Shown here: positions 1 through 64,000 of the stretch, piece by piece
Layout of the letters: each line of letters starts with the position of its first letter
Position numbering within the stretch: position 1 is the first letter of the stretch
Assembly: GCA_951812825.1 (NCBI GenBank)
Contig: OX638324.1
Span: 130,977-194,976 of the forward strand
Length of the DNA stretch: 64,000 nucleotides
From: an uncultured Dehalococcoidia bacterium
GTDB lineage: Bacteria > Chloroflexota > Dehalococcoidia > Lucifugimonadales > GCA-2712585
Reading direction: 5' to 3'
Program-made: the position numbers and the translations under genes
Notes under the pieces: generated by a model
Database searches by the model: none
Seen by the model: only the letters and a program-made list of their open reading frames with translations
Told to the model about the DNA's origin: nothing

Positions 1-119
1 ATGGCGTGGTAGCCTTTGGCGGAGAAAAGGTCGGACAGGATCGCGTAGGCGCGGTTGAGGTTCTGCCTCGGACCTTTCTCCAGGTCACGGAAGCCTGGAA
101 GTTTCTTAAGATTTTCCAT
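1..119 (-). CDS. HisRS/HisZ-like class II synthetase fold, N-terminus only (partial)
   Basis: Only the first 39 codons are in the window; the gene runs off the left edge. The peptide begins MENLKKLPGFRDLEKGPRQ and continues through AYAILSDLFSAKGYHA. A Leu-Pro-Gly-Phe-Arg-Asp opening followed by an amphipathic helix ending in Gly-Tyr is typical of histidyl-tRNA synthetase and of HisZ, the ATP-phosphoribosyltransferase regulatory paralogue. The two cannot be told apart from this fragment. The ATG is not preceded by a good Shine-Dalgarno sequence, but a TATACAAT box lies about 12 bases upstream, so it may have its own short-leader promoter. It lies 67 bases downstream of the SDR gene on the same strand. 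Confidence 0.6.
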   Translation of the reverse strand, partial: MENLKKLPGFRDLEKGPRQNLNRAYAILSDLFSAKGYHA

Positions 120-186
120 AATTGGGAGGGATTGTATACCAGGGGTTTCCGCGCCTTCAAGCTGGGGGGTGCTCGCGGAACCAGGG

Positions 187-936
187 TTACGGGTGGGCCA
201 GGAGGCCGCCGTCCAGGTATACGGGCTGTCCAGTGGTGAAGTTACAGGCGTCGGAAGCCATGTAGACCACCAGGGGGGCTATCTCTTCGGCCAGTCCCCG
301 CCGCTTGAGGGGGATGTATTTCTTCAGGTGGTCATTTGCAGTTTGGCCGTCGCCTTCGAGCCAGCCGATGCCGACGGCGTTGACTCGGATGCCCTGGCGG
401 GCCCATTCCAGGCCAAGACCCCGGGTAAGCTGGAGCACGGCTCCCTGGGTGGCACAGAAGGCGGTGGAATTCCACAGGCCCCGTTCGGCCAAGCCGCTGA
501 TTATGTTGACTATTCGTCCGCCTCCATTGGCTGTCATCTCTCGTCCAACGCGGTTGGCGAGTAGGTAGGCGGCGCCCACGTTGCGTCGCATCATCTCGTC
601 CCACTCCTCCAACGTAACCTTGTCGAAGGGTTTGCCGAAGGAGGTGCGTGCGTTGTTGACGAGGATGTCCACTTTGCCCCAGATGGGAAGTAAGGCCTCC
701 AGGGCTCGCTCCACGGAGGTGGGATCGGAGGGTTCGCCGAAGAGGCCGAGGGACTGACCATCCAGGGAAGCGACTTCCATCATGGCACCCTCGACCACTG
801 GCTGGTGGGGGCCGAGGATGAAGACCTTGGCCCCGGCTTCTGCGAGGGCGCGGGCAAGGGTGGGAGTTATGCCGTCGCCTTCGCCAGCCAAGAAGGCGAC
901 TTTGCCATCCAAACGGTACTCAGAGTTGACGGGCAT
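187..936 (-). CDS. SDR-family protein, probable pseudoenzyme
   Basis: 249 residues, normal length for a classical short-chain dehydrogenase/reductase. The Rossmann fold is recognisable: DILVNNAR at 90-97, the helper Asn in RRNVGA at 119, Ser147, and a C-terminal GQPVYLDGG. The chemistry looks lost. The catalytic Tyr-x-x-x-Lys is Phe160-Cys-Ala-Thr-Gln164, so both Tyr and Lys are replaced. The nucleotide loop TGxxxGIG is degenerate (AGEGDGIT, 17-24). The ATG has a strong ribosome site (GAGGAGG, 5 bases away) and lies 2 bases after the stop of the next SDR, which has an intact active site. The likely role is a structural or regulatory partner in a mixed SDR oligomer. An alternative is a decaying duplicate, but the reading frame is clean. 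Confidence 0.85.
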   Translation of the reverse strand: MPVNSEYRLDGKVAFLAGEGDGITPTLARALAEAGAKVFILGPHQPVVEGAMMEVASLDGQSLGLFGEPSDPTSVERALEALLPIWGKVDILVNNARTSFGKPFDKVTLEEWDEMMRRNVGAAYLLANRVGREMTANGGGRIVNIISGLAERGLWNSTAFCATQGAVLQLTRGLGLEWARQGIRVNAVGIGWLEGDGQTANDHLKKYIPLKRRGLAEEIAPLVVYMASDACNFTTGQPVYLDGGLLAHP

Positions 937-938
937 GG

Positions 939-1754
939 TTACCTCCTCGATAGCTCTTCCAAGGGTATGGACGGGGCATATCCGGTGGGTGCGAAGCCTC
1001 CGGCGAGACCGCCGCTGTCGATGGTTATGTGCTCGCCGTTCATGTAGTTGGAGGCCGCGGAGGCCAGGAAGACGGCGATGGGGCCGATGTCGGCTGGGGT
1101 AGGGAATTCGCCGATTGGCACCCGATCGGCCATGCGAGGCAGGCTGCCTCCAAAGGATTCAGTGCCACGGGTGGGGATGAAGCCGGGACAGATGGTGTTT
1201 GCGGTAACGCCGTAGGGGCCCAGGCTGAGGGCGAGGGTACGGGTAAGCTGAATCATGCCGCCCTTGCCGGCAGTGTAGGTATACATGTTTCTGCCGCCGC
1301 GCAGGCCGTATCCGGAGGACACGTTGATGATCTTGCCGCTGCCCTGGGAGACCATGGCCCGGGCGACGGCGCGGGAGCAGTAGAACGCGCTGGTAAGGTT
1401 GGCGTCAATGCCGTAGTGCCACTCGTCGTCGGTCATGTCCCAGATGGGCGTGCGGGGCGCGCCAAGCTGGGCGGCGTTGTTGATGAGGACGTCCACCTTG
1501 CCGAATTCCTGCAGACAATGGCGGACCATGCCGTTGACTTGGCCCGAACGGGTAACGTCGGTGGGGATGGCGAGGGCGCGGCGGCCCATTTCGCGGACCT
1601 CCTCCGCCGTTTCTTCTATGGGGCCTGGCCTGCGGGACGCAACGACGATGTCGGAACCGGCGCGGGCGAGGGCTCGGACCATGGCGCGGCCCAGGCCGGT
1701 GCCTCCGCCGGTGACGATGGTGACCTTGCCATCCATTGAGTATCTATCCAGCAT
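939..1754 (-). CDS. SDR-family NAD(P)-dependent oxidoreductase
   Basis: 271 residues. Classical SDR with intact TGGGTGLG (15-22), NNAA (92-95), Asn119, Ser147, Tyr160 and Lys164 (YTAGK). These catalytic residues have the same numbers as their counterparts in the downstream partner, where Tyr and Lys are missing. The substrate cannot be read from sequence; the SSGYG...YTAGKGG pattern is of the FabG-like/alcohol-dehydrogenase kind. The ATG follows AGGAGGATAA and abuts the birA stop directly, so birA, this gene and the second SDR form one tight operon. The C-terminal 20 residues (after DSGGLAGG) extend past the usual SDR end. Confidence 0.9.
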   Translation of the reverse strand: MLDRYSMDGKVTIVTGGGTGLGRAMVRALARAGSDIVVASRRPGPIEETAEEVREMGRRALAIPTDVTRSGQVNGMVRHCLQEFGKVDVLINNAAQLGAPRTPIWDMTDDEWHYGIDANLTSAFYCSRAVARAMVSQGSGKIINVSSGYGLRGGRNMYTYTAGKGGMIQLTRTLALSLGPYGVTANTICPGFIPTRGTESFGGSLPRMADRVPIGEFPTPADIGPIAVFLASAASNYMNGEHITIDSGGLAGGFAPTGYAPSIPLEELSRR

Positions 1755-2576
1755 TTATCCTCCTGAGGGGGCGGGCATTCGCTCCGAAGTTTTGAGGGTT
1801 ACTTCTCCGGCGGAGAGGGTCAGCAAGGCACCGTTGTCTCGTCGCAGCAACAGGTGGCCCAGATCGTCTACGCCTTCCGCCGTGCCGGTGACCACGTCTG
1901 CGCCCCACTGCACTTCGACGCGCTTGCCGATGGTCTCTAGATAGTTGCTCCACTTCGGAACGGGGGACCGGCCATTTCTGAGGGCTACGTAGATTTCGTC
2001 CAGTTCGTGGAGCAGACGGAGAAGGAGGGCGCTTACGTCGGTTGGCCGGCCAGTTTCCAGTCGCAGGCTGGTGGCGATTGCGGCAATCTCCGGTGTCTCC
2101 GTCGGGTCGAGCTCAACGTTGAGGCCGATGCCGACGATGGAGTGTCGGACGTTCCTGCCCTGGAGGGAGTTTTCGACGAGGAGGCCGCAGATTTTGCGGC
2201 CTCGAACTAAAACGTCGTTGGGCCACTTGATGACGGGGTCCAGGGTTGTTTCGGATTCGATGGTGCGAGTGGCGGCGAGGGCGGCGAGGATGCTGACGAA
2301 GGGCAGCGCTTCCAGGGTGGGGCGCAGCACGACGGAGAGGATGAGGTTGCCCGCCGGGGAAACCCAGACGCGGTTGAACCTGCCCCGGCCCCGGGTCTGG
2401 CTGTAGCAGAGGACGACTGTGCCGTCGGGGGTGCCTCGTTCGGCCTCCTCAGCGGCCCTGTCCATGGTGGAATCCAGCTCCTTGAAGTGGAGAATGCGGC
2501 TCCCGACTATCTGGGTGTAGAGGCCCTTCTTCAGGGTCTGGGGCACCAGGTTATAGGTTGTTTTCTTCTCAGCCAA
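1755..2576 (-). CDS. birA: Biotin--[acetyl-CoA-carboxylase] ligase
   Basis: 273 residues. Transfers biotin from biotinyl-AMP to the lysine of biotin carboxyl carrier proteins. The ATP/biotin motif is GRGRFNR at 63-69 (the usual GRGRxGR with Asn in place of Gly), followed by KWPND at 117-121 and GLLVE. The C-terminal SH3-like domain is present (GTAEGVDDLGHLLL). There is no N-terminal winged helix, so it is a monofunctional ligase, not a biotin-operon repressor. The start appears to be TTG preceded by AGGA; no ATG is available near the N-terminus. First gene of the birA-SDR-SDR operon. Confidence 0.93.
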   Translation of the reverse strand: MAEKKTTYNLVPQTLKKGLYTQIVGSRILHFKELDSTMDRAAEEAERGTPDGTVVLCYSQTRGRGRFNRVWVSPAGNLILSVVLRPTLEALPFVSILAALAATRTIESETTLDPVIKWPNDVLVRGRKICGLLVENSLQGRNVRHSIVGIGLNVELDPTETPEIAAIATSLRLETGRPTDVSALLLRLLHELDEIYVALRNGRSPVPKWSNYLETIGKRVEVQWGADVVTGTAEGVDDLGHLLLRRDNGALLTLSAGEVTLKTSERMPAPSGG

Positions 2577-2642
2577 AGGCCGCTTCCTATGGGTCTTGAT
2601 TCGTTTAGATGGACTTCCCCGTCGAACGTTGAGCTTTGGTAA

Positions 2643-3002
2643 CTAAGTCTCGATGGGGATGGTGACGGACAGGCGGGTTTCGGTGCCTATGACGCGGGTG
2701 ACGTGTCCCCCGCCGGCAAGGTCATCGGCGAGCAGAACGTCGCCGGGGCCGAAGTGGCGGATTTCGCCGTTGCCCGTTTCGATTTCGGCCATGCCCCGGA
2801 GGGTGATGACGTACTGGCGGCGGGGCGCGGTGTGCCAGTCCTGCACAAGGCCTACGGGCTGGCTGCGGAAGGTTATGGAAGTGGCTTTCTGGCTGAAGGC
2901 CATCGCGCCCGGTTCGGCTGGGTTGGAGGGTTCGAAGGGCGTAAGCATCTCTTCGAACTTCGACCGGCCCTGGTCGTCGGTGTAGATTCTCACGAAAGCC
3001 AT
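2643..3002 (-). CDS. Small cupin-domain protein
   Basis: 119 residues, single cupin barrel. The core reads DWHTAPRRQYVITLRG (56-70), then FGPGDVLLADDLAGGGH (84-100). Candidate metal ligands are His57 and His100; the classical HxH motif is absent. The opening MAFVRIYTDDQG and the WHxAP...GPGD...DL.G.GH layout are shared with the cupin at 35986-36306, so the window holds two paralogues. Function unknown; such proteins often bind or isomerise small acids. Stands alone, 66 bases upstream of the start of birA on the same strand. Confidence 0.8.
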   Translation of the reverse strand: MAFVRIYTDDQGRSKFEEMLTPFEPSNPAEPGAMAFSQKATSITFRSQPVGLVQDWHTAPRRQYVITLRGMAEIETGNGEIRHFGPGDVLLADDLAGGGHVTRVIGTETRLSVTIPIET

Positions 3003-3186
3003 TTATTCGTCTCCTGTAGTCAAGCGCGACCCAATCATGCTATCAGGTTTGGGCCGGGTGTTAAAGGCGTCATGGGTTGGCGGAGATGGCCTGGCGCAGC
3101 GGGTGTCTTCGGCTCCGCAGTGCCACGCAACGGTCGGGAAGGATAGGGGGCAATGGGTTGTTTTGGGATGACGTGGGATAGGGGGT

Positions 3187-3213
3187 GGATTCCGGCGTCC
3201 GCCGGAATGACGG
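3187..3213. repeat. Short palindromic intergenic repeat
   Basis: A 27-base element with a perfect 9-base stem (ATTCCGGCG / CGCCGGAAT, 3189-3197 and 3100-series partner at 3200-3208) and 2-base loop, ending in GACGG. A related copy with about 4 mismatches lies at 11034-11060, and a weaker relative overlaps the end of the gene at 28979-29731. It sits between the cupin and mgtE and could end transcription of mgtE. Confidence 0.7.
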
Positions 3214-3257
3214 TTGTTTGGAGGCTCCGGCCTTCCTTAATGACAGGCGGGAGATTC

Positions 3258-4655
3258 TTAGAGGAGGAGGCCGATGAAGGCGGCGGCGAGGCCAAGAAAG
3301 AGCAGGAAGCCGAGAATGTCCGTGACTGTAGTCACGAAGACGGCTGAGGAAACGGCGGGGTCCAGCCCCATACGACGCAGCAGCAGAGGGATGCCTGCGC
3401 CGGTGAGTCCGGCCACCACCATGTTTCCCAGCATGGCCAGTCCGAGGATGAGCCCCAGCATGGCGTTGCCTTTCCAGACGTAGCCGATGAGGCCGATGAG
3501 CAGGCCGAGAAGCACGCCGTGGATTACGCCCAGCAGCAATTCTCGCAGGAGCAGACGTCGTCCGCGGTTGCCGTAGATTTCACCGAGGGCCAGACCGCGC
3601 ACCACGAGGGTCAGGGTCTGGGTGCCGCCGATGCCTCCCTGTCCGGCGATGACGGGCAGAAACGCGGCGAGGATGACCAGCTTTTCGATGGTCGACTCGA
3701 ACATGCTGATGACGAGGGCGGCGAGGATGGTGGTGCCGAGGTTGATGTAGAGCCAGGGGAGGCGGCGGGAGATGGAGCTTCGCAGGGGGTCGAATAGACG
3801 GTCCTGACCGAGACCGGAGATGCGGTGCATGTCCTCGGTGGCTTCCTCGCGGAGAACGTCCACCAGGTCCACGCCGAGGATGAGCCCGACGAGGGTATTG
3901 TCTTCTTCGACGACGGGCAGGTACTTCAGGTCGTAACGGTCGACGAGGCGGGCGCATTCTTCCTGGTCTGCCGTGACGGAGATGGAGATTATCTCTTCGT
4001 CCATAATGTCCGAAATAATGGTGTTGGGACGGGCGAGGGCGAGCCTTGTTACGCTTAGGGAACCGTTCAGCTTGTCGGCCCGGTCCACCACGTAGATGAC
4101 GCCGGTATCCTCGACCATTTCGCCCTGGATTCGGAGCACGTCCAGGGCGTTGGCGGCGGTGATGTCGCCGCGAACGAGGGGGAAGTCGGTGGTCATGAGG
4201 CCGCCCGCCGATTCGTCGGGGTAGCGGATGAGGGTTACTACGTCGTCGGCCTCGCCCATGGCGGCCAGGATTTCCGCGGACTTTTCGATGGGCAACTGCT
4301 TGATGACGTCGGCGGCCACGTCGGGGCTGGCAATGTCGAGGACGGCCAGGAGGTCCGTACTCTCGAGTCCCTCCAACGCCCGGGCAGCCGCACCCGGCTC
4401 CAGGTGTTCCAACACCTCCGCCGTCACGGCGGAATCGAGGGATGACACCAGCAGAGGGCGGGATTCTTCGGATATGGCTGAAACGACTTCGGCCTGGTCA
4501 GCGGGATGTAGACGGTCGAAGAGGTCCAGAGCCCCCTTTACGTCGGCATCTTCCAGGTGCTGCAGGATGTGTTCGACAACTAGCCGCGCGCGTTCGGCGC
4601 CGGTGACGGGTTCGCCTCCACGGGGGTTGTGCTGTTCGAGGTTCGGTTCGTTCAT
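3258..4655 (-). CDS. mgtE: Magnesium transporter MgtE
   Basis: 465 residues, usual length for the family. The cytosolic N-domain of helical repeats occupies about 20-140 (ALDLFDRLHPADQAEVV), a pair of CBS domains about 150-270 (MTTDFPLVRGDITA; MDEEIISISVTAD), and five membrane helices about 300-465. The conserved pore segment PVIAGQGGIGGTQTL is present, as is the late DPAVSSAVFVTTVTDILGF segment. CBS and N-domains in this family sense cytosolic Mg2+ and gate the channel. The start is 15 bases after the stop of the epimerase gene, so the two are probably co-transcribed. Confidence 0.96.
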   Translation of the reverse strand: MNEPNLEQHNPRGGEPVTGAERARLVVEHILQHLEDADVKGALDLFDRLHPADQAEVVSAISEESRPLLVSSLDSAVTAEVLEHLEPGAAARALEGLESTDLLAVLDIASPDVAADVIKQLPIEKSAEILAAMGEADDVVTLIRYPDESAGGLMTTDFPLVRGDITAANALDVLRIQGEMVEDTGVIYVVDRADKLNGSLSVTRLALARPNTIISDIMDEEIISISVTADQEECARLVDRYDLKYLPVVEEDNTLVGLILGVDLVDVLREEATEDMHRISGLGQDRLFDPLRSSISRRLPWLYINLGTTILAALVISMFESTIEKLVILAAFLPVIAGQGGIGGTQTLTLVVRGLALGEIYGNRGRRLLLRELLLGVIHGVLLGLLIGLIGYVWKGNAMLGLILGLAMLGNMVVAGLTGAGIPLLLRRMGLDPAVSSAVFVTTVTDILGFLLFLGLAAAFIGLLL

Positions 4656-4670
4656 TGGAGTGTCAGGAGG

Positions 4671-5648
4671 CTAGTTTGTGAAGCCGAATTCCTTACGCCA
4701 GGCCATGTACTTCCGCAGGCCCGTTTCGATGTCGTGCTCCGCGACGATTCCCAGGTCGGACAGGCGGCTGACGTCCATGGGGCCGCGTCCGAACTTGGGC
4801 TGTGGCGCCTGCTCAGCCGCGGCCCGGTCGCCGGTGAAGGTCACGGAAGGGTAGACGCGTTCCATGGCGTCGATCATCTCTCCCATGGGGACCCTGCGGC
4901 CCCGGGCGATGTTGTAGACCTGGTGCTTGAGGTCAGGGGCGTCCAGGACGGCTGCGATGGCGGAAGCGGTGTCGACGACGTAGGTGAAGTCGCGGTCCGG
5001 GGTGTCGCGGGAGAAGTCGATGGGCTCGCCGCGCATGGCCTTGCCCGTCCACTCGTAGACCTGGGACATAACGGCGCGGTGGCCGGTGACGCGCTCCATG
5101 GGGCCGTAGGGGGCGGAGAGGCGGACGCTGGCGGTCTCAAAGTCGTGGAGGTTGCCGTAGCGTTCGGTAAGCATCTCGCAGGCGTATTTGGTGATGTCGT
5201 AGAGGTTGATGGGGAAGAGGGCCATGTCCTCGCGGAGGGGTTCGTTGGCCGGGCGCTTGCCGGCGTAGACGCCGCCGGAACTGACGTAAACGAAGCGTTT
5301 CACTGCCAGCTGCCGGGCCAGGTCCAGGAGATTCAGGGTGCCGCGAGTGTTTATGTCAACAATGCGGTGGCTGTCGTCAATCTCCACGTCGGCGCGGGTG
5401 CCGGTGTAGACGGCGGCGTGGACGATTTTATCAATCACGCGACCGCTGGCTGCTTCCGCAAGGGTCTGTCCATTAAGGATGTCGCCCTGTACCCAGGAGA
5501 TGCTGTCGGCAACGTCGGAGATGTAGCGGCGAACCATTTCGTCGGGCGGGGCGATGTCAACCGAAACAACGTCGTGGCCTTGTTGAGCCAGTACCTTGAC
5601 GATATTGCTTCCGACGAAGCCTGTGCCGCCGGTGACCAGAGTTGCCAT
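4671..5648 (-). CDS. NAD-dependent epimerase/dehydratase (extended SDR)
   Basis: 325 residues from the chosen ATG, which has GGGAGG 8 bases upstream and gives the expected MATLVTGGTGFVGSN start; an upstream in-frame start would add 14 unlikely residues. GxxGxxG lies at 7-13, Ser about 124 (YVSSGG) and Tyr150-x-x-x-Lys154 (YDITK). Family members interconvert or modify nucleotide sugars such as UDP-glucose; the substrate is not deducible here. The insert RDFTYVVDTASAI is the usual segment for this family. Leads the operon with mgtE, and is transcribed away from yvcK across a 225-base divergent region. Confidence 0.9.
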   Translation of the reverse strand: MATLVTGGTGFVGSNIVKVLAQQGHDVVSVDIAPPDEMVRRYISDVADSISWVQGDILNGQTLAEAASGRVIDKIVHAAVYTGTRADVEIDDSHRIVDINTRGTLNLLDLARQLAVKRFVYVSSGGVYAGKRPANEPLREDMALFPINLYDITKYACEMLTERYGNLHDFETASVRLSAPYGPMERVTGHRAVMSQVYEWTGKAMRGEPIDFSRDTPDRDFTYVVDTASAIAAVLDAPDLKHQVYNIARGRRVPMGEMIDAMERVYPSVTFTGDRAAAEQAPQPKFGRGPMDVSRLSDLGIVAEHDIETGLRKYMAWRKEFGFTN

Positions 5649-5725
5649 GGGTTTCCCTCCCGTCGAAACTGCCGACTGGCATGATATCATGATTCACCGG
5701 CAGGCTGGGGCGTGCGGTGGTTTTC

Positions 5726-5754
5726 TTGACACTCAGAATGCTTGTCCATACACT
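5726..5754 (+). promoter_or_regulatory. Sigma-70-type promoter of yvcK
   Basis: TTGACA at 5726-5731 and TACACT at 5749-5754 with a 17-base spacer. The predicted transcript start near 5761 leaves a leader of about 110 bases before the yvcK start. It lies in the divergent region between the epimerase and yvcK. Confidence 0.65.
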
Positions 5755-5873
5755 ACTGAACGGCCCGCAAACGGCACTCCCGAGGGGACGCGGTCGCATC
5801 GAATCAAGCAGCCGTGGGAGTCCCCACAGGCGCGGGTCGGAATTCCTAATCTTCTGTGGATGAGAACGTATCA

Positions 5874-6908
5874 ATGGCCAAAAAGCGCATCGTGGTAATC
5901 GGCGGCGGAACGGGAAGCCACACCGTTCTCTCCGGGCTGAAGAGGATGGACTGCGACCTGACCGCGGTGGTTGCCATGAGCGACGACGGTGGCAGTTCCG
6001 GCCGGCTGCGGGACGAATTGGGACAGCTACCGCTTGGAGACGTGAGGCAGTGCCTGGTGGCCCTGGCGGGCGACGACATCGATTCCGAAAGGCTGCGTCG
6101 GCTCTTCGATCACAGGTTTGAGGACGGGGAGGGACTGAAGGGCCACAGCTTCGGCAATCTGCTGCTGTCGGCGCTCACGGAGATAACCGGCAGCGCGGAA
6201 GCCGCCATACGGGAAGCCTCGCGTATGCTGCGCATTCGGGGGACTGTGCTGCCGGTGACGCTTTCCGACTCGACCCTGAAGGCGCGGCTGAAGGATGGCA
6301 GCATCATCGAGGGGGAGTCCTGCATCGACCAGCGGCGCGAAAATAGCCGCGTGCCCATCTCGCGGGTGTACCTGGAGCCTGAAGCCAGTGCATATCCTCC
6401 GGTGCTGGACGCGATTGCGAAGGCTGACGCCGTGGTGATCGGACCGGGGGACATCTATACCAGCATACTGCCAAACCTGCTGGTTGCGGGGGTGGCGGAG
6501 GCTGTGCGGGCCACCGAGGGCTTGAAGATCCACGTGTGCAACCTGATGACCAAGCCCGGCGAAAGCGACGGGTTCCAAGCGTCGGACTTTCTGCGGTTGT
6601 TGAGCCTGTACCTAGACGCAGAGAGGCCGGTGGACTACCTGCTGGCCAACGATGCCGCCTTCCCGGAGCAGGTGCGTCTACGATACGCTTCGAATGGGCA
6701 GCATCCGGTGGAGGTGGACGATGATGAGTGCCGTCGGTACGCCCGCGAAATCGTCAGGCGGCCTATGATAGGAGAAGGGCGCTACGCGCGACACAATCCC
6801 ACCCTGCTGGCGGAGGCCATCATGGGCATCGCGGAATCGGACGACGGGCCGGAGGCGGATGCTGAGGAGTCTCAGGGGAAGGAACTTCCCGCCTGTGTCC
6901 TGTCGTGA
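5874..6908 (+). CDS. yvcK: YvcK/GlmR-type CofD-like regulator (gluconeogenesis factor)
   Basis: 344 residues from MAKKRIVVIGGGTGSH; an ATG six codons earlier (5856) is also possible, and neither has a clear ribosome site. Signature features are the Gly-rich loop GGGTGSHT, MSDDGGSSGRLRDELGQ and LPLGDVRQCLVAL, later GPGDIYTSILPNLLV and VCNLMTKPGESDGF. In Bacillus the homologue (GlmR/YvcK) binds UDP-GlcNAc and stimulates GlmS, controlling the switch between glycolysis and cell-wall precursor synthesis. Here it lies immediately upstream of glmS, which supports the same link. C-terminal residues beyond about 320 are acidic and probably disordered. Confidence 0.92.
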   Translation: MAKKRIVVIGGGTGSHTVLSGLKRMDCDLTAVVAMSDDGGSSGRLRDELGQLPLGDVRQCLVALAGDDIDSERLRRLFDHRFEDGEGLKGHSFGNLLLSALTEITGSAEAAIREASRMLRIRGTVLPVTLSDSTLKARLKDGSIIEGESCIDQRRENSRVPISRVYLEPEASAYPPVLDAIAKADAVVIGPGDIYTSILPNLLVAGVAEAVRATEGLKIHVCNLMTKPGESDGFQASDFLRLLSLYLDAERPVDYLLANDAAFPEQVRLRYASNGQHPVEVDDDECRRYAREIVRRPMIGEGRYARHNPTLLAEAIMGIAESDDGPEADAEESQGKELPACVLS

Positions 6909-6939
6909 AGCGTGGTATACTAGCCCAACTTAGCAGGCT

Positions 6940-8784
<1,845 letters not shown>

Positions 8785-8817
8785 CGCGGAATTTCGCTAA
8801 GGACGTCGAGCAAAGTC

Positions 8818-9537
8818 ATGCTGGAAGCGCTGCCCAAGATTTCCGTCATAGTCCCCACCTACAACGAGGTGGACAACATCGAAGACCTGATTGTGGGCCT
8901 GCGGACAGTGCTGGCGGACGTGGACTACCAGATTGTTGTGGTGGACGACAACAGCCCCGACGGCACCTACTACGCAGTGAAGCAGATTGCGGAGCGGGAC
9001 TCCCACGTTTTACCTCTGCTGAGGCAGAGCAAGCAGGGACTGGCCAGCGCCATTGTACACGGGTACAAGGAATCTGACGGAAAAATTATCGTTATGATGG
9101 ACTCGGATCTGTCGCACCGCCCTGAGGACCTTCCGGCGCTGCTGGAGGCTGTGCGGGAGTATGACGTGGTGATTGGGTCTAGATACGTGGAAGGCGGGTC
9201 CATTTTCGGTATGTCCGCCTATCGGAAGCTGGCGAGCCGGGTTTCCATCGGCGTCTCCCGCATGACGCTGGGGCTGCCATACGAGGACACCACGTCCGGA
9301 TTCGCCGTGTTTCGCCGGGGGGTGCTGGACTACGTGGAGCCCAAGCTGGAGCCCGCCGGATTCAAGCTGCTGCTGGAGATACTGGTGAAGTGCCCGGAGG
9401 CCCGGGTGAAGGAACTGCCAATTACCTTCGTCAATCGCCGAAGGGGGAGTTCCAAGTTCGGCGCGGCCGAAGTGCTGAAGTTTCTCAACCTGTGCTACCG
9501 GCTACGCAGGCAGCGGGGCAGGGACGACGAGGGCTAA
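8818..9537 (+). CDS. DPM1-like polyprenyl-phosphate glycosyltransferase
   Basis: 239 residues, GT2 family. VIVPTYNEVDNIEDLI opens the GT-A fold, with VVDDNSPDGT and the metal-binding MDSDLSHRPEDLP. No C-terminal membrane helices, so it resembles the soluble archaeal/eukaryotic Dpm1 type that transfers mannose or glucose from GDP/UDP-sugar to a polyprenyl phosphate at the membrane. The sugar donor is not deducible. Follows glmS by 33 bases on the same strand, so yvcK-glmS-this gene look like a cell-envelope sugar cluster. Confidence 0.92.
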   Translation: MLEALPKISVIVPTYNEVDNIEDLIVGLRTVLADVDYQIVVVDDNSPDGTYYAVKQIAERDSHVLPLLRQSKQGLASAIVHGYKESDGKIIVMMDSDLSHRPEDLPALLEAVREYDVVIGSRYVEGGSIFGMSAYRKLASRVSIGVSRMTLGLPYEDTTSGFAVFRRGVLDYVEPKLEPAGFKLLLEILVKCPEARVKELPITFVNRRRGSSKFGAAEVLKFLNLCYRLRRQRGRDDEG

Positions 9538-9546
9538 AGGGCGGGT

Positions 9547-9744
9547 CTACACGTCCTTGTCGTTGAGCCATCGAAGGATCTCGGGAGAAATCGGTCTCAG
9601 CAGTCTTGCGCCCAATACGATGAGCGCGACTCCTCCTACGACCACTAGCGGCCCGCCCATGTAAGAACCCGTTATGGCTACGGCGATGCCAAACAGCAGC
9701 ACTAGTATGGATATTAGGACTCGCCCGATGGCGGCGGCGGTCAT
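9547..9744 (-). CDS. Small two-helix membrane protein, unknown
   Basis: 65 residues. Two hydrophobic segments, about 8-27 (ISILVLLFGIAVAITGSY) and 29-47 (GGPLVVVGGVALIVLGARLL), then a short basic/acidic tail. No family recognised. Lies convergent with the glycosyltransferase, 9 bases after its stop. The ribosome site is weak (GGAAG about 11 bases from the ATG). The coding call rests on the clean hydrophobic pattern and frame; it could be spurious. Confidence 0.5.
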   Translation of the reverse strand: MTAAAIGRVLISILVLLFGIAVAITGSYMGGPLVVVGGVALIVLGARLLRPISPEILRWLNDKDV

Positions 9745-9923
9745 TCGGGTTTTTCTTCCTTTGCTTGTGTGGATGGCGGGAAAGGAAAAGGGTAGTGGAT
9801 GGCGGGAATTGGGGTCAAGGTTGGGGAAGGGATAAGAGGGGTTAAAGGTGGTACACTATCAAACCGCAGGCATGAGCATAAGGGAATGCAGGAAGGCTAC
9901 GGTACCGCCGTTGACGGCGTCCG

Positions 9924-10406
9924 ATGATTGACGCTCTGGCTGTGGTTGGGATGGCCGCCGTACCGGTGGGGGAATTGCGATTTGCCGTACCCTGGGCGAT
10001 GTTACACTTCGGCTTCCCCTGGTACCAGGCATTCCTCCTCGCCCTAATCGGCAACCTGATACCGGTGCTGGTGTTGCCGGGGCTGCTTCAGCGGGTGGGG
10101 CATTTGCTCCTGAGAGCCCCCAAACCCGTTGGGAGCGTCGTACAGTGGCGCGTGGAGAGACTCAAGGGTGGGGCAGGGACATGGGTTACGAGATATGGAA
10201 GGTGGGCGTTGGTGCCGTTTGTGGCGACGCCGCTGCCCTTCACCGGGGCCTGGACGGGGTGCCTGCTGGCGTGGGCGATGGACATTGAACCGAGGAGGTC
10301 CATGCCGATGCTGGCGCTGGGTGTTCTGGTGGCGGCGATTCTAGTCACGACTTTGACGGAACTGGGTGTTTCCATCAGCCTGTTCCTGGCTGATCAATCG
10401 GAATAG
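9924..10406 (+). CDS. Small multidrug-export-family membrane protein (COG2426)
   Basis: 160 residues. Starts at the first ATG after an in-frame stop, with no obvious Shine-Dalgarno; a TACACT box at 9852-9857 could drive it. The pattern AVPVGELRFAVPWAM near the N-terminus, then LALIGNLIPVLVLP and later PFVATPLPFTGAWTG, matches the Sm_multidrug_ex family, where two re-entrant Glu/Pro-rich segments flank membrane helices. Despite the family name, transport activity is barely demonstrated, and the fold resembles DedA-like half transporters. About four membrane helices. Confidence 0.75.
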   Translation: MIDALAVVGMAAVPVGELRFAVPWAMLHFGFPWYQAFLLALIGNLIPVLVLPGLLQRVGHLLLRAPKPVGSVVQWRVERLKGGAGTWVTRYGRWALVPFVATPLPFTGAWTGCLLAWAMDIEPRRSMPMLALGVLVAAILVTTLTELGVSISLFLADQSE

Positions 10407-10440
10407 GAACTCAGAGTTAAGTTAGGAGGGTCAATCCAAG

Positions 10441-10797
10441 ATGGATTTCGCTTCACTTGTCAAGCGACATAGACTTTCGGCGGCGGCCAACGGTGTGCTT
10501 GTAGGGATGGGGATTTTCTTTGGTGTCTTTTTCGGATTCACTGGACTGATAGGTCTGGTGGGGATAATCGGCGGGGGAGGAATGGAATTCTGGCAACGGA
10601 GTCGGGTTCCCAAGGACATGGGAAGCGACGGTTCCCTGGTGAAGCGTCACAGGCTATCCGCCCTGGCAAATGGAGTGTTGTTGGGAATGGGAATCCTGAT
10701 GGTGCTCTATGGCGGATTGATCGGGATTGTGGGAATTGTGGCGGGAGTTGGGCTGGAGATCTGGCAGAGGAACCGGGTCTCCAAGGAGTTGGGATAG
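10441..10797 (+). CDS. Internally duplicated small membrane protein, unknown
   Basis: 118 residues made of two tandem units of about 55. Each unit runs LVKRHRLSAxANGVLxGMGI, then a Gly/Ile/Val-rich hydrophobic hairpin, then EFWQRSRV or EIWQRNRV and a short linker. The DNA of the two units has diverged at synonymous sites, so the duplication is not recent. Each unit gives a basic start, one or two membrane helices and a basic WQR end. The ribosome site is AGGAGG about 10 bases from the ATG. It follows the COG2426 gene by 34 bases. No known family recognised. Confidence 0.7.
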   Translation: MDFASLVKRHRLSAAANGVLVGMGIFFGVFFGFTGLIGLVGIIGGGGMEFWQRSRVPKDMGSDGSLVKRHRLSALANGVLLGMGILMVLYGGLIGIVGIVAGVGLEIWQRNRVSKELG

Positions 10798-10875
10798 GGG
10801 ACGGGTTCCTGTTTTGGAGGAGCAAGAGTGGGGAGAGTATGGGCCCCCGCCTTCGCGGGGCAAGCCGGGATGGGG

Positions 10876-10905
10876 ACGCGCGGTACGCGAACGCGCGGTA
10901 CGCGA
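10876..10905. repeat. Two tandem copies of a 15-base unit
   Basis: ACGCGCGGTACGCGA occurs twice back to back, followed by a third degenerate partial copy to about 10920. The unit contains GTAC and CGCG palindromes. Confidence 0.8.
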
Positions 10906-10955
10906 ACGGCGCGTACGGGGGAATTAGACGTGGGTTGGGATAGGTTACTGCCTTT

Positions 10956-11076
10956 GGAGACCTTTGCGTAGCTCCGCCAACAGCGCAATTGCGTGATGAT
11001 GGGCAGACATTTCGTGCTTGGACCCCCGCCTCTGGATTCCGGCTTTCGGCCGAATGACGGTTATGCAAAGGTCTCC
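10956..11076. repeat. 121-base element with 15-base terminal inverted repeats
   Basis: GGAGACCTTTGCGTA at 10956-10970 is matched, in reverse complement and with one mismatch, by 11062-11076. No coding capacity inside; a short palindromic repeat occupies 11034-11060. No clear target-site duplication at the flanks. Looks like a miniature inverted-repeat element or the remnant of one; a long-stem transcript structure is an alternative. Confidence 0.5.
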
Positions 11077-11102
11077 TTGCAGGAAGAAGAGAAGGGCGGG
11101 AG

Positions 11103-13943
11103 TTATTGGTCTGAGGCGCGCTGCAGGATGGCTTCCAGGTCGTCTATTTGACGGCCCAACTCTTCCAACGCTCGCTGCAACTCATCGATTTCATCCGGGG
11201 TCAGCGTCACGTCATCCGTTGGTGTGACATATTCGGGGTTGGGGGTAGCCGTCGGTCTGGGCGACACGGATTCCTGGGTGGTCATGCCGGCGTCTTCCGC
11301 GACGGCGGGGGCAACTTCGGGAATCTCACCCTTGAGCGCTCGGATGGCGTCTTCCAAGGTGGGCTGCATCACAATACGGCTGCCGTCGGCGAGGATGATG
11401 CGACGCAGCTCGGGGAATTCCAACGCCTCAGGTTTGAGGAAGATGGGTTCGGCGTAGAGGATGGAATCGCCAACGGGAATGACGAGCATGTTGCCGCGCT
11501 GCACTTCCGAACCCACCTGGCCCCACAGAGTGAACTGCTGCGATATGGCAGCGTCGTTGTCTATGCGGGCCTCAATCTGGTTGGGACCGAGGATGCTCTT
11601 GCCTTCAGGGAAGCTGAACAGGACCATCTCGCCATAATTGGGGGCGTCATTACGTACGGCTATCCACGCCTTCAGTGGGTCGCGCCGGTCGGGGGTGAAG
11701 GGCTGAATGAGCAGGAACTCTTCCTTCTCCTCGCCGGGCAGGCGGGCCAGAATGTAATAGGGGTCCAGCGTCCCTTCACGTCCGAAGGAGCTCTGAAGGG
11801 GTATGGACCACTGGTCGCCCTTCTGGAAGAAGGTCTCCGGGTTGGTCATGTGGTATTGGAGCAGCATGCGAGTTTGAACGGTGAACATGTCTCGCGGGTA
11901 GCGGACGTGATCCTTCAGGTAGTCGGGCAGTTCCTCCATGTCCTTGAACAGGTCGGGGAAGATCTTCATATAGCTCTGAATCAGAGGGTCGTTCGGGTCG
12001 GAGACGTAATAGTCGACGGTGCCGTTGTAGGTGTCGACGACCGTCTTGACACTGTTGCGGATGTAGTTGAATCCCGTACCCTCCCAGGGGGTGGAGTAGG
12101 GATACTGGGGAGTGGTGGTGTAGCCGTCCTGGATGAAGAAGATGCGACCGTCGGCCACCACCTGATAGGGGTCGCTGTCCGGCGTGAGGAAGGGGGTTAT
12201 GGTCGCAAAGCGTTCCGGCACCGTGCGGCGGTACTGGATTCGGCTCTTGGAGTTGTCGACCTGACCGGAGATGAAGATGTTGATGTCTCGGAACTGCCAG
12301 GCGTAGGCGGCTCTGCGGATGATATTGCTCAGGTCTACCCCTCCCGTTCCGGCGTATTCGCGGAATACGGGCTCCGCGCCTTCGCCCTGGTAGTCCAACT
12401 CAGGCTGAGTCGAACGGACGATGACGAAGGGGAGGCTCTTGAGGCCATAGTAGACGCCTGCTTCCGTGAGGGCCAATTCTTCGTAACCCTCGGCGGGTGA
12501 GGCGGGAACGTCCTTCAGCAGCATCTGGGGCTGACCGTTGGCGTTGACCTCGTTGACGCCGCTGAGGGCCACGCCGTGGCCGTGGGTATAGACGAGGTGG
12601 CGGTTCACCCAGTTCTGGGCTTCCTCCGGCAGCTTCTCCGAGGAGATCTCGCGGCTGGACAGCATTACCTGCTGGACTTCGTCGTTCAACGTATAGCGGT
12701 CGACGCCGACGCTGGCGAAATCGTAGAAAAATTGGACGAACTCTACCTGGTTATAGATTTCACCGAGGGGACGTTCGTCCCACAGACGGATATTGTCAAC
12801 GGTACCCCGATTATCTTCGATGGCCTCCGGAGTGATGGTGTCGAGGCCCAGGTGGTCGCGTTCGGTTTGAGTGTCGATGCCAAAGGCCTGGCGGGTAAAT
12901 TCAATGTTGTTAACGAGGTATTGTTCTTCCTTGTCGAACTCGTTGGGTTCCACCTGAAAACGCTGAACAACGTTGGGGAAAATTCCGCCCACTAGAATGG
13001 CCATGCCGAGCCAGAGTCCGATGGCGCTTAGCATCATGCGGTATCCGGGACGGAAGGCGCCGGCAAACACAAGGCCGCCGCTGACGAGGGCAATTATGGC
13101 CAGGATTGCGCGGACGGTTACGCGGGCGTTGTCGTCAGTGAAGCCTACGCCGAAGACGGCTCCGGCGTCTGAGTAGAGAAGTTCCCAGCGGCCAATCCAG
13201 TGGCCGGCGGCGATGATGATGAAAAGGGCGGCGCCGATGCCCGCCATGTGGATTTTCACGTTGCGGGGAACGGTGACGTTGCGCTCTCTGAGGCCGAACA
13301 GGACAAGGTAGAGGCCCAGCACAATGATGAGGATGACTATGGCGGCGCCAAGGAACCAGCCGCGGATGAAGCCGAGGAATGGTAGGGTGAAGACGTAGAA
13401 GTCCACTCCCTTGTTGAAGATGGGCTCCACGAGGGGGGTTACCGCGCCGGTGACCTCGTCCACCTGGGTGAAGGGGGTAGAGTTGAGGTACTTGAGGACG
13501 GTTTCCCATCGGCCTGCCGCGGCAGCGCCGACGGCGGCGGATGCAACGATGGCTGCAACAGCGGCGGCGAGGGCGAGCGCACGCCGGATGGCGTCATAGG
13601 CTGCCCGGGTTAGGGTTGTGGGGGTGTCGCTTCGGGTGAGGCGGAAGACCAGGTATATGTTGGGAATGAGGAGGAGCGCAAAGACGGCGGCACTGGCAAA
13701 GAACAGCCAGATTCTTGTGATAAGAATCTCGCGGAAGACGCTGACGTATCCGAGGCTGTCGAACCAGAGCCAGTCGGTGTAGACGCTCTTGCCCCAGGAA
13801 AGGCCGATGATGAGGAAAAGGACCAGAGTGCCGGCGGCAACCCACCGAACGGAGCGGCTGCTCCACATAGGCAGATTGAGGTCCCCCACGTCAATGGGGC
13901 CGCGGCGTCCCGGGTTGCCGTTATCTCCGTACTGGTTGCTCAT
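11103..13943 (-). CDS. UPF0182 family large membrane protein
   Basis: 946 residues, typical for the family. About seven membrane helices lie in the first 320 residues (TLVLFLIIGLSWGKSVYTDWLWF is the diagnostic start of the family; LPFLGFIRGWFLGAAIVILIIVLGLYLVLFGL). A large extracytoplasmic domain follows with the conserved YTHGHGVALSGVNEV, PYSTPWEGTGFNYIRNSVKTVVDTYNGTVDYYV, and QSSFGREG segments. The C-terminus from about 885 is Pro/Thr-rich and ends in a Leu-rich amphipathic helix (DEIDELQRALEELG). Function unknown. The start is supported by AAAGGATGA directly before ATG. Confidence 0.92.
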   Translation of the reverse strand: MSNQYGDNGNPGRRGPIDVGDLNLPMWSSRSVRWVAAGTLVLFLIIGLSWGKSVYTDWLWFDSLGYVSVFREILITRIWLFFASAAVFALLLIPNIYLVFRLTRSDTPTTLTRAAYDAIRRALALAAAVAAIVASAAVGAAAAGRWETVLKYLNSTPFTQVDEVTGAVTPLVEPIFNKGVDFYVFTLPFLGFIRGWFLGAAIVILIIVLGLYLVLFGLRERNVTVPRNVKIHMAGIGAALFIIIAAGHWIGRWELLYSDAGAVFGVGFTDDNARVTVRAILAIIALVSGGLVFAGAFRPGYRMMLSAIGLWLGMAILVGGIFPNVVQRFQVEPNEFDKEEQYLVNNIEFTRQAFGIDTQTERDHLGLDTITPEAIEDNRGTVDNIRLWDERPLGEIYNQVEFVQFFYDFASVGVDRYTLNDEVQQVMLSSREISSEKLPEEAQNWVNRHLVYTHGHGVALSGVNEVNANGQPQMLLKDVPASPAEGYEELALTEAGVYYGLKSLPFVIVRSTQPELDYQGEGAEPVFREYAGTGGVDLSNIIRRAAYAWQFRDINIFISGQVDNSKSRIQYRRTVPERFATITPFLTPDSDPYQVVADGRIFFIQDGYTTTPQYPYSTPWEGTGFNYIRNSVKTVVDTYNGTVDYYVSDPNDPLIQSYMKIFPDLFKDMEELPDYLKDHVRYPRDMFTVQTRMLLQYHMTNPETFFQKGDQWSIPLQSSFGREGTLDPYYILARLPGEEKEEFLLIQPFTPDRRDPLKAWIAVRNDAPNYGEMVLFSFPEGKSILGPNQIEARIDNDAAISQQFTLWGQVGSEVQRGNMLVIPVGDSILYAEPIFLKPEALEFPELRRIILADGSRIVMQPTLEDAIRALKGEIPEVAPAVAEDAGMTTQESVSPRPTATPNPEYVTPTDDVTLTPDEIDELQRALEELGRQIDDLEAILQRASDQ

Positions 13944-14069
13944 TCATCCTTTCGGGCATGGGCGGCTTGACCTAAAAGTGCGCCGCTGTGGTGGTGCATT
14001 GTAAATTGCCCTTGGTTGGGAGTCAATGGCAAGGGTGGGGAGATTGGGGACGATATGGGCCTGCAAGGG

Positions 14070-14873
14070 TCAGGCCCAGAGGTTAGCAACGTCGATGGCG
14101 CGCATGAAGGCGACGTTTGGGAAGCTGCGGATATAGTTGATCAGTTTCTCCAGCATGAGCAGACGACCCGGCCGGCCGATAACGTGAGGGTGCATGGTGA
14201 GATGGAAAGATCGGCCGTAGCGGTAAAGACCATCGAACTCCGCCTTCCAGCTTAGGAATACCTCGTCGGGGCTCTTCATAGGCCCAGTTCTGCCCATGGC
14301 GGGGGAGTAGGAGAAGTGGGGGGCGTCGTCCAGGAGCCAGTGGATGGGGAGTTCCACCAGCGGGCCCTTGGAGGTGTCCACCATGTAGGGCGCGTCGTCG
14401 CCCATAAGGCTGGTGTCGTAGCGGAAGTCGAGGGAGGCTAGATACTCCAGGGAGTGCTGGCTGAGCTCCCAGGAAGGGGAGCGGTAGCCAAGGGGGCGGA
14501 GGCCGGTGGTCTGCTCCAGAATGCCGATGCCCTTCTCCAGCACCTTAAACTCCTGCGCGGCGGAGAGGGTGGCCGGAGGTTCGTGCATGTAGCCGTGGTG
14601 CCCCACCTCGTGGCCCCTGTCGATGATGTCCACCATCAGGTCTGCGTTGTTCTCGGCAATGAATCCGGGGACGAAAAAAGTGCTCTTGATTTCGTAGTCG
14701 TCCAGCAGGTCGAGGATTCTGGGCATGGCAACCTTGGGGCCGTATTCGCCCATTGAGAGGGCGGTGGGCATGTTGACGGCATCCGGGTTGCGGTTGATGG
14801 TGCCGCTTGCGCCGTCGATGTCGAAAGTGAGGAGCGCCACACATTGAATTTCGCCGGGCCAGATTCCAGCCAT
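14070..14873 (-). CDS. Polysaccharide deacetylase family (NodB homology) hydrolase
   Basis: 267 residues. The NodB core is visible: TFDIDG (Asp pair, about 14-19), then the metal-binding HHGYMHE (GHEVGHHGYMHEPP) and LGYRSPSWELS. It has no signal peptide. The arrangement, with a GTINRNP insert and a late LTMHPHVIGRPGRL, resembles the cytosolic PuuE/allantoinase-like and peptidoglycan-deacetylase-like subgroup that hydrolyses C-N bonds in small amides. The substrate is unresolved. Lies 53 bases downstream of proS and 126 bases upstream of the UPF0182 start, same strand. Confidence 0.88.
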   Translation of the reverse strand: MAGIWPGEIQCVALLTFDIDGASGTINRNPDAVNMPTALSMGEYGPKVAMPRILDLLDDYEIKSTFFVPGFIAENNADLMVDIIDRGHEVGHHGYMHEPPATLSAAQEFKVLEKGIGILEQTTGLRPLGYRSPSWELSQHSLEYLASLDFRYDTSLMGDDAPYMVDTSKGPLVELPIHWLLDDAPHFSYSPAMGRTGPMKSPDEVFLSWKAEFDGLYRYGRSFHLTMHPHVIGRPGRLLMLEKLINYIRSFPNVAFMRAIDVANLWA

Positions 14874-14926
14874 TTTTCTTCCCCCTTGTGGGTCTCGTTG
14901 GATTATGTAAAGGTGTCTGGGACTGT

Positions 14927-16633
14927 TCAGCCGCCGGACAGCATCTCCCGAATGGTGGATTCCACGTCTTGGGAGGGTGTGAGAACGGGTTTGTCGTCGC
15001 CCGCGCGCCGTCGAATCTCCACGGCGCCGTTGCGGAGGGCGCGCCGGCTGATGACCAAGCGAAGGGGCAGACCGAGAAGGTCGGCGTCGTTGAACTTGAC
15101 GCCTGCCGACTCGTCGGGCCTATCATCGTAGAGACATTCTATGCCCGCATCCCAGAGGCGATCGTAGAGGGCGTCCGCTTCCTGGGAGACGGCTTCCTCA
15201 GTAAGGTTGAGGCCCACGATATGCACGTGGTAGGGGGCGATGGGCGCCGGGAAGATGATTCCTTGTTCGTCGTGGTTCTGCTCGATGGCGGCGGCGAGGA
15301 GCCGTCCTACGCCGATGCCGTAGCAGCCCATGATGACGGGGCGGCGGTTGCCCTCGCTATCGAGATAGTAGACGCCGAGGGTCTCACTGTAGAAGGTGCC
15401 AAGCTTGAAGATGTGGCCGACTTCGATGCCGCGCAGGGCTTCGAGAGGCTCTCCGCACTTGACGCAGGGCTGGCCTTCTTCCGCCAGGGCGATGTCTGTC
15501 ACCTCTTCCAGCTGGAAGTCCCGGGGATGGTTGGCGTTTTGCAGATGAGTTTCGGGCTTGTTGGCCCCAACCAGGAAGTTGGAACCCAGAAGCACGGAAT
15601 CGTCCATAACACATCGGATGCCCGTGAGTCCCACGGCGGAGGCAGATCCGGCGACGAGGCTCGCTGCCCGAGTCTCTTCCTCCGTGGCGAGGCGGAGATC
15701 TTTGGCTTTCAGGTAGGTGGTGAGCTTGACCTCGTTGACCTCCAGGTCTCCCCGGATAGTTACGAAGACGATCTCGCCGTCGGCGCTGTAGAAGACGGCC
15801 TTCAGGGTCCGGTTTTCGGGGACGCCCAGGAATTCGCAAAGCTCGGCAATGGTCCTTACGCCGGGGGTGGAGACTTCCTTAAGGGGAAGCGGGTCCTCTA
15901 CGGGCAGGGACGGCTTGACTGCCTCGGCTTTTTCGAGGTTGGCGGCGTAGTCGCAGCCGGCGCACCGGAGGATTGTGTCTTCGCCGGTGGAGGCGGGCAG
16001 GATGAACTCGTGGGAGTCCCGTCCGCCGATGGCGCCGCTATCGGCGTCCACCATAACGGCGGGGAGGCCGCAACGACGGTAGATGTTGCGATAGGCCTGG
16101 GCCATGGCCTCATAGCTGGCGTCGAGGCCTTCGGCGTCGGCGTCCATGCTGTAGGCGTCCTTCATGTCGAACTCGCGGACGCGAATGAGGCCGCCGCGGG
16201 AGCGAGGTTCGTCCCGGAACTTGGTCTGGATCTGGTATGGAATGCGGGGGAGGTCGCGGTAGCTCTGAACGTGGGTCTTGGCGATGAGGCTGATGACCTC
16301 CTCGTGGGTGGGGGCCAGGACCATGGGTCTGCGCCGGCGGTCTTGCAAGGTGAAGAGGTTTTCGCCGAAGGCTTTTCTTCTCCCCGACTCCTCCCAGAGT
16401 TCCATGGGCTGGAGGACGGGCAAACGGACTTCCTGGCCGCCGGCGGCGTCCATCTCCTCGCGGATGATGGCCTCAATCTTGCGGAGGGAGCGCCAAGCAA
16501 GGGGCAGGTAGGAGTAGACGCCTGCGGCTACCTGGAAGACCATGCCGGCCTTGAGCATGTAGCGATGGCTGGGAGTTTCCGCCTCGGCCGGGTCCCTTCG
16601 CATGGTCTTGGTGATAAGGCGGCTGAACCTCAT
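14927..16633 (-). CDS. proS: Prolyl-tRNA synthetase (bacterial type)
   Basis: 568 residues, bacterial length. Class II motifs: motif 1 around LPLAWRSLRKIEAIIREEMDAAGGQEVRLPVLQP, motif 2 YQIQTKFRDEPRSRGGLIRVREFDMKDAYS, and motif 3 GCYGIGVGRLLAAAIEQNHDEQGIIFP near 430-456. The editing insertion (INS) lies between, with ELCEFLGVPENRTLKAVFY and the CxxC pairs CAGCDY and CVKCGE. A C-terminal anticodon-binding domain follows. A TATAAT box lies 37-42 bases upstream of the ATG. Confidence 0.97.
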   Translation of the reverse strand: MRFSRLITKTMRRDPAEAETPSHRYMLKAGMVFQVAAGVYSYLPLAWRSLRKIEAIIREEMDAAGGQEVRLPVLQPMELWEESGRRKAFGENLFTLQDRRRRPMVLAPTHEEVISLIAKTHVQSYRDLPRIPYQIQTKFRDEPRSRGGLIRVREFDMKDAYSMDADAEGLDASYEAMAQAYRNIYRRCGLPAVMVDADSGAIGGRDSHEFILPASTGEDTILRCAGCDYAANLEKAEAVKPSLPVEDPLPLKEVSTPGVRTIAELCEFLGVPENRTLKAVFYSADGEIVFVTIRGDLEVNEVKLTTYLKAKDLRLATEEETRAASLVAGSASAVGLTGIRCVMDDSVLLGSNFLVGANKPETHLQNANHPRDFQLEEVTDIALAEEGQPCVKCGEPLEALRGIEVGHIFKLGTFYSETLGVYYLDSEGNRRPVIMGCYGIGVGRLLAAAIEQNHDEQGIIFPAPIAPYHVHIVGLNLTEEAVSQEADALYDRLWDAGIECLYDDRPDESAGVKFNDADLLGLPLRLVISRRALRNGAVEIRRRAGDDKPVLTPSQDVESTIREMLSGG

Positions 16634-16669
16634 TAAGTGCCCTCGTGCAGGTTGAAATTATCGGGGCGT

Positions 16670-16675
16670 ATTATA
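16670..16675 (-). promoter_or_regulatory. -10 box of proS promoter
   Basis: Perfect TATAAT on the minus strand, giving a predicted leader of about 30 bases before the proS ATG with a GAGGG ribosome site. No good -35 is visible. Confidence 0.5.
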
Positions 16676-16824
16676 CTTGATTTGAGGCTGAAAATCCGGG
16701 GCGCCGCCGCCATTTTGGATTTCCATATCTCCCGGTGAGTGCCGTTTGGCGGTATGGAGCAAAAATAGCTTATTCGGCGTCGATTCAGTGGCAACTGCGG
16801 CTATATGCAGTCATAATTCACAGC

Positions 16825-16853
16825 TTGACACCCATTGGTGCGGAAAGTAAGCT
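16825..16853 (+). promoter_or_regulatory. Probable promoter of the DUF1800-NHL pair
   Basis: TTGACA at 16825-16830, 17-base spacer, TAAGCT at 16848-16853. The -10 is weak (3 of 6), so an alternative sigma factor or extra activator is possible. Leader of about 95 bases. Confidence 0.4.
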
Positions 16854-16955
16854 GTAGTGGGACAAAATTACTCTCACTTAGCATTGAGAGGCAGTGCGTC
16901 TCGAGGGATCGGATGATTCCCAGGATAAGCGAAAATTCTGAATGGAGGGAGAGAA

Positions 16956-18371
16956 ATGGCGAGTAAAGACATTGCATTGATGGCCCACCTGATGAGACGA
17001 GCGGGCTTCGGCGCCTCCTACGAAGAGTTGGAGGAGAGGGTTGCCAAGGGCTATGAGGCTACCGTGGAAGAGCTTTTGGACCCGGCGGCCTATGGAGTGC
17101 CACCTGTGGACAACTTCCTGATGTGGCGCTACCACCCGATGAACGAGTTGCCGCAGGCGCCGCCCTACGGCACGATGAACTTTCTCTATTATATGTTCAC
17201 CACCAAGAGGCCCCTGGAAGAGAAGATGACCCTGTTCTGGCACATGGTCTTCGCAACGGGCAACTCCAAGATTGACAACCCCACGGAGATGAACCGGCAG
17301 ATCAACATGTTCCGGGAATCCGGAATGGACAACTACCGGGACCTGCTGGTTAGACTGGCGAAGGACCCGGCGATGATCTTCTGGCTGGACAACAACATGA
17401 GCCATAAGCACGCGCCCAACGAGAACTGGGGCCGGGAGCTTCTTGAGCTCTTCTCCATGGGCCAGGGGAACTACTCGGAGGACGACGTGAAGATGGCTTC
17501 CAGGGCCTTTACCGGCTGGACCATCAAGGCGAAGCTGCCTCGTGCGCCTTACGGACGCTATTTGTGGGAGTTTGAATACCGCGCGGAAGACCACGACGAC
17601 AGCGAGAAGGAGTTCCTGGGCCGGAAGGGCAACTTCAACGGCGAGGATATCATCGACATTATCCTAGAGGAACCGGCCACTGCCCGGTTCATAGCGCGTC
17701 ACCTGTATAGCTTCTTCGTAGCAGACGAAGTGCAGGTGCCCAGCTGGAAGGATGTTGCTCCGAGGGACCCGGAGGCGGTGCAGGCCATAGCCGACGCCTT
17801 CGCAGGCTCCAACTACGACATCAAGGAGACGCTGCGCTTCATCTTCAACTCGGACTTCTTCAAGGACGAGGCCGTCCGGTTTGCCAAGGTGAAGAATCCG
17901 GCGGAGGTAATCGCCGGGACAATTCGTCTAATCGGCGACTATCAGGAGCCGAAGCCGGGCGTGATGCATCTGGCCCTGGAGACAGGTTACCAGGGGCAGG
18001 AGTTGATCAATCCTCCCAGCGTGGAGGGTTGGCACACGGGCTCCGAGTGGATAGACACGGGCGCCCTGGTTCGAAGGGTCAACTTTGTAGCCTCCCTGCT
18101 GGGAGACGCCAGCAAGCCCGGGGTAAGATCCATCATCGACAAGCTGGGCAATCGTGAATCCATGACTGCCGACGAGATGGTGGACGGATGCCTCGAGCTT
18201 CTGGGGGCCATCCAACTGGAAGAGGGCACCCGCCAGCAGATTGTCACCCACGTCGAGTCGGGCGGCGAGGTCAGGCGAGGCTCCACGGAAGAAGAGGTGG
18301 CGGCCTTCGGGCATCGGGTCACGGAAGTGCTCCAGCTAATCGCCGCCGCCAGGGAGTACCAGTTCGCGTAA
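16956..18371 (+). CDS. DUF1800 family protein
   Basis: 471 residues. Begins with the family signature MAHLMRRAGFGASYEELE, then FWHMVFATGNSKI, NENWGRELLELFSMGQGNYSEDDVKMASRAFTGWTI, and a late LINPPSVEGWHTGSEWIDTGALVRRVNF. No signal peptide is present, unlike many members. Function unknown; DUF1800 genes usually pair with DUF1501 sulfatase-like genes, which is not the case here. The ribosome site is GGAGGGAG before ATG. Followed 75 bases later by an NHL-repeat gene, probably co-transcribed. Confidence 0.9.
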   Translation: MASKDIALMAHLMRRAGFGASYEELEERVAKGYEATVEELLDPAAYGVPPVDNFLMWRYHPMNELPQAPPYGTMNFLYYMFTTKRPLEEKMTLFWHMVFATGNSKIDNPTEMNRQINMFRESGMDNYRDLLVRLAKDPAMIFWLDNNMSHKHAPNENWGRELLELFSMGQGNYSEDDVKMASRAFTGWTIKAKLPRAPYGRYLWEFEYRAEDHDDSEKEFLGRKGNFNGEDIIDIILEEPATARFIARHLYSFFVADEVQVPSWKDVAPRDPEAVQAIADAFAGSNYDIKETLRFIFNSDFFKDEAVRFAKVKNPAEVIAGTIRLIGDYQEPKPGVMHLALETGYQGQELINPPSVEGWHTGSEWIDTGALVRRVNFVASLLGDASKPGVRSIIDKLGNRESMTADEMVDGCLELLGAIQLEEGTRQQIVTHVESGGEVRRGSTEEEVAAFGHRVTEVLQLIAAAREYQFA

Positions 18372-18378
18372 ATTGAAT

Positions 18379-18404
18379 GCCGCCGGGCTTGCAAGCCCGG
18401 CGGC
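18379..18404. repeat. Perfect 26-base palindrome between DUF1800 and NHL genes
   Basis: The sequence is an exact inverted repeat centred on TTGCAA, with flanking GCCGCCGGGC arms. No T-run follows, so it is more likely an RNA-stabilising or attenuating hairpin than a full terminator. Confidence 0.7.
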
Positions 18405-18446
18405 TCAACCCAACTTCATCTTACAGAATTCGAGAAGGAGGTTGTT

Positions 18447-19454
18447 ATGGCGCTAATCCAGACCATCGGAGATCGCACTTACACCTACAGCCACTGCGTC
18501 GGCAGTCTCTTCGCCTTTACGGCTCCCTCGGACATGGTGCTGAGGCCGGATGGCGTCGCCTATGTGGTGAGCCGGGGCGGAGACCCGGGATATCCCCTGG
18601 GCGGCAGGCAGAAATGGAACAAGTGGGACTTGGAAGGGGACGTGAAGATCGTAGAGGCCGGTGGCCAAGGCATGGGTGAGGGGGACCTGATGTGGCCCTC
18701 CGGCATCGACATAGGGCCCGACGGAAACGTCTACATTACCGACGAGTACATGAACCACGTGAATATCTTCTCCGACGACGGAGACTTTATGGGAACGTGG
18801 GGGACGTCCGGCTCCGGCGAGGGCCAGTTGGATGGTCCCACGGGCATCCGCTTCGATACCGACGGAAACGCGTACGTGGCGGAGAGCAGAAACAACCGCG
18901 TTCAGAAGTTTAATTCAAGTGGCGAGTACCTGAGCGGATGGGGCGGAGCCGGTGACGGCGCGGGCCAGTTCAACATGCCCTACGGCCTGCACATCGACAG
19001 TGGCGGAAACGTCTTCGTTGCCGACTGGGGCAACGACCGGGTACAGAAGTTCACGCCGGACGGTGAGTTGCTGATGCAAATCGGCGGTTCAGGCACGGAA
19101 ATCGGTCAGCTGCAACGTCCGACCAGCATGGCTACGGACTCTGACGGCGACGTTTACGTTGTCGACTGGGGCAACAACCGGGTACAGGCTTACGACGAAA
19201 CGGGGGACATCATCACCGCGCTCTACGGGGATGCCCGAGAGCTTTCCAAGTCGGCCCAGGTCTTCATCGAGGCCAACTCAGACTTCGTGAAGGCCCGCCG
19301 GAGGGCAGATACCTCCAAGGAGTGGACATTCAGGCGTCCTTCCGCAGTTGCGGTGAACGACAAGAACCAGATTCTGGTAATCGAGTCGATTAGTGGCCGG
19401 ATTCAGATCTACCAGAAGGAAGACGACTACCTGGACCCGCAGTTCAACCTGTAA
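18447..19454 (+). CDS. NHL-repeat beta-propeller protein
   Basis: 335 residues. About six NHL blades, each with the pattern G.DG.VYVxD..NNRVQ.F...G; examples lie at VYITDEYMNHVNIF, AYVAESRNNRVQKF, VFVADWGNDRVQKF and VYVVDWGNNRVQAY. Between blades the spacer G-x-GxGEGQL is repeated. No signal peptide. Such propellers bind proteins, RNA or ligands, or act as lactonase-like or peptidyl-alpha-hydroxyglycine-lyase-like scaffolds. Ribosome site GAAGGAGG. A strong terminator follows. Confidence 0.88.
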   Translation: MALIQTIGDRTYTYSHCVGSLFAFTAPSDMVLRPDGVAYVVSRGGDPGYPLGGRQKWNKWDLEGDVKIVEAGGQGMGEGDLMWPSGIDIGPDGNVYITDEYMNHVNIFSDDGDFMGTWGTSGSGEGQLDGPTGIRFDTDGNAYVAESRNNRVQKFNSSGEYLSGWGGAGDGAGQFNMPYGLHIDSGGNVFVADWGNDRVQKFTPDGELLMQIGGSGTEIGQLQRPTSMATDSDGDVYVVDWGNNRVQAYDETGDIITALYGDARELSKSAQVFIEANSDFVKARRRADTSKEWTFRRPSAVAVNDKNQILVIESISGRIQIYQKEDDYLDPQFNL

Positions 19455-19491
19455 AGGGACGCATAGCGTCGACATAGGGGACGAAATCAAG

Positions 19492-19524
19492 AGAAGGGCG
19501 GCATAATCGCCGCCCTTCTTTTTT
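19492..19524 (+). terminator. Rho-independent terminator after the NHL gene
   Basis: An 11-base perfect stem (AGAAGGGCGGC / GCCGCCCTTCT) with a 6-base loop is followed by a run of T. It ends the DUF1800-NHL unit; the convergent anti-sigma gene ends 45 bases further on. Confidence 0.92.
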
Positions 19525-19568
19525 GTTGGGAGAATTCGGCCCCGGCGCCGAAATAAGGGCAGAACCGG

Positions 19569-20612
19569 TTAGCGGGAGCCGGCGCGGGGGATGCCCGGAT
19601 AGAGGGGGTCTGCGAGGGAAATCTCGCCCCACAGCACCAGGTCTCCGCGGCGGCCCTGTAACGAGGCGTCTTCTGCGGGTTCGACGGAAACGCCCACCCA
19701 GTGATACTCAGCCATGGGCATTTCCGGTACGATGAGGACCTGGCCCCAGCCCATTTCGTCTATTGCAAGAACGGCTACCAGGTATTCGTGTCTGTCTCTT
19801 CGCAGCCAGACGTTGTACTGGTGGTTATGCGGGGGCGTGTGAAGTCCGGTGGCGACGAAGACGCACCAGCGCTGATCCAGATTCATCATCAGGTTGCCTT
19901 GGGCGGCTCCCGAATCTGACTCCAGCTTCAGTACGTGGGTGCCGGGCAGGGTGAGCATGTAAACGATGGACTGCTGGGTCCGCAGCACGTTCATCATCTC
20001 CTTGCCGCTGTCAGCCAGGGCGTCCACCTGCTCATACAGGGCCTCGTTGCCGGAGACCAGTTCGTCCACGTCCGCGTTTACCTCGGAGCTTTCCTGGTGC
20101 AGCATTGTCACCCGCTCGCCCATCTCACTGTTGTGATGCATCAGGCTGTTGAGCTCGTCGGAGAGGGCGCTGTTGTGCTGCTGCAGGTCCGTTACCTGCT
20201 GGGTCAGGCCGGCGTTCGCCTCGTGGAGATTGTCCATCTGGCCGGAGGTGCGGAGGGTGAAGGCCAGCACCCCGCCCAGAAGAAGGAGGGCCATGAGGGC
20301 GCCGGCATATACGAAGGCGCCGATTACGGACAGGGGGCGGCGTCGGAAGCGGCCCGGAGGCCTTTCCGTCGAGGTTTCAGCGGCTGCTTCGTCGGCGGCT
20401 ATTCGCTTCTTGACGCCGGTAAGGACTCTGGGATGAGGCGGCTCCTGGTCCACGGCCAAGGACAGGGTGGAGGCCGCATCTCTCAGGATTCGCGCCTGAC
20501 CAGAGCACCAGGAGCATTCGTCCAGGTGTCTCTCAACGGCCTGTTCATCCTCCGGGCTCAAGGCGTCCAGGGCGTAAGCGGGAATGAGGGCTTCTATGTC
20601 CTTGCAGTTCAT
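19569..20612 (-). CDS. Membrane anti-sigma factor (zinc-finger ZAS plus RskA-like C-domain)
   Basis: 347 residues. The N-terminus is an anti-sigma zinc finger (HLDECSWC, about 30-37, in the HxxxCxxC form). One membrane helix lies around 95-118 (FVYAGALMALLLLGGVLAF). The outside part starts with a long coiled coil of about 80 residues rich in Leu/His/Met heptads (LTQQVTDLQQHNSALSDELN onward), then an RskA-type beta domain (MMNLDQRWCVFVATGLHTPP; YNVWLRRDRHEYLVAVLAID). The coiled coil between the helix and RskA domain is unusual. It overlaps the sigma factor gene by 4 bases (ATGA), so the pair is translationally coupled. Confidence 0.9.
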   Translation of the reverse strand: MNCKDIEALIPAYALDALSPEDEQAVERHLDECSWCSGQARILRDAASTLSLAVDQEPPHPRVLTGVKKRIAADEAAAETSTERPPGRFRRRPLSVIGAFVYAGALMALLLLGGVLAFTLRTSGQMDNLHEANAGLTQQVTDLQQHNSALSDELNSLMHHNSEMGERVTMLHQESSEVNADVDELVSGNEALYEQVDALADSGKEMMNVLRTQQSIVYMLTLPGTHVLKLESDSGAAQGNLMMNLDQRWCVFVATGLHTPPHNHQYNVWLRRDRHEYLVAVLAIDEMGWGQVLIVPEMPMAEYHWVGVSVEPAEDASLQGRRGDLVLWGEISLADPLYPGIPRAGSR

Positions 20613-21265
20613 GGACTCAGCGCTGCCTCATTCTTGAAGATTGACCTCAGCTTCTGCATTCCAAGTCTGATTCGGGTTTTTACGGTGCCCAAGGGCTGTT
20701 CGAGAATTTCCGCGATCTCCGACTGGGAGTACCCCTGGAAGTAGGACATAAGGATAACAGTCCTCTGGGCTTCGGGTATGGTCTGAAGGGCCTTCGCAAT
20801 TTCCTGGCGCTCGATGCTCCTGAAGGCCTCATCTTCTGTGCGGACCTGATAGAGCATCTCCATGCTGGCCATCTCCTGGGCCATTCTGTCCATTGACGCC
20901 CGGGCCCGCTTTGCGGAACGCACGTGGTCAATGACCCGGTGGTGGGCAATGCTCATGAGCCAGCCCTTGGGGGATCCCCTGTTGGCCTTGAAGGTTCCAG
21001 CCTTCTGCCAGACGGCCAGGAAAACATCTTGCGCAATCTCCTCGGCGATGGCTTCGTCCTTAAGCATGTATCTGGCCAGGGAGAAAACCTGGGTTGAAAA
21101 CCTTTCGTAAAAGCACTCCAAAGCTTCCTTGTCACCGTGGGCGATAAGGGTAAGGAGATTTTCGTCTCCCAGGCTCTCATACTGTCCCGTCAACTCCGCC
21201 CTCCCGGGAGATGGTAACCGCCTTTCCAATTCATAATACGCAGAACTTTCCCCTTTCGGATTCAA
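20609..21265 (-). CDS. ECF RNA polymerase sigma factor
   Basis: Up to 218 residues. Region 2 lies about 48-110 (FYERFSTQVFSLARYMLKDEAIAEEIAQDVFLAVWQKAGTF; GWLMSIAHHRVIDHVR), region 4 about 155-205 (IPEAQRTVILMSYFQGYSQSEIAEILEQPLGTVKTRIRLGMQKLR). The SigK/RskA-like partnership fits the ZAS/RskA-type gene immediately downstream. The start is uncertain: the listed TTG has no good ribosome site, and a TTG 24 codons later (21193), preceded by GGGAGGGCGGAG, is a reasonable alternative. It follows the SirB1-like gene by 8 bases. Confidence 0.92.
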   Translation of the reverse strand: MNPKGESSAYYELERRLPSPGRAELTGQYESLGDENLLTLIAHGDKEALECFYERFSTQVFSLARYMLKDEAIAEEIAQDVFLAVWQKAGTFKANRGSPKGWLMSIAHHRVIDHVRSAKRARASMDRMAQEMASMEMLYQVRTEDEAFRSIERQEIAKALQTIPEAQRTVILMSYFQGYSQSEIAEILEQPLGTVKTRIRLGMQKLRSIFKNEAALSP

Positions 21266-21273
21266 GGGCCCCG

Positions 21274-22113
21274 CTAGTTCATGGAAGCGAGGTTATCCCA
21301 CAGGTTTTTGATCTGGGCTCGGACGGAATCTGCGTCATCGGCCACTGGATTGAGGTCCAGGTAGGTCTCCAGGTCTTCAATTGCCCTGGAGTAGTTGTGA
21401 GTCCTGTAGAACATCCAGGCCCGCTCCTTAAGGTTGCTGCCCATGTATGGGTCCAGCAGGGCGACTCTATCGGCCGCGGCTATGGCTTGACTGTAGTCTC
21501 GCCGTCGTACGTGCATCATCTTCAGATTGGACAGGAGGTTGACCAGTAGCTGTCTCTTGGTGCAAGGCTTGAAGAACTCCTCGGAGAGATGGACCGTGTG
21601 GCCAGAGGCCTTTTCTGTTAGCTTACCACACTCTTCCCTGGTAATGATTTCACCGTGATGATGGGGGTCCAGATAGATGTCCTCACCCTGAGACGGCGTT
21701 CGAATGACCAAACGGTTGGGGAGGTTGATTATTTCGAAGAACATGCCCAGCCGGGCGCCCACTTCCATGTAGACGAGGGAAAGGGCGATGGTCATGCCCC
21801 TTCTTCTAGAAAGGACCTGGTCCAGGTACAGGTTGCCGGGATTGAATTGGTCCTCCACGTTGTCGGAGTAGCCCTGAGTCTCGCCCAGGTAGGAGCCGAG
21901 GGTCTTGAGCTTTGCGGGGAGGTCCATTGAGGGTTTCAGGTGCTCTCGGACCTTCTCTGCCAGGTCATCGAGCTTTGTGGTGGACTCTTCCACGTTCACG
22001 ATGGGGGAGTCCTCGGCGGCAATGTAGAGCGCGCCCTTGGCCAGATCAAAGTCCCGCTGGGTGGGCTTCACCAGGTTGGCAAAGAGTTCACGGTACACTT
22101 GCTTCTTGTCCAT
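21274..22113 (-). CDS. SirB1-type transglutaminase-like protein with TPR
   Basis: 279 residues from the ATG preceded by AAGGAGCAAA; a longer in-frame start exists but lacks a ribosome site. The SirB1 core is clear: FNPGNLYLDQVLSRRRGMTIALSLVYMEVGARLGM, with LYLDPHHHGEIITREEC after it. The usual transglutaminase Cys is absent: the segment reads RRRGMTIALS where active members have GxC, so it is probably non-catalytic. The C-terminal third is TPR-like (SQAIAAADRVALLDP, SRAIEDLETYLDLNP). Probable first gene of an operon with the sigma and anti-sigma genes. Confidence 0.85.
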   Translation of the reverse strand: MDKKQVYRELFANLVKPTQRDFDLAKGALYIAAEDSPIVNVEESTTKLDDLAEKVREHLKPSMDLPAKLKTLGSYLGETQGYSDNVEDQFNPGNLYLDQVLSRRRGMTIALSLVYMEVGARLGMFFEIINLPNRLVIRTPSQGEDIYLDPHHHGEIITREECGKLTEKASGHTVHLSEEFFKPCTKRQLLVNLLSNLKMMHVRRRDYSQAIAAADRVALLDPYMGSNLKERAWMFYRTHNYSRAIEDLETYLDLNPVADDADSVRAQIKNLWDNLASMN

Positions 22114-22211
22114 TTTGCTCCTTAGTTGCTTAGAAATGGTTAATGAATTGCACAATCTGGGTTACAACCAGGGTTGAGGGGGACTTGCCGCCCGAGACAG
22201 GCGGAAAGATG

Positions 22212-22248
22212 GGACGTCAGCGCTCCCGTATGGGAGCGGCCGACGTCC
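22212..22248 (-). terminator. Hairpin terminator after the TreT gene
   Basis: Outer stem GGACGTC/GACGTCC and inner stem CGCTCCC/GGGAGCG with loop GTAT, 15 bases beyond the treT stop on the minus strand. Only a short T-rich stretch follows, so termination may be incomplete. Confidence 0.6.
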
Positions 22249-22263
22249 GGTTGAAAGTAGGGT

Positions 22264-23568
22264 CTAGGTCCCCGGGGTGTCGAAGGCCATGGCGCCGATT
22301 GCTCGGACGGCCTTAGCCTCCTGGCAGGCCTTCAGATAGTCACGCAGGAATCGAGGCAGCAGAAAGCGTTGTCGTACGCTGGTACGGGCCGCTTCTCCCA
22401 TGGATGCGCGGAGTTCCGGTTCCTGCAACAGGCGAAGGATGCGTTGAGCGCACTGGGGCACGTCGTTCACCAGAAAGCCGCTTTCGCCGTCGCTAATCTG
22501 CAGCCGGATGCCTCCGACGTTCCCGCCGATGACGGGCTGACCCTTCCACATGGCCTCCGTGACGGTAAGGCCGAAACCTTCCCGGACGGACTTTTGCAGG
22601 ACCACGTCCGAGGCGGTCTGGAAGGCGCTGACAACCAAGTCTACCGATTCCAGGGGAATGTCAGCGTCGCCATAGAGGTGGATGTCCGGGTCGTCCTTGG
22701 TTTGGGCGGATATCTCTTCGAAGATTACCTTGCCTTCCGGGTCGTCGGCAGCGTGGGAAGCTCCGAGGTAGGCGAGCTGTACTTGAGGCATCTGTTGTTT
22801 GACGATCCTGTAGGCCTCAACCACACCCCAGGGGTCCTTCCACGGGTCGAAACGAGAGACTTGGGTGACGAGGGGTCTGGCAACGTCGATGCCCATGGCC
22901 GCCATGCGGATCCTGGCTTCATCCACGTCCATGGGACGGTTCTTGACGCTCAGGGGATCGATGGCTGGCGGGATTATCTCAACGGAAGCGTCTTCCAGAC
23001 CTGCCGGAACGTATTGCTGTAGGGAGAAGACTTTGACGTCAGCCTCGCGGATGTTGCCGGAGACGCTGGCCAGCATATCCAGATTAGGTGCGGAAAGGTC
23101 TATGTGACACACCCACACGATGGGCGGATAGGCGTCTTCGGGAAGGAGGGCCATCATGGGCAATAGCTGGGGGTCGTGCAGAATCCAAACGTCGGCTTCT
23201 ATGGCCGAGAAGTCCAGGTTTGCGGCCTGACCGGCGTAGGTGGTGTAGGTGTGACGCTCCTTGGGGGTTAGAGAGCCTTCGGCGCCCTGCATGAGGTTGT
23301 GAATCTTCTTAGTTACGTCGAAGAACTCGGCGGGTGGGCTGACGACGTACCAGTCGGTGTCGAGGCCCAAGCCCTTGCTGATGGGAATGAGGGACCGGAG
23401 TATCTCCGCGACGCCTCCACCGACGGCGGTGCTGTTGACGTGAATGATGCGCTCGCCTTCCATGCGAGCGACCAGGCTGCGGAGATCCTCGACAAGGCTG
23501 GGTTCGAGGAGCTCCGTGTATGGTTTAAAGGGAACGGGGTCGAATTCAATGCGATGAAACATATCCAC
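22264..23568 (-). CDS. treT: Trehalose synthase TreT-type GT4 glycosyltransferase
   Basis: 434 residues. Resembles TreT, which joins NDP-glucose and glucose to make trehalose. Seen: IIHVNSTAVGGGVAEILRSLIPISKGLGLDTDW (nucleotide/acceptor loop), VCHIDLSAPN, PPAIDPLSVKN, VSRFDPWKDPWGVVEAY (GT4 C-domain start), then SVREGFGLTVTEAMWKGQPVIGGNVGGI with the EX7E-like motif. No partner trehalose genes nearby, so it likely makes an osmolyte on its own. It is separated from the SirB1-sigma operon by a hairpin. The ATG at 23566-23568 follows GGAGT. Confidence 0.88.
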   Translation of the reverse strand: MDMFHRIEFDPVPFKPYTELLEPSLVEDLRSLVARMEGERIIHVNSTAVGGGVAEILRSLIPISKGLGLDTDWYVVSPPAEFFDVTKKIHNLMQGAEGSLTPKERHTYTTYAGQAANLDFSAIEADVWILHDPQLLPMMALLPEDAYPPIVWVCHIDLSAPNLDMLASVSGNIREADVKVFSLQQYVPAGLEDASVEIIPPAIDPLSVKNRPMDVDEARIRMAAMGIDVARPLVTQVSRFDPWKDPWGVVEAYRIVKQQMPQVQLAYLGASHAADDPEGKVIFEEISAQTKDDPDIHLYGDADIPLESVDLVVSAFQTASDVVLQKSVREGFGLTVTEAMWKGQPVIGGNVGGIRLQISDGESGFLVNDVPQCAQRILRLLQEPELRASMGEAARTSVRQRFLLPRFLRDYLKACQEAKAVRAIGAMAFDTPGT

Positions 23569-23776
23569 TCCTAGGGCGTCGTAATCCCGGGTATGGCAAA
23601 ATCATCGGTAGAGAATACTAATGTGGCTGAGACGGGCAATTCAATGCCAGAAATTGCAGCTTTTTGCCGATATTCTTTGTGCAAATTTTCGTTGGCAGAG
23701 ACGGCTTTTCTTTCATAATTCAGGCTTATGTGAAGCCTTTAGCTACTATTTCGGCGCATTCAATTCCTTGATTACG

Positions 23777-23805
23777 TTGACAGGGATTGAACGACTGGAT
23801 ATTCT
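23777..23805 (+). promoter_or_regulatory. Promoter of the Fe-S (RdhA-like) gene
   Basis: TTGACA at 23777-23782 and TATTCT at 23800-23805 with a 17-base spacer; predicted start near 23812, leader about 34 bases. One of the best sigma-70-type matches in the window. Confidence 0.7.
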
Positions 23806-23845
23806 GGGGAGAGTCTCATAGACGGCCCGACGGAAGGAGAAAGCA

Positions 23846-25135
23846 GTGAAGAAGCGCATTAGTCACGTTCTGAAAAGGCCCGGACTGAGAAACGGCGACC
23901 CATCCATTGAGATTCCGGTGGCTGAGGACCTGGTCACTACCCCGGGCATCCGACAGGTGCCGAAGGACGTGGACTTCTATTCGAGGTCATACCCGCTGGA
24001 AAGCCAGAGTATCACGAACACGGCGGACTCCGAATGGGCGTGGACGGTCTACCCGGAGGAGGAGCAGGAGGGACACCGGGAGCACGTGCGCCTTTCCAAG
24101 GAGGTGGTGAAGATTTCCGGCGAGTACGGGGATATAGAGCCGACGGTGGAACCCGAACCGGGTAAGGACGTTACTGAGGAGATAAAGGCAAAGGCGCGGG
24201 ACTTGGGCTTCGGTGAGGTGGGGATAACCCGTTACGACCGCCGTTATACTTTCAAGTACAAGAAGCGATGGATCAGGTTTGAGCATGCCATCTGCATCGC
24301 CTTCGAGCAGGATTACGAGAGGACGCAGGCGATTCCGAGCATGTTCGCCGAGACGACCCACTTCGGGACTTACCGGACTATGAGCCAGGCGGGATTGCTT
24401 CTGGCGGACTACATTCGCAGCCTGGGATATCACGCGCAGGTGCACAGTCCCGCCGACAACAGCGCCGCATATATCCCCATGTTTGTGCAGGCGGGTCTGG
24501 GTCAGCTGGGAGCCAACGGTCAGCTGCTTTCACCCCATTTTGGCTCTCGCGCCCGTCTGATGATTATCACAACGGACGCCATAATCACATACGACAAACC
24601 GTTGGACTACGGCATCCACAAGTTTTGCGAAATCTGCCAGGTGTGCGTCAATCGTTGCCCCGGTCGCGCGCTAATCAGGGACAAGGTGTGGTGGCGAGGA
24701 GTGCAGAAGCATAAACTTGTCTATGACCGGTGCCGTCCCGTTATGGCGCGGTACACCGGCTGCGGCGTGTGCATGAAGGTTTGTCCCGTGCAGAAGTACG
24801 GAATGAAGCCAGTGATGGAGCATTACGTGGAGACGGGAGAGGTGTTGGGGAAAGGGACTCACGAGCTTGAAGGATACAGCGTCGAGGGCAAGGGCTACTT
24901 TGGGCCCGGGGAGCTTCCCCACTTCAACCACGACTTTTTCGATATACCGCACGGTCGGTCCGAGGACATGCTTTTCGAGGAGTTCAAGGAGAAGCTGAAC
25001 AACCACGAGATCCCGGACGGACCAGCAGGCGACGAAGTTCTGCGGGAGTTCAAGAAGGAAGTGGAGGAGATAGTGGCTAAGCCTGTGGACGACGCTATGG
25101 CGCTGCTGCCCCAGAAGGAACAGACGGCGATGTAG
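23846..25135 (+). CDS. Cytosolic reductive-dehalogenase-like / QueG-like double [4Fe-4S] protein
   Basis: 429 residues, GTG start with GGAAGGAG. No Tat or Sec signal. Residues 110-255 form a corrinoid-binding-type domain like that of RdhA and QueG (AKARDLGFGEVGITRYDRRYT; LGYHAQVHSPADNSAAYIPMFVQAGLGQLGANGQLLSPHFGSRARL). Two [4Fe-4S] sites follow: Cys261, 264, 267, 271 (CEICQVCVNRCP) and Cys296, 306, 309, 313 (CGVCMKVCP). RdhA reduces organohalides; QueG reduces epoxyqueuosine. The lack of a Tat signal and the long N-terminal extension fit a soluble, cofactor-dependent reductase of unknown substrate. Convergent with the small W-tailed gene. Confidence 0.85.
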   Translation: MKKRISHVLKRPGLRNGDPSIEIPVAEDLVTTPGIRQVPKDVDFYSRSYPLESQSITNTADSEWAWTVYPEEEQEGHREHVRLSKEVVKISGEYGDIEPTVEPEPGKDVTEEIKAKARDLGFGEVGITRYDRRYTFKYKKRWIRFEHAICIAFEQDYERTQAIPSMFAETTHFGTYRTMSQAGLLLADYIRSLGYHAQVHSPADNSAAYIPMFVQAGLGQLGANGQLLSPHFGSRARLMIITTDAIITYDKPLDYGIHKFCEICQVCVNRCPGRALIRDKVWWRGVQKHKLVYDRCRPVMARYTGCGVCMKVCPVQKYGMKPVMEHYVETGEVLGKGTHELEGYSVEGKGYFGPGELPHFNHDFFDIPHGRSEDMLFEEFKEKLNNHEIPDGPAGDEVLREFKKEVEEIVAKPVDDAMALLPQKEQTAM

Positions 25136-25153
25136 CTTGGAGGTTGGGCTGGC

Positions 25154-25384
25154 CTACCAGCCTGGGGGAAGAGAGTCCCAGCTATCCCTGAGCCAAGCCC
25201 AGGCAGGGGAATGCCGGATGGAGTTTATTTCCTCTTGGTTCAGGCCCCAACTCTCGAGAACCCCCAATGGGTCGGCAGCCAACTCCTCGCGGAGCTTTTC
25301 GTCGTTGGAGATGCGGTCGATGAAGTTGTTGAAGGCCCCTTCCAGGTTTTCCCTGGAGATTCCCTGACCTACGATTTCGGACAC
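25154..25384 (-). CDS. Small NHLP/LigA-like protein with tryptophan-rich tail
   Basis: 76 residues, GTG start with a strong AAGGAGG site 7 bases upstream, which argues that it is real. Residues 13-57 (LEGAFNNFIDRISNDEKLREELAADP, then LGVLESWGLNQEEINSI) have the helical DEKLREELAADP...WGLxxEE pattern shared by LigA subunits and by NHLP/Os1348-type RiPP leader peptides. Residues 59-76 (SPAWAWLRDSWDSLPPGW) are a separate Trp-rich tail with W62, W64, W69 and the final W76. No radical-SAM or other RiPP maturase lies in the window. Function unknown. It is convergent with the Fe-S gene and divergent from the ThDP gene. Confidence 0.75.
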   Translation of the reverse strand: MSEIVGQGISRENLEGAFNNFIDRISNDEKLREELAADPLGVLESWGLNQEEINSIRHSPAWAWLRDSWDSLPPGW

Positions 25385-25513
25385 TTCGACCCTCCTTGAA
25401 ACTCGTCAGGGCGAGAATTTCCCACAACGAATTGGACGCTGGTTGCTGATTTGCATGGTAGCAACGGGCCAATGCACAGTCAACGTCTAAGGACGCTTGT
25501 TAGTGGCTCAAAG

Positions 25514-25541
25514 TTGACACCATATCCCCACCCTTTATCAT
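25514..25541 (+). promoter_or_regulatory. Promoter of the ThDP-enzyme gene
   Basis: TTGACA at 25514-25519 and TATCAT at 25536-25541, 16-base spacer, predicted start near 25548. Leader about 30 bases with a good ribosome site. Confidence 0.6.
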
Positions 25542-25578
25542 GTCTAGGGAACCGCGAGACTCAGGTTGGAGGTGAAGG

Positions 25579-27219
25579 ATGCCCCGAATGACGACGGCGC
25601 AGGCGTTGGTGCGCTCCCTTGTAAGGGAGGGTGTGGAGGTGGTCTTCGGACTTCCGGGCGTGCAGATAATGGACGTCTACGACGCCTTCTACCACGAGCC
25701 GGGCATCCGCCTTATCACCACCCGCCACGAGCAGACCGCCGCATACATGGCCGACGGCTACTCCCGCTCTACGGGCAAGATTGGCGCTGCGCTGGTGGTG
25801 CCGGGGCCGGGTCTGCTGAATGCTGCCGCCGGAATCGGCACCGCCTATGCTTCCTCGTCGCCTGTGCTGCTGCTGGCCGGGCAGGTGGAGAGCTACAACA
25901 TTGGCAAGGGTGCGGGGGCCGTCCACGAGGTGGTTGACCAGCTTGACGTGGTGAAGAACATCACCAAGTGGCGGTCGACCATCATGGAGCCGGCCGAAGC
26001 GCCGGAGGCCGTCCACGAGGCGATGAAGCAGCTTCAGACGGGGAGACCCCGCCCCGTGGCGTTAGAGGTGCCCTCCGACGTGCTGGCGCAGTCGGCGGAC
26101 GTGGACCTGCTGGAGCCGGAGGTGTTCGCCAAGCAGGGACCGACTGCGGATGCCGTTGAATCGGCGTTAGACATTCTGAGCCAGGCGGAACGTCCCATCA
26201 TCTGGGCAGGGGGCGGAATAAACCTGGCCGGCGCCAATGAAGAGTTGACCAAGCTTGCGGAAGCTCTGAACGCCGCTGTTATCGTAACTGCCGAGGGCAA
26301 GGGCGCAATTGCCGAAAATCACCCCAACTACGTCGGGCCTTATTACTACAGCCACGGGCCCGGTCACCGGGTTGTGCCCCAGGGTGACGCGATCCTTGCG
26401 GTGGGCACGCGGCTGCACTTCTTCAATCCGGTGTCGTGGAGCTTCAAGCCGGACCAGCCGATAATCCACGTGGACGTCGACCCGGAGGAGTTGGGCAGGA
26501 ACTGGCCGGAGGAGGTCAGCATCTGCGCCGACGCCAAGCCGGCGCTGCAAGCGCTGCTGCACGGAATCAAGGGACGTGGGAACAAGAGTCAATGGACAGC
26601 AGAAGAGATCGCTCATCACAGGGCCTTGGACTACCAGGACACAAAGGCCAAGGCTCCCGACCAGGCGCGGATCATTGAGTCGATCAGGGCGGAGTTGGAG
26701 GACGATGCTGTACTCATAAGCGGCATATCCAGCATTGGCTACTGGTCTCACCTGGCCTTTCCGGTGCTGGCTCCCCGGTCCTACCTGAACACATCGTATT
26801 TTGCCACGCTTGGCTACGCCTTTCCCACGGGCCTTGGGGCCAAGGTGGGAAATCCCGACCGGCAGGTGGTGGTGGTCACTGGCGACGGTGGGTTCATGTA
26901 CGGACTGCCGGACCTGGCTACGGCGGTGCAGGAGGGGATAAACTCGGTGACGGTGGTGTTCAACGATGGTGCGCTGGGCGCTTCCTTGCGTGACCAGCAG
27001 GTGCGATATAAAGGGCGAGTTATCGGGACTCGCTTGCGGAATCCCAACTTCGCCGCGACGGCGGAGGCCTTCGGCGCGGTAGGCGTCAGGTTGGAGCACT
27101 ATGATCAGTTGGGTGAAGCCCTGAGAGATGCGCTGAAGCTGGACGAGCCCGTCATCATCGACTGCCCAATAGAGAGCTGGACGCCGCCCTTCCAGATTGC
27201 ACCCCCGGGGAGCATGTAG
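25579..27219 (+). CDS. Thiamine-diphosphate-dependent enzyme (acetolactate synthase-like)
   Basis: 546 residues. The N-domain has VFGLPGVQIMDVYDAF and the catalytic Glu in TTRHEQTAAYMADGYSR. The central domain PIIWAGGGINLAGANEEL is the NAD-like/FAD-site domain, and the C-domain carries the ThDP/Mg motif GDGGFMYGLPDLATAVQEGINSVTVVFND. Family members include acetolactate synthases and various 2-oxoacid decarboxylases or lyases. The substrate is not deducible, and there is no small regulatory subunit gene beside it, so amino-acid biosynthesis is not assured. Ribosome site GGAGGTGAAGG. Confidence 0.9.
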   Translation: MPRMTTAQALVRSLVREGVEVVFGLPGVQIMDVYDAFYHEPGIRLITTRHEQTAAYMADGYSRSTGKIGAALVVPGPGLLNAAAGIGTAYASSSPVLLLAGQVESYNIGKGAGAVHEVVDQLDVVKNITKWRSTIMEPAEAPEAVHEAMKQLQTGRPRPVALEVPSDVLAQSADVDLLEPEVFAKQGPTADAVESALDILSQAERPIIWAGGGINLAGANEELTKLAEALNAAVIVTAEGKGAIAENHPNYVGPYYYSHGPGHRVVPQGDAILAVGTRLHFFNPVSWSFKPDQPIIHVDVDPEELGRNWPEEVSICADAKPALQALLHGIKGRGNKSQWTAEEIAHHRALDYQDTKAKAPDQARIIESIRAELEDDAVLISGISSIGYWSHLAFPVLAPRSYLNTSYFATLGYAFPTGLGAKVGNPDRQVVVVTGDGGFMYGLPDLATAVQEGINSVTVVFNDGALGASLRDQQVRYKGRVIGTRLRNPNFAATAEAFGAVGVRLEHYDQLGEALRDALKLDEPVIIDCPIESWTPPFQIAPPGSM

Positions 27220-27286
27220 CCTCAGCCTGCGTGCAGACCCGCTTGAGCCAAAACGTCATCTGAACTACTGAAATTTAGGAGGATTC

Positions 27287-28111
27287 ATGCTGCCCTTCAC
27301 GTCGAGGAGGAATGGAGTCGGTGTTGTGGAGTTCTACGGGCCTATAGGCAGCGGGAACCAGGTTGCGGAGCAGCTTAAGCTGCTGAACACGGCGCTGATG
27401 AGCAAGAGGGTCAAGGCGCTTCTGCTGGACATCGACTCGCCGGGCGGCACTGTGGGCGGGTCTGAGGCTATCTATTTCCTCCTTCAGCGGGTGGCGAACA
27501 GGAAGCCGGTGGTTGCGTACATTCGTGGTCTGGGGGCTTCGGGGGCGTACCTGATAAGCTGCCCCGCCGCAAAGATTATCAGCCTGCCGTCGGCGCTTGT
27601 AGGGTCCATCGGAGTGCTCTACCTACGCCCTGCCTTGCAGGACCTGTTGGAGAGGTTCGGCATTGGGCTTTCCGTGTACAAGGGCGGGCGATTGAAGGAC
27701 ATGACGGGCTTCTGGCGAAGCCCGACGGACGAAGAGGACGAGAAGTTTGAGTCTCTCATTGGGGAAGTCCACGAGTCCTTCATACGATGTGTGGCAAAGG
27801 GCAGAAGTATGGAGGTGGAGAAAGTCACCGAATTGGCGACGGGGGAGGTGTTCACCGGGCTGAGAGCGGAGAAGCTGGGTCTGGTGGATGAACTTGGGGA
27901 CTTTCACCACGCGCTGCAGGTGGCGGCGGACTTGGGGGGAGTGCGACCTAATCCGCTGTGGATAAGGCCACGGCGGAGTCTGTTGGAGCGATTTGCAGGG
28001 AGATTCGGTCGGGGGATGGCCGCCGGGCTGGCGTCCGGCATACGGCAGGAGCTTCCAGCCGGCTTGTACTACGGCAATCCGGGTCTGTTCGGGGGACGCT
28101 GGGGGGACTAG
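27287..28111 (+). CDS. S49 signal-peptide-peptidase (SppA-like) serine protease
   Basis: 274 residues. ClpP-like fold: LLLDIDSPGGTVGGSE, then the nucleophile Ser85 in GLGASGAYLIS and the general-base Lys137 in GGRLKDM, followed by GEVFTGLRAEKLGLVDELGD. It lacks both a signal peptide and a membrane helix, so it is shorter than E. coli SppA and more like cytosolic SppA/SohB-type single-domain members. The Lys dyad placement is by alignment. Strand-opposed to mazG, whose stop region overlaps this gene by 4 bases. Confidence 0.85.
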   Translation: MLPFTSRRNGVGVVEFYGPIGSGNQVAEQLKLLNTALMSKRVKALLLDIDSPGGTVGGSEAIYFLLQRVANRKPVVAYIRGLGASGAYLISCPAAKIISLPSALVGSIGVLYLRPALQDLLERFGIGLSVYKGGRLKDMTGFWRSPTDEEDEKFESLIGEVHESFIRCVAKGRSMEVEKVTELATGEVFTGLRAEKLGLVDELGDFHHALQVAADLGGVRPNPLWIRPRRSLLERFAGRFGRGMAAGLASGIRQELPAGLYYGNPGLFGGRWGD

Positions 28112-28917
28112 AGGGACCGTTGGTCTACGAGGGTCTTGGCCTCCTGCCAGAGGGCTTCTTTGCCGTCCATTGACAGTTCGTCGAAGTCAATGGAGCGTTC
28201 TTTTGCCAGCCGCTCCATGGACAGATAGCGTTCTTTGAACTTCCGGTTGGCCTGTCTGAGAGCGTCCTCGGCGTGGATGCCCTGCCATCGGGCCAGGTTA
28301 ACGAGGGCGAAAAGCAGGTCACCGATTTCGTCGGTCTTCTGCTCGATTCCCTTCGCCGTGACCACCTCATGGGCTTCCTCGGCAATCTTGGCCAGGACAC
28401 CGTCCACGTCGTCCCAATCAAAGCCGACGCGGGCGGCGCGTTCCTGCATGAGCTGGGCGTAGGCGAGAGACGGGGTTTCGGGTGGGATGCCTTCCACGGC
28501 GGAGCGTTTCTTTCCTTCGGCGCTCTTCAGCATTTCCCAGTTGCGCTCTACTTCGCGAGCGTCGGCCACCTTGGTGTCGCCGAATACGTGGGGATGACGA
28601 CGAACGAGCTTGTCGGCGCTCCGGTCCATGATTTCGGCGAGGGTGAACTGGCCTGCCTTGCGAGCGATGTCTGCGTGAAAGAGCACCTGGAGCAGCACGT
28701 CCCCCATCTCCTCGGACAGCTCTTTGGGGTCTTGGGAGTCGATGGCCTCCAGGGCCTCGTAGCACTCCTCAAGCAAGTTGCGCTTCAGGCTGAGGTGGGT
28801 CTGCTCCAGGTCCCATGGGCAACCGCCGGGAGAACGCAGGTGATCGACTACGCGGACAAGGGCTTCGAAGGCGGTTACTTCGCTGTTGAAATCCGGCGAG
28901 GAGGAGTGGCTGTCCAT
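28108..28917 (-). CDS. mazG: MazG nucleoside triphosphate pyrophosphohydrolase
   Basis: 269 residues from the chosen ATG. Two MazG domains: EECYEALEAID ... EMGDVLLQVLFHADIA near 30-75 and EEAHEVV ... DEIGDLLFALVNLARW near 190-220, each with the EExxE + ExxD metal-binding pattern, plus SPGGCPWDLEQTH near the N-terminus. Hydrolyses (d)NTPs, including damaged ones. A longer in-frame start exists, but the chosen ATG is where a TATAAT promoter would start transcription, so it appears leaderless. Convergent 4-base overlap with sppA. Confidence 0.93.
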   Translation of the reverse strand: MDSHSSSPDFNSEVTAFEALVRVVDHLRSPGGCPWDLEQTHLSLKRNLLEECYEALEAIDSQDPKELSEEMGDVLLQVLFHADIARKAGQFTLAEIMDRSADKLVRRHPHVFGDTKVADAREVERNWEMLKSAEGKKRSAVEGIPPETPSLAYAQLMQERAARVGFDWDDVDGVLAKIAEEAHEVVTAKGIEQKTDEIGDLLFALVNLARWQGIHAEDALRQANRKFKERYLSMERLAKERSIDFDELSMDGKEALWQEAKTLVDQRSL

Positions 28918-28923
28918 GGGGCG

Positions 28924-28953
28924 ATTATAGGCGGGGGCTGCGTTGAATGACAA
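28924..28953 (-). promoter_or_regulatory. Leaderless promoter of mazG
   Basis: TTGTCA (28948-28953) and perfect TATAAT (28924-28929) with an 18-base spacer. The -10 ends 6 bases before the ATG, so the predicted transcription start coincides with the A of the start codon. No ribosome site exists. Confidence 0.65.
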
Positions 28954-28978
28954 GGTCGGGAGTGATAACTTACCTGCC

Positions 28979-29731
28979 ATGAAACCCGGCCTAGTACGCG
29001 CAGTGGTCACGTTGCTTTTTGTTGTCGCGGTACCCGTTCTTCTGATTGCCGCGAGTGTCGCGTGGGCGGTCAATGACCTGGGACTCTATGCCCGCGGCTT
29101 CGACAAGTACGATATTCCGACGGTAACCGGAATCGAGCTGGAGGACCTGGTGCAGGTTGGGCGGGAGATTCGGAGCTACTTTCACTCGACCCAGGAGCCG
29201 CTGGACGTCCGCACCAGGATTTACGGGCGCGAGCAGGTGTTGTTCAACTATCGCGAAGTCATACACATGGCGGACGTTAAGGACTTGATCTGGGTTGTTT
29301 ACGGGACAGGGGCGCTGGCGCTGCTTTTCATGTCAGGGGTTGGGGTGGTGGGGTTTGTGCGAAAGGGACGCAGTTTCGCGCCCGCGTTATGTCGCAGGAT
29401 GCTGTGGGGCGCGGAGGCTACGGTGGGGCTGGTGGCGTTGGTAGGGCTGATATCCCTGGTGGCCTTCGATGAGCTTTTTCTGCTCTTCCACCGGGTAAGC
29501 TTTGCCAATGATTTCTGGCAGTTGGACCCACGGCGCGACTTTCTAGTGATGATGTTCCCGGAAGGGTTCTGGCTGGACGCGACGCTTTTTGTGGCGTTCC
29601 TGACGCTGGGAGGAGCGGCACTATTGGCCGTTGTTTCCGGTGGGTATCTGGTGCTACGGAATCCATCAATGCGACGGAAGTTGATAGGACTTCTGAAGAT
29701 GGATGCCCGCATTCGCGGGAAAAACGAGTAG
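28979..29731 (+). CDS. DUF1461/TIGR01906 family membrane protein
   Basis: 250 residues from the ATG (an upstream TTG would add 12). Four membrane helices: about 8-28 (AVVTLLFVVAVPVLLIAAS), 105-125, 145-165 and 210-230. Between the first two is the conserved outside loop with REIRSYFHSTQEPLDVRTRI. C-terminal residues DARIRGKNE overlap a short palindromic repeat, as though the element donated the end of the gene. Function unknown. Divergent from mazG, so its promoter overlaps the mazG one. Confidence 0.82.
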   Translation: MKPGLVRAVVTLLFVVAVPVLLIAASVAWAVNDLGLYARGFDKYDIPTVTGIELEDLVQVGREIRSYFHSTQEPLDVRTRIYGREQVLFNYREVIHMADVKDLIWVVYGTGALALLFMSGVGVVGFVRKGRSFAPALCRRMLWGAEATVGLVALVGLISLVAFDELFLLFHRVSFANDFWQLDPRRDFLVMMFPEGFWLDATLFVAFLTLGGAALLAVVSGGYLVLRNPSMRRKLIGLLKMDARIRGKNE

Positions 29732-29769
29732 CGGGTCAGAAGGGCTATTGTTGGTTGCAGAATGAAGGC

Positions 29770-30000
29770 CTAGTGGGTCGCGCTGCAGGCACAGGCTCCG
29801 CCGGCACAACCTCCACAGCCACCCATTCCGGCAACGGGCTCCGAGAAGCCTCCATCGCTTGACACGAAGGCTGAGAAGAGGGAGAGGGCCTTCTTGGAGG
29901 GGAGGCCGCAATCAGGGCATTCGGCTTGGGAAGCGCCCGCAGGCTGCAACCGGTCGAATTTCACGTTGCATTCGGGGCAAACGTATTCATAGATGGGCAT
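29770..30000 (-). CDS. FmdB-like zinc-ribbon protein
   Basis: 76 residues. Begins MPIYEYVCPECNVKFDRLQ, with the second half-site CPDCGLPSKKALS: a CxxC...CxxC zinc ribbon typical of the FmdB family, small putative regulators of unknown role. The tail GGCGGCAGGACAC is Gly/Cys-rich. Ribosome site GAGG 9 bases from the ATG. Same strand as mutM and polA, 76 bases downstream of mutM. Confidence 0.9.
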   Translation of the reverse strand: MPIYEYVCPECNVKFDRLQPAGASQAECPDCGLPSKKALSLFSAFVSSDGGFSEPVAGMGGCGGCAGGACACSATH

Positions 30001-30076
30001 CAGTTAATCCTCAAGCGTTGATGTAACTTCACCTAAAGATACGGCACGGTTGCTGTTCGGTAAAGAGCCTTGCCGT

Positions 30077-30889
30077 TCATGTCTGGCACTTGGGGCAGAA
30101 GTAAGTGCCGCGGCTCCTCACAATTATTCGCTGGATGGGCTCGCCGCATTTTGTGCAAGCCGCATTTGCTTTTCTTGGCACCTTGAGGGTACCCAGCCCT
30201 TCCGCAGACTCCGTTGGAGGGCCTCCTTTGGACACCAGGTCTTCCAGCTTGTCGATGGCCTGGGTGAGGATTTCGACGGTGGCGGCGTGCATCAGCTCTC
30301 CCTGTTTGGGGGTCAGGGTTCCACCGGGCGTGAGCGGGTGGACGGTGGCGGAGAAAAGTATCTCGTCGGCGTAGATATTGCCAATGCCGGCAATCACGTT
30401 TTGGTCGCAGAGCAGGGCCTTGACGGGGGCCTTGCGCCGTTCCAGTCGTTGCATGAGGACTTCCGGAGTGAAGGACTCATCCAGAGGTTCCGGACCCAGG
30501 TTGCCGACAAGGAGCGCTTCGTCCGCAACAAGCTGAACAGTGCCCAGCTTTCGGGGGTCGACGAAGAGGAGATACCAGTCGTCGTCCAGCGGGAAGAAGT
30601 TGCGCGTCATCGGGTGTCGGGGAGTTGCTGAACGCTCCAGTAGAAGGGAGCCGGTCATGCGCATGTGGAACACCAGGCTTTGCCCATCATCCAGCCTGAG
30701 CATGAGGAATTTGGCCCGCCTGGCAACGTCTTGTACGTGCTTGTGCAAGATGCCCAGGACCAGGTCCTCAAGAGAAGAACCCTTTACCGCCTTGGGCCAA
30801 TCCAGAACGGCGCCGGTGAACTTCCTTCCCACCAGCCCCCGACCGAGAAGGTAACGGCGCATTGCCTCTACATCTGGGAGTTCAGGCAT
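30077..30889 (-). CDS. mutM: Formamidopyrimidine-DNA glycosylase
   Basis: 270 residues. Removes 8-oxoguanine and Fapy lesions and nicks the site. The catalytic Pro2 and Glu3 lie in MPELPDVEAM. The conserved Lys is in LDWPKAVKG region; GIGNIYADEILF is the helix-two-turn-helix, and the C-terminus is the zinc finger CTKCGEPIQRIIVRSRGT ... CPKC. Starts 9 bases after polA and probably shares its transcript. Confidence 0.95.
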   Translation of the reverse strand: MPELPDVEAMRRYLLGRGLVGRKFTGAVLDWPKAVKGSSLEDLVLGILHKHVQDVARRAKFLMLRLDDGQSLVFHMRMTGSLLLERSATPRHPMTRNFFPLDDDWYLLFVDPRKLGTVQLVADEALLVGNLGPEPLDESFTPEVLMQRLERRKAPVKALLCDQNVIAGIGNIYADEILFSATVHPLTPGGTLTPKQGELMHAATVEILTQAIDKLEDLVSKGGPPTESAEGLGTLKVPRKANAACTKCGEPIQRIIVRSRGTYFCPKCQT

Positions 30890-30898
30890 GGAAAGATT

Positions 30899-33679
30899 CT
30901 ACTCCATGTCTCCCCAGGTGGCGCCCACTTTGGTGTCCACCTTCAGGGGTACGGACATTTCTGCGTAGCCTTCCAGGGCGTTGGGCATCTCCTCGCTGAC
31001 GATGGCCTTGAGCCCTTCCAACTGGTCTTCCGACGCTTCAAAGACCAGCTCGTCGTGTACCTGGAGGAGCATCCTGGCCTGGAAGTCGGAGTCCTCGAGG
31101 CGGCGGTGCACCCGGATCATGGCGAGCTTCATAATGTCGGCGGCAGTGCCCTGGACGGGCATGTTGATGGCCATTCGCTCGCCCTGCTGACGCACCACCC
31201 GGTTGGAGGCGTGGACCTCCGGGATGTACCTTCGATGACCCAGCAAGGTCTCCACGTAGCCGACGGCCTTCACCCGCTCCTTTATGTCATCTAGATAACC
31301 CTGGATGCCCGGGTACTTGTCGAAGTAGGTCTGGATGAACTTTCGGCCTTCATCCGGAGAGAATTCGGTCTGCTGGGAGATGCCGAAGGCGGAGAGGCCG
31401 TAGATTACGCCGAAGTTGAGGACCTTGGCGATGCGGCGGTGGTCGGCGGTCACTTCGTCCGTTGGAACTTCGAACATCATGGAGGCGGTGGCCGTATGGA
31501 TGTCTTCTCCCTGCAAGAAGGCGTCTATCAACGCAGAGTCCTGGGAGAGGTGGGCCAAAACGCGGAGCTCGATTTGGGAGTAGTCGGCGGCGAAGAGCAG
31601 CCACGAGTCGCCGTTCATTGGCCGTGCGCGGAAGGCCTTGCGTACCTGACGGCCCAACTCAGTGCGAACTGGGATGTTCTGGAGGTTGGGATCGTTGCTG
31701 GAGATTCGACCGGTGGCCGAACCGGCCTGGTTGTAGCTGGTGTGAATACGGTTGGTGCGGGGGTTGATCAGGGTTGGGAGGGAGTCGACGTAGGTGGACT
31801 TGAGCTTAGTAACCTGACGATAGTCCAGAACCTTCTCAATCACCGGATGGGCGCCCTTGAGGGACTCGAGTGAGTTGGCGTCGGTGGAGTAGCCGGTCTT
31901 GGTGCGCTTGGTCTTGGGCAGCCCTTGCTCCTCGAAGAGCACCTGGCTGAGCTGCTTGGGAGAGTTTATTTTGAAGGTGTGGCCAACATCCTCGTAGATG
32001 GCGGTTTCCAATTCAGCAATCTTCAGCCGGAGGTCTTGGGACATCTCCTGCAGGCTGCCGCCATCGAGGGTTATGCCGTTACGCTGCATGCGGACAAGCA
32101 CTTCGATGAGGGGCATTTCAATGTCTTGGAAGATGTCCCAGAAGCCGTCGTCTCGGAGTCTCTTTTCCAGGATGGGACGGAGCCTACCGGAGTAGTCGGC
32201 GTCGGCGCAGGCGTAGGTGACTACGTCTTCGATGGGGACCTGGTCCATGCTCTTCTGTTTCCGACCTGTGCCAATCAGGGCCTTGATGGGGGTCATCTCG
32301 AAGTTAAACATGTCCAGGGCGAGGTTCTTCAGTCCGATGGCCTTAATGCCAAGGAGGTAGGCGGCCATCATGGTGTCGCAGGCCATGCCCCGGACCTGAA
32401 TGCCGTAGTTTCCCAAGACGGTGACATCGTAGTTCAGATTATGGCCGGACTTGGCGATTTGGGGGTCTTCGAGCAGGGGCCGGACCGCCGCCAGCACCTC
32501 TTCCAGGGGAAGCTGGTCGCCCTGCTGGTGGCCGACGGGGACGTACCAGGCCTTGCCAGGTGCGGTGGAGAAGCTGAGCCCCACGAGCTCCGACGACATG
32601 GTGTTGAGGCTGGTGGTCTCGGTATCGAAGGCGAACTGGCCGGCCTCGTGGAGGGACTCGATCATTCTGTCGAGGGCTTCCTGTGTGTCAACACACTGGT
32701 AGTCCACCTTGGGGCCTTCTCCCTTGGCGGGTTTGGAGTCGTCGCCGGAAGGCTCGCCGTTGGCGTGGGGCACGCGGGAGACGACGCTGGCGAATTCCAG
32801 TTCGCGAAGCAGGTTAACTACGTCGTCCCTGTCGTAGTTCCAGAAGCGGCATTCGTCCAGGTCCAGGGATACGGGGGCGTCCTTCCGGATGGTGGTCAGG
32901 ATTTTGCCCTGCAGGGCGGCGTCCTTGTTTTCTGCGAGGATTTTCCTTGTCCTGGGGGGAGTTACTTCCTCAATCTGATCGTATATGCCCTCAATGGTTC
33001 GGAACTTGAGAAGGAGCTTGGTGGCTGCCACCTTTCCGAGTCCAGGGAGGCCGGGGATGTTGTCCGACGGGTCTCCAACGATGGCCTTGAAGTCCGGCTG
33101 GACCTCGGGTTCCAGACCGCCGAAACGCTTCCGTACTTCCGTCTCGTCATATATCTTCGGCCCGCGGAAACTGGTGAAAATCTGCACCCGCACGTGGGGG
33201 GAGACGAGCTGGAGAATGTCCGTGTCTCCCGTCAGGATGACGGTTTCTACGCCCTGCGTCTCCGCCTGCTGGGCGAGGGCGCCCAAAACGTCGTCCGCTT
33301 CAAAGCCTGGAACTTCGAGCCGGGGAATGTTGAAGGCCGCCATCAACTGCTTGACCCGGTCAAACTGGTGTCGCAGTTCAGGGGGAGTTGGAGGCCGATG
33401 GGCCTTGTATTCGTCGAACATTTCGTGCCTGAAGGTTGGCGCCGGAGTGTCGAAGGCGATGATGCAGTGGGTGGGCTGAAAGTCGGCGATTGATCTGAGG
33501 AAAGTGTTGGAAAAGCCGTAGACGGCGGTGGTGTCCTCTCCTTCGCGAGTGGTGAGAGACTGCCCCGGCGCAATGGCGTGAAAGGCGCGATGCACCATGG
33601 CGTGGCCGTCCATAATCATGAGGAAGGGTTTGTCGCGCTTCAGGGGCAGGCTGAGCATAGTTCCTTGTTCAGAGGCCAT
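30899..33679 (-). CDS. polA: DNA polymerase I
   Basis: 926 residues. Three domains are visible: a 5'-3' exonuclease (to about 290; FEADDVLGALAQQAE, TGDTDILQLV, VGDPSDNIPGLPGLGKVAATKLL), a 3'-5' exonuclease with the Asp-Glu pair in FDTETTSL and YACADADYSG, so probably proofreading-active, and the polymerase (LFAADYSQIELRVLAHLSQD, RRIAKVLNFGVIYGLSAFG, LLQVHDELVFE). The start has only a weak ribosome site (AAGG). A TATAAT box lies about 50 bases upstream. Followed by mutM. Confidence 0.97.
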   Translation of the reverse strand: MASEQGTMLSLPLKRDKPFLMIMDGHAMVHRAFHAIAPGQSLTTREGEDTTAVYGFSNTFLRSIADFQPTHCIIAFDTPAPTFRHEMFDEYKAHRPPTPPELRHQFDRVKQLMAAFNIPRLEVPGFEADDVLGALAQQAETQGVETVILTGDTDILQLVSPHVRVQIFTSFRGPKIYDETEVRKRFGGLEPEVQPDFKAIVGDPSDNIPGLPGLGKVAATKLLLKFRTIEGIYDQIEEVTPPRTRKILAENKDAALQGKILTTIRKDAPVSLDLDECRFWNYDRDDVVNLLRELEFASVVSRVPHANGEPSGDDSKPAKGEGPKVDYQCVDTQEALDRMIESLHEAGQFAFDTETTSLNTMSSELVGLSFSTAPGKAWYVPVGHQQGDQLPLEEVLAAVRPLLEDPQIAKSGHNLNYDVTVLGNYGIQVRGMACDTMMAAYLLGIKAIGLKNLALDMFNFEMTPIKALIGTGRKQKSMDQVPIEDVVTYACADADYSGRLRPILEKRLRDDGFWDIFQDIEMPLIEVLVRMQRNGITLDGGSLQEMSQDLRLKIAELETAIYEDVGHTFKINSPKQLSQVLFEEQGLPKTKRTKTGYSTDANSLESLKGAHPVIEKVLDYRQVTKLKSTYVDSLPTLINPRTNRIHTSYNQAGSATGRISSNDPNLQNIPVRTELGRQVRKAFRARPMNGDSWLLFAADYSQIELRVLAHLSQDSALIDAFLQGEDIHTATASMMFEVPTDEVTADHRRIAKVLNFGVIYGLSAFGISQQTEFSPDEGRKFIQTYFDKYPGIQGYLDDIKERVKAVGYVETLLGHRRYIPEVHASNRVVRQQGERMAINMPVQGTAADIMKLAMIRVHRRLEDSDFQARMLLQVHDELVFEASEDQLEGLKAIVSEEMPNALEGYAEMSVPLKVDTKVGATWGDME

Positions 33680-33723
33680 GGGTATCCGCCTTATGGTAAG
33701 TGATATGACGCAGTCTCAGGGTG

Positions 33724-33729
33724 ATTATA
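33724..33729 (-). promoter_or_regulatory. -10 box of the polA promoter
   Basis: Perfect TATAAT on the minus strand, giving a leader of about 40 bases before the polA ATG. The -35 is not convincing. Confidence 0.45.
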
Positions 33730-33824
33730 CACCAAGACCTTTTGGGGAGAAGCTTGGTTACAAGGTGAGGCGTTTGCTGGAGTAAGCATGGGTGTCCGGT
33801 GTCGTGAGGCTGGAAACGAGAGGC

Positions 33825-33868
33825 AAAAGAAAACTCCACCGGTCCCGGTGCCGGGGACCGATGGAGTT
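33825..33868 (-). terminator. Rho-independent terminator of the rsmD-coaD-coiled-coil operon
   Basis: A long stem (AACTCCA... pairing with TGGAGTT, inner GGTCCC.../GGGACC) 20 bases beyond the stop, then TTTTCTTTT on the minus strand. Confidence 0.88.
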
Positions 33869-33888
33869 GATGAGGAAGAGTCCGGGAG

Positions 33889-34410
33889 TTAGCTGTTGTG
33901 CCTGCTGCCGTTTTCTGCCAAGACCTCGAAGGTCTCGACACCAGTGAGAAGAGCAAGCCCGTTGCGAACGCTGGTGAGGTTGGCCGTCAGCTGGCGCTCG
34001 AGGTTGCGAAGGGCCTTGGCGGCGTATGCATCCACCTCTGCCCTGCTGGTCTTCAGCTCGGTCTCGGCCTGGGAGATCATGCGGTTGGACTTTCGCTCTG
34101 CGTCGTCCACGATCTGCCGAGCCCTGCGCTGGGCCTCCTTCAGGACCTCCGACTGGTTGATCCGGTTCTGGAATTCCTCTTCAGCCTGGGCCTTTGTGCG
34201 GCGGCGCTCGGCCTCTGCCAAGTTGAGGATGTCGTCCTTGTTGACCAGGATCTCCTTGGCGGCTCGAACGTCCTGGGGTACTGCGAGTCGCAGCTGGTCC
34301 ATTAGCTCTTGAACCTTGTTGACATCCAGAAGAGTGCGTTGAGTTGCGGGAACCTTGGTACTAGTGGTAATTAGTGCTTCCAGCCTATCGATGATATTGA
34401 TTATATCCAT
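33889..34410 (-). CDS. Coiled-coil protein, ATP-synthase-b / DivIVA-like
   Basis: 173 residues from an ATG with GGAGG 5 bases upstream; the longer start adds five residues without support. N-terminal MDIINIIDRLEALI, then a helical body rich in Glu/Lys/Arg/Gln with repeating charged heptads (AEAERRRTKAQAEEEFQ; AQRRARQIVDDAERKSNRMI). No membrane helix. The 'RARQIVDDAE' helix recalls DivIVA and F-type ATPase b-subunit stalks; assignment is by composition only. Last gene of the rsmD-coaD operon, so its function may be in division or envelope assembly. Confidence 0.72.
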   Translation of the reverse strand: MDIINIIDRLEALITTSTKVPATQRTLLDVNKVQELMDQLRLAVPQDVRAAKEILVNKDDILNLAEAERRRTKAQAEEEFQNRINQSEVLKEAQRRARQIVDDAERKSNRMISQAETELKTSRAEVDAYAAKALRNLERQLTANLTSVRNGLALLTGVETFEVLAENGSRHNS

Positions 34411-34428
34411 ATGTCCTCCTTCCAATCT

Positions 34429-34920
34429 TTATGGGTTACCGGGCAGAGCTAACTTCTCCAGGACTGCTTTGGCTACGTGCGGCGGCACCATGACTCCTAT
34501 GTCGCCTCCCAGACTGGCCACCTCCTTTAGACGACTTGAGCTTACAAATTGATATTCAAGGCTTGTGATGAGACAAACCGTTTCGATGTCGGGCGCTAGT
34601 TTCTTGTTTACGAACGCCATCTCGTATTCATATTCAAAATCAGAACCTCCCCTGAGGCCGCGGACGATTACCTGGGACCCCATGTGCCGGGCGTAGTTGA
34701 CCACCAGGCCGCTGAAGCTTCGGACATTTACGTTGTCCAGGTGGCTGACTGCTTCTGTGAAGAGATCGACCCGCTCCTGGGCGCTGAAGAGGCAGGGCCT
34801 TGTGGAGCCTTCATATACGGCGACCACGAGGCGGGAGAAGAGACCGGAGGCCCGGGTGGCTACATCCACGTGTCCCCGGGTGGCCGGGTCAAAGGTTCCC
34901 GGATAGAGAGCCATGGTCAT
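34429..34920 (-). CDS. coaD: Phosphopantetheine adenylyltransferase
   Basis: 163 residues. Makes dephospho-CoA from 4'-phosphopantetheine and ATP. Conserved nucleotidyltransferase motif TFDPATRGHVDV (TFDPxTxGH) near the N-terminus and VIVRGLRGGSDFEYE; the ISSSxIKE-like motif appears as FVSSSRLKEVASLGG. The start is the ATG overlapping the rsmD stop as ATGA, with GGAG 9 bases before; an upstream codon overlaps rsmD further and is unlikely. Confidence 0.96.
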   Translation of the reverse strand: MTMALYPGTFDPATRGHVDVATRASGLFSRLVVAVYEGSTRPCLFSAQERVDLFTEAVSHLDNVNVRSFSGLVVNYARHMGSQVIVRGLRGGSDFEYEYEMAFVNKKLAPDIETVCLITSLEYQFVSSSRLKEVASLGGDIGVMVPPHVAKAVLEKLALPGNP

Positions 34921-35471
34921 AGTTCGCTTCTCCTGCAAAAGAAGTCTACAACGCTATCGCCGTGGCGCCTGCTGCGCACCAGCGAAAGCTTGCCGTACTT
35001 CTCTTTTAGGGTTAAACGCTTTGAATGTCCGACGACTAGCATTCCTTCATTCTCGATGATTTCCGCCTGGTCTATGGCTTCCAAGTCCTGGTCCAGGCTT
35101 TCCATCCGGTAGGGTGGATCCATGAGGATTACCCTGTAAGGACTCTTCAGCAGCGACAAGGCCCTGAGCACCTCCATGCGGTGCACCTTCGCCTGCGCCT
35201 CAAGCCCGGTAGATTTTAGGTTCCTCCTTATGACGGCACACTGTCGGGGGTCCTTCTCCACCAGGTCGGCAAAGGCGGCGCCCCGGCTAAGGCTCTCAAT
35301 TCCCAGGGAGCCGACACCTGCATAGAGGTCCGCAACCCTGGCATTTTCCAAAATTTGAGAACCCAGGCTGTTGAAGATGACTCCTCTGATAAGTTCCGAG
35401 GTGGGTCTGGCTCCTCTGATAGCGGGAGAGGCGAGCTTTCTTCCCTTGGCTATTCCTCCTACTATCCGCAT
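34917..35471 (-). CDS. rsmD: 16S rRNA (guanine966-N2)-methyltransferase
   Basis: 184 residues from the ATG (a TTG two codons earlier is possible). Opening MRIVGGIAKGRKLASP and PTSELIRGVIFNSLG, then VADLYAGVGSLGIESLSRGA (SAM site) and ILMDPPYRME (catalytic DPPY). Methylates G966 of 16S rRNA during small-subunit assembly. Overlaps coaD as ATGA. This rsmD-coaD pair is common across bacteria. Confidence 0.95.
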   Translation of the reverse strand: MRIVGGIAKGRKLASPAIRGARPTSELIRGVIFNSLGSQILENARVADLYAGVGSLGIESLSRGAAFADLVEKDPRQCAVIRRNLKSTGLEAQAKVHRMEVLRALSLLKSPYRVILMDPPYRMESLDQDLEAIDQAEIIENEGMLVVGHSKRLTLKEKYGKLSLVRSRRHGDSVVDFFCRRSEL

Positions 35472-35477
35472 CTTCAA

Positions 35478-35777
35478 CCCGTGAGGTGAGTCTACCGATA
35501 GAGGGAGATTCCAGTAAAGGATAATGGTTGCAAATTTAGACGAGTTTTATGTGAATTTAAGAAAGTGTTCAATCTGGAACTTGGCGTTGATTCTTGCTCA
35601 AGGGCCAAGGGGAAATGCAGGCGGGTGACGCTGTATAGGCAAGGGGGCTGATCATTGCAGTTTCAGACCGCTGAATTAGGCTTGGAGGTGTTGTATAATC
35701 ATGGTCGGCGTAAGTGTTATGCGCCGAGCGCGTAGTTGCCGTCAACGGTCCGGCGGGTACGGACGAAGGCGCTTCCT
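35478..35777. other. Intergenic region upstream of tRNA-Val
   Basis: 300 bases without a recognised gene. TATAAT lies at 35694-35699; CTGAAT at 35671-35676 is a weak possible -35. The remainder shows no conserved structure that I can identify. Confidence 0.55.
35694..35699 (+). promoter_or_regulatory. -10 box likely for tRNA-Val
   Basis: Perfect TATAAT, about 79 bases before the first tRNA base, with a weak CTGAAT 17 bases further upstream as -35. Confidence 0.45.
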
Positions 35778-35851
35778 GGGCGGTTAGCTCAGATGGTTAG
35801 AGCACCTGCTTTACACGCAGGGGGTCACAGGTTCGAGTCCTGTATCGCCCA
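35778..35851 (+). tRNA. tRNA-Val (anticodon TAC)
   Basis: 74 bases that fold as a cloverleaf. Acceptor stem GGGCGGT pairs with ATCGCCC, with discriminator A; the anticodon stem CCTGC/GCAGG carries loop TTTACAC with TAC at its centre; the T-arm has GGTTCGAGTCC. CCA is not encoded. Anticodon TAC reads valine. Confidence 0.96.
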
Positions 35852-35985
35852 TATCGTTCCTACGATGCCATCATAATCTCGAACGCTTTTTCGCACAACG
35901 ATGGCAGTATCTGCATCTATTTGTTGCAAGACTTGCTTCGTAGCGTCGCGGCCTTGCGGCGGGGGACAGGCTCCTTCTATGAAGG

Positions 35986-36306
35986 CTATTCCAGGACGAC
36001 TGCGCTGAGGACCACCGGCTGGTCATCTACGGGAATGCCGCGATGGCCTTTGCCCGTCAGATCTTCCTCCAGAACCATGTCTCCCGGCCCAAGCTGCCTT
36101 ACGGCGCCATCCTCAACCTCAACCTTTACGTTCCCGGTTCTGACGATGAGGACCTGACGCAAGGGCGCGTTGTGCCAGGGAGAAGGCAGGTTCGTAGCTG
36201 CGGAGCGAATAACAATCTCCGAAGCGGAGAACCGCATATCTTTGGGTTCCATGTCCTCCAAATGGGTTACTCCGTCGTCTCCCGTGTACAATCGAATCAT
36301 CTGCAT
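35986..36306 (-). CDS. Small cupin-domain protein (paralogue of the 2643 gene)
   Basis: 106 residues. Shares with the cupin at 2643-3002 the opening MxxIRLYTGDDG, the WHNAPLRQVLIV core (WHxAPxRQ) and LGPGDMVLEEDLTGKGH. No classic HxH motif. The last gene of a minus-strand run with VOC and a solute-binding lipoprotein; the spacing to the VOC gene is about 245 bases, so co-transcription is not certain. Ribosome site AGGA 8 bases before the ATG. Function unknown. Confidence 0.78.
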   Translation of the reverse strand: MQMIRLYTGDDGVTHLEDMEPKDMRFSASEIVIRSAATNLPSPWHNAPLRQVLIVRTGNVKVEVEDGAVRQLGPGDMVLEEDLTGKGHRGIPVDDQPVVLSAVVLE

Positions 36307-36551
36307 ATGCTCGTTCCTATTCTTACCCCTTCCAAGGGGAATTGTGGGCTATCCCCACGACCATTGGCCGTAGCGACGTGCGGATACCGTTAATCGGCCT
36401 GGCAAAGCAAGGCCTTCACCGTGCAGTATTACACAAGACGTAGCGGCGCAACCTTGCCAGGGAGTGCCAGTTAGCGCCTTGCACCGAACTGGCTCACCAG
36501 AAAATTGCCGGATGTGGCTGTGCCGTGAACTGGAAGCCTGAGCGATTCCCG

Positions 36552-36947
36552 CTATTGCCGCCACTTCCAGGGTGCGTCTGTTAGCTCCAGACGCACCCCG
36601 TCCGGTGCCCGCACGAAGGCCACCCGCTCACCCGGAACCTCATTCATGCGCGACTCCGGGAAGAACTCTACTCCCTCCTGCCGGAGCCTCGCAATCTGGG
36701 CGTCAAAGTCTTCCAGGCCAAAACCGAGGTGCTCTATACCCAGAAACTGTCTCGAGGGTATTCCGGGCATCTCCTCCGCGTAGGGATGCTGGGTGATGAC
36801 CAAAGGGAGGCCGTCAATGTCCAGCACGATGGTATGAGAACCATCATCCGTTTCCACCTGCCGGTCCTTGAGCCCGAATTTCATGTACCACGCGGCTGTA
36901 GCTTTCACGTCTCGCGTCTTCAAATGGAGTGCGTACCAGGTAGGCAT
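36552..36947 (-). CDS. VOC-family (glyoxalase/dioxygenase fold) protein
   Basis: 131 residues, from the ATG preceded by AAGGAGTCGCAAA; a TTG seven codons upstream overlaps the lipoprotein region and lacks a site. Paired beta-alpha-beta-beta-beta repeats. Metal ligands are likely among His7 (ALHL), His in GIEHLGFGLEDF and Glu in GVRLELTD, as in glyoxalase I and ring-cleaving relatives. Begins just after the lipoprotein stop, so the two genes are probably one transcript. Confidence 0.85.
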   Translation of the reverse strand: MPTWYALHLKTRDVKATAAWYMKFGLKDRQVETDDGSHTIVLDIDGLPLVITQHPYAEEMPGIPSRQFLGIEHLGFGLEDFDAQIARLRQEGVEFFPESRMNEVPGERVAFVRAPDGVRLELTDAPWKWRQ

Positions 36948-36970
36948 TTTGCGACTCCTTCCAGCCAAGC

Positions 36971-38728
36971 CTATTTCTTCACAATTGTGGTGTATTCGTG
37001 CCGGAAGCCCGGCCCAATGTTGAGGATTATGGCGTGGTATTCCTCCACAACGTCCGGGTTGATCACCACCGCTGTAGTGATAAAGAAGAGGGGCAGGGTC
37101 ACGTAATTCTGATAGCAGTAGTCGGCTATTTCCTGGGCTGCCTTTATTCGCGCGTCGGGGTCAATGGTTGTTTCCAGTTTGCGCGCCAGCGCATCCAACT
37201 CTTTCTTGTCATGGTAGTGAGACTGGCCCTGCTGTAGCTTGAGATTCAGAGGCATCTGAAGCTCGTAGGAAACCAGCCCGGTATTGCCCAGAGCAGCTTT
37301 ACCCTGCAACTGCCGTTCCCGGGCTACGGCGTAGCTGGATTCAACCAGTTCCAGGTTTGCGTTCAGTCCCACGTCGTTCCAATAGTTGGTGATGGTCTCG
37401 GCAATGTCCGGAAGCTCCGGAACGCTTGAAGTGGGGGAGACCACCAGGGTTATGTCGAATCCGTCCGGATATCCTGCCTGCGTCAGCAATCGCATGGCCT
37501 CTTCGGGATCGTAGGGGTCCGGCGGCCATCGGCCGGGGATCCAGGGGTCTTCCCTGGGATGGAGAGCGTGAATTGTTTGGGGCTCCAGGACGCCCTCGAA
37601 GAAAACGTCGTTAATCTCCTGGCGGTTAATTGCCAGGCTCATCGCCCTTCGTACGTCCAGCTTCAGTTGAGGTTCCGTTGGGTCGAAAATGTCCTCAAGC
37701 CCTTCGGGAGTGTCGTAGTACTGTCCTCCGTAGGTGATAAGGATGTAGGACCCTGCCTGAGTGCTGTGGACAATCTCCATCCCCTGCTCACGCACCGTCG
37801 AGAACAGGACTCTCGGCAAGTCCGCTATGTGGGCCTCTTCGGCCAGAAGCATCGCCTGCCGGTTGGCGGGCTCGGGCACGTAGAAGAACTGGAGCTCCTC
37901 CACCTCTGGGGTCTTTCTCCAGTGGTTGTCCACTCTTTCGTGCAGGATATGGCTGTTGAATTCCAACTCCACAAATTGGAATGGTCCCGTACCAACCGGG
38001 TCATCCAGATAACCCTCTTCCCCTTTTTCTACCCAGTAGTCGTCGCTGATGATGAGGAACATGAGGAGGTCCGACAGCCACGGGCGTAGTCCGCCTTCCG
38101 GCTTCACGAGATGCCAGATAATCTCGTGGTCGTTAACTATCTCGAAGTTTTCCTTGTCGTCGCCCAGCCAGTTCCTGAAAAAGGACGCTCCGGTGGTGGC
38201 TGAGCTTGCGGCGCTGTACACTTCCCAGGTCCTAACGACGTCCTTGGCGGTGAATTCCACGCCGTTATGGAAGGGTACCTCCTCCCGCAACGTGAAAGTC
38301 CAGTCCATGCCGTCGGGAGACATGGTCCACTCCGTGGCCAGCCTGTCAGCCGCGTAGCCGCCCGTATTGACGTCGACGCCGATGAGGGGCTCGTATAGAC
38401 CGCGAAGGGGCCCGCTGCCGGCATAGCTGCTTATGTGCGTCATCGTGCTTTGCGTGCTCGGCGCCACCTGGGCGACCTTAAGTCGCGAGACAACAGGTTG
38501 AGGTTCCTCGGTTGGCATAGCTGTGGGGGTCGGTGTGGGCATGGCTGTTGGCATTGCCGTGGCCGTAGGCGCCGGCGCAGCCGTTGCCACCGCTGTGGGC
38601 GGGGCCGGAGCAGCCGTGGGCGTGCTTTCCTCTTCCCCGCCACAACCTATTATCAAGAGTGTCAGTGCCATGCACAGAGCCGGAACCACCAGCAATTTGA
38701 GGCTTAAGGGTATTTTCGGTGTTTTCAT
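36971..38728 (-). CDS. Solute-binding lipoprotein (family 5, oligopeptide/opine type)
   Basis: 585 residues. Lipoprotein signal with lipobox LIIGC (Cys29), then a Thr/Pro/Ala-rich linker to about 80. The SBP_bac_5 fold follows (WTFTLREEVPFHNGVEFTAKDVVRTWE; VGTGPFQFVELEFNSHI; DVRRAMSLAINRQEIND; YDPEEAMRLLTQAGYPDG). ABC permease and ATPase genes are absent around it, so it is an orphan binding protein or depends on a distant transporter. The ligand is not deducible. Next to an amidohydrolase and VOC/cupin genes, suggesting uptake or sensing of a catabolic substrate. Confidence 0.9.
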   Translation of the reverse strand: MKTPKIPLSLKLLVVPALCMALTLLIIGCGGEEESTPTAAPAPPTAVATAAPAPTATAMPTAMPTPTPTAMPTEEPQPVVSRLKVAQVAPSTQSTMTHISSYAGSGPLRGLYEPLIGVDVNTGGYAADRLATEWTMSPDGMDWTFTLREEVPFHNGVEFTAKDVVRTWEVYSAASSATTGASFFRNWLGDDKENFEIVNDHEIIWHLVKPEGGLRPWLSDLLMFLIISDDYWVEKGEEGYLDDPVGTGPFQFVELEFNSHILHERVDNHWRKTPEVEELQFFYVPEPANRQAMLLAEEAHIADLPRVLFSTVREQGMEIVHSTQAGSYILITYGGQYYDTPEGLEDIFDPTEPQLKLDVRRAMSLAINRQEINDVFFEGVLEPQTIHALHPREDPWIPGRWPPDPYDPEEAMRLLTQAGYPDGFDITLVVSPTSSVPELPDIAETITNYWNDVGLNANLELVESSYAVARERQLQGKAALGNTGLVSYELQMPLNLKLQQGQSHYHDKKELDALARKLETTIDPDARIKAAQEIADYCYQNYVTLPLFFITTAVVINPDVVEEYHAIILNIGPGFRHEYTTIVKK

Positions 38729-38878
38729 GAATCTCCTCTTGTACTTGCGAGAGTGGAATTAATTGAATATTGCTGACTAGGTCATTTCAGAGGATGCTCT
38801 TGAAGTTTTCTGGTGAGACCTCCGGGCGGCGGCGTGGAATCTGGGTGTACGGAGCCGTGGATGCGATGAGGCGGGAGT

Positions 38879-40000
38879 CTAGGACACCCCCGCAACCAAT
38901 CGTTCTCCGTAGATCTTGACGGAGTTGTCCCACAGAATCTTACGCTTCGTATCCTCCGACAGCGGCTGCTCCATCATGTTCGCCAAAGGCTCGTTCGTCG
39001 CCGGCGCGTCAGGATGCGGATAGTCCGTGTTGAACACGATGTTGTCGTCTCCAATGTAGTCCACCACGTACTTGATGGACGGTTCGTCCGCGTCGGCGGC
39101 CACGGCGCACTGGCGCAGGAAATACTCCTGGGGCGTCAAGCCCAGCGGATGCTCGTCGAAGAACACCGACTGGCGTCCCTCGCAATACTTCTCCAGCCGG
39201 TTCAGCCAGAAGGGCACCCAGCCGGAGTTGGCCTCCAGGATGAGCAGCTTCAGGTTGGGGAACCTGTCCAGAATGCCACTGTACATGAAGTGACCCAGGC
39301 TTATCATGTTCTCGAAGGGGAAGCCAATAGTCTGGTGGAGAGCAATAAAGGCCCCCACCAAGGGATCATAGCGAGCGTTGGCTGCGGGATAGCCACTGTT
39401 GGCGCCATGAAGGGAGATGGGAAACTCCAACTCCTGGGCAGCCTCCCACAGCGGAATGTACTCGGGATCGTGCCACATCTTGCCTGTGGCTACGCTGGGC
39501 AGCATGACAGACACGGCTCCGAGACTTTCTACGGCCCGCCGCGCCTCCACGATCATTTCCTCGATATTCGGCCCAGGCAATACCGCCGTGAACTTGACAC
39601 GATTCGCTGCCGAACTGGAAAACTCGTGGGCCCAGGTGTTATATGCCCTCGACAATGCCGCCGACACCTCCGGATCCGGGTAGTTGAGGGCCTTTGTCCC
39701 GTTGGTTGGCAGGCAGACCTGAATGTCCCAGCCCTCCGCTTCCATATCTACCAAACGGCTTTTCATGCTCCATTTGGCTCGATAGGCATGGCCAAACTTG
39801 CTCTCCATCTGAGAAAGCAGGGTCTTCGCCCTCACCGACCCGGAGAAGTGGGCGTCCTCGTATTCGAACAACGCGTTGCCCAGCACGTCCACGACTTTGG
39901 GACAACGGTCCTGGTACTGTTGTTCCACGTATTTGTCCCAGATATCGGCAGGCTCATAGAAGTGAGCATCGGCGTCTACAACTTTGAATCCGTTGCGCAT
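38879..40000 (-). CDS. Amidohydrolase_2 family metal-dependent hydrolase
   Basis: 373 residues. TIM-barrel amidohydrolase of the ACMSD/gamma-resorcylate-decarboxylase-like group: VVDADAHFYEP near the N-terminus (DxDxH form), HGANSG around 180 with the ISLHG strand, LILEANSGWVPFWLNRLEKY, and the late FNTDYPHPD with the catalytic Asp. Enzymes of this group decarboxylate or hydrolyse aromatic acids. Many SAR202-type genomes carry several. Ribosome site AAGGAG 9 bases before the ATG. Upstream of the lipoprotein on the same strand, separated by 150 bases. Confidence 0.88.
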   Translation of the reverse strand: MRNGFKVVDADAHFYEPADIWDKYVEQQYQDRCPKVVDVLGNALFEYEDAHFSGSVRAKTLLSQMESKFGHAYRAKWSMKSRLVDMEAEGWDIQVCLPTNGTKALNYPDPEVSAALSRAYNTWAHEFSSSAANRVKFTAVLPGPNIEEMIVEARRAVESLGAVSVMLPSVATGKMWHDPEYIPLWEAAQELEFPISLHGANSGYPAANARYDPLVGAFIALHQTIGFPFENMISLGHFMYSGILDRFPNLKLLILEANSGWVPFWLNRLEKYCEGRQSVFFDEHPLGLTPQEYFLRQCAVAADADEPSIKYVVDYIGDDNIVFNTDYPHPDAPATNEPLANMMEQPLSEDTKRKILWDNSVKIYGERLVAGVS

Positions 40001-40198
40001 AATTCGAGCTCCTTCAGCTTTCTAATTCCATTTAATGTATTTTGCAATACGACGATTCATGTAAGGAAGCATATTATCTCTTGCTACACGCCCAGTCAAA
40101 TGGGCATTCCATTAACGTAAACTGTAATTGTTTAATTGACGTGGGGTTCTCAATTGGTGGAGAGTCGGAATAGGACCCCTGGTGCTTGATGCTGGTGA

Positions 40199-40217
40199 GC
40201 CACCTCTTGAAGGTGGC
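40199..40217 (-). terminator. Possible hairpin after the aldo/keto reductase gene
   Basis: GCCACCT/AGGTGGC with a 5-base loop, about 50 bases past the stop of the aldo/keto reductase on the minus strand, without a T-run. Confidence 0.35.
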
Positions 40218-40265
40218 GTTCGTCAGCTTTGGGAGCAAGCGCTGCGAGTCGCCTAGAGCGCGTTA

Positions 40266-41171
40266 TTAGCCTATGCCGGGCCAGCCTTCTCCGACAGCGT
40301 CGAAACGGCGATGTAGTTCTTTCACTACTCCAGGGAGGATTGGCAGTTCGTTCTCCAGCATCTCAACATTTGCTCTAAGGTGATTCGGGTTGTGGGTTCC
40401 GACGATCGCCGTACTGACCTCGTCGTGAGCAAACAGGAATCCCATTGCAAGCAGGATAGGGTCCTCTGGTGCTCCGTAGATGGGTCCCGATTCCTTCAGG
40501 ATTTGTGCGCGCCGAAAGTAGTCGTCGGCGTATGTGTAGGGACTACTAGCTTTCCCCCACACCCCATTGCCCAGAGGCCTTTTGATGATTATGCCCATCT
40601 CTTTGGCGTGAGCGATGCCGAGCAGTTCCTTGCGGGCGTTTTGGTCTACCAGATTGAAACTGGTCTGAAGTGTGTCGAACAATCCACTCCTCACGGCCCA
40701 TAAGGCCGCTTCGTTGTCGCCGCTGTAACCGATGAACCGGGTCTTGCCTTCTTCACGTGCTCTTATTACGGCTTCAATGGATTCTCCCCGCTTGAGAGTC
40801 TCAAGATCGCAGGAGTGCAACTGCAGGAGGTCCAGATAGTCGGTTTTGAGCCTTCTTAGGCTGCGGTCAACGCTTTCTGCAATGACTTTACTTGTCCAGG
40901 GTTCGCCTTCAGTGTCAACTGCATGACCGCATTTGGACGCCAGAAAGAATTCGTCTCTGCGATGTGACACAGCGGACCCTATCAGCTCCTCCGTTGAGGC
41001 GTAACAGGCGGCCGTATCCAGGAAGTTGATCCCGACGTCCAGGGCAAAATTAAGCACCTGTGCAGCTCCCGTCGTCTCTTTACCGCGCAGCTCCTGGCGG
41101 TACACCTCCGCAAGTCCCAGACCCAGCCTACTCACTTCAATGCCTGTCCTGCCGAGTTTTCTAGTCTCCAT
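40266..41171 (-). CDS. Aldo/keto reductase
   Basis: 301 residues. AKR fold with the catalytic tetrad visible: Asp52 and Tyr57 in FLDTAACYAS, Lys79 region in FLASKCGH, and His in LDLLQLHSCD. Reduces aldehydes/ketones with NADPH. The motif ENEAALWAVRSGLFDTLQTSFNLVDQNA is typical of the bacterial AKR-like subgroup annotated as oxidoreductases of unknown substrate. Ribosome site AGGAGGCGAGG before the ATG. A 265-base gap separates it from the amidohydrolase downstream. Confidence 0.92.
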   Translation of the reverse strand: METRKLGRTGIEVSRLGLGLAEVYRQELRGKETTGAAQVLNFALDVGINFLDTAACYASTEELIGSAVSHRRDEFFLASKCGHAVDTEGEPWTSKVIAESVDRSLRRLKTDYLDLLQLHSCDLETLKRGESIEAVIRAREEGKTRFIGYSGDNEAALWAVRSGLFDTLQTSFNLVDQNARKELLGIAHAKEMGIIIKRPLGNGVWGKASSPYTYADDYFRRAQILKESGPIYGAPEDPILLAMGFLFAHDEVSTAIVGTHNPNHLRANVEMLENELPILPGVVKELHRRFDAVGEGWPGIG

Positions 41172-41475
41172 CCTCGCCTCCTATGCGTACGCCGCGTGGT
41201 CATTCTAGACAGGTAGGCAGGTGACGGCAACTAAAGTATGTACACCTTTCCAAGTAGCCCCACATTTTGCTCTGACTAATTGCACGAATGCAGCACGGAC
41301 ACTTAGGCTGTCTTCTATTGGGCGTTAACACATTTTTGTAGGTTCTGTGATACCTTTGGGCTGAGTCGCGTCAATTAAATGGGATCTCTTCCCCCAAGCG
41401 TACCAGTGGTCGGCTTGCAAGAGGTAATGGAAGCTTCGGTCTCGCGGAAAAACTATTTCGCCGAATCGCACAATC
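41172..41475. other. Divergent intergenic region AKR / protease
   Basis: 304 bases. No gene or tRNA seen. It is A+T-richer than neighbours, consistent with promoters in both directions, but I find no strong -35/-10 pair. The protease start also lacks a clear ribosome site. Confidence 0.5.
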
Positions 41476-42333
41476 ATGAAACCCAAAGCCAATCAGGAAT
41501 CGACCGAGCCTGTAGGTCCCCGACAGTCTATCCCGGAAAGACTGCTGGGATACCTTCGTCAGCGGATTCTTCTTCTACTGCTCGTAGCCCTTGTGATTTC
41601 GGCGATATTACTTGTGCTGGTGTTTTTTACGGGCCTTGACAGGAATGAACAGCAGGCGCCGGTTACGGATATGGATTCAGTGATCTCGGAGACCCTTGAG
41701 GTACTTGCAGCTTCACCGGCCGTTTCTGCCCAGGTCTATCAGGCGATTCTGCCCTCTTTGGTTGTGGTATTGGCCGATGCGAGGGGGGAAGAGAACGGCC
41801 GCGAAATTGGGAGTGGAGTTGTCATCAGCGGCAACGCGGACGTGCTTACCGCTCTCCACGTGATTGAAGACTCAACGACGATTGAATTAGGCTTTGCGGA
41901 TGGGACCAGAACACCTGCCTTTGTCTCAAACGTGGACTGGGAAAGGGACATTGCTGTATTGAGGCCGTTTACTCCACCTGGTCTAGTTGTGCCTGCGACG
42001 GTTGGCAGTTCCTCGGCGCTGCGGGTTGGAGACGAGGTCTTCGCGGTAGGCAACCCGCTGGGCCTGGTTGGCTCTCTCAGTGCGGGAGTTGTGTCCGGAT
42101 TGAACCGCGAATTCCAGCCCTCGGATAGAGACATGCGCCTTGAGGGGGTTATCCAGTTCGATGCAGCTGTTAATCTGGGCAACTCCGGCGGGCCGCTGTT
42201 GAATAAACGTGGTCAGGTTGTAGGCATTATCACAGGGTTGATAAACCCAACGGACATGGACACATTCATTGGAATAGGATTTGCAGTACCGATTGACGTG
42301 GCTGTTGGAGCAGCCGGAGGGCCGGCAAAATAG
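41476..42333 (+). CDS. Membrane-anchored trypsin-like (S1C) serine protease
   Basis: 285 residues. One membrane helix at about 31-52 (ILLLLLVALVISAILLVLVF) anchors a protease domain outside the membrane. The catalytic triad is His128 (TALHVIED), Asp158 (WERDIAVL) and Ser237 (NLGNSGGPLLN). No PDZ domain follows, so it is shorter than HtrA/DegP. It is the first gene of a five-gene unit with MoxR, DUF58 and two VWA proteins; the gap to moxR is 24 bases. Confidence 0.9.
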   Translation: MKPKANQESTEPVGPRQSIPERLLGYLRQRILLLLLVALVISAILLVLVFFTGLDRNEQQAPVTDMDSVISETLEVLAASPAVSAQVYQAILPSLVVVLADARGEENGREIGSGVVISGNADVLTALHVIEDSTTIELGFADGTRTPAFVSNVDWERDIAVLRPFTPPGLVVPATVGSSSALRVGDEVFAVGNPLGLVGSLSAGVVSGLNREFQPSDRDMRLEGVIQFDAAVNLGNSGGPLLNKRGQVVGIITGLINPTDMDTFIGIGFAVPIDVAVGAAGGPAK

Positions 42334-42357
42334 TCGACGGAGAGGTGTGCGTAAGGA

Positions 42358-43350
42358 ATGACCAATAGCGAGAATAGCCAACCGATGGAACGGGTATTGT
42401 ATGAGGTGAAAAAGGTAATAGTAGGCCAGGACCACCTGCTAGAACGCCTGGTGGTAGCTCTGCTGGCGAGGGGACACATCCTGGTCGAGGGGGTTCCAGG
42501 GCTGGCAAAGACTATGGCAATCAAGACATTGGCAAGGGCCATAAGCGGGGAGTTCCAACGGATTCAGTTCACGCCGGACCTCATGCCGGCTGACCTCATC
42601 GGCACCCGCATCTACAATCAGAAGACAGGTGAATTCGGAACGTCGTTGGGGCCCGTCTTTGCCAACCTGCTGCTGGCTGATGAGATAAATCGTGCCCCTG
42701 CCAAAGTGCAGAGCGCGCTGCTGGAAGTCATGCAGGAGCATCAGGTCACCATAGGTCGTCAATCTTATCCGGTCCCCAGTCCCTTTCTTGTTATGGCTAC
42801 CCAGAATCCCATCGAGTCGGAAGGCACTTATCCGTTACCGGAGGCGCAGGTTGATCGTTTCATGCTCAAGGTGCTCATAGGTTATCCCAGCGCTACGGAG
42901 GAGTTTGTAATCGTCGAGCGCATGATTGGCGCGCTTCAAGATGTGCAAGCGGTGCTGGATGCCAATGAGTTGGCAGCACTTCAAGTCCGTGCTGACTCCG
43001 TGTACGTCGATCCGGCCCTCATCGAATACTCTGTGAACCTGGTTACAGCAACTCGCCAACCGGAGAAATGCAACCTCAAGGAACTTGACCCCTACATACT
43101 GTATGGGGCAAGTCCCCGTGCATCCATCAACATGATCCTGGCAGGCCGGGCACTGGCCTTCGTTCGTGGAAGGGAATATGCCCTCCCACAGGACGTCCGC
43201 GACGTAGCCCTGGATGTATTGAGGCACCGAATAGTGCTCTCGTATGAGGCCCTATCGGATGACGTCACAAGCGACCACATTCTCGAAAGGCTGATGGAGG
43301 CAGTCCGAATGCCGGAGGTCCCGCTGCGTGAACACGAAAGCCCCCATTAG
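42358..43350 (+). CDS. MoxR-type AAA+ ATPase
   Basis: 330 residues. Walker A GVPGLAKT at 45-52, Walker B LLLADEINRAP with sensor and arginine-finger regions (LLEVMQEHQVTIG, LVMATQNPIESEGTYPLPEAQVDRFM), and the C-terminal lid. MoxR proteins act as chaperones that assemble complexes with VWA proteins, as in the methanol dehydrogenase and Bat systems. The last 23 bases overlap the DUF58 start, indicating coupled translation. Confidence 0.94.
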   Translation: MTNSENSQPMERVLYEVKKVIVGQDHLLERLVVALLARGHILVEGVPGLAKTMAIKTLARAISGEFQRIQFTPDLMPADLIGTRIYNQKTGEFGTSLGPVFANLLLADEINRAPAKVQSALLEVMQEHQVTIGRQSYPVPSPFLVMATQNPIESEGTYPLPEAQVDRFMLKVLIGYPSATEEFVIVERMIGALQDVQAVLDANELAALQVRADSVYVDPALIEYSVNLVTATRQPEKCNLKELDPYILYGASPRASINMILAGRALAFVRGREYALPQDVRDVALDVLRHRIVLSYEALSDDVTSDHILERLMEAVRMPEVPLREHESPH

Positions 43351-44251
43351 AAATAGGATTCCGGAGACGCCGGAGGGGGTGCTACGTAGGCTGGAATGGC
43401 ACCTGCTCCGAAGGATCGATGGGATTCTCCAGGGAGACTTCCGCAGTCTCTTCAAGGGCAGCGGACTGGACTTTGCCGGCTTGCGCGAATACCAGCCGCC
43501 AGACGACATTCGCCACATCGACTGGAACGTCACAGCGCGTATGGACGAACCCTTCGTACGGCAGTTTATGGAAGACCGGGAAGTGACGGCGTGGTTTTTT
43601 GTTGATCTGAGCCCTTCCATGGCCTTTGGCGCTGTGGACCGGCGCAAAGAGTCGGTTGTCGTCGATCTGGTGGGGTTGCTCGCGCGTCTGCTGACTCGAA
43701 ATGGGAACCGTGTTGGCGCCATTCTGTACGACAACGAAATGCAATTTACGATCCCTCCCCGAAGCGGCCGGCTTCAGACGCTCAGGATAATTGATGCCAT
43801 CCAGGAGCAGCAGGCGGCTCCCGTTGGATCCATGACAGATCTGAGCAAGCTTCTTCAGTCTGGTTATAAACGAATTAGGCGTCGTTCCCTCATCTTCCTG
43901 GTCTCAGACTTTATTTGCCTGCCAGGTTGGGAAAGAGTGGCTGACCAATTGAACAGGAAACACGACCTTGTGGCGGTGCGACTTTGGGACCCCCGCGAAA
44001 CAGAACTTCCCGATGTTGGTGTTGTGCTTATCCAAGACTCGGAGACTGGCATGCAACTCAGAGTGGACACCAGCGACAGGGGATTCCGACAACGATTCCA
44101 TGAGGCCGCGAGCCGGCGGGAGGAGGCGCTGGCGCTGGCATTAAAGCGGATCGGTGTGGACGAGTTGTCCCTATCCACAGAGGAGGACATTGTGCCCTCT
44201 ATTTTGAGGTTTGCTTTCGTGCGAAGCAGGGCGCGACGGCGCGGGCAATAG
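43328..44251 (+). CDS. DUF58 protein (Bat-operon type)
   Basis: 307 residues, GTG start inside the moxR end. Conserved DUF58 segment GLDFAGLREYQPPDDIRHIDWNVTARMDEPFVRQFMEDREVTAWFFVDLSPSMAFG, with a VWA-like DLSPSM. Function unproven; in Bat operons it works with MoxR and the VWA proteins. Nine bases separate it from the first VWA gene. Confidence 0.92.
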   Translation: MNTKAPIRNRIPETPEGVLRRLEWHLLRRIDGILQGDFRSLFKGSGLDFAGLREYQPPDDIRHIDWNVTARMDEPFVRQFMEDREVTAWFFVDLSPSMAFGAVDRRKESVVVDLVGLLARLLTRNGNRVGAILYDNEMQFTIPPRSGRLQTLRIIDAIQEQQAAPVGSMTDLSKLLQSGYKRIRRRSLIFLVSDFICLPGWERVADQLNRKHDLVAVRLWDPRETELPDVGVVLIQDSETGMQLRVDTSDRGFRQRFHEAASRREEALALALKRIGVDELSLSTEEDIVPSILRFAFVRSRARRRGQ

Positions 44252-44260
44252 GTTGCAGCT

Positions 44261-45250
44261 ATGGTAACATTCGTCTGGCCATGGGTCCTACTCTCCCTTC
44301 TCGCGGTACCCTTGTGCCTGTTCATGTATTTTCGTCTTCAGCGGAAGCGCAGCATGGCCGAGGAAAGGTTGGGCGCGATGGGTGGCATTTGGGAAGGGAC
44401 TGTCGTCATGGCCGGGAAGCGTCGCCATATTCCGCCGGTCATTTTGCTGATCGCAGTCGCTTTCCTGGCGGTGGCATCAGCCCGTCCTCATCTTTCTCTG
44501 CCGCTGCCGCGTTTAGAAGGCACAATGATGCTGGCATTGGACGTATCTTCAAGCATGGCCGCCGATGACGTGAAACCTTCCAGACTGGAGGTGGCAAAGC
44601 TGGCAGCAAAGACACTTGTGGAGCAGCGGCCCGCGGGCGCCCTGGTTGGCGTTGTAGCCTTCGGCCAGGGAGGGCTGGTTGTGCAGCTCCCAACAGACGA
44701 CGTCGAGGCCTTGAATGCCACCATAGATCGGTTAAACCCGGACCACGGAACGTCTCTGGCAAGGGGCATCCTTACTGCACTAAATTTGATATCGCCGCCG
44801 CCGGAAACAGGGTCGGAGCAATCTTCCGCGGAGAAAGAAAGCGCTTCTCCGGACTCATTCGCGTCCGGAATCATCGTCCTGCTAACCGATGGGGAAAACA
44901 CGGAGCCGATAGATCCCATAGAAGCCGCCCAGGTGGCCATAGAGCAGGGCGTGAGGGTCCACACGGTTGGAATTGGCACGCAGGATGGAACAACTGTTGA
45001 GGTTGAAGGCTTTAATCTCTTTACACAGCTCAACGGGCCCATTTTGCAGGAAATCGCACTGCAAACGGAAGGTACATACTTCAGTCTTTCCGACATCGAG
45101 GGCATCAGCGCCATCTACGACGATTTGAAGAAAGAGTTCACGGTGGAGCCTAGAGAGATTGAGGTAACCTCTATTGTGGGCGCCTTCAGTGCACTTCTGC
45201 TGCTGGCGGGGGGAGCTCTTTCATTATTCTGGTTCGGACGGACTCCATAA
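44261..45250 (+). CDS. BatA-like VWA-domain membrane protein
   Basis: 329 residues. Membrane helices near 5-25, 52-72 (ILLIAVAFLAVASARPHL) and 305-325 flank a VWA domain with an intact MIDAS (LALDVSSSM, the distal VLLTDGENTEP). It binds metal-dependent protein partners at the membrane. Expected to work with MoxR/DUF58. Confidence 0.9.
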   Translation: MVTFVWPWVLLSLLAVPLCLFMYFRLQRKRSMAEERLGAMGGIWEGTVVMAGKRRHIPPVILLIAVAFLAVASARPHLSLPLPRLEGTMMLALDVSSSMAADDVKPSRLEVAKLAAKTLVEQRPAGALVGVVAFGQGGLVVQLPTDDVEALNATIDRLNPDHGTSLARGILTALNLISPPPETGSEQSSAEKESASPDSFASGIIVLLTDGENTEPIDPIEAAQVAIEQGVRVHTVGIGTQDGTTVEVEGFNLFTQLNGPILQEIALQTEGTYFSLSDIEGISAIYDDLKKEFTVEPREIEVTSIVGAFSALLLLAGGALSLFWFGRTP

Positions 45251-45261
45251 CGGAGGGTATC

Positions 45262-46338
45262 GTGGGACTGCTCTGGCCTGCAATGCTTCTACTTCTAGTC
45301 GCTGTTCCCCTTGCGGTGGCAGCTTACATCCTAGTATTGCGCCGCAAAAAGCGATTTGCCGTCCATTACTCCAGCCTGTCTCTGATACTGCCGGCAATGG
45401 CCGGAGGCTTTCAATGGAGACGTCATCTACCCTTCGTCATGATTGTGCTTGCAATCCTGTTGCTCATCCTGGCCCTTTCCCGCCCGTTCGCGAACGTTAC
45501 CGTTTCCGCCAACCGCACCACCGTGATGCTGGCGTTGGATGTCTCCCTGAGCATGTGCTCCACCGACGTGGACCCCAACAGGTTCACAGTAGCTCAAGAT
45601 GCCGTAGAGAGATTCATTGATACTCAGGCGAAAGGCACCAGGGTGGGCATAGTGGCCTTTGCAGGTATTGCGCAGCTTGTTGCTCCACCCACAACTGACA
45701 GAGACGAACTGCTAGAGGCTTCTGCCAACCTCACCGCCTCGCGCGGCACTGCCGTGGGAAGCGCCATAGCCCGTTCGTTGGACGCCCTCTCCGAAGTAAA
45801 CCCGGACATTCCGCCCTTCAGAGTGCGGGTAGGGCCGCTTTCGGATGTATCTGACGCCGAATTGGAAGACTCTCTTCAGCCGGATGTGATCGTTCTGCTG
45901 ACGGACGGCGCCAACACACGGGGAATCCCCCCTCTCTCAGCGGCGAGCGCTGCCCGTGATCGAGGGGTTCAGGTATATACCGTCGGCTTTGGTACCGAAA
46001 ACCCATCAGTATTGAGGTGCACAGCGGAACAGCTTGGCGGTGATGCATTCACCAACCGTATTGGACGGGGCGGATTCGGCAACTTTGGAGGAGGGTTCGG
46101 CCGGGGCAATTACCTGAGGTTGGACGAACAGACTTTGGGCCGTATCGCCGAAATCACCCAGGCGGAATACTATCTGGCAGAGAGCGCGGACGAACTTCTT
46201 GAAGTCTTCACCACGATACCGTTGCGCCTGGAGAAGAAAAGAGTGCGCATGGAGCTCTCCGCCTTCCTGACCGCAGCAAGCAGCCTGCTTGCTCTTTCCG
46301 CCCTGGCCCTGGGTCTCCGTTGGAGTTCGCTGCCTTAG
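45262..46338 (+). CDS. BatB-like VWA-domain membrane protein
   Basis: 358 residues, GTG start preceded by CGGAGG. Helices near 4-24, 55-75 and 330-352. VWA MIDAS: LALDVSLSM, LVAPPTTDRDELL, VIVLLTDGANTRG. A Gly-rich insert (GRGGFGNFGGGFGRGN) near 268-283 is unusual. Ends the operon; the following gene starts 278 bases later. Confidence 0.88.
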   Translation: MGLLWPAMLLLLVAVPLAVAAYILVLRRKKRFAVHYSSLSLILPAMAGGFQWRRHLPFVMIVLAILLLILALSRPFANVTVSANRTTVMLALDVSLSMCSTDVDPNRFTVAQDAVERFIDTQAKGTRVGIVAFAGIAQLVAPPTTDRDELLEASANLTASRGTAVGSAIARSLDALSEVNPDIPPFRVRVGPLSDVSDAELEDSLQPDVIVLLTDGANTRGIPPLSAASAARDRGVQVYTVGFGTENPSVLRCTAEQLGGDAFTNRIGRGGFGNFGGGFGRGNYLRLDEQTLGRIAEITQAEYYLAESADELLEVFTTIPLRLEKKRVRMELSAFLTAASSLLALSALALGLRWSSLP

Positions 46339-46616
46339 TCTTTAGCTATGTAACGGTGTGCCTATGCTGCAGCGTGAGCAACTAACGGGGATTTCCCGAT
46401 GTGGTCCTTGGGGTTATACTACGTTTTGGAAGTTCTCCAGTTATGTCCCCAACAGGAGCTGCAATTGGCATTCAAATCCATGTTCATGACATAGGCGTAA
46501 ATGTCATATCCACCACCAAGCATGCTACCGACTTTGTAACTGGCCATGTGATGTAGGCAATAAGAGTGGGAGTAGTGGAGGCTGATGGAACTTCACCTAG
46601 TGGAAGGAGGTGACCA

Positions 46617-48272
46617 ATGAAGACTCGGACCATAGCCCTCGGCGCCCTTGTCGGCGGCTTGCTGGTTGTGCCCATGGTTGCATTAATGTATCTAGCGGAC
46701 CAGTGGCTCAACCTCTCATTCGCACCCTACGATGTCTTCGACTGGATTGCACGAATTCTGCCTGGCCCGGTTGTGACGTTCGGCATTGATTTGATGATTG
46801 ATAGCCTGCAAATGGTAGGCCTCAACGTCGCAGACACTGCGAAGACTGTCGAACACATCCAGGCAGTTTTGGCCTTCGGTATCGGCGTAATCGTTGCAAG
46901 CGTAATCGTTCACCTTATTGTTGGGCGCCGGCCTTCTATAGGCGGACCCGCGTTGGGCCTGATGGTGGGCGCTGTTCTGGGGCTGCCGATCGCGATTATT
47001 TCGGCCACCATGACCCAGGTATCCACGTCCGTCTTCTTCATTTTCTTCTGGGTCCTCGGTCTATTCTGCATCTCGGGCGTCGTCACTGTCGCCACGGCAC
47101 GCAGGTTGCTGCCGCAGTTCTCCCTTACCGCCGACAGTTCATTAGCGCAGACCGAAACAAGGTCGGTCAGGGTAGCCGGCAGGCGCCAGTTTCTCATCCA
47201 GATGGGGGCAGCCACAGCTACCGTAACGGTTGTAGGCGCGGGGTTGGGGCGCCTTCTCGAAATAGACGAGCGCAACCGGCTGGAAGCTGAATTGGAGGCG
47301 ATGAAAGAAAATATGCCCCAGGCCCCGTTGGTTGTAGAGCTGCCAAATGAAGATGACCCGATTAAACCCGCACTCGGAACCCGGCCCGAATACACTGCAG
47401 TAAGAGATCACTACAAAATCTATATCCGGTCGGAACCAACGGTGATAGACGGCGAAACGTGGACCCTTCCGATTTACGGCCTGGTGGACAACCCGGTGAA
47501 TTTGACTCTGAGCGAAATCATGACCAGGTACGAGCCTCGCAATGAGTTTGTCACGCTGAGTTGCATCTCAAATCGGGTGGGAGGCCCGCTGATAGGCACC
47601 ACCCATTGGACCGGCGCCAGCCTAAAGGAGATTCTTGCTGACGTTAGGCCTCAGGGAGATGCGCGTTACCTGCAGATAACCAGTGCGGACGGATTCTATG
47701 AGACGGTCGACATGGACCTGATAGACTCCGACGAACGGATCATGCTGGCATACAACTGGGACGGTAAACCCATACCCTTCGATCACGGTTTTCCGCTGCG
47801 GATTTGGCTTCCCGACCGCTATGGCATGAAGCAACCAAAGTGGATAACCGGAATCGAAGTAATCGGCGATTATAGAGAGGGCTATTGGGTTGAACGGGGT
47901 TGGTCCGAGGAAGCGCTGGTAAGGGCTACTTCTGTGGTGGATACGGTAGCGGTGGACTCGCTGATCGAAGACGGTGAGCGGAAGCTGGTCCCGATTGGTG
48001 GAATCGCCTACGCGGGCGCCCGCGGAATCTCCAGGGTGGAGGTCCGTATCGACGATGAAGCAAACTGGCACGAGGCGGACTTGCGCTCTCCGTTGTCGGA
48101 AGTTTCCTGGGTGATCTGGCGCTACGATTGGCCTTTCGAGGAAGGAGGCCACGAATTCCACGTACGGTGCGTTGAGGCTGACGGAACTCCGCAAATAGAG
48201 GAGGAAAATCCAACTAGACCGGATGGCGCAACCGGTATTCACACGAAGTCGGAACGACTCAGAGCGACATAG
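46617..48272 (+). CDS. Membrane-anchored sulfite-oxidase-fold molybdopterin enzyme
   Basis: 551 residues, with a perfect ribosome site AAGGAGGTGA. Membrane helices occur near 8-26, 85-105, 110-130 and 138-158. A twin-arginine-like segment RRQFLIQMGAATATVTVVG (189-207) precedes the molybdopterin domain. The pterin/Mo ligand is Cys316 (FVTLSCISN), then GGPLIGTTHWTGASLKEIL and the late dimer domain GARGISRVEVRIDDEA. Reaction: oxidation of sulfite or a similar oxyanion, or a protein-bound Met/thiosulfate reduction as in YedY; not deducible. The N-terminal four-helix membrane module with a twin-arginine segment is unusual. Confidence 0.88.
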   Translation: MKTRTIALGALVGGLLVVPMVALMYLADQWLNLSFAPYDVFDWIARILPGPVVTFGIDLMIDSLQMVGLNVADTAKTVEHIQAVLAFGIGVIVASVIVHLIVGRRPSIGGPALGLMVGAVLGLPIAIISATMTQVSTSVFFIFFWVLGLFCISGVVTVATARRLLPQFSLTADSSLAQTETRSVRVAGRRQFLIQMGAATATVTVVGAGLGRLLEIDERNRLEAELEAMKENMPQAPLVVELPNEDDPIKPALGTRPEYTAVRDHYKIYIRSEPTVIDGETWTLPIYGLVDNPVNLTLSEIMTRYEPRNEFVTLSCISNRVGGPLIGTTHWTGASLKEILADVRPQGDARYLQITSADGFYETVDMDLIDSDERIMLAYNWDGKPIPFDHGFPLRIWLPDRYGMKQPKWITGIEVIGDYREGYWVERGWSEEALVRATSVVDTVAVDSLIEDGERKLVPIGGIAYAGARGISRVEVRIDDEANWHEADLRSPLSEVSWVIWRYDWPFEEGGHEFHVRCVEADGTPQIEEENPTRPDGATGIHTKSERLRAT

Positions 48273-49114
48273 ACGGTCTGGCTTCCTGGCAATGCAACCT
48301 GACAATCGTCGGCAAGCTGCTGGAGCAGACAGCCGGCGACATATTCTTCCACTTTCCCGGCGTGGCTGAGGATTCGACAACAGATGAACCCATTGATGCG
48401 TCCGCGCTGAAGGGACGGCAGATGAGAGGCTTCCGGCGTCAGGAGCAGTTGATCTTCCAGGACCCGTACGAATCTCTGAATCCATGGCTGACGATACACG
48501 ACATCATCGCGGAGCCCCTGGTAGTGCAGAAGATCGGGAATTCGTTGGATCAACTGGAGTTGGTTTCCGAGTTTCTGACGCAGGTTGGACTCACGCCGAC
48601 TTCGACTTTTCTGTTTCGTTATCCCCATGATCTTTCGGATGGACAGCGGCAGAGGGTTGCAATCGCCCGTGCGTTAATCCTCTGACCCTACCTGGTGATT
48701 GCCGACGAGTCGACCTCCATGTTGGATGTTTCCAGCCGCATGGGGATCATGTAGTTGATGCAAGAGCTTGGCGAGGACATGGGGGTGGCCTATCTGTACA
48801 TCACTCACGACCTGGCGGTCGCAAGGTACATGGGAGACCGGATAGCCGTTATGTACATGGGGAAGATTGTTGAAATTGCGGAGACCGAGGAGCTTCTGTA
48901 AAACCCTCTCCACCCATACGCCAAAGCTCTTTTGTCAGTGGTGTCGGTCCCTGATCCCCATCACCGTCGTAATCCTGCTGCAATAACCGCTCCAATAGAT
49001 CCGGCCCCCAGGCGCCGCTTTTTCGACAGATGTCCGGCGGCAACCTCATTCTGCGAAGGCAGTCCACATCCTCCAATGGAAGAAAGGGGACCGGGGGACT
49101 TAGTTGCTTGCTAG
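48273..49114 (+). pseudogene. Decayed OppF/DppF-type ABC ATPase (truncated, three in-frame stops)
   Basis: A readable ABC-ATPase sequence in one frame starts right after the sulfite-oxidase-like gene's stop, with no start codon of its own. Homology begins inside the Walker A region, which has become WQCNLTIVGKLL (the Lys of GKT is lost). It runs on through LIFQDPYESLNPWLTIHDIIAEPL, the signature LSDGQRQRVAIARAL, IADESTSMLD and ITHDLAVARYMGDRIAVMYMGKIVE, and NPLHPYAKALLSVV. Stops interrupt it at 48683 (TGA), 48752 (TAG) and 48899 (TAA). The order matches OppF/DppF, so this is a clear recent loss. No partner transporter genes remain. Confidence 0.92.
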
Positions 49115-49221
49115 GAGGTGTGAATCGGCAAGCCGGAAACGATGAAAAGGAAAACGCCTCAACAGGAACTTAGTGATGGATATAGGGCTGAAGGACCTCA
49201 AATAGGGCTTCACCGAGGCCC

Positions 49222-50265
49222 CTAGGACCAGGGTGAGAATTCCATGAATTCGTCGTCCATGACCAAGGGATTACCATCGAATTGATCAATGTCCTCAGTC
49301 AGCCCGATATGGAAGAGGGCGTCACCTTCATGAGCGAGGGGGAGGTTGGTGCGGCCCAGTATAACCCCGTCCATAGGGGAGATGATATCGGTGTCCACCT
49401 CGCCCAAGGGATCGGAAACGACGGCAAGTACCTGTCCGGACTGAATGGGCAAACCTATGCGCTTCTTGGACCTGACGACGCCGCTCAACGGCGCCCTAAC
49501 CCACCTGCTAGAGCGGAGAATCATGGGAGCACGGGAACGGCCGGCGGCATTATGGGCGGGCAACATGCCGAGATGTTCCATAACCCCAACCACTCCCCTC
49601 ACCCCGGCCCGGATGGCAAAGTCATCGAAGCGGAGAGCTTCGCCTGCTTCGTAGACGATTACGGGGATGCCTTCCTTGGCGGCAGTGGCGCGCAAACTAC
49701 CTTCCCTATAGGAGGAGTTCAGCACTAGAGGAACGCCAAAGGCCCGTGCCATACTCTCGGCGGAGGCGTCTTCCAGATCAGCACGAATCTGCGGAAAGTT
49801 TTCCCTGTGGACGGCGCCGGTGTGAAGGTCGATGCCGTGAGTGGAATTTGCAAGGATATGTTCTTGGAACATGTTGGCTAGACGGGCGGCCAGGGAGCCT
49901 CTGGCAGACCCGGGAAAGGAGCGGTTGAGGTCTCGCCGGTCCGGCAGATATCGGCTGAGATTCAGGAAGCCGGGTACATTAACTATGGGAATAGCAATCA
50001 TGGCCCCGTTAAGGCTTCTCAACGTGGGAAGCTGCATGATTCGCCGAATGATTTCGACCCCAATTATCTCGTCGCCGTGTATAGCTGCTGACACGAACAA
50101 GACCGGCCCATCCTGTGTACCGTTAATTAGGTGCACGGGCATTGTTAGCGGGACATGAATGGACAAGTCTGCAACGGGCAGATCTATCTGGGCATGTTCC
50201 CCAGGAGCGACTTCTATGTCGCCGATTCTTATCACTTGGGTTGAATTGGAAGTGGCGTCGTTCAT
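49222..50265 (-). CDS. AstE/aspartoacylase-like zinc deacylase
   Basis: 347 residues from the ATG at MNDATSNST, 10 bases beyond the rimK stop and with AGGTG upstream; a longer start would overlap rimK and is unlikely. M14-like zinc site: IHGDEIIG (HxxE), GIDLHTG (third His). The substrate-binding region includes LNRSFPGSARGSLAARLANMF. The C-terminal domain (250-347; APLSGVVRSKKRIGLPIQSGQVLAVV, then DTDIISPMDGVIL) is a biotinyl/lipoyl-like barrel. Family enzymes hydrolyse amide bonds of succinylglutamate or N-acyl amino acids; here likely of a peptide or glutamate adduct made by RimK. Last gene of the RimK operon. Confidence 0.85.
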   Translation of the reverse strand: MNDATSNSTQVIRIGDIEVAPGEHAQIDLPVADLSIHVPLTMPVHLINGTQDGPVLFVSAAIHGDEIIGVEIIRRIMQLPTLRSLNGAMIAIPIVNVPGFLNLSRYLPDRRDLNRSFPGSARGSLAARLANMFQEHILANSTHGIDLHTGAVHRENFPQIRADLEDASAESMARAFGVPLVLNSSYREGSLRATAAKEGIPVIVYEAGEALRFDDFAIRAGVRGVVGVMEHLGMLPAHNAAGRSRAPMILRSSRWVRAPLSGVVRSKKRIGLPIQSGQVLAVVSDPLGEVDTDIISPMDGVILGRTNLPLAHEGDALFHIGLTEDIDQFDGNPLVMDDEFMEFSPWS

Positions 50266-50275
50266 TAACTGGCAC

Positions 50276-51175
50276 CTAAAACTGCGTTTTGGTCGGCATG
50301 GGTCTGGCATTGGTTTCAATGAACGCAATAATCCGTCCTGCGATATCGTTGCCCGTCGACCGTTCGATTCCCTCCAGGCCGGGGGTTGAGTTCACCTCTA
50401 TGAGCACTGGTCCGCGACTGGACCGAAGCATGTCGACGCCGGCCACGTTCAGGCCCAACGCTCTGCAGGCGCGTATGGCAGCGGAATTCTCGTCCGGCGT
50501 GATGTTGATCTTCTCGGCTGTGCCTCCGCGATGAAGGTTGGAACGAAACTCCCCTGGTCCGCTCTGGCGCTTCATGGCGCCAACCACCTGGTCGCCAACG
50601 ACGAATGCTCGAATATCGGCTCCGCCCGCCTCCTTGACGAATTCCTGTACCAGGATGTTGATTTTGGCTCCTCGAAAAGCTTCAAATGTGCTTTTTGCCG
50701 AGGGCATGGTCTCGCCAAGCACAACGCCCAGGCCCTGTGTTCCTTCCACCAGTTTGATGACGACAGGTGGGCCGCCGACCATGCGGATCAAATCCTCTGA
50801 TCGTCGGGCAGAGTTTGCGAAACTGGTAGCCGGCAAACCAATGCCCAGGCGGGACATGATCTGAAGCGCCCATAGCTTGTCACGGGCCCTTCCGATTGCT
50901 TCTGATTGGTTGAGCGTCCAAACGCCCATCATCTCAAACTGGCGCAGCACGGCCAGCCCGTAAAAGGTAATGGAGGCGCCTATGCGCGGAATCACTGCAT
51001 CGTAACCGGTGAGGGTGGCGCCCCTGTACAACAGTTGAGGACTGTCGGACGTGATGTTTGCGTAGCACTGTGTTGTGTTGATTATGTCGATTTGGTGGCC
51101 CTTGGCCTCTGCGGCATGCACGAGGCGCCTGTGACTATAGAGATTTGGATTGCGCGCCAGCATTGCGATTCTCAC
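50276..51175 (-). CDS. rimK: RimK-type ATP-grasp alpha-L-glutamate ligase
   Basis: 299 residues. ATP-grasp ligase: [21 protein letters not shown] and [36 protein letters not shown] (glycine-rich loop), [28 protein letters not shown], and [34 protein letters not shown] (metal site). Adds glutamate or another amino acid to a protein or peptide end; E. coli RimK does so on ribosomal S6. Overlaps the upstream protease-fold gene by 4 bases and is followed by the AstE-like gene, so the three genes are one tight unit. Confidence 0.95.
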
Positions 51176-51702
51176 TTAACGGCACCACCATTCCTCGGGC
51201 TTCCCCATTTGTTGGATGGACTATTGACCGCTTTAGTTGAATGCCTCCCGGCACGAAAGGATGCCCTCGGATCCACCAGGACGCGGTTGCGCATTGCTTC
51301 ACGGCCGATGATCATGGGAAACCCCATGGCTTCGCGATTGGTGAGGCTCAACTCTATGGGCCAACGGCTGGCGCCTATCTGAAGTTCGGTGATGATTATG
51401 TACCGACGCTCGCTGCCTCCACTTGAGTTCGTCACCCACCGACGATCGCTAAGGGGAGCCTCGCAGACCGTTGAGGTTTTCTTGTCTCTCTGCATGGGAT
51501 GGACGCGAAAGCGAATCCATTGCCGACCATCGACCTTGCGAAGGCTGATATCCCAAGCGTGCAATGCTGAAGTCTTTGCGCCCGTATCGAGCTTGGCCTT
51601 GATTGAAACGATGCCAAGGCTTGGCAGGGATACCCATTCTCGCCAGCCGAGCACTCGTTTATGGTTGTCGCCTGACCTCACCGATCTGCTAGTGCGGGTC
51701 AA
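51172..51702 (-). CDS. RimK-associated retropepsin-fold protease (PF05618-like)
   Basis: 176 residues. The family's signature [14 protein letters not shown] (about 36-49) carries the Asp-Thr-Gly aspartic-protease-like motif, followed by [35 protein letters not shown]. The family, called putative ATP-dependent zinc proteases or RimZ-like, is found beside RimK genes. The catalytic class is not settled. Overlaps rimK by 4 bases (translationally coupled). The C-terminal 25 residues ([19 protein letters not shown]) are basic and probably flexible. Confidence 0.88.
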
Positions 51703-52429
51703 TTGCTGCTATCCCACGGCCTAGCACGTTTGCGGCGTATGGAGTGCAAAATTGGGTTATTCCTCGACATCGAGTTTGTTGGCGGCGATGCCTTGGTACC
51801 AGGCTCCAGTTTGTCCCCGAATAGGAAGTCAAGCAGTATCGTCCGAACAGATAAGGCTTCATCGAATCACCACCCGTCGAATGGCTTTCCTGTGCCGGAA
51901 AATGGTTGCTCAGGGTCGTCGGTAAGTGGGTGACTCACCATTGGCTGAGGCATCCGTTCATCGATCTCCATGCCCTGCTGCCGACGACACGGAAGGAACA
52001 CGAACGCGATGGCAACCTGTCTGCCTGCATCATACACTTCATGCTCTTGACTGTTGAATACCAGGGGAGTGCGGTCGTATCTTCAATGGGTTCCTTGCCA
52101 CCATGTTACCCACCTCCCCATGGGTTGGCAACCATTACCAGCAGCGAGTGTGGGGCAGATGTAGGGATAGGCCGGACCAAGGGAGTGTGAGGAAAGCGAA
52201 ACGGGGAGATGCACATGAGAAGTTATATCTCCAGGATGAGGAGCCACCTTCATGGGCGCTGGCTCAAAGACGCCGTTGGCAATTTCCAGAATGGGTTGGC
52301 CGTCGACAGGGCGCAGATATCAGGGAAGGATGGTCAAGTCTAATTCTCCCGCATCCAATCCCCAGTTATGGATGGCGAATTGGGAAGGGGATTGCACAAA
52401 AGCACCGTGGAGTAGATTATTGGAGCATC
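51703..52429. other. Long intergenic region between the RimK operon and SRAP gene
   Basis: 727 bases. The only sign of coding is a minus-strand stretch at about 51867-52104 that reads as a protein with one frameshift. Nothing else was recognised on either strand. Confidence 0.55.
51867..52104 (-). pseudogene. Possible small frameshifted gene, unknown
   Basis: An ATG at 52102-52104, preceded by GGGGAGGTGGGTAAC, opens a 21-codon frame that ends at TGA. In a shifted frame the same stretch reads as a plausible protein tail from about 52062 onward: VFNSQEHEVYDAGRQVAIAF, then FLPCRRQQGMEIDERM and a Pro/Asp-rich end (SGTGKPFDGW) stopping at 51867-51869. The 238-base length fits one missing or extra base. 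The match is by sequence feel only; it could be an assembly error or chance. Confidence 0.35.
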
Positions 52430-53095
52430 ATGTGTGGACGATTCAGCCTGACTGCAGACTTGGGAGAGTTGGCCCGCCGATTCGAGTTTGAAGGCAACTG
52501 GTCGGAGCTGGAACCGAACTATAACGTGGCGCCTACCCAGAACGTTCTAACCGTGGTAGGCAGCCAGAACAGGCGCGGCGGGTTCATGCGCTGGGGGTTG
52601 ATTCCCCACTGGGCCAGGAGCGCTTCCTTCGGGAGCCGAATGATTAACGCCAGAGCGGAGACCGTGGCGCAAAAGCCGGCCTTTCGAAGTGCGTTTCGGA
52701 GGCGTCGGTGCCTGATCCTTGCCGACGGCTTCTATGAGTGGCAGAGGGTCGGTAAGGTCAATAAGCCCATGCGCATCGAAATGGAGTCCGGGGAGCCCTT
52801 TGCCTTTGCCGGGCTTTGGGCCGTATGGAAGGACCCGGAGGGCAACACCGTCCCATCCTGCACCATCATTACCACTGAGGCCAACGATCTACTACGGCCC
52901 ATACATCAAAGGATGCCGGTTATCCTGTCCAGAGAGGTGGAGGAGTTCTGGCTGGACCGGGACGTACATGACGCCGCTGCGCTTTCGGACGTCCTAATGC
53001 CCTACCCTCCTGACCTGATGAGGACCTACCAGGTTTCAGCGCTTGTCAACTCGGCGCGCAACAATGGCCCGGAGATTCTGACGCCGGTAGGATAA
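52430..53095 (+). CDS. SRAP-family (HMCES/YedK) protein
   Basis: 221 residues from the ATG of MCGRFSLTADL, preceded by TTGGAG. The N-terminal Cys2 is the residue that forms the covalent link to abasic sites after Met removal. Conserved: NVAPTQNV, MRWGLIPHW, INARAETVAQKPAFRSAF, and LADGFYEWQRVGKVNKP plus IHQRMPVIL. The protein shields abasic sites in single-stranded DNA. An upstream in-frame extension gives no plausible protein. Downstream gene is convergent. Confidence 0.95.
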   Translation: MCGRFSLTADLGELARRFEFEGNWSELEPNYNVAPTQNVLTVVGSQNRRGGFMRWGLIPHWARSASFGSRMINARAETVAQKPAFRSAFRRRRCLILADGFYEWQRVGKVNKPMRIEMESGEPFAFAGLWAVWKDPEGNTVPSCTIITTEANDLLRPIHQRMPVILSREVEEFWLDRDVHDAAALSDVLMPYPPDLMRTYQVSALVNSARNNGPEILTPVG

Positions 53096-53154
53096 AGCGA
53101 TACCGGGTTAATCAGTAGTCTGAGGACGGTTCCAAAGAGGGTCAAGGGATGGCG

Positions 53155-54801
53155 CTACCAACCAATTGCGTATCCGTCTCGACGTGGGTCCGCTCCGCCG
53201 CTCAAGACGCCATTGGAATGGTCTACCATTATGCCTTGGGCGCCTCCCACCACTCTTGACCAGGGTTCCAGCACTTCAACGTCATGGCCGCGGCCGGCAA
53301 GTTCAGCGAGGACCTCCGGGGAAAACCTAGACTCCATCTCCACAGCCCTGCCTGCTATACACTTAAAGCGCGGGGCTTCGATTGCTTGCTGGACGTTCAT
53401 CCCGAAGTCGAGGACGTTCATGAGCATCTGAGCACTAGTCTGGGCTATTCCGTAGCTGCCCGGTGTTCCGATGCTGAGGAAGAAATCTCCATCCTTGAAC
53501 ACCTGGGCAGGGGTGGGACACCAGTCAACAAGGCGTCGCGGTCCAATCTTGTTCGGCACGTCATTTTCTGGGGAAATGTCGAACCAATTGGCCACGTTGT
53601 TCAGAAAAATGCCTGTGTCCCCGATGGCGATGCCTGAGCCGAATCCCGAACCCAAACTCTGGGTAAGGGTCACCACATTCCCCTCACTGTCTGCCACCGC
53701 CAGGTGGGTGGTTGAACCCAACAGCGCGGGATCTATTCTTCCTGGAAGAAGGATGTCCTTCGATGCATGGGGATTGTACTGCTCACCCTGGACTGCCGAC
53801 GCCCTGGCCATGTCTATACGGGACCTCTGGTCGGCGACGTAACTGTCCGAAAGCAGGCCCGTTACGGGAATAAAGGCGTGGTTAGGATCTCCCGCATATT
53901 CGATGCGGTCTGTGATTGCCAGTCTGGTGGCCTCTATCTGCCGGTGGAGGGTATCCGCGGAGCCGTAGGCCAATTCACTCGGGGCAAAGCCCTCGAGTAT
54001 CTTCAGGGTTTCCAGCAGTTGAAACCCGTCGGAGTTCGGTGGAGTCGACAATACCCTGTATCCCCGGTAGTTTATTTCGATTGGCTCCTCCCACCATGCG
54101 TCATAATCCGAAAGGTCTTCCTCTGTCAATAGGCCTCCCAAGTCCTTGGAGCCTTCGACGATTCGCTGGGCCAGTTCGCCCTTGTAGAAGACCTCTTTTC
54201 CACCTTTGGCGACCTTCCTCAAGCTATCGGCCAGTTGGGGCTGAAGCAGCTTCTCACCCGGTTCAGGCGCCTTTCCGTGTGGCGCCAGAATTTTGTTAGA
54301 GCTTGGGTAGGCAGACCAGCGGGTCTGGCCGTCTGCTATCAGATGGCTATTCAGGTGGGTGACCGGGAACCCCTCTTCTGCATAAGTGATGGCGGGTTGA
54401 AACAGCCTCTCCAGCTCCAATCCACCATAGGTCTTGTGCAGAGTGAGCCAACCTGCGACATTGCCGGGCACAAGAACGGACAGGATTCCGCTCTCCTTGT
54501 TCTCGTTGGTAAAGAGGGAAGGTTCCGCTGCAGCGGGCGCCCGTCCTGTGAAGTTCAAAACCCTGGTGCGCTTCTCTTTGGCGACATAGGCAAGGAGACA
54601 GCCCACTCCACCCATTCCCGACATATAGGGCTCGACCACGTTTAATGCAGCGACGGTGGCTACTGTGGCGTCGAAGGCATTGCCGCCATCCATGAGAGCG
54701 CGCAGCCCGGCGATTGAGGCGAGGGGGTGGGCGGAGGCAACCATGCCCCTGGTGCTCATGACTACCGGTCTGTGGGACTGGACCGAAGTATTTTGGTTCA
54801 T
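53155..54801 (-). CDS. ggt: Gamma-glutamyltransferase
   Basis: 548 residues, ribosome site AGGAGGACGC before the ATG. Ntn-hydrolase precursor. The large-subunit start has MVASAHPLASIAGLRALMDGGNAFDATVATVAALNVVEPYMSGMGG; the autocleavage/nucleophile Thr364 is in GSTTHLAVADSEGNVVTLTQSLGSGFGSGI, with GTPGSYGIAQT near 465. No signal peptide, so probably cytosolic, unlike most bacterial GGTs, which are secreted. Cleaves gamma-glutamyl amide bonds such as in glutathione. Confidence 0.93.
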   Translation of the reverse strand: MNQNTSVQSHRPVVMSTRGMVASAHPLASIAGLRALMDGGNAFDATVATVAALNVVEPYMSGMGGVGCLLAYVAKEKRTRVLNFTGRAPAAAEPSLFTNENKESGILSVLVPGNVAGWLTLHKTYGGLELERLFQPAITYAEEGFPVTHLNSHLIADGQTRWSAYPSSNKILAPHGKAPEPGEKLLQPQLADSLRKVAKGGKEVFYKGELAQRIVEGSKDLGGLLTEEDLSDYDAWWEEPIEINYRGYRVLSTPPNSDGFQLLETLKILEGFAPSELAYGSADTLHRQIEATRLAITDRIEYAGDPNHAFIPVTGLLSDSYVADQRSRIDMARASAVQGEQYNPHASKDILLPGRIDPALLGSTTHLAVADSEGNVVTLTQSLGSGFGSGIAIGDTGIFLNNVANWFDISPENDVPNKIGPRRLVDWCPTPAQVFKDGDFFLSIGTPGSYGIAQTSAQMLMNVLDFGMNVQQAIEAPRFKCIAGRAVEMESRFSPEVLAELAGRGHDVEVLEPWSRVVGGAQGIMVDHSNGVLSGGADPRRDGYAIGW

Positions 54802-54875
54802 GCGTCCTCCTCAATCATTAGTTTGACATCAGCGATATTGGGCAAAGATAGCTGAGTGAATCCCACTGTGCAATG

Positions 54876-54917
54876 CTGGATCTCCTCCTGAGGGGACTGG
54901 ATCTCCTCCTGAGGGGA
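54876..54917. repeat. Tandem duplication of a 21-base unit
   Basis: Two exact copies, 54876-54896 and 54897-54917. Each contains CTCCTCCTGAGG, so the minus strand carries two AGGAGG ribosome-site-like sequences. In the noncoding gap upstream of the ggt start. Confidence 0.85.
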
Positions 54918-55089
54918 ATGGTCGGGCGTATTCTTAGGATCCGCGTTCCCGCCAGATTTCTTGTGGGATTGGAAGGCGGGCGGTTGCGGCAACTCCGACG
55001 GCGCCGGCAGGTTGCGCACGGCTCTGGTTGGGGAATGGCTCTGTGACTCTACACGATGAGCGGAAGGAGAGAGGAATGGACTATCGTTT

Positions 55090-55947
55090 CTAGATGTCTC
55101 TGAGCCAGCGGAACATGGTGTCAAACAGTTCTCCCTCGCGACCCATGTAGCCATGATTTGCCCCTGCAATTTCGTTGATCTGGACGTGGGAGTAACCGGT
55201 TGCTCTAAGGTTGCGTTGGGCTGCTCCGCACACGGGAATCTCCTCCCGCCCTCCGACGGCGCTTTCTTCTGCGCCGAATACGAAGAGGGTGGGGCAGCCC
55301 GTCTTCGCTGCGTGCATGGTAACGCTGTAGCGATTGTCGGGATTGAAACAATCGACATAGGCCCCTGCACTCCACGTGGATCCCCACGGGACTCCCGGAC
55401 GGAGCAGCACATCCGAATGGCCTTCCTCCACGTTGCGTAGAGATTCCTGGAAGGGGGACGAGAAGTCCTCTCCGTGGAGCCTTATGATTCCCTCGTGGTC
55501 GTATTCACCCGGCGACACGGCAATTACCGCCTCCACGTACTCGAACTTTTCCGTTGCCTGGGCGTAGGTGGCTCGAACTGCTCCTCCGCTGTGCCCGCCA
55601 ATTGCTATGCGCCGGTGTCCTCGCTCACGCAGCAGGTCCAACCAAACTCCAAAGTCGACTCGGGAGTCATATACGGACTCGAAGGCGTAGCCGGCTAGCA
55701 GCCCTCCCTTTGCGCCGCTGGCGACATGGTCATGGCCACGGCGATTGGCCGACAGAAAGGCTATGCCCTTTTCCGCCATGCGCTGTCCAAGGCCCAGATA
55801 GAGGCGACCATAAAAGTTGCCGCAATCGCCGTGAAAGAACAGCACGGCGTCCAATGAAGGGGGCGGACCTTCGTTTGCGGGGGCGAAATAGGCCCCTGAA
55901 AGGGAAATGCCGTCAGGTGTGATTACGTGAACTAGATCCGCAAGCAT
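55090..55947 (-). CDS. Alpha/beta hydrolase (serine esterase/peptidase fold)
   Basis: 285 residues from the ATG preceded by GGAGAAGGAGGAAAA; an upstream in-frame ATG adds 41 unlikely residues. Canonical fold: oxyanion HGDCGNFYGR, nucleophile elbow GGHSGGA (Ser in GHSGG), and the catalytic His in GANHGYMG at the C-terminus. Substrate unknown. The protein lacks a signal peptide. It lies 288 bases upstream of ggt on the same strand with a noncoding gap between. Confidence 0.85.
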   Translation of the reverse strand: MLADLVHVITPDGISLSGAYFAPANEGPPPSLDAVLFFHGDCGNFYGRLYLGLGQRMAEKGIAFLSANRRGHDHVASGAKGGLLAGYAFESVYDSRVDFGVWLDLLRERGHRRIAIGGHSGGAVRATYAQATEKFEYVEAVIAVSPGEYDHEGIIRLHGEDFSSPFQESLRNVEEGHSDVLLRPGVPWGSTWSAGAYVDCFNPDNRYSVTMHAAKTGCPTLFVFGAEESAVGGREEIPVCGAAQRNLRATGYSHVQINEIAGANHGYMGREGELFDTMFRWLRDI

Positions 55948-56188
55948 TTTTCCTCCTTCTCCGTCGGACGCCTTTCGATAGTTGGTCCGGCATGGGATTG
56001 GATTGTAACCGTCGACAACGGGGTTAAGCAAAGCGGAGCTCCGGCATAGCCTTGCTTGGATAGCGGTCATTTAAACGACGATGGAGAATCTGGGGTATAG
56101 TCGATATGATCGAGGGTGGGCTGACTGATAATGGTCGGCTTCATCCGTACCAGGAGGTTTGCGCTGAAGTGAAGGCAGTCGTGGAGCA

Positions 56189-58804
56189 ATGAACCAGACC
56201 CCATCGCAGAAAGCGAGCGCGTTTCTGGAGGGGCGTTCCGGATGGATCATAACTGGAGTTGTATTGGCGACTCTCCTGCTCCTGCTGCCACTCATGGTCT
56301 TGGCGCCTGAGGAACAGGCTTCAACTGAACCGGGCGGTCCGGTTTTCGAGTTGCGCGACTTGGTGAACGAACGCTTCCCGGATGAACTCTATGTCCCGAC
56401 TTACATTCTGGAGTCGCCCGATGGGCCGGACGGCGACATTCTGAACCAGGCTGCACTCTGGGAACTGTACTGGAATGAGGAAGAGATGCGTCGCGCGGAT
56501 GAGCGTGGCGAACTGCACCCTCCAGAGTTGGCAGTACAGCCCTACCTGTACAAGGGAATCAGCCCTAGCAATCAACGCCTCGTCCACGGAATTTATTCCG
56601 TGGCTGACGCCGTTCAGGCCGCCCTGACGGAAGTTGGTATCGATCTGGAACGCGCCAGTGATGAAGAGGTCAAGATTGCTCTTCATTTCGTGCTTCTGGA
56701 AGGATCTCCGACTTTCGGCTTAACAGAATCCCTTTCCGAAAGGGCCAGTTACACTCTTGAATATGCGGAAGGCATCGGGCAGTACCGTCGCTGGCGTTCT
56801 CCCGCGATAATCAACTTTGTCCTGGCGGAGAACGACAAGCTGGGCGGAGGTCCCCAGACCATCAACGTTGGCGCTGACGAGACCGCCATGCAGAAGGAGC
56901 ACTTTGGTCGGAACGTCCAAAGAATCCTGCGTGGCGAGGAGTGCAACTACCGGCTGTGGGGCGTCGCCATTGACCCTAATCTTGAATCCCAGGATGAAGG
57001 ACGTACCACCGTACCCTTCATTCTAGCCACCGTACTTGCCGTGCTGCTAGTAATTGGAATCAGCCTCAGATCTTGGCGCGCGGTGCTGCTTTCAGCCATT
57101 GGACTGGGCATGATGATTGTGTGGCTAAAGGGCATATCCAACCTGGTGGGTCTCAAGGCAGGCTTGGTGGTGGAGCTGATTGTGCCTATTGCGATGATCT
57201 CCCTTGGTGTGGACTTCGCCATCCATGCCCTCCATCGCTACGGAGAAGAGCGAGGCAGGGGACTGGGACCACGCCCTGCCCTAAGGGTGGGATTTGCGGG
57301 AGTGGTGGGTGCGCTGGTGCTCGCGATGTTCACCGACGGTCTGGCCTTCTTTTCCAACACCGTCTCTGGTATAGAGTCGATTATCGGATTTGGCATTGCA
57401 GCCGGCATAGCCGTAATCTCCTCATTCATCATCATGGGCGTGTTCGTGCCGTTGGTTTACATGCGCCTGGACGTGCTGCGGAGGCCGGGCCATGCTGACG
57501 CTGCTCCGGCTCCGGGTGCGCACGCTTCCACCGAGGGTAGCGTATCGCGAGACTTTCTCAGTGTTGAATGGATAGTGGGCAGGCTCGCCCGGCGCCGTCT
57601 CATTGTGCTTCCAATTGTGGCTATTATCACGGGCGCTGCTCTGGCGTTCGCTTTCAGACTGGAGGCGCAGTTGGACGTGAAGGACTTTTTTGACAGCAGC
57701 TCAGACTTCGTCGTGGGGCTGGATAAGCTCGATTATCACGTTGGAAACACACAGGGCGAGCCCGGCATCATTTATATTGAGGGCGACCTGTCTTCCGACG
57801 AATCCCTTGAGGCCCTCAGAGAGTTGGAGGCGAAGTTGAAGGTCAATTCCCACGTGGGCAAGGGAGCAGATGGAGAGCCGACCTTCTACGGCTGGACCAT
57901 CTTCGATCTAATGGAGCGCCTTATCGACAGTGACTACGCTCGCAGCCAGGTGCAGCTGGTAACAGGGCATACCATTACCGATGGGGATGGAGACAAGATT
58001 CCAGATACCTATGCCCAAGTCCGGGCAGCCATCGAGTATATTGTGGAGCACGGCATTCCGATGGACGAGTCCACGCCTGCATTTTCGGCACGCCAGGTGC
58101 AGGGTAGTCTCTTCCGAGATCCTACGGAAGATGCCAGGAATGCCCTCCTCCTGCGGGTGGCGCTGCCCGGCACTAGGGAGCAATCCAAAGTGGCCGCGGC
58201 ACGTGAGGCTGTCGAGTCCGACCTTGAATTTCTCGAGGAGGCGCCATCCATTACAACGGCGGGACTGACGGGTTCCGCCTTTACCAGGGCGGCCTCTCTG
58301 GATGCGGCGGTACGTTCCCTGTTGATCTCTCTGCCCGTTGCCGTAGTTGCGTGCTTTCTGGTGGCTGCGGTCTTCATGCGTTCGGTGCGATATGCCTTCG
58401 TGACCATTATCCCCATAGGCCTGGTGGTGGCCTGGCTCTACGCGATAATGTACTTACTCGGGTTTGACCTCAACTTTGTAACCGCCACTATAGGAGCGAT
58501 CTCCATCGGTGTGGGCGTGGACTTCTCAATCCATCTCACCCAGCGGTTCCGTGAGGAAATATCCCGGGACGGAAACGGGATGGGGGCAATTGAGCGGTCA
58601 GCCAAAAGCACGGGAATGGCCCTCATTGGGTCGGCCTCCTCCAGCGTATTGGGCTTCGCAATAATGGGATTCGCCCCTATGCCGATGTTTTCCGCTTACG
58701 GCACTCTCACTGCGGTGATGGTATTCATGGCCGCAGCCGCTGCTCTGCTAGTACTACCTTCCCTGCTCTTGCTGGTGACGCCACAGCGTGAACGGGCTTC
58801 CTAG
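56189..58804 (+). CDS. RND/MMPL-type exporter (HAE3-like)
   Basis: 871 residues. Two membrane halves, each with one helix, a large outside domain and a five-helix bundle: helices near 20-40 and 275-430, then near 480 and 700-860. Conserved in-membrane Asp and sterol-sensing-like segments: IGLGMMIVWLKGISNLVGLKAGLVVELIVPIAMISLGVDFAIHALHRYGEERGRG and the matched IGAISIGVGVDFSIHLTQRFREEI. HAE3/MMPL proteins move lipids or hydrophobic compounds outward with proton exchange. No adaptor gene is nearby. Confidence 0.9.
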   Translation: MNQTPSQKASAFLEGRSGWIITGVVLATLLLLLPLMVLAPEEQASTEPGGPVFELRDLVNERFPDELYVPTYILESPDGPDGDILNQAALWELYWNEEEMRRADERGELHPPELAVQPYLYKGISPSNQRLVHGIYSVADAVQAALTEVGIDLERASDEEVKIALHFVLLEGSPTFGLTESLSERASYTLEYAEGIGQYRRWRSPAIINFVLAENDKLGGGPQTINVGADETAMQKEHFGRNVQRILRGEECNYRLWGVAIDPNLESQDEGRTTVPFILATVLAVLLVIGISLRSWRAVLLSAIGLGMMIVWLKGISNLVGLKAGLVVELIVPIAMISLGVDFAIHALHRYGEERGRGLGPRPALRVGFAGVVGALVLAMFTDGLAFFSNTVSGIESIIGFGIAAGIAVISSFIIMGVFVPLVYMRLDVLRRPGHADAAPAPGAHASTEGSVSRDFLSVEWIVGRLARRRLIVLPIVAIITGAALAFAFRLEAQLDVKDFFDSSSDFVVGLDKLDYHVGNTQGEPGIIYIEGDLSSDESLEALRELEAKLKVNSHVGKGADGEPTFYGWTIFDLMERLIDSDYARSQVQLVTGHTITDGDGDKIPDTYAQVRAAIEYIVEHGIPMDESTPAFSARQVQGSLFRDPTEDARNALLLRVALPGTREQSKVAAAREAVESDLEFLEEAPSITTAGLTGSAFTRAASLDAAVRSLLISLPVAVVACFLVAAVFMRSVRYAFVTIIPIGLVVAWLYAIMYLLGFDLNFVTATIGAISIGVGVDFSIHLTQRFREEISRDGNGMGAIERSAKSTGMALIGSASSSVLGFAIMGFAPMPMFSAYGTLTAVMVFMAAAAALLVLPSLLLLVTPQRERAS

Positions 58805-58941
58805 CCAGCGATCGTAGGGAAATGGTGGCTTGGACTGCGAGGTGCCACGCAACCTTAGCTACTCCTTTAACGGCCTAATACAGTTACCTGTTTACGGTTT
58901 GAGTTTGGCGTGGCGTAACGCAGCAATGCCAATGGACCCGC

Positions 58942-60186
58942 CTAAACTATTCGCTCCCCGGCCCGCATTACCATAGTCATGGTTCGCAAGGCCCGGATAT
59001 CCATTAGCGGGTCCTTGTCTACAATAATCAGGTCTGCCTCTTTGCCCGGCTCAACGGTCCCTATGGTGTCTTGCTGACCGATGGCCTTCGCAGCCATGCC
59101 GGTGGATGCTTGGAGAATGTCCATGTTGGTCATTCCGGCCTGGCTCATTAACTCCAGTCCAAGACAGTAATCTCCCAGAATCTCGACGGCGTCGGTACCG
59201 GTGACAATGTTAATGTTGAAGTCGTTCCACATCCGGCCCAGGAATTCCAACTGACTCTCGCATTTGGCCTTCAAGTCATCCAAACGGCTCTGCTCCTTGA
59301 CGGTCAGGGGACGTTCAAGCTCTTGCGCCAACAGCGCCTCTCTTTGTCGGAATCCCGTCTGGGACGTTGGGCAGACGAACACACCCTGATTGGCAATCCG
59401 CTCCGCTATGGCCTCGTCGAACTTATAGGAGCCGTCCGGCTCTCTGAAACCGGCGTGCTCGATCATGCCTATGCCCGCATCGAGCACGTTGGTCAGGCTC
59501 TGTGTTGCAAGACAGTGCGCGGTGGTAAGTTTACCGAATCTATAGGCTTCGTCTGCAATGGCCCACAGCTCCTCGACGCTATAGGACGGTCTGCGGTTGT
59601 CCGTAATGGTTGTAGCTCCTCCGGAAGCCATAATCTTTATGTGATCGGCGCCGTCCTTAATCAGCTCTCGTACTGCCGCACGCACGCCCTCAACTCCGTC
59701 TGCTTCCTGGTTACACCAGTGAAAGTGACCTCCGGAAATGGTAACCGGACGGCCGCAAAGATAGAGGCGCGGCGTAGTGACGTAGCCTCTCTTGGCGGCC
59801 TCTCTAAGGTCAAACATGACCCGGTTCCTGGCACCGTTTTCCCGAACTGTCGTGACGCCGCTCTTAAGGTGGATGAGGGCGTTCCGGGCTGCTCGCAGCA
59901 GCATGGTCTGGTCGGAATCACTGTTCATCAACTCTTCGTGGGAGCATCCGTAAACACCGAAGGAGAGGTGAATGTGGGAATCAATGAGGCCCGGTAGGAG
60001 GTATCCGCTGGGGAAGTCCAGCGTTCGCACGTGAGGGCCTTCGGGGAGCCAGATATCACCCTGTCGCCCTATGGCCTTAATACTAGACCCTTCTACGATT
60101 ACGGCAGCATCAACGAGGGGTTTGGCGCCGGTTCCGTCAAGGAGGGCTCTTGCCTTGATAACGGTAACGGCGGGCGAAGGGGTCAA
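58942..60186 (-). CDS. Amidohydrolase (imidazolonepropionase/prolidase-like)
   Basis: 414 residues. TIM-barrel metal-dependent hydrolase: LLPGLIDSHIHLSFG (HxH at the first strand), DHIKIMASGGATT (carboxylated-Lys region), TAHCLATQ, MIEHAGFRE, and VTGTDAVEIL with the catalytic Asp. This is the pattern of the Xaa-Pro dipeptidase/carbamoyl-hydrolase-like group. The substrate is not deducible. Convergent with the RND gene, divergent from the acyl-CoA synthetase. Confidence 0.9.
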   Translation of the reverse strand: MTPSPAVTVIKARALLDGTGAKPLVDAAVIVEGSSIKAIGRQGDIWLPEGPHVRTLDFPSGYLLPGLIDSHIHLSFGVYGCSHEELMNSDSDQTMLLRAARNALIHLKSGVTTVRENGARNRVMFDLREAAKRGYVTTPRLYLCGRPVTISGGHFHWCNQEADGVEGVRAAVRELIKDGADHIKIMASGGATTITDNRRPSYSVEELWAIADEAYRFGKLTTAHCLATQSLTNVLDAGIGMIEHAGFREPDGSYKFDEAIAERIANQGVFVCPTSQTGFRQREALLAQELERPLTVKEQSRLDDLKAKCESQLEFLGRMWNDFNINIVTGTDAVEILGDYCLGLELMSQAGMTNMDILQASTGMAAKAIGQQDTIGTVEPGKEADLIIVDKDPLMDIRALRTMTMVMRAGERIV

Positions 60187-60460
60187 CGGGGAACTCCTAT
60201 GTTCGAGGATTGTCTAGATTCCCTCGGTTCACTGTTTTCGGACGCCTTCAATTGCGGAGAGACGCAGAAAAGGCCGTATGGCAAACATTATGTCCTGAAC
60301 CTTCTGGATAGGCTACTTGCACATTCTCTTTGAAGTCAACGACAATCCGTGCGCCTTCGTATTGGCGGACTATGCCTAAACCTGTTTGATACCTTTGATA
60401 GCCTGGTGATAAGATGAGCCAACTTGGGCAGCGGCCTGTTTTGTCCTGGGAGGTTCTGAA

Positions 60461-62377
60461 ATGGACGCAATTAATCCTCTGGTTGATAGGTGGCTTCGAG
60501 ATGCGGCCAAGGACCCCGACGCCTTTTGGGAGGACGCTGCCCGGTCTCTGCCCTGGTTTCGTGGGTGGGACACGGTCTTTGAATGGGACTTTCCTGAATT
60601 CACATGGTTTTCAGGCGCTGAGACGAATCTGGCGTATAACTGTGTAGACCGTCATGCCGAAGGCCCCCACAGAGGGCGTGCGGCATTGGTATACGTGAAC
60701 GAGCGTGGAGACAGGACTGTCCTAACCTATGCCCAGCTTCAGCATCAGGTTGGCATAGTCGCGGCAGCTTTGCGGGGAATGGGGATTCGAAAGGGTGACA
60801 GGCTCACCATCTACATGCCCGTTTGCATTGAGTCCATCGTTCTGATGCTGGCGACTGTACGCATTGGCGCCATTCATTCGGTAATTTTTGCGGGCTTCGG
60901 GGCAGAAGCCCTCCGGGAAAGAATAAGGGCCAGCGGCTCCAAGCTGGTCTTTACGACTGATATCACTTATCGCAAGGGCACGGACATCCCGCTGAAGTAC
61001 ATTGTTGACGATTCTTTGGCGGATGCTGAGGGTCCCGTCACCAACGTAATCCTCCTCAAGCGCGGTGAGGATGACGTGCCTATGACCACGGGCAGAGACC
61101 TGTCCTGGGAAGAATTCATTGCTCAGGGGAAGGGACAAAGCAGCGAATTTGCCCGCATGGAGGCCAATGAACCCGCCTTCATACTGGCCACCTCTGGCAC
61201 CACCGCCAAGCCCAAGCTGGTGGTCCATACCCACGGGGGCTACCAGGTAGGAATACACAGCATGGCCCAATGGTGCTTTGGAATGAAGTCAACCGACGTG
61301 TGGTGGGCCACTTCCGACATAGGATGGATTGTCGGCCACAGCTACATCGTATACGCTCCCCTGCTCATGGGCTGCACTACCATCGCCTACGAGGGGGCCT
61401 TTGATTATCCAAATCCCGATCTGGTCTGGAGCATCGTCGAAGAGTTTGGAGTGACGGGCATCTTCACATCGCCCACCGCAGTAAGGCTGTTGACGCGCTA
61501 CGGTGATGACGCAATGCCAAAGTCTGACCTGGACTCCCTGGAGCGTGTATTCTGCGCCGGCGAGGTGCTGAATCCCCCGGCTTGGGAATGGCTCCAGAAG
61601 GAGGCTTTGGGGAACAGGATACCTGTGATTGACCATTACTGGCAGACGGAAACGGGAGGGCCGATAGTGGGCAATCCTTATGGCCTGTCGTTGCTGCCGA
61701 TCAAGCCCGGCTCCGCCGCCATACCTCTGCCGGGCATAGACGTGGCCGTCATGACCCTGGAGGGAGAAGAATGCGGCCCCGGCGAGAAGGGAATTCTGAC
61801 CATAAAACGCCCCTTCCCAAGCTTGACCCCTACACTCTGGGGAGAAACCGACCGATACGCTAACGACTATTGGACTCGTGTCCCGGGAAAGCGCGTCTAC
61901 TTTGCCGGAGATTCCGCCCACATTGATGAAGACGGATATGTCTGGTTCGCGGGGAGGGCCGACGAGGTAATCAAAATAGCAGCCCACCGCATCGGAACAG
62001 TGGAGGTTGAGTCGGCTCTCCTGACCCACCCGGCCGTCGCCGAAGCCGGAGTTACGGCGCGCCCTGATGAGATTAGAGGAGAGGTAATTTCCGCCTTCAC
62101 CGTACTGAAGGGAGGTTTCCACCCATCCGACGAACTCAGACGCGAGCTGATCCAAACAGTTCGTCGCAACCTGGGTCCTATCGCAGTGATTGGCGAGTTG
62201 AACTTCGTGGACATGCTGCCCAAGACGCGCAGCGGAAAGATCATGAGGCGGGTACTGAAGGCTGTCGTTCTTGATCAGGAACCGGGCGACATCACTACTA
62301 TTGAAGATGAAGGATCAGTTGAAGACGCCCGTCAGGCATGGCAACAGATGAAAGCCGCTGCAAGAAACCAAGTCTAG
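60461..62377 (+). CDS. acs: Acetyl-CoA synthetase-like AMP-forming ligase
   Basis: 638 residues, the Acs length. Adenylation motifs: A3 FILATSGTTAKPKLVVHTHGGY, A5 DHYWQTETGGP, A8 GRADEVIKIAAHRIGTVEVESAL, and the C-terminal catalytic Lys in PKTRSGKIMRRVL. Family members activate acetate or other short acyl acids. Selectivity residues cannot be read with certainty, so propionate-type use is also possible. ATG follows GGGAGGTTCTGAA. Confidence 0.88.
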   Translation: MDAINPLVDRWLRDAAKDPDAFWEDAARSLPWFRGWDTVFEWDFPEFTWFSGAETNLAYNCVDRHAEGPHRGRAALVYVNERGDRTVLTYAQLQHQVGIVAAALRGMGIRKGDRLTIYMPVCIESIVLMLATVRIGAIHSVIFAGFGAEALRERIRASGSKLVFTTDITYRKGTDIPLKYIVDDSLADAEGPVTNVILLKRGEDDVPMTTGRDLSWEEFIAQGKGQSSEFARMEANEPAFILATSGTTAKPKLVVHTHGGYQVGIHSMAQWCFGMKSTDVWWATSDIGWIVGHSYIVYAPLLMGCTTIAYEGAFDYPNPDLVWSIVEEFGVTGIFTSPTAVRLLTRYGDDAMPKSDLDSLERVFCAGEVLNPPAWEWLQKEALGNRIPVIDHYWQTETGGPIVGNPYGLSLLPIKPGSAAIPLPGIDVAVMTLEGEECGPGEKGILTIKRPFPSLTPTLWGETDRYANDYWTRVPGKRVYFAGDSAHIDEDGYVWFAGRADEVIKIAAHRIGTVEVESALLTHPAVAEAGVTARPDEIRGEVISAFTVLKGGFHPSDELRRELIQTVRRNLGPIAVIGELNFVDMLPKTRSGKIMRRVLKAVVLDQEPGDITTIEDEGSVEDARQAWQQMKAAARNQV

Positions 62378-62453
62378 CGCGTCGTCTTAACCAACCGTCA
62401 GCATTTTGGTGATCGGTACCCTGTCGCCACCAGGGGGTCGCGCATTTCGGGCA

Positions 62454-63178
62454 ATGAGCATAGGGATGAAGGAGAAGTGTTCCCAGTTGATTGAATCGGC
62501 CAACCTGCGCAAGACCGCACTGGTTCTGGTAATAGGCGGACTGCTCTGGAACATGGTTGAAGCCATCGTTTCGTTGTGGGCGGGAGTACAGGCCGGTAGC
62601 GTGGCGATGCTTGCCTTTGGGCTGGATAGCATTGTGGAGCTTCTAGCCGGTGGCGTTCTGGTCTGGCGTTTGAGGGTAGACGGCAATGAATCGGATGTGG
62701 AAGCGGCGGAGAGAAGGGCGCAGCGGCTTTTGGGGTTGAGCTTCTTTCTGCTGGCGATATACGTAGCCCTTCATTCCGGGGCCAACCTGCTGGGATGGCT
62801 GCCAGAGCCACAGCCCAGCCTTGCAGGCGTCAGCATTGTGGCGGCAAGCGCGGTGGTCATGGCCGTTCTCTATGTCGGCAAGATGCGAATTTCCGTGAGG
62901 ATGCAGTCCCGGTCTTTGCGGGCAGAAGCCATGGAGAGCCTGTTCTGCGATCTGTAGGACTTGGGTATTCTGGTAGGGCTTGGGCTAAACGGACTGTTCT
63001 CCTGGTGGTGGGCGGATCCCGTGTCGGCGCTGGCCTCGTGCCTTTCTTCATCAAGGAAGGCTGGGAGAACTTCTTTAATGATGGTCACGAGGATGAAGGT
63101 GGCGGTCCACGGGTCTGCTTTTGCCCGCCTTGCTTCTACGGCTTCCGCACCTGTCGTGCCACGTGTTGTCTAGCCTAG
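62454..63178 (+). pseudogene. Broken cation-diffusion-facilitator-like transporter
   Basis: Membrane transporter of the CDF type interrupted twice. Reading from the ATG (62454), the normal sequence (ALVLVIGGLLWNMVEAIVSLWAGVQAGSVAMLAFGLDSIVEL) ends at TAG 62955-62957 within RAEAMESLFCDL. After the stop, in the same frame, DLGILVGLGLNGLFSWWWADPVSALA continues the family, which usually has Gln at the stop. The match then shifts to another frame near 63036 (LVPFFIKEGWENFFNDGHEDEG). One nonsense change plus one frameshift. A short product may still be made. Confidence 0.85.
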
Positions 63179-63389
63179 CGCAACCTACGTCTTCCGGGTG
63201 CATCTCATCGGTTCTGGCGGCTTACGGGATGCAGGTCGGCGCGCATCAAGACAACTTTATCGCGCTTTTTACAATCTCGACACAGAGTATCAAGTTGTTC
63301 ACAAGTTGGACGTAGCCTATTATGCTGGCCCAGCCTGAAATACTCGAAGTAAGGCTATTGAGAAGGCAAAGAAGAGAGGAGGATGACAG

Positions 63390-63692
63390 GTGAACACCAT
63401 CAATACCCTTGACGACAGGTTTGACGATGCAGAAAAGGGCCTGGAATGGTTGGAGAAGCTTGAGGCTCTGCAGGTACGCTCGACATCCGACCAGGCTGCC
63501 TTGGAAGTCGCGGAGTACGTATTGAAGCTGCGGACGGCAGTCACCGAGTTAGCCAGAGACCGCACCCCATCAGAATTGAACGAGACTGTAGGACCTGAGA
63601 CGGCGCGGTTGGTGGAGGAGTTGAGGCGCGAAGAGGCAAATGATTACTGGAGTACAAGGATCCGTCCCGCGCTTTTGAAATTGAACGACTGA
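63390..63692 (+). CDS. Unknown small acidic helical protein
   Basis: 100 residues, GTG start with GAGGAGG 7 bases away. Mostly helical with charged residues: LEWLEKLEALQVRSTSDQAALEVAEYVLKLRTAVTEL. No cysteines, no membrane helix. No family recognised. The ribosome site and codon pattern support a real gene. Confidence 0.6.
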   Translation: MNTINTLDDRFDDAEKGLEWLEKLEALQVRSTSDQAALEVAEYVLKLRTAVTELARDRTPSELNETVGPETARLVEELRREEANDYWSTRIRPALLKLND

Positions 63693-63716
63693 GAATCCGG
63701 CAGTCCCGTTCCTGCG

Positions 63717-64000
63717 CTAGTCTGAGTCAAGAGATTCGCCGGTGTAGAAGGCCGTCGTCCGCTTGGCCGCAGCCTCCGCGGCCTCAGGGCTGGTTCCGGC
63801 TGAGATGGAGGCTTCGCCCCATCTTTTGCTGGATTCGGAAATGAACGCCCTGCCGTCTTGAGAGGTAACAAACTCGACCTCGTCAGGCTTTGACATGTCT
63901 GGCCGCGCGATATGTAGTGCGAGTCCCAAAAGCGCCGTCTCCCAGCCAACACCGACTGCGCCAGGACCGTACATGTCCCAATGTTCCGATAGCAGGGCGG
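63717..64000 (-). CDS. C-terminal end of an SRPBCC (AHSA1-like) protein, partial
   Basis: The reading frame stays open to the window edge, so the gene begins beyond 64000. The visible C-terminus contains SEHWDMYGPGAVGVGWETALLGLALHI, the AHSA1/SRPBCC-family C-terminal helix found in polyketide-cyclase-like and Hsp90-activator-like proteins. An ATG at 63974 lies inside this conserved helix and is not the real start. Function not deducible. Confidence 0.7.
   Translation of the reverse strand, partial: ALLSEHWDMYGPGAVGVGWETALLGLALHIARPDMSKPDEVEFVTSQDGRAFISESSKRWGEASISAGTSPEAAEAAAKRTTAFYTGESLDSD

Follow-up and report, generated by a model that had tools for sequence, protein, structure and literature searches.

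A free-standing helical protein remotely related to the Os1348/NHLP clan, encoded near an RdhA-like gene in Dehalococcoidia: a candidate docking or cap subunit

We describe a small protein, encoded in a 64,000-nucleotide stretch of DNA from an uncultured Dehalococcoidia bacterium (hereafter the window), that is a remote homologue within the Os1348/NHLP clan and whose reading as a RiPP precursor is not supported. We infer, tentatively and at close to an even chance, that it acts in trans on the enzyme made from an adjacent gene, as a free-standing subunit that docks on it or caps its active site.

Results

A genuine small gene with a conserved ribosome-binding site

An earlier description of the window, made from its letters only (the sequence-only reading), placed a small gene with a strong ribosome site between an RdhA-like Fe-S protein and a ThDP enzyme. 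Gene and neighbours are as described, the first neighbour being convergent and the second divergent. The open reading frame, for which no strand had been given, lies on the minus strand, and its product reads ...HSPAWAWLRDSWDSLPPGW; as claimed, it has four Trp among its last 18 residues and ends in PPGW.

25154..25384, minus strand: small-protein gene, 76 aa, GTG start, stop included in the coordinates
25390..25397, minus strand: Shine-Dalgarno site AAGGAGGG, a sequence match
25455..25483, minus strand: promoter-like site TTGACT-17-TACCAT upstream of the small gene, a consensus match only
23846..25135, plus strand: RdhA-like protein, cytosolic, convergent neighbour of the small gene
25579..27219, plus strand: ThDP-dependent enzyme, acetolactate synthase-like (PRK08266), divergent neighbour

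The AAGGAGGG site is separated from the GTG by 5 nt, and every homologue has GGAG or AGGAGG at the corresponding position in front of its start. Good promoter-like sites occur on both strands of the 194-base gap between the small gene and the ThDP gene (three sites, against 0.2 expected), and TG precedes the second box of the site at 25455..25483. On the other side, 18 bases separate the stop of the small gene from that of the convergent RdhA-like gene. A plus-strand open frame that overlaps the small gene (25137-25367) was rejected as spurious.

That the gene is real is borne out by one paralogue in the same genome (45% identical), by homologues in four other genomes, one copy each and all from the GTDB family of the source, and by the pattern of substitution: 12 columns are invariant in the alignment of the six sequences, and pN is lower than pS in 15 of 15 pairs. 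Judged from these sequences, the small gene is under purifying selection. It is confined to one GTDB family of Dehalococcoidia-like bacteria; strong matches occur in only 5 of 250 genomes of the order, and two weak order-level matches were set aside, one (G141) with an internal stop and the other (G041) matching the body only. With the alignment as query, three family copies were recovered independently in GTDB contigs labelled Chloroflexi or Dehalococcoidia, and a scan of GTDB contigs with the single window sequence as query gave no match. A phage origin was likewise rejected, there being no phage match and no relative on viral contigs; a viral fold library gave nothing useful.

Profiles and models place the protein in the Os1348/NHLP clan as a remote homologue

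The protein divides into a conserved body and a Trp-rich end.

25205..25336, minus strand: conserved body, residues 17-60, helices 1-4 of an NHLP/Os1348/LigA-type bundle (profiles and model)
25157..25204, minus strand: Trp-rich C-terminus, residues 61-76, with a conserved AWAWLRDSW helix, then about six variable residues and the PPGW end

NF038399, the Os1348 family, was matched by all six members, weakly and below curated cut-offs (best E 1.6e-8, NCBIfam); the window protein scored 22.9 bits against a curated cut-off of 40 bits for this model of about 63 positions. TIGR04509 was matched by all six as well. In four of the six the body is remotely similar to the NHLP leaders of TIGR03793 and the Nif11 leaders of TIGR03798, the best member reaching E 1.1e-4 with TIGR03793 and the window protein itself not being among the matches. 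Pfam LigA (PF07746) gave 14.3 bits and E 0.046 with the window protein, which fails the gathering cut-off of 25.3. When a profile of the six members was searched against the PDB, the matches were nitrile hydratase alpha, SonA, the gallate dioxygenase DesB and the TH1 NHLP leader; their E values are weak (0.003 to 0.09), and almost nothing unrelated ranks above them.

The AF2 model obtained with the shorter G002 homologue placed first in the alignment is a five-helix bundle (pLDDT 85.7, pTM 0.70), and that with the window sequence first reached pLDDT 70. Helix 5 of the G002 model is the Trp-rich stretch, residues 48-56, with a mean pLDDT of 82 for residues 51-60. For both models SonA chains came first, being the best VIA-align matches (7ltc, 9ch7 and others; Z 3.9 to 4.8, all below 5), and Os1348 (6lk7) was the top Foldseek match of the G002 model, a weak one (E 0.78, TM 0.47, VIA Z 2.6).

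Sequence and structure independently indicate the same few PDB proteins, though each statistic is weak alone. Since all six members match NF038399, if weakly, and the five-helix model is closest to Os1348 and SonA, remote homology within the Os1348/NHLP clan is supported. The NHLP/Os1348/LigA affinity that the sequence-only reading had proposed for the body thus holds as a remote relationship; comparison with the NHLP, nif11 and LigA families yielded that remote similarity, and not above-cut-off membership of NF038399, TIGR03793 or PF07746.

Related modules on other Dehalococcoidia proteins

Within the same class, the small-protein profile reaches the C-termini of formate dehydrogenase and FocA, and free small ORFs in those loci.

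L030, L035, L036, L037, L038, L044 and L046: module at the formate dehydrogenase C-terminus
L042 and L045: module on FocA-like proteins
L041 and L045:1-294: free small ORFs beside FocA

The one Os1348-type formate dehydrogenase module tested scored 53.3 bits, above the NF038399 cut-off, and matched the small-protein family over the body with an hhalign probability of 96.5%; the FocA transporter modules gave weaker NF038399 scores, below the cut-off. From the above-cut-off score and the match to the small-protein body we conclude that modules of the "NHLP clan", attached to ordinary proteins, are common in the class Dehalococcoidia.

Most modules associated with formate dehydrogenase or FocA end ...W(L/I)..RL.QEKW, and in other Dehalococcoidia families several proteins of formate metabolism have a common attached module. 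Elsewhere, an Os1348-like module is N-terminal on a CRP-like protein with a cyclic-nucleotide-binding-like domain (L029:1138-1743, minus strand), which resembles acetyltransferase Pat and family 2B encapsulin profiles.

A duplicated block and two candidate partners

An RdhA-like gene lies no more than 3.3 kb from the small gene at all six loci and is directly convergent with it at five; at five of the six, too, a gene for an HpcH/HpaI aldolase is directly upstream on the strand of the small gene, with short gaps. The order of aldolase and small gene, facing an RdhA-like gene, is found in G001, G002 and G006, and G004 keeps aldolase and small gene together with the RdhA-like gene 3.3 kb farther on. 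At the paralogue locus, genes for an NHL protein, the aldolase and the small protein, in that order, face a run of opposite direction in which PIG-L, DUF1800 and NHL genes precede the RdhA-like gene. The window copy belongs to a partial second version of this block, diverged and without the aldolase, in which the RdhA-like proteins are 80% and the small proteins 45% identical to their counterparts and which includes two further genes.

16956..18371, plus strand: DUF1800 protein, 66% identical to the DUF1800 protein beside the paralogous RdhA-like/small pair
18447..19454, plus strand: NHL-repeat protein, 46% identical to the NHL protein beside the paralogous pair

The ThDP enzyme gene was not found beside any of the other five copies of the small gene. 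The two diverged DUF1800/NHL repeat/RdhA-like/small-protein blocks of this one genome occupy window positions 16956-25384 and about 18 to 25 kb of G000:C1 (L007). Genes on the opposite strand (sigma/anti-sigma, transglutaminase and trehalose synthase-like) interrupt the window block; the ECF-type sigma factor and RskA-like anti-sigma factor (window 19569-21265) adjoin it and are a possible regulator.

Five genomes of the GTDB family have both the small gene and the RdhA-like gene; two have neither, and these are only 70 and 78% complete. One of the two, G005, does have the aldolase. Across the order, 118 of 247 genomes carry RdhA-like genes, and nearly all of these have no small gene; since the RdhA-like protein is so common without it, the small protein is not an obligatory subunit. 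Up to seven RdhA-like copies per genome are found in this order.

The window RdhA-like protein matches NpRdhA (4ras, 2.4e-32) and PceA and keeps two Fe-S cysteine motifs. Its Tyr176 and Arg237 align with Tyr426 and Lys488 of NpRdhA, which we take to be the catalytic residues of that enzyme; a catalytic Tyr and Lys/Arg are typical of reductive dehalogenases. At the aligned Tyr the family that carries the small gene has the motif GTYRTMSQ where most others have GTYExEGA; its RdhA-like protein also has an insert at the C-terminus. Motif and insert are compatible with a different substrate or with the gain of a partner, though descent alone may account for them.

We infer that the RdhA-like protein is the most likely partner, because of co-occurrence, and that the aldolase is the second candidate, because of co-orientation. 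The specific proposal that the small protein serves a cytosolic corrinoid RdhA-like enzyme, within a wider Dehalococcoidia habit of placing the module on redox enzymes and transporters, is nevertheless somewhat doubtful. Further observations speak against an enzyme subunit here: the small gene is convergent, not co-transcribed, with the RdhA-like gene, and the pair is known from five closely related genomes only, in which shared descent alone can keep a block together.

The small protein might instead be an accessory subunit of the HpcH/HpaI aldolase, in which case the window copy would act in trans on the single aldolase at the other locus. The close placement of the small gene downstream of the aldolase gene favours such a role, as does the general setting: LigA-type modules cap aromatic ring-cleavage enzymes, and HpcH/HpaI-type aldolases act downstream of these. 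But no aldolase lies beside the window copy, G005 has the aldolase (64% identical) and no small gene, and elsewhere in the order, too, other families have aldolases without it; we regard this role as unlikely. Just as unlikely, in our estimate, is a small regulatory or stand-alone scaffold protein that binds neither neighbour and whose linkage reflects shared descent of the block. The restriction to five related genomes would agree with this, and so would duplication of the block (DUF1800, NHL, RdhA-like and small gene) as a whole, passengers included. Against a passenger stand the purifying selection that persists on the two copies, although they are now 45% identical, and the arrangement in G004, which retains the small gene although its RdhA-like gene has moved 3.3 kb away, showing that retention is not a matter of position alone.

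The Trp-rich C-terminus is probably not a precursor core

In the sequence-only reading the C-terminus was a separable tail, the core of a leader-plus-core precursor that might be matured by enzymes encoded elsewhere. The stretch AWAWLR.LW is, however, the most conserved of the small-protein family, with a mean pairwise identity among the six members of 73% in the AWAWLR segment, compared with 44% in the body and 31% in the last residues. A conserved tail segment is therefore present, and at 73% versus 44% it is the opposite of a hypervariable core. Nor does it look separable, being the fifth helix of the fold in the better AF2 model. With the Trp stretch both the most conserved segment and the last helix, almost nothing remains as core: about six residues follow helix 5, and the G006 member, which terminates ...IRVNWTL, does without them, so that the small protein equals a leader module that lacks a core. 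The length of the NF038399 model leads to the same point, since the homologous part fills the whole small protein. In NHLP precursors a Gly-Gly cleavage site closes the leader (PMC2887384); Gly-Gly is absent from all six members, and so is Cys.

The genome-wide search for maturation enzymes covered YcaO, TP methylases and SPASM radical-SAM proteins in the source genome, which is 96% complete. It has no YcaO and no borosin-type (SonM-type) methyltransferase; its two TP methylases, RsmI and a uroporphyrinogen-III methyltransferase/HemD fusion beside hemC, are both housekeeping enzymes. The single SPASM radical-SAM gene lies beside a glycosyltransferase, 1.5 Mb from the small gene. Among the scanned neighbours of the small genes there was no RiPP enzyme, and no YcaO or LanM-type gene nearby. 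The leader-plus-core architecture is not supported by these results, and for the enzyme classes searched maturation from elsewhere looks improbable; we rejected the small gene as a RiPP precursor on its helical, conserved tail, the lack of a core, and the lack of YcaO, SonM or a nearby radical SAM.

One form of that reading is a precursor in which an enzyme from another locus modifies the tail, perhaps to yield a conserved, cofactor-like product with modified Trp; in PQQ and mycofactocin the precursor core is conserved. The clan match to RiPP leaders and the conserved aromatic C-terminus are in its favour, as are the presence of one SPASM radical-SAM protein in the genome and the precedent that RiPP precursors can be encoded far from the enzymes that mature them (PMC2887384). 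Even so, the Trp stretch is predicted to belong to the fold, the six or so residues left over vary or are missing, and the genome-wide enzyme inventory offers housekeeping TP methylases and a SPASM protein 1.5 Mb off, with neither YcaO in the genome nor Gly-Gly or Cys in the protein; we think such a precursor quite improbable. A true LigA subunit of a LigAB-type extradiol dioxygenase is scarcely credible, for the weak Pfam LigA match (E 0.046) is far below cut-off and LigB (PF02900), searched with working controls, had no match in the 96% complete genome.

Discussion

The absence of LigB largely disposes of a LigA-like subunit in the strict sense. What survives best of the earlier reading is a LigA-like mode of working, in which the small protein would serve another enzyme as an accessory module, and this is what our docking or cap proposal extends. 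Under that proposal, contact with the partner enzyme would be made by the five-helix bundle, with the Trp helix AWAWLR.LW closing it, and the short PPxW end would extend to the partner's surface or entrance. By analogy, the bundle may dock as the SonA leader does on SonM and as LigA domains do on dioxygenases; the SonA leader binds SonM, and relatives of its fold serve dioxygenases as active-site caps, either in cis or in trans (PMC8429565).

NHLP/Os1348-type RiPP leaders and LigA-type cap subunits have one small helical fold in common. The existence of free members without core or maturase, alongside fused members, suggests that the general job of the module is docking on enzymes, and it is a warning that automatic annotation may mislabel ORFs of this kind as "NHLP RiPP precursor". 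Should the RdhA-like protein prove to be the partner, the cytosolic RdhA-like enzymes of a common uncultured marine lineage would have a candidate accessory subunit in the small protein.

Among characterized relatives, Os1348/PosA (6lk7) is likewise a helical module; all six members match its profile, and it is the top, though weak, Foldseek match of the better model. PosA has a Gln-rich core and an ARMD end (PMC12636437), both of which the small protein lacks, and Os1348/PosA has GNAT, HEXXH and SagB-type neighbours where the small gene has none. SonA, of the split borosin system of Shewanella, has a five-helix bundle of about 53 residues, like the one predicted for the small protein; its leader comprises residues 1-53 and is followed by a linker and core, residues 54-71 (PMC8429565), whereas in the model of the small protein helix 5 is followed by only some six residues. 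The SonA system also includes a SonM-type methyltransferase, unlike the source genome. LigA, including the LigA domain of DesB (PF07746; 3wku), resembles the small protein as a helical cap module, with a weak profile and fold match, but the small protein is below the PF07746 cut-off and the LigB partner is absent from the genome. To NHLP and Nif11 leaders the likeness is remote and concerns the body, and the hypervariable core rich in Cys, Ser, Thr and Gly is theirs and not the small protein's. The fused Dehalococcoidia modules match the small protein over the body in profile-profile comparison, and both end in a Trp-containing helix; but the fused modules sit on a large enzyme or transporter while the small protein is free, and their C-terminal helices do not align with the AWAWLR helix.
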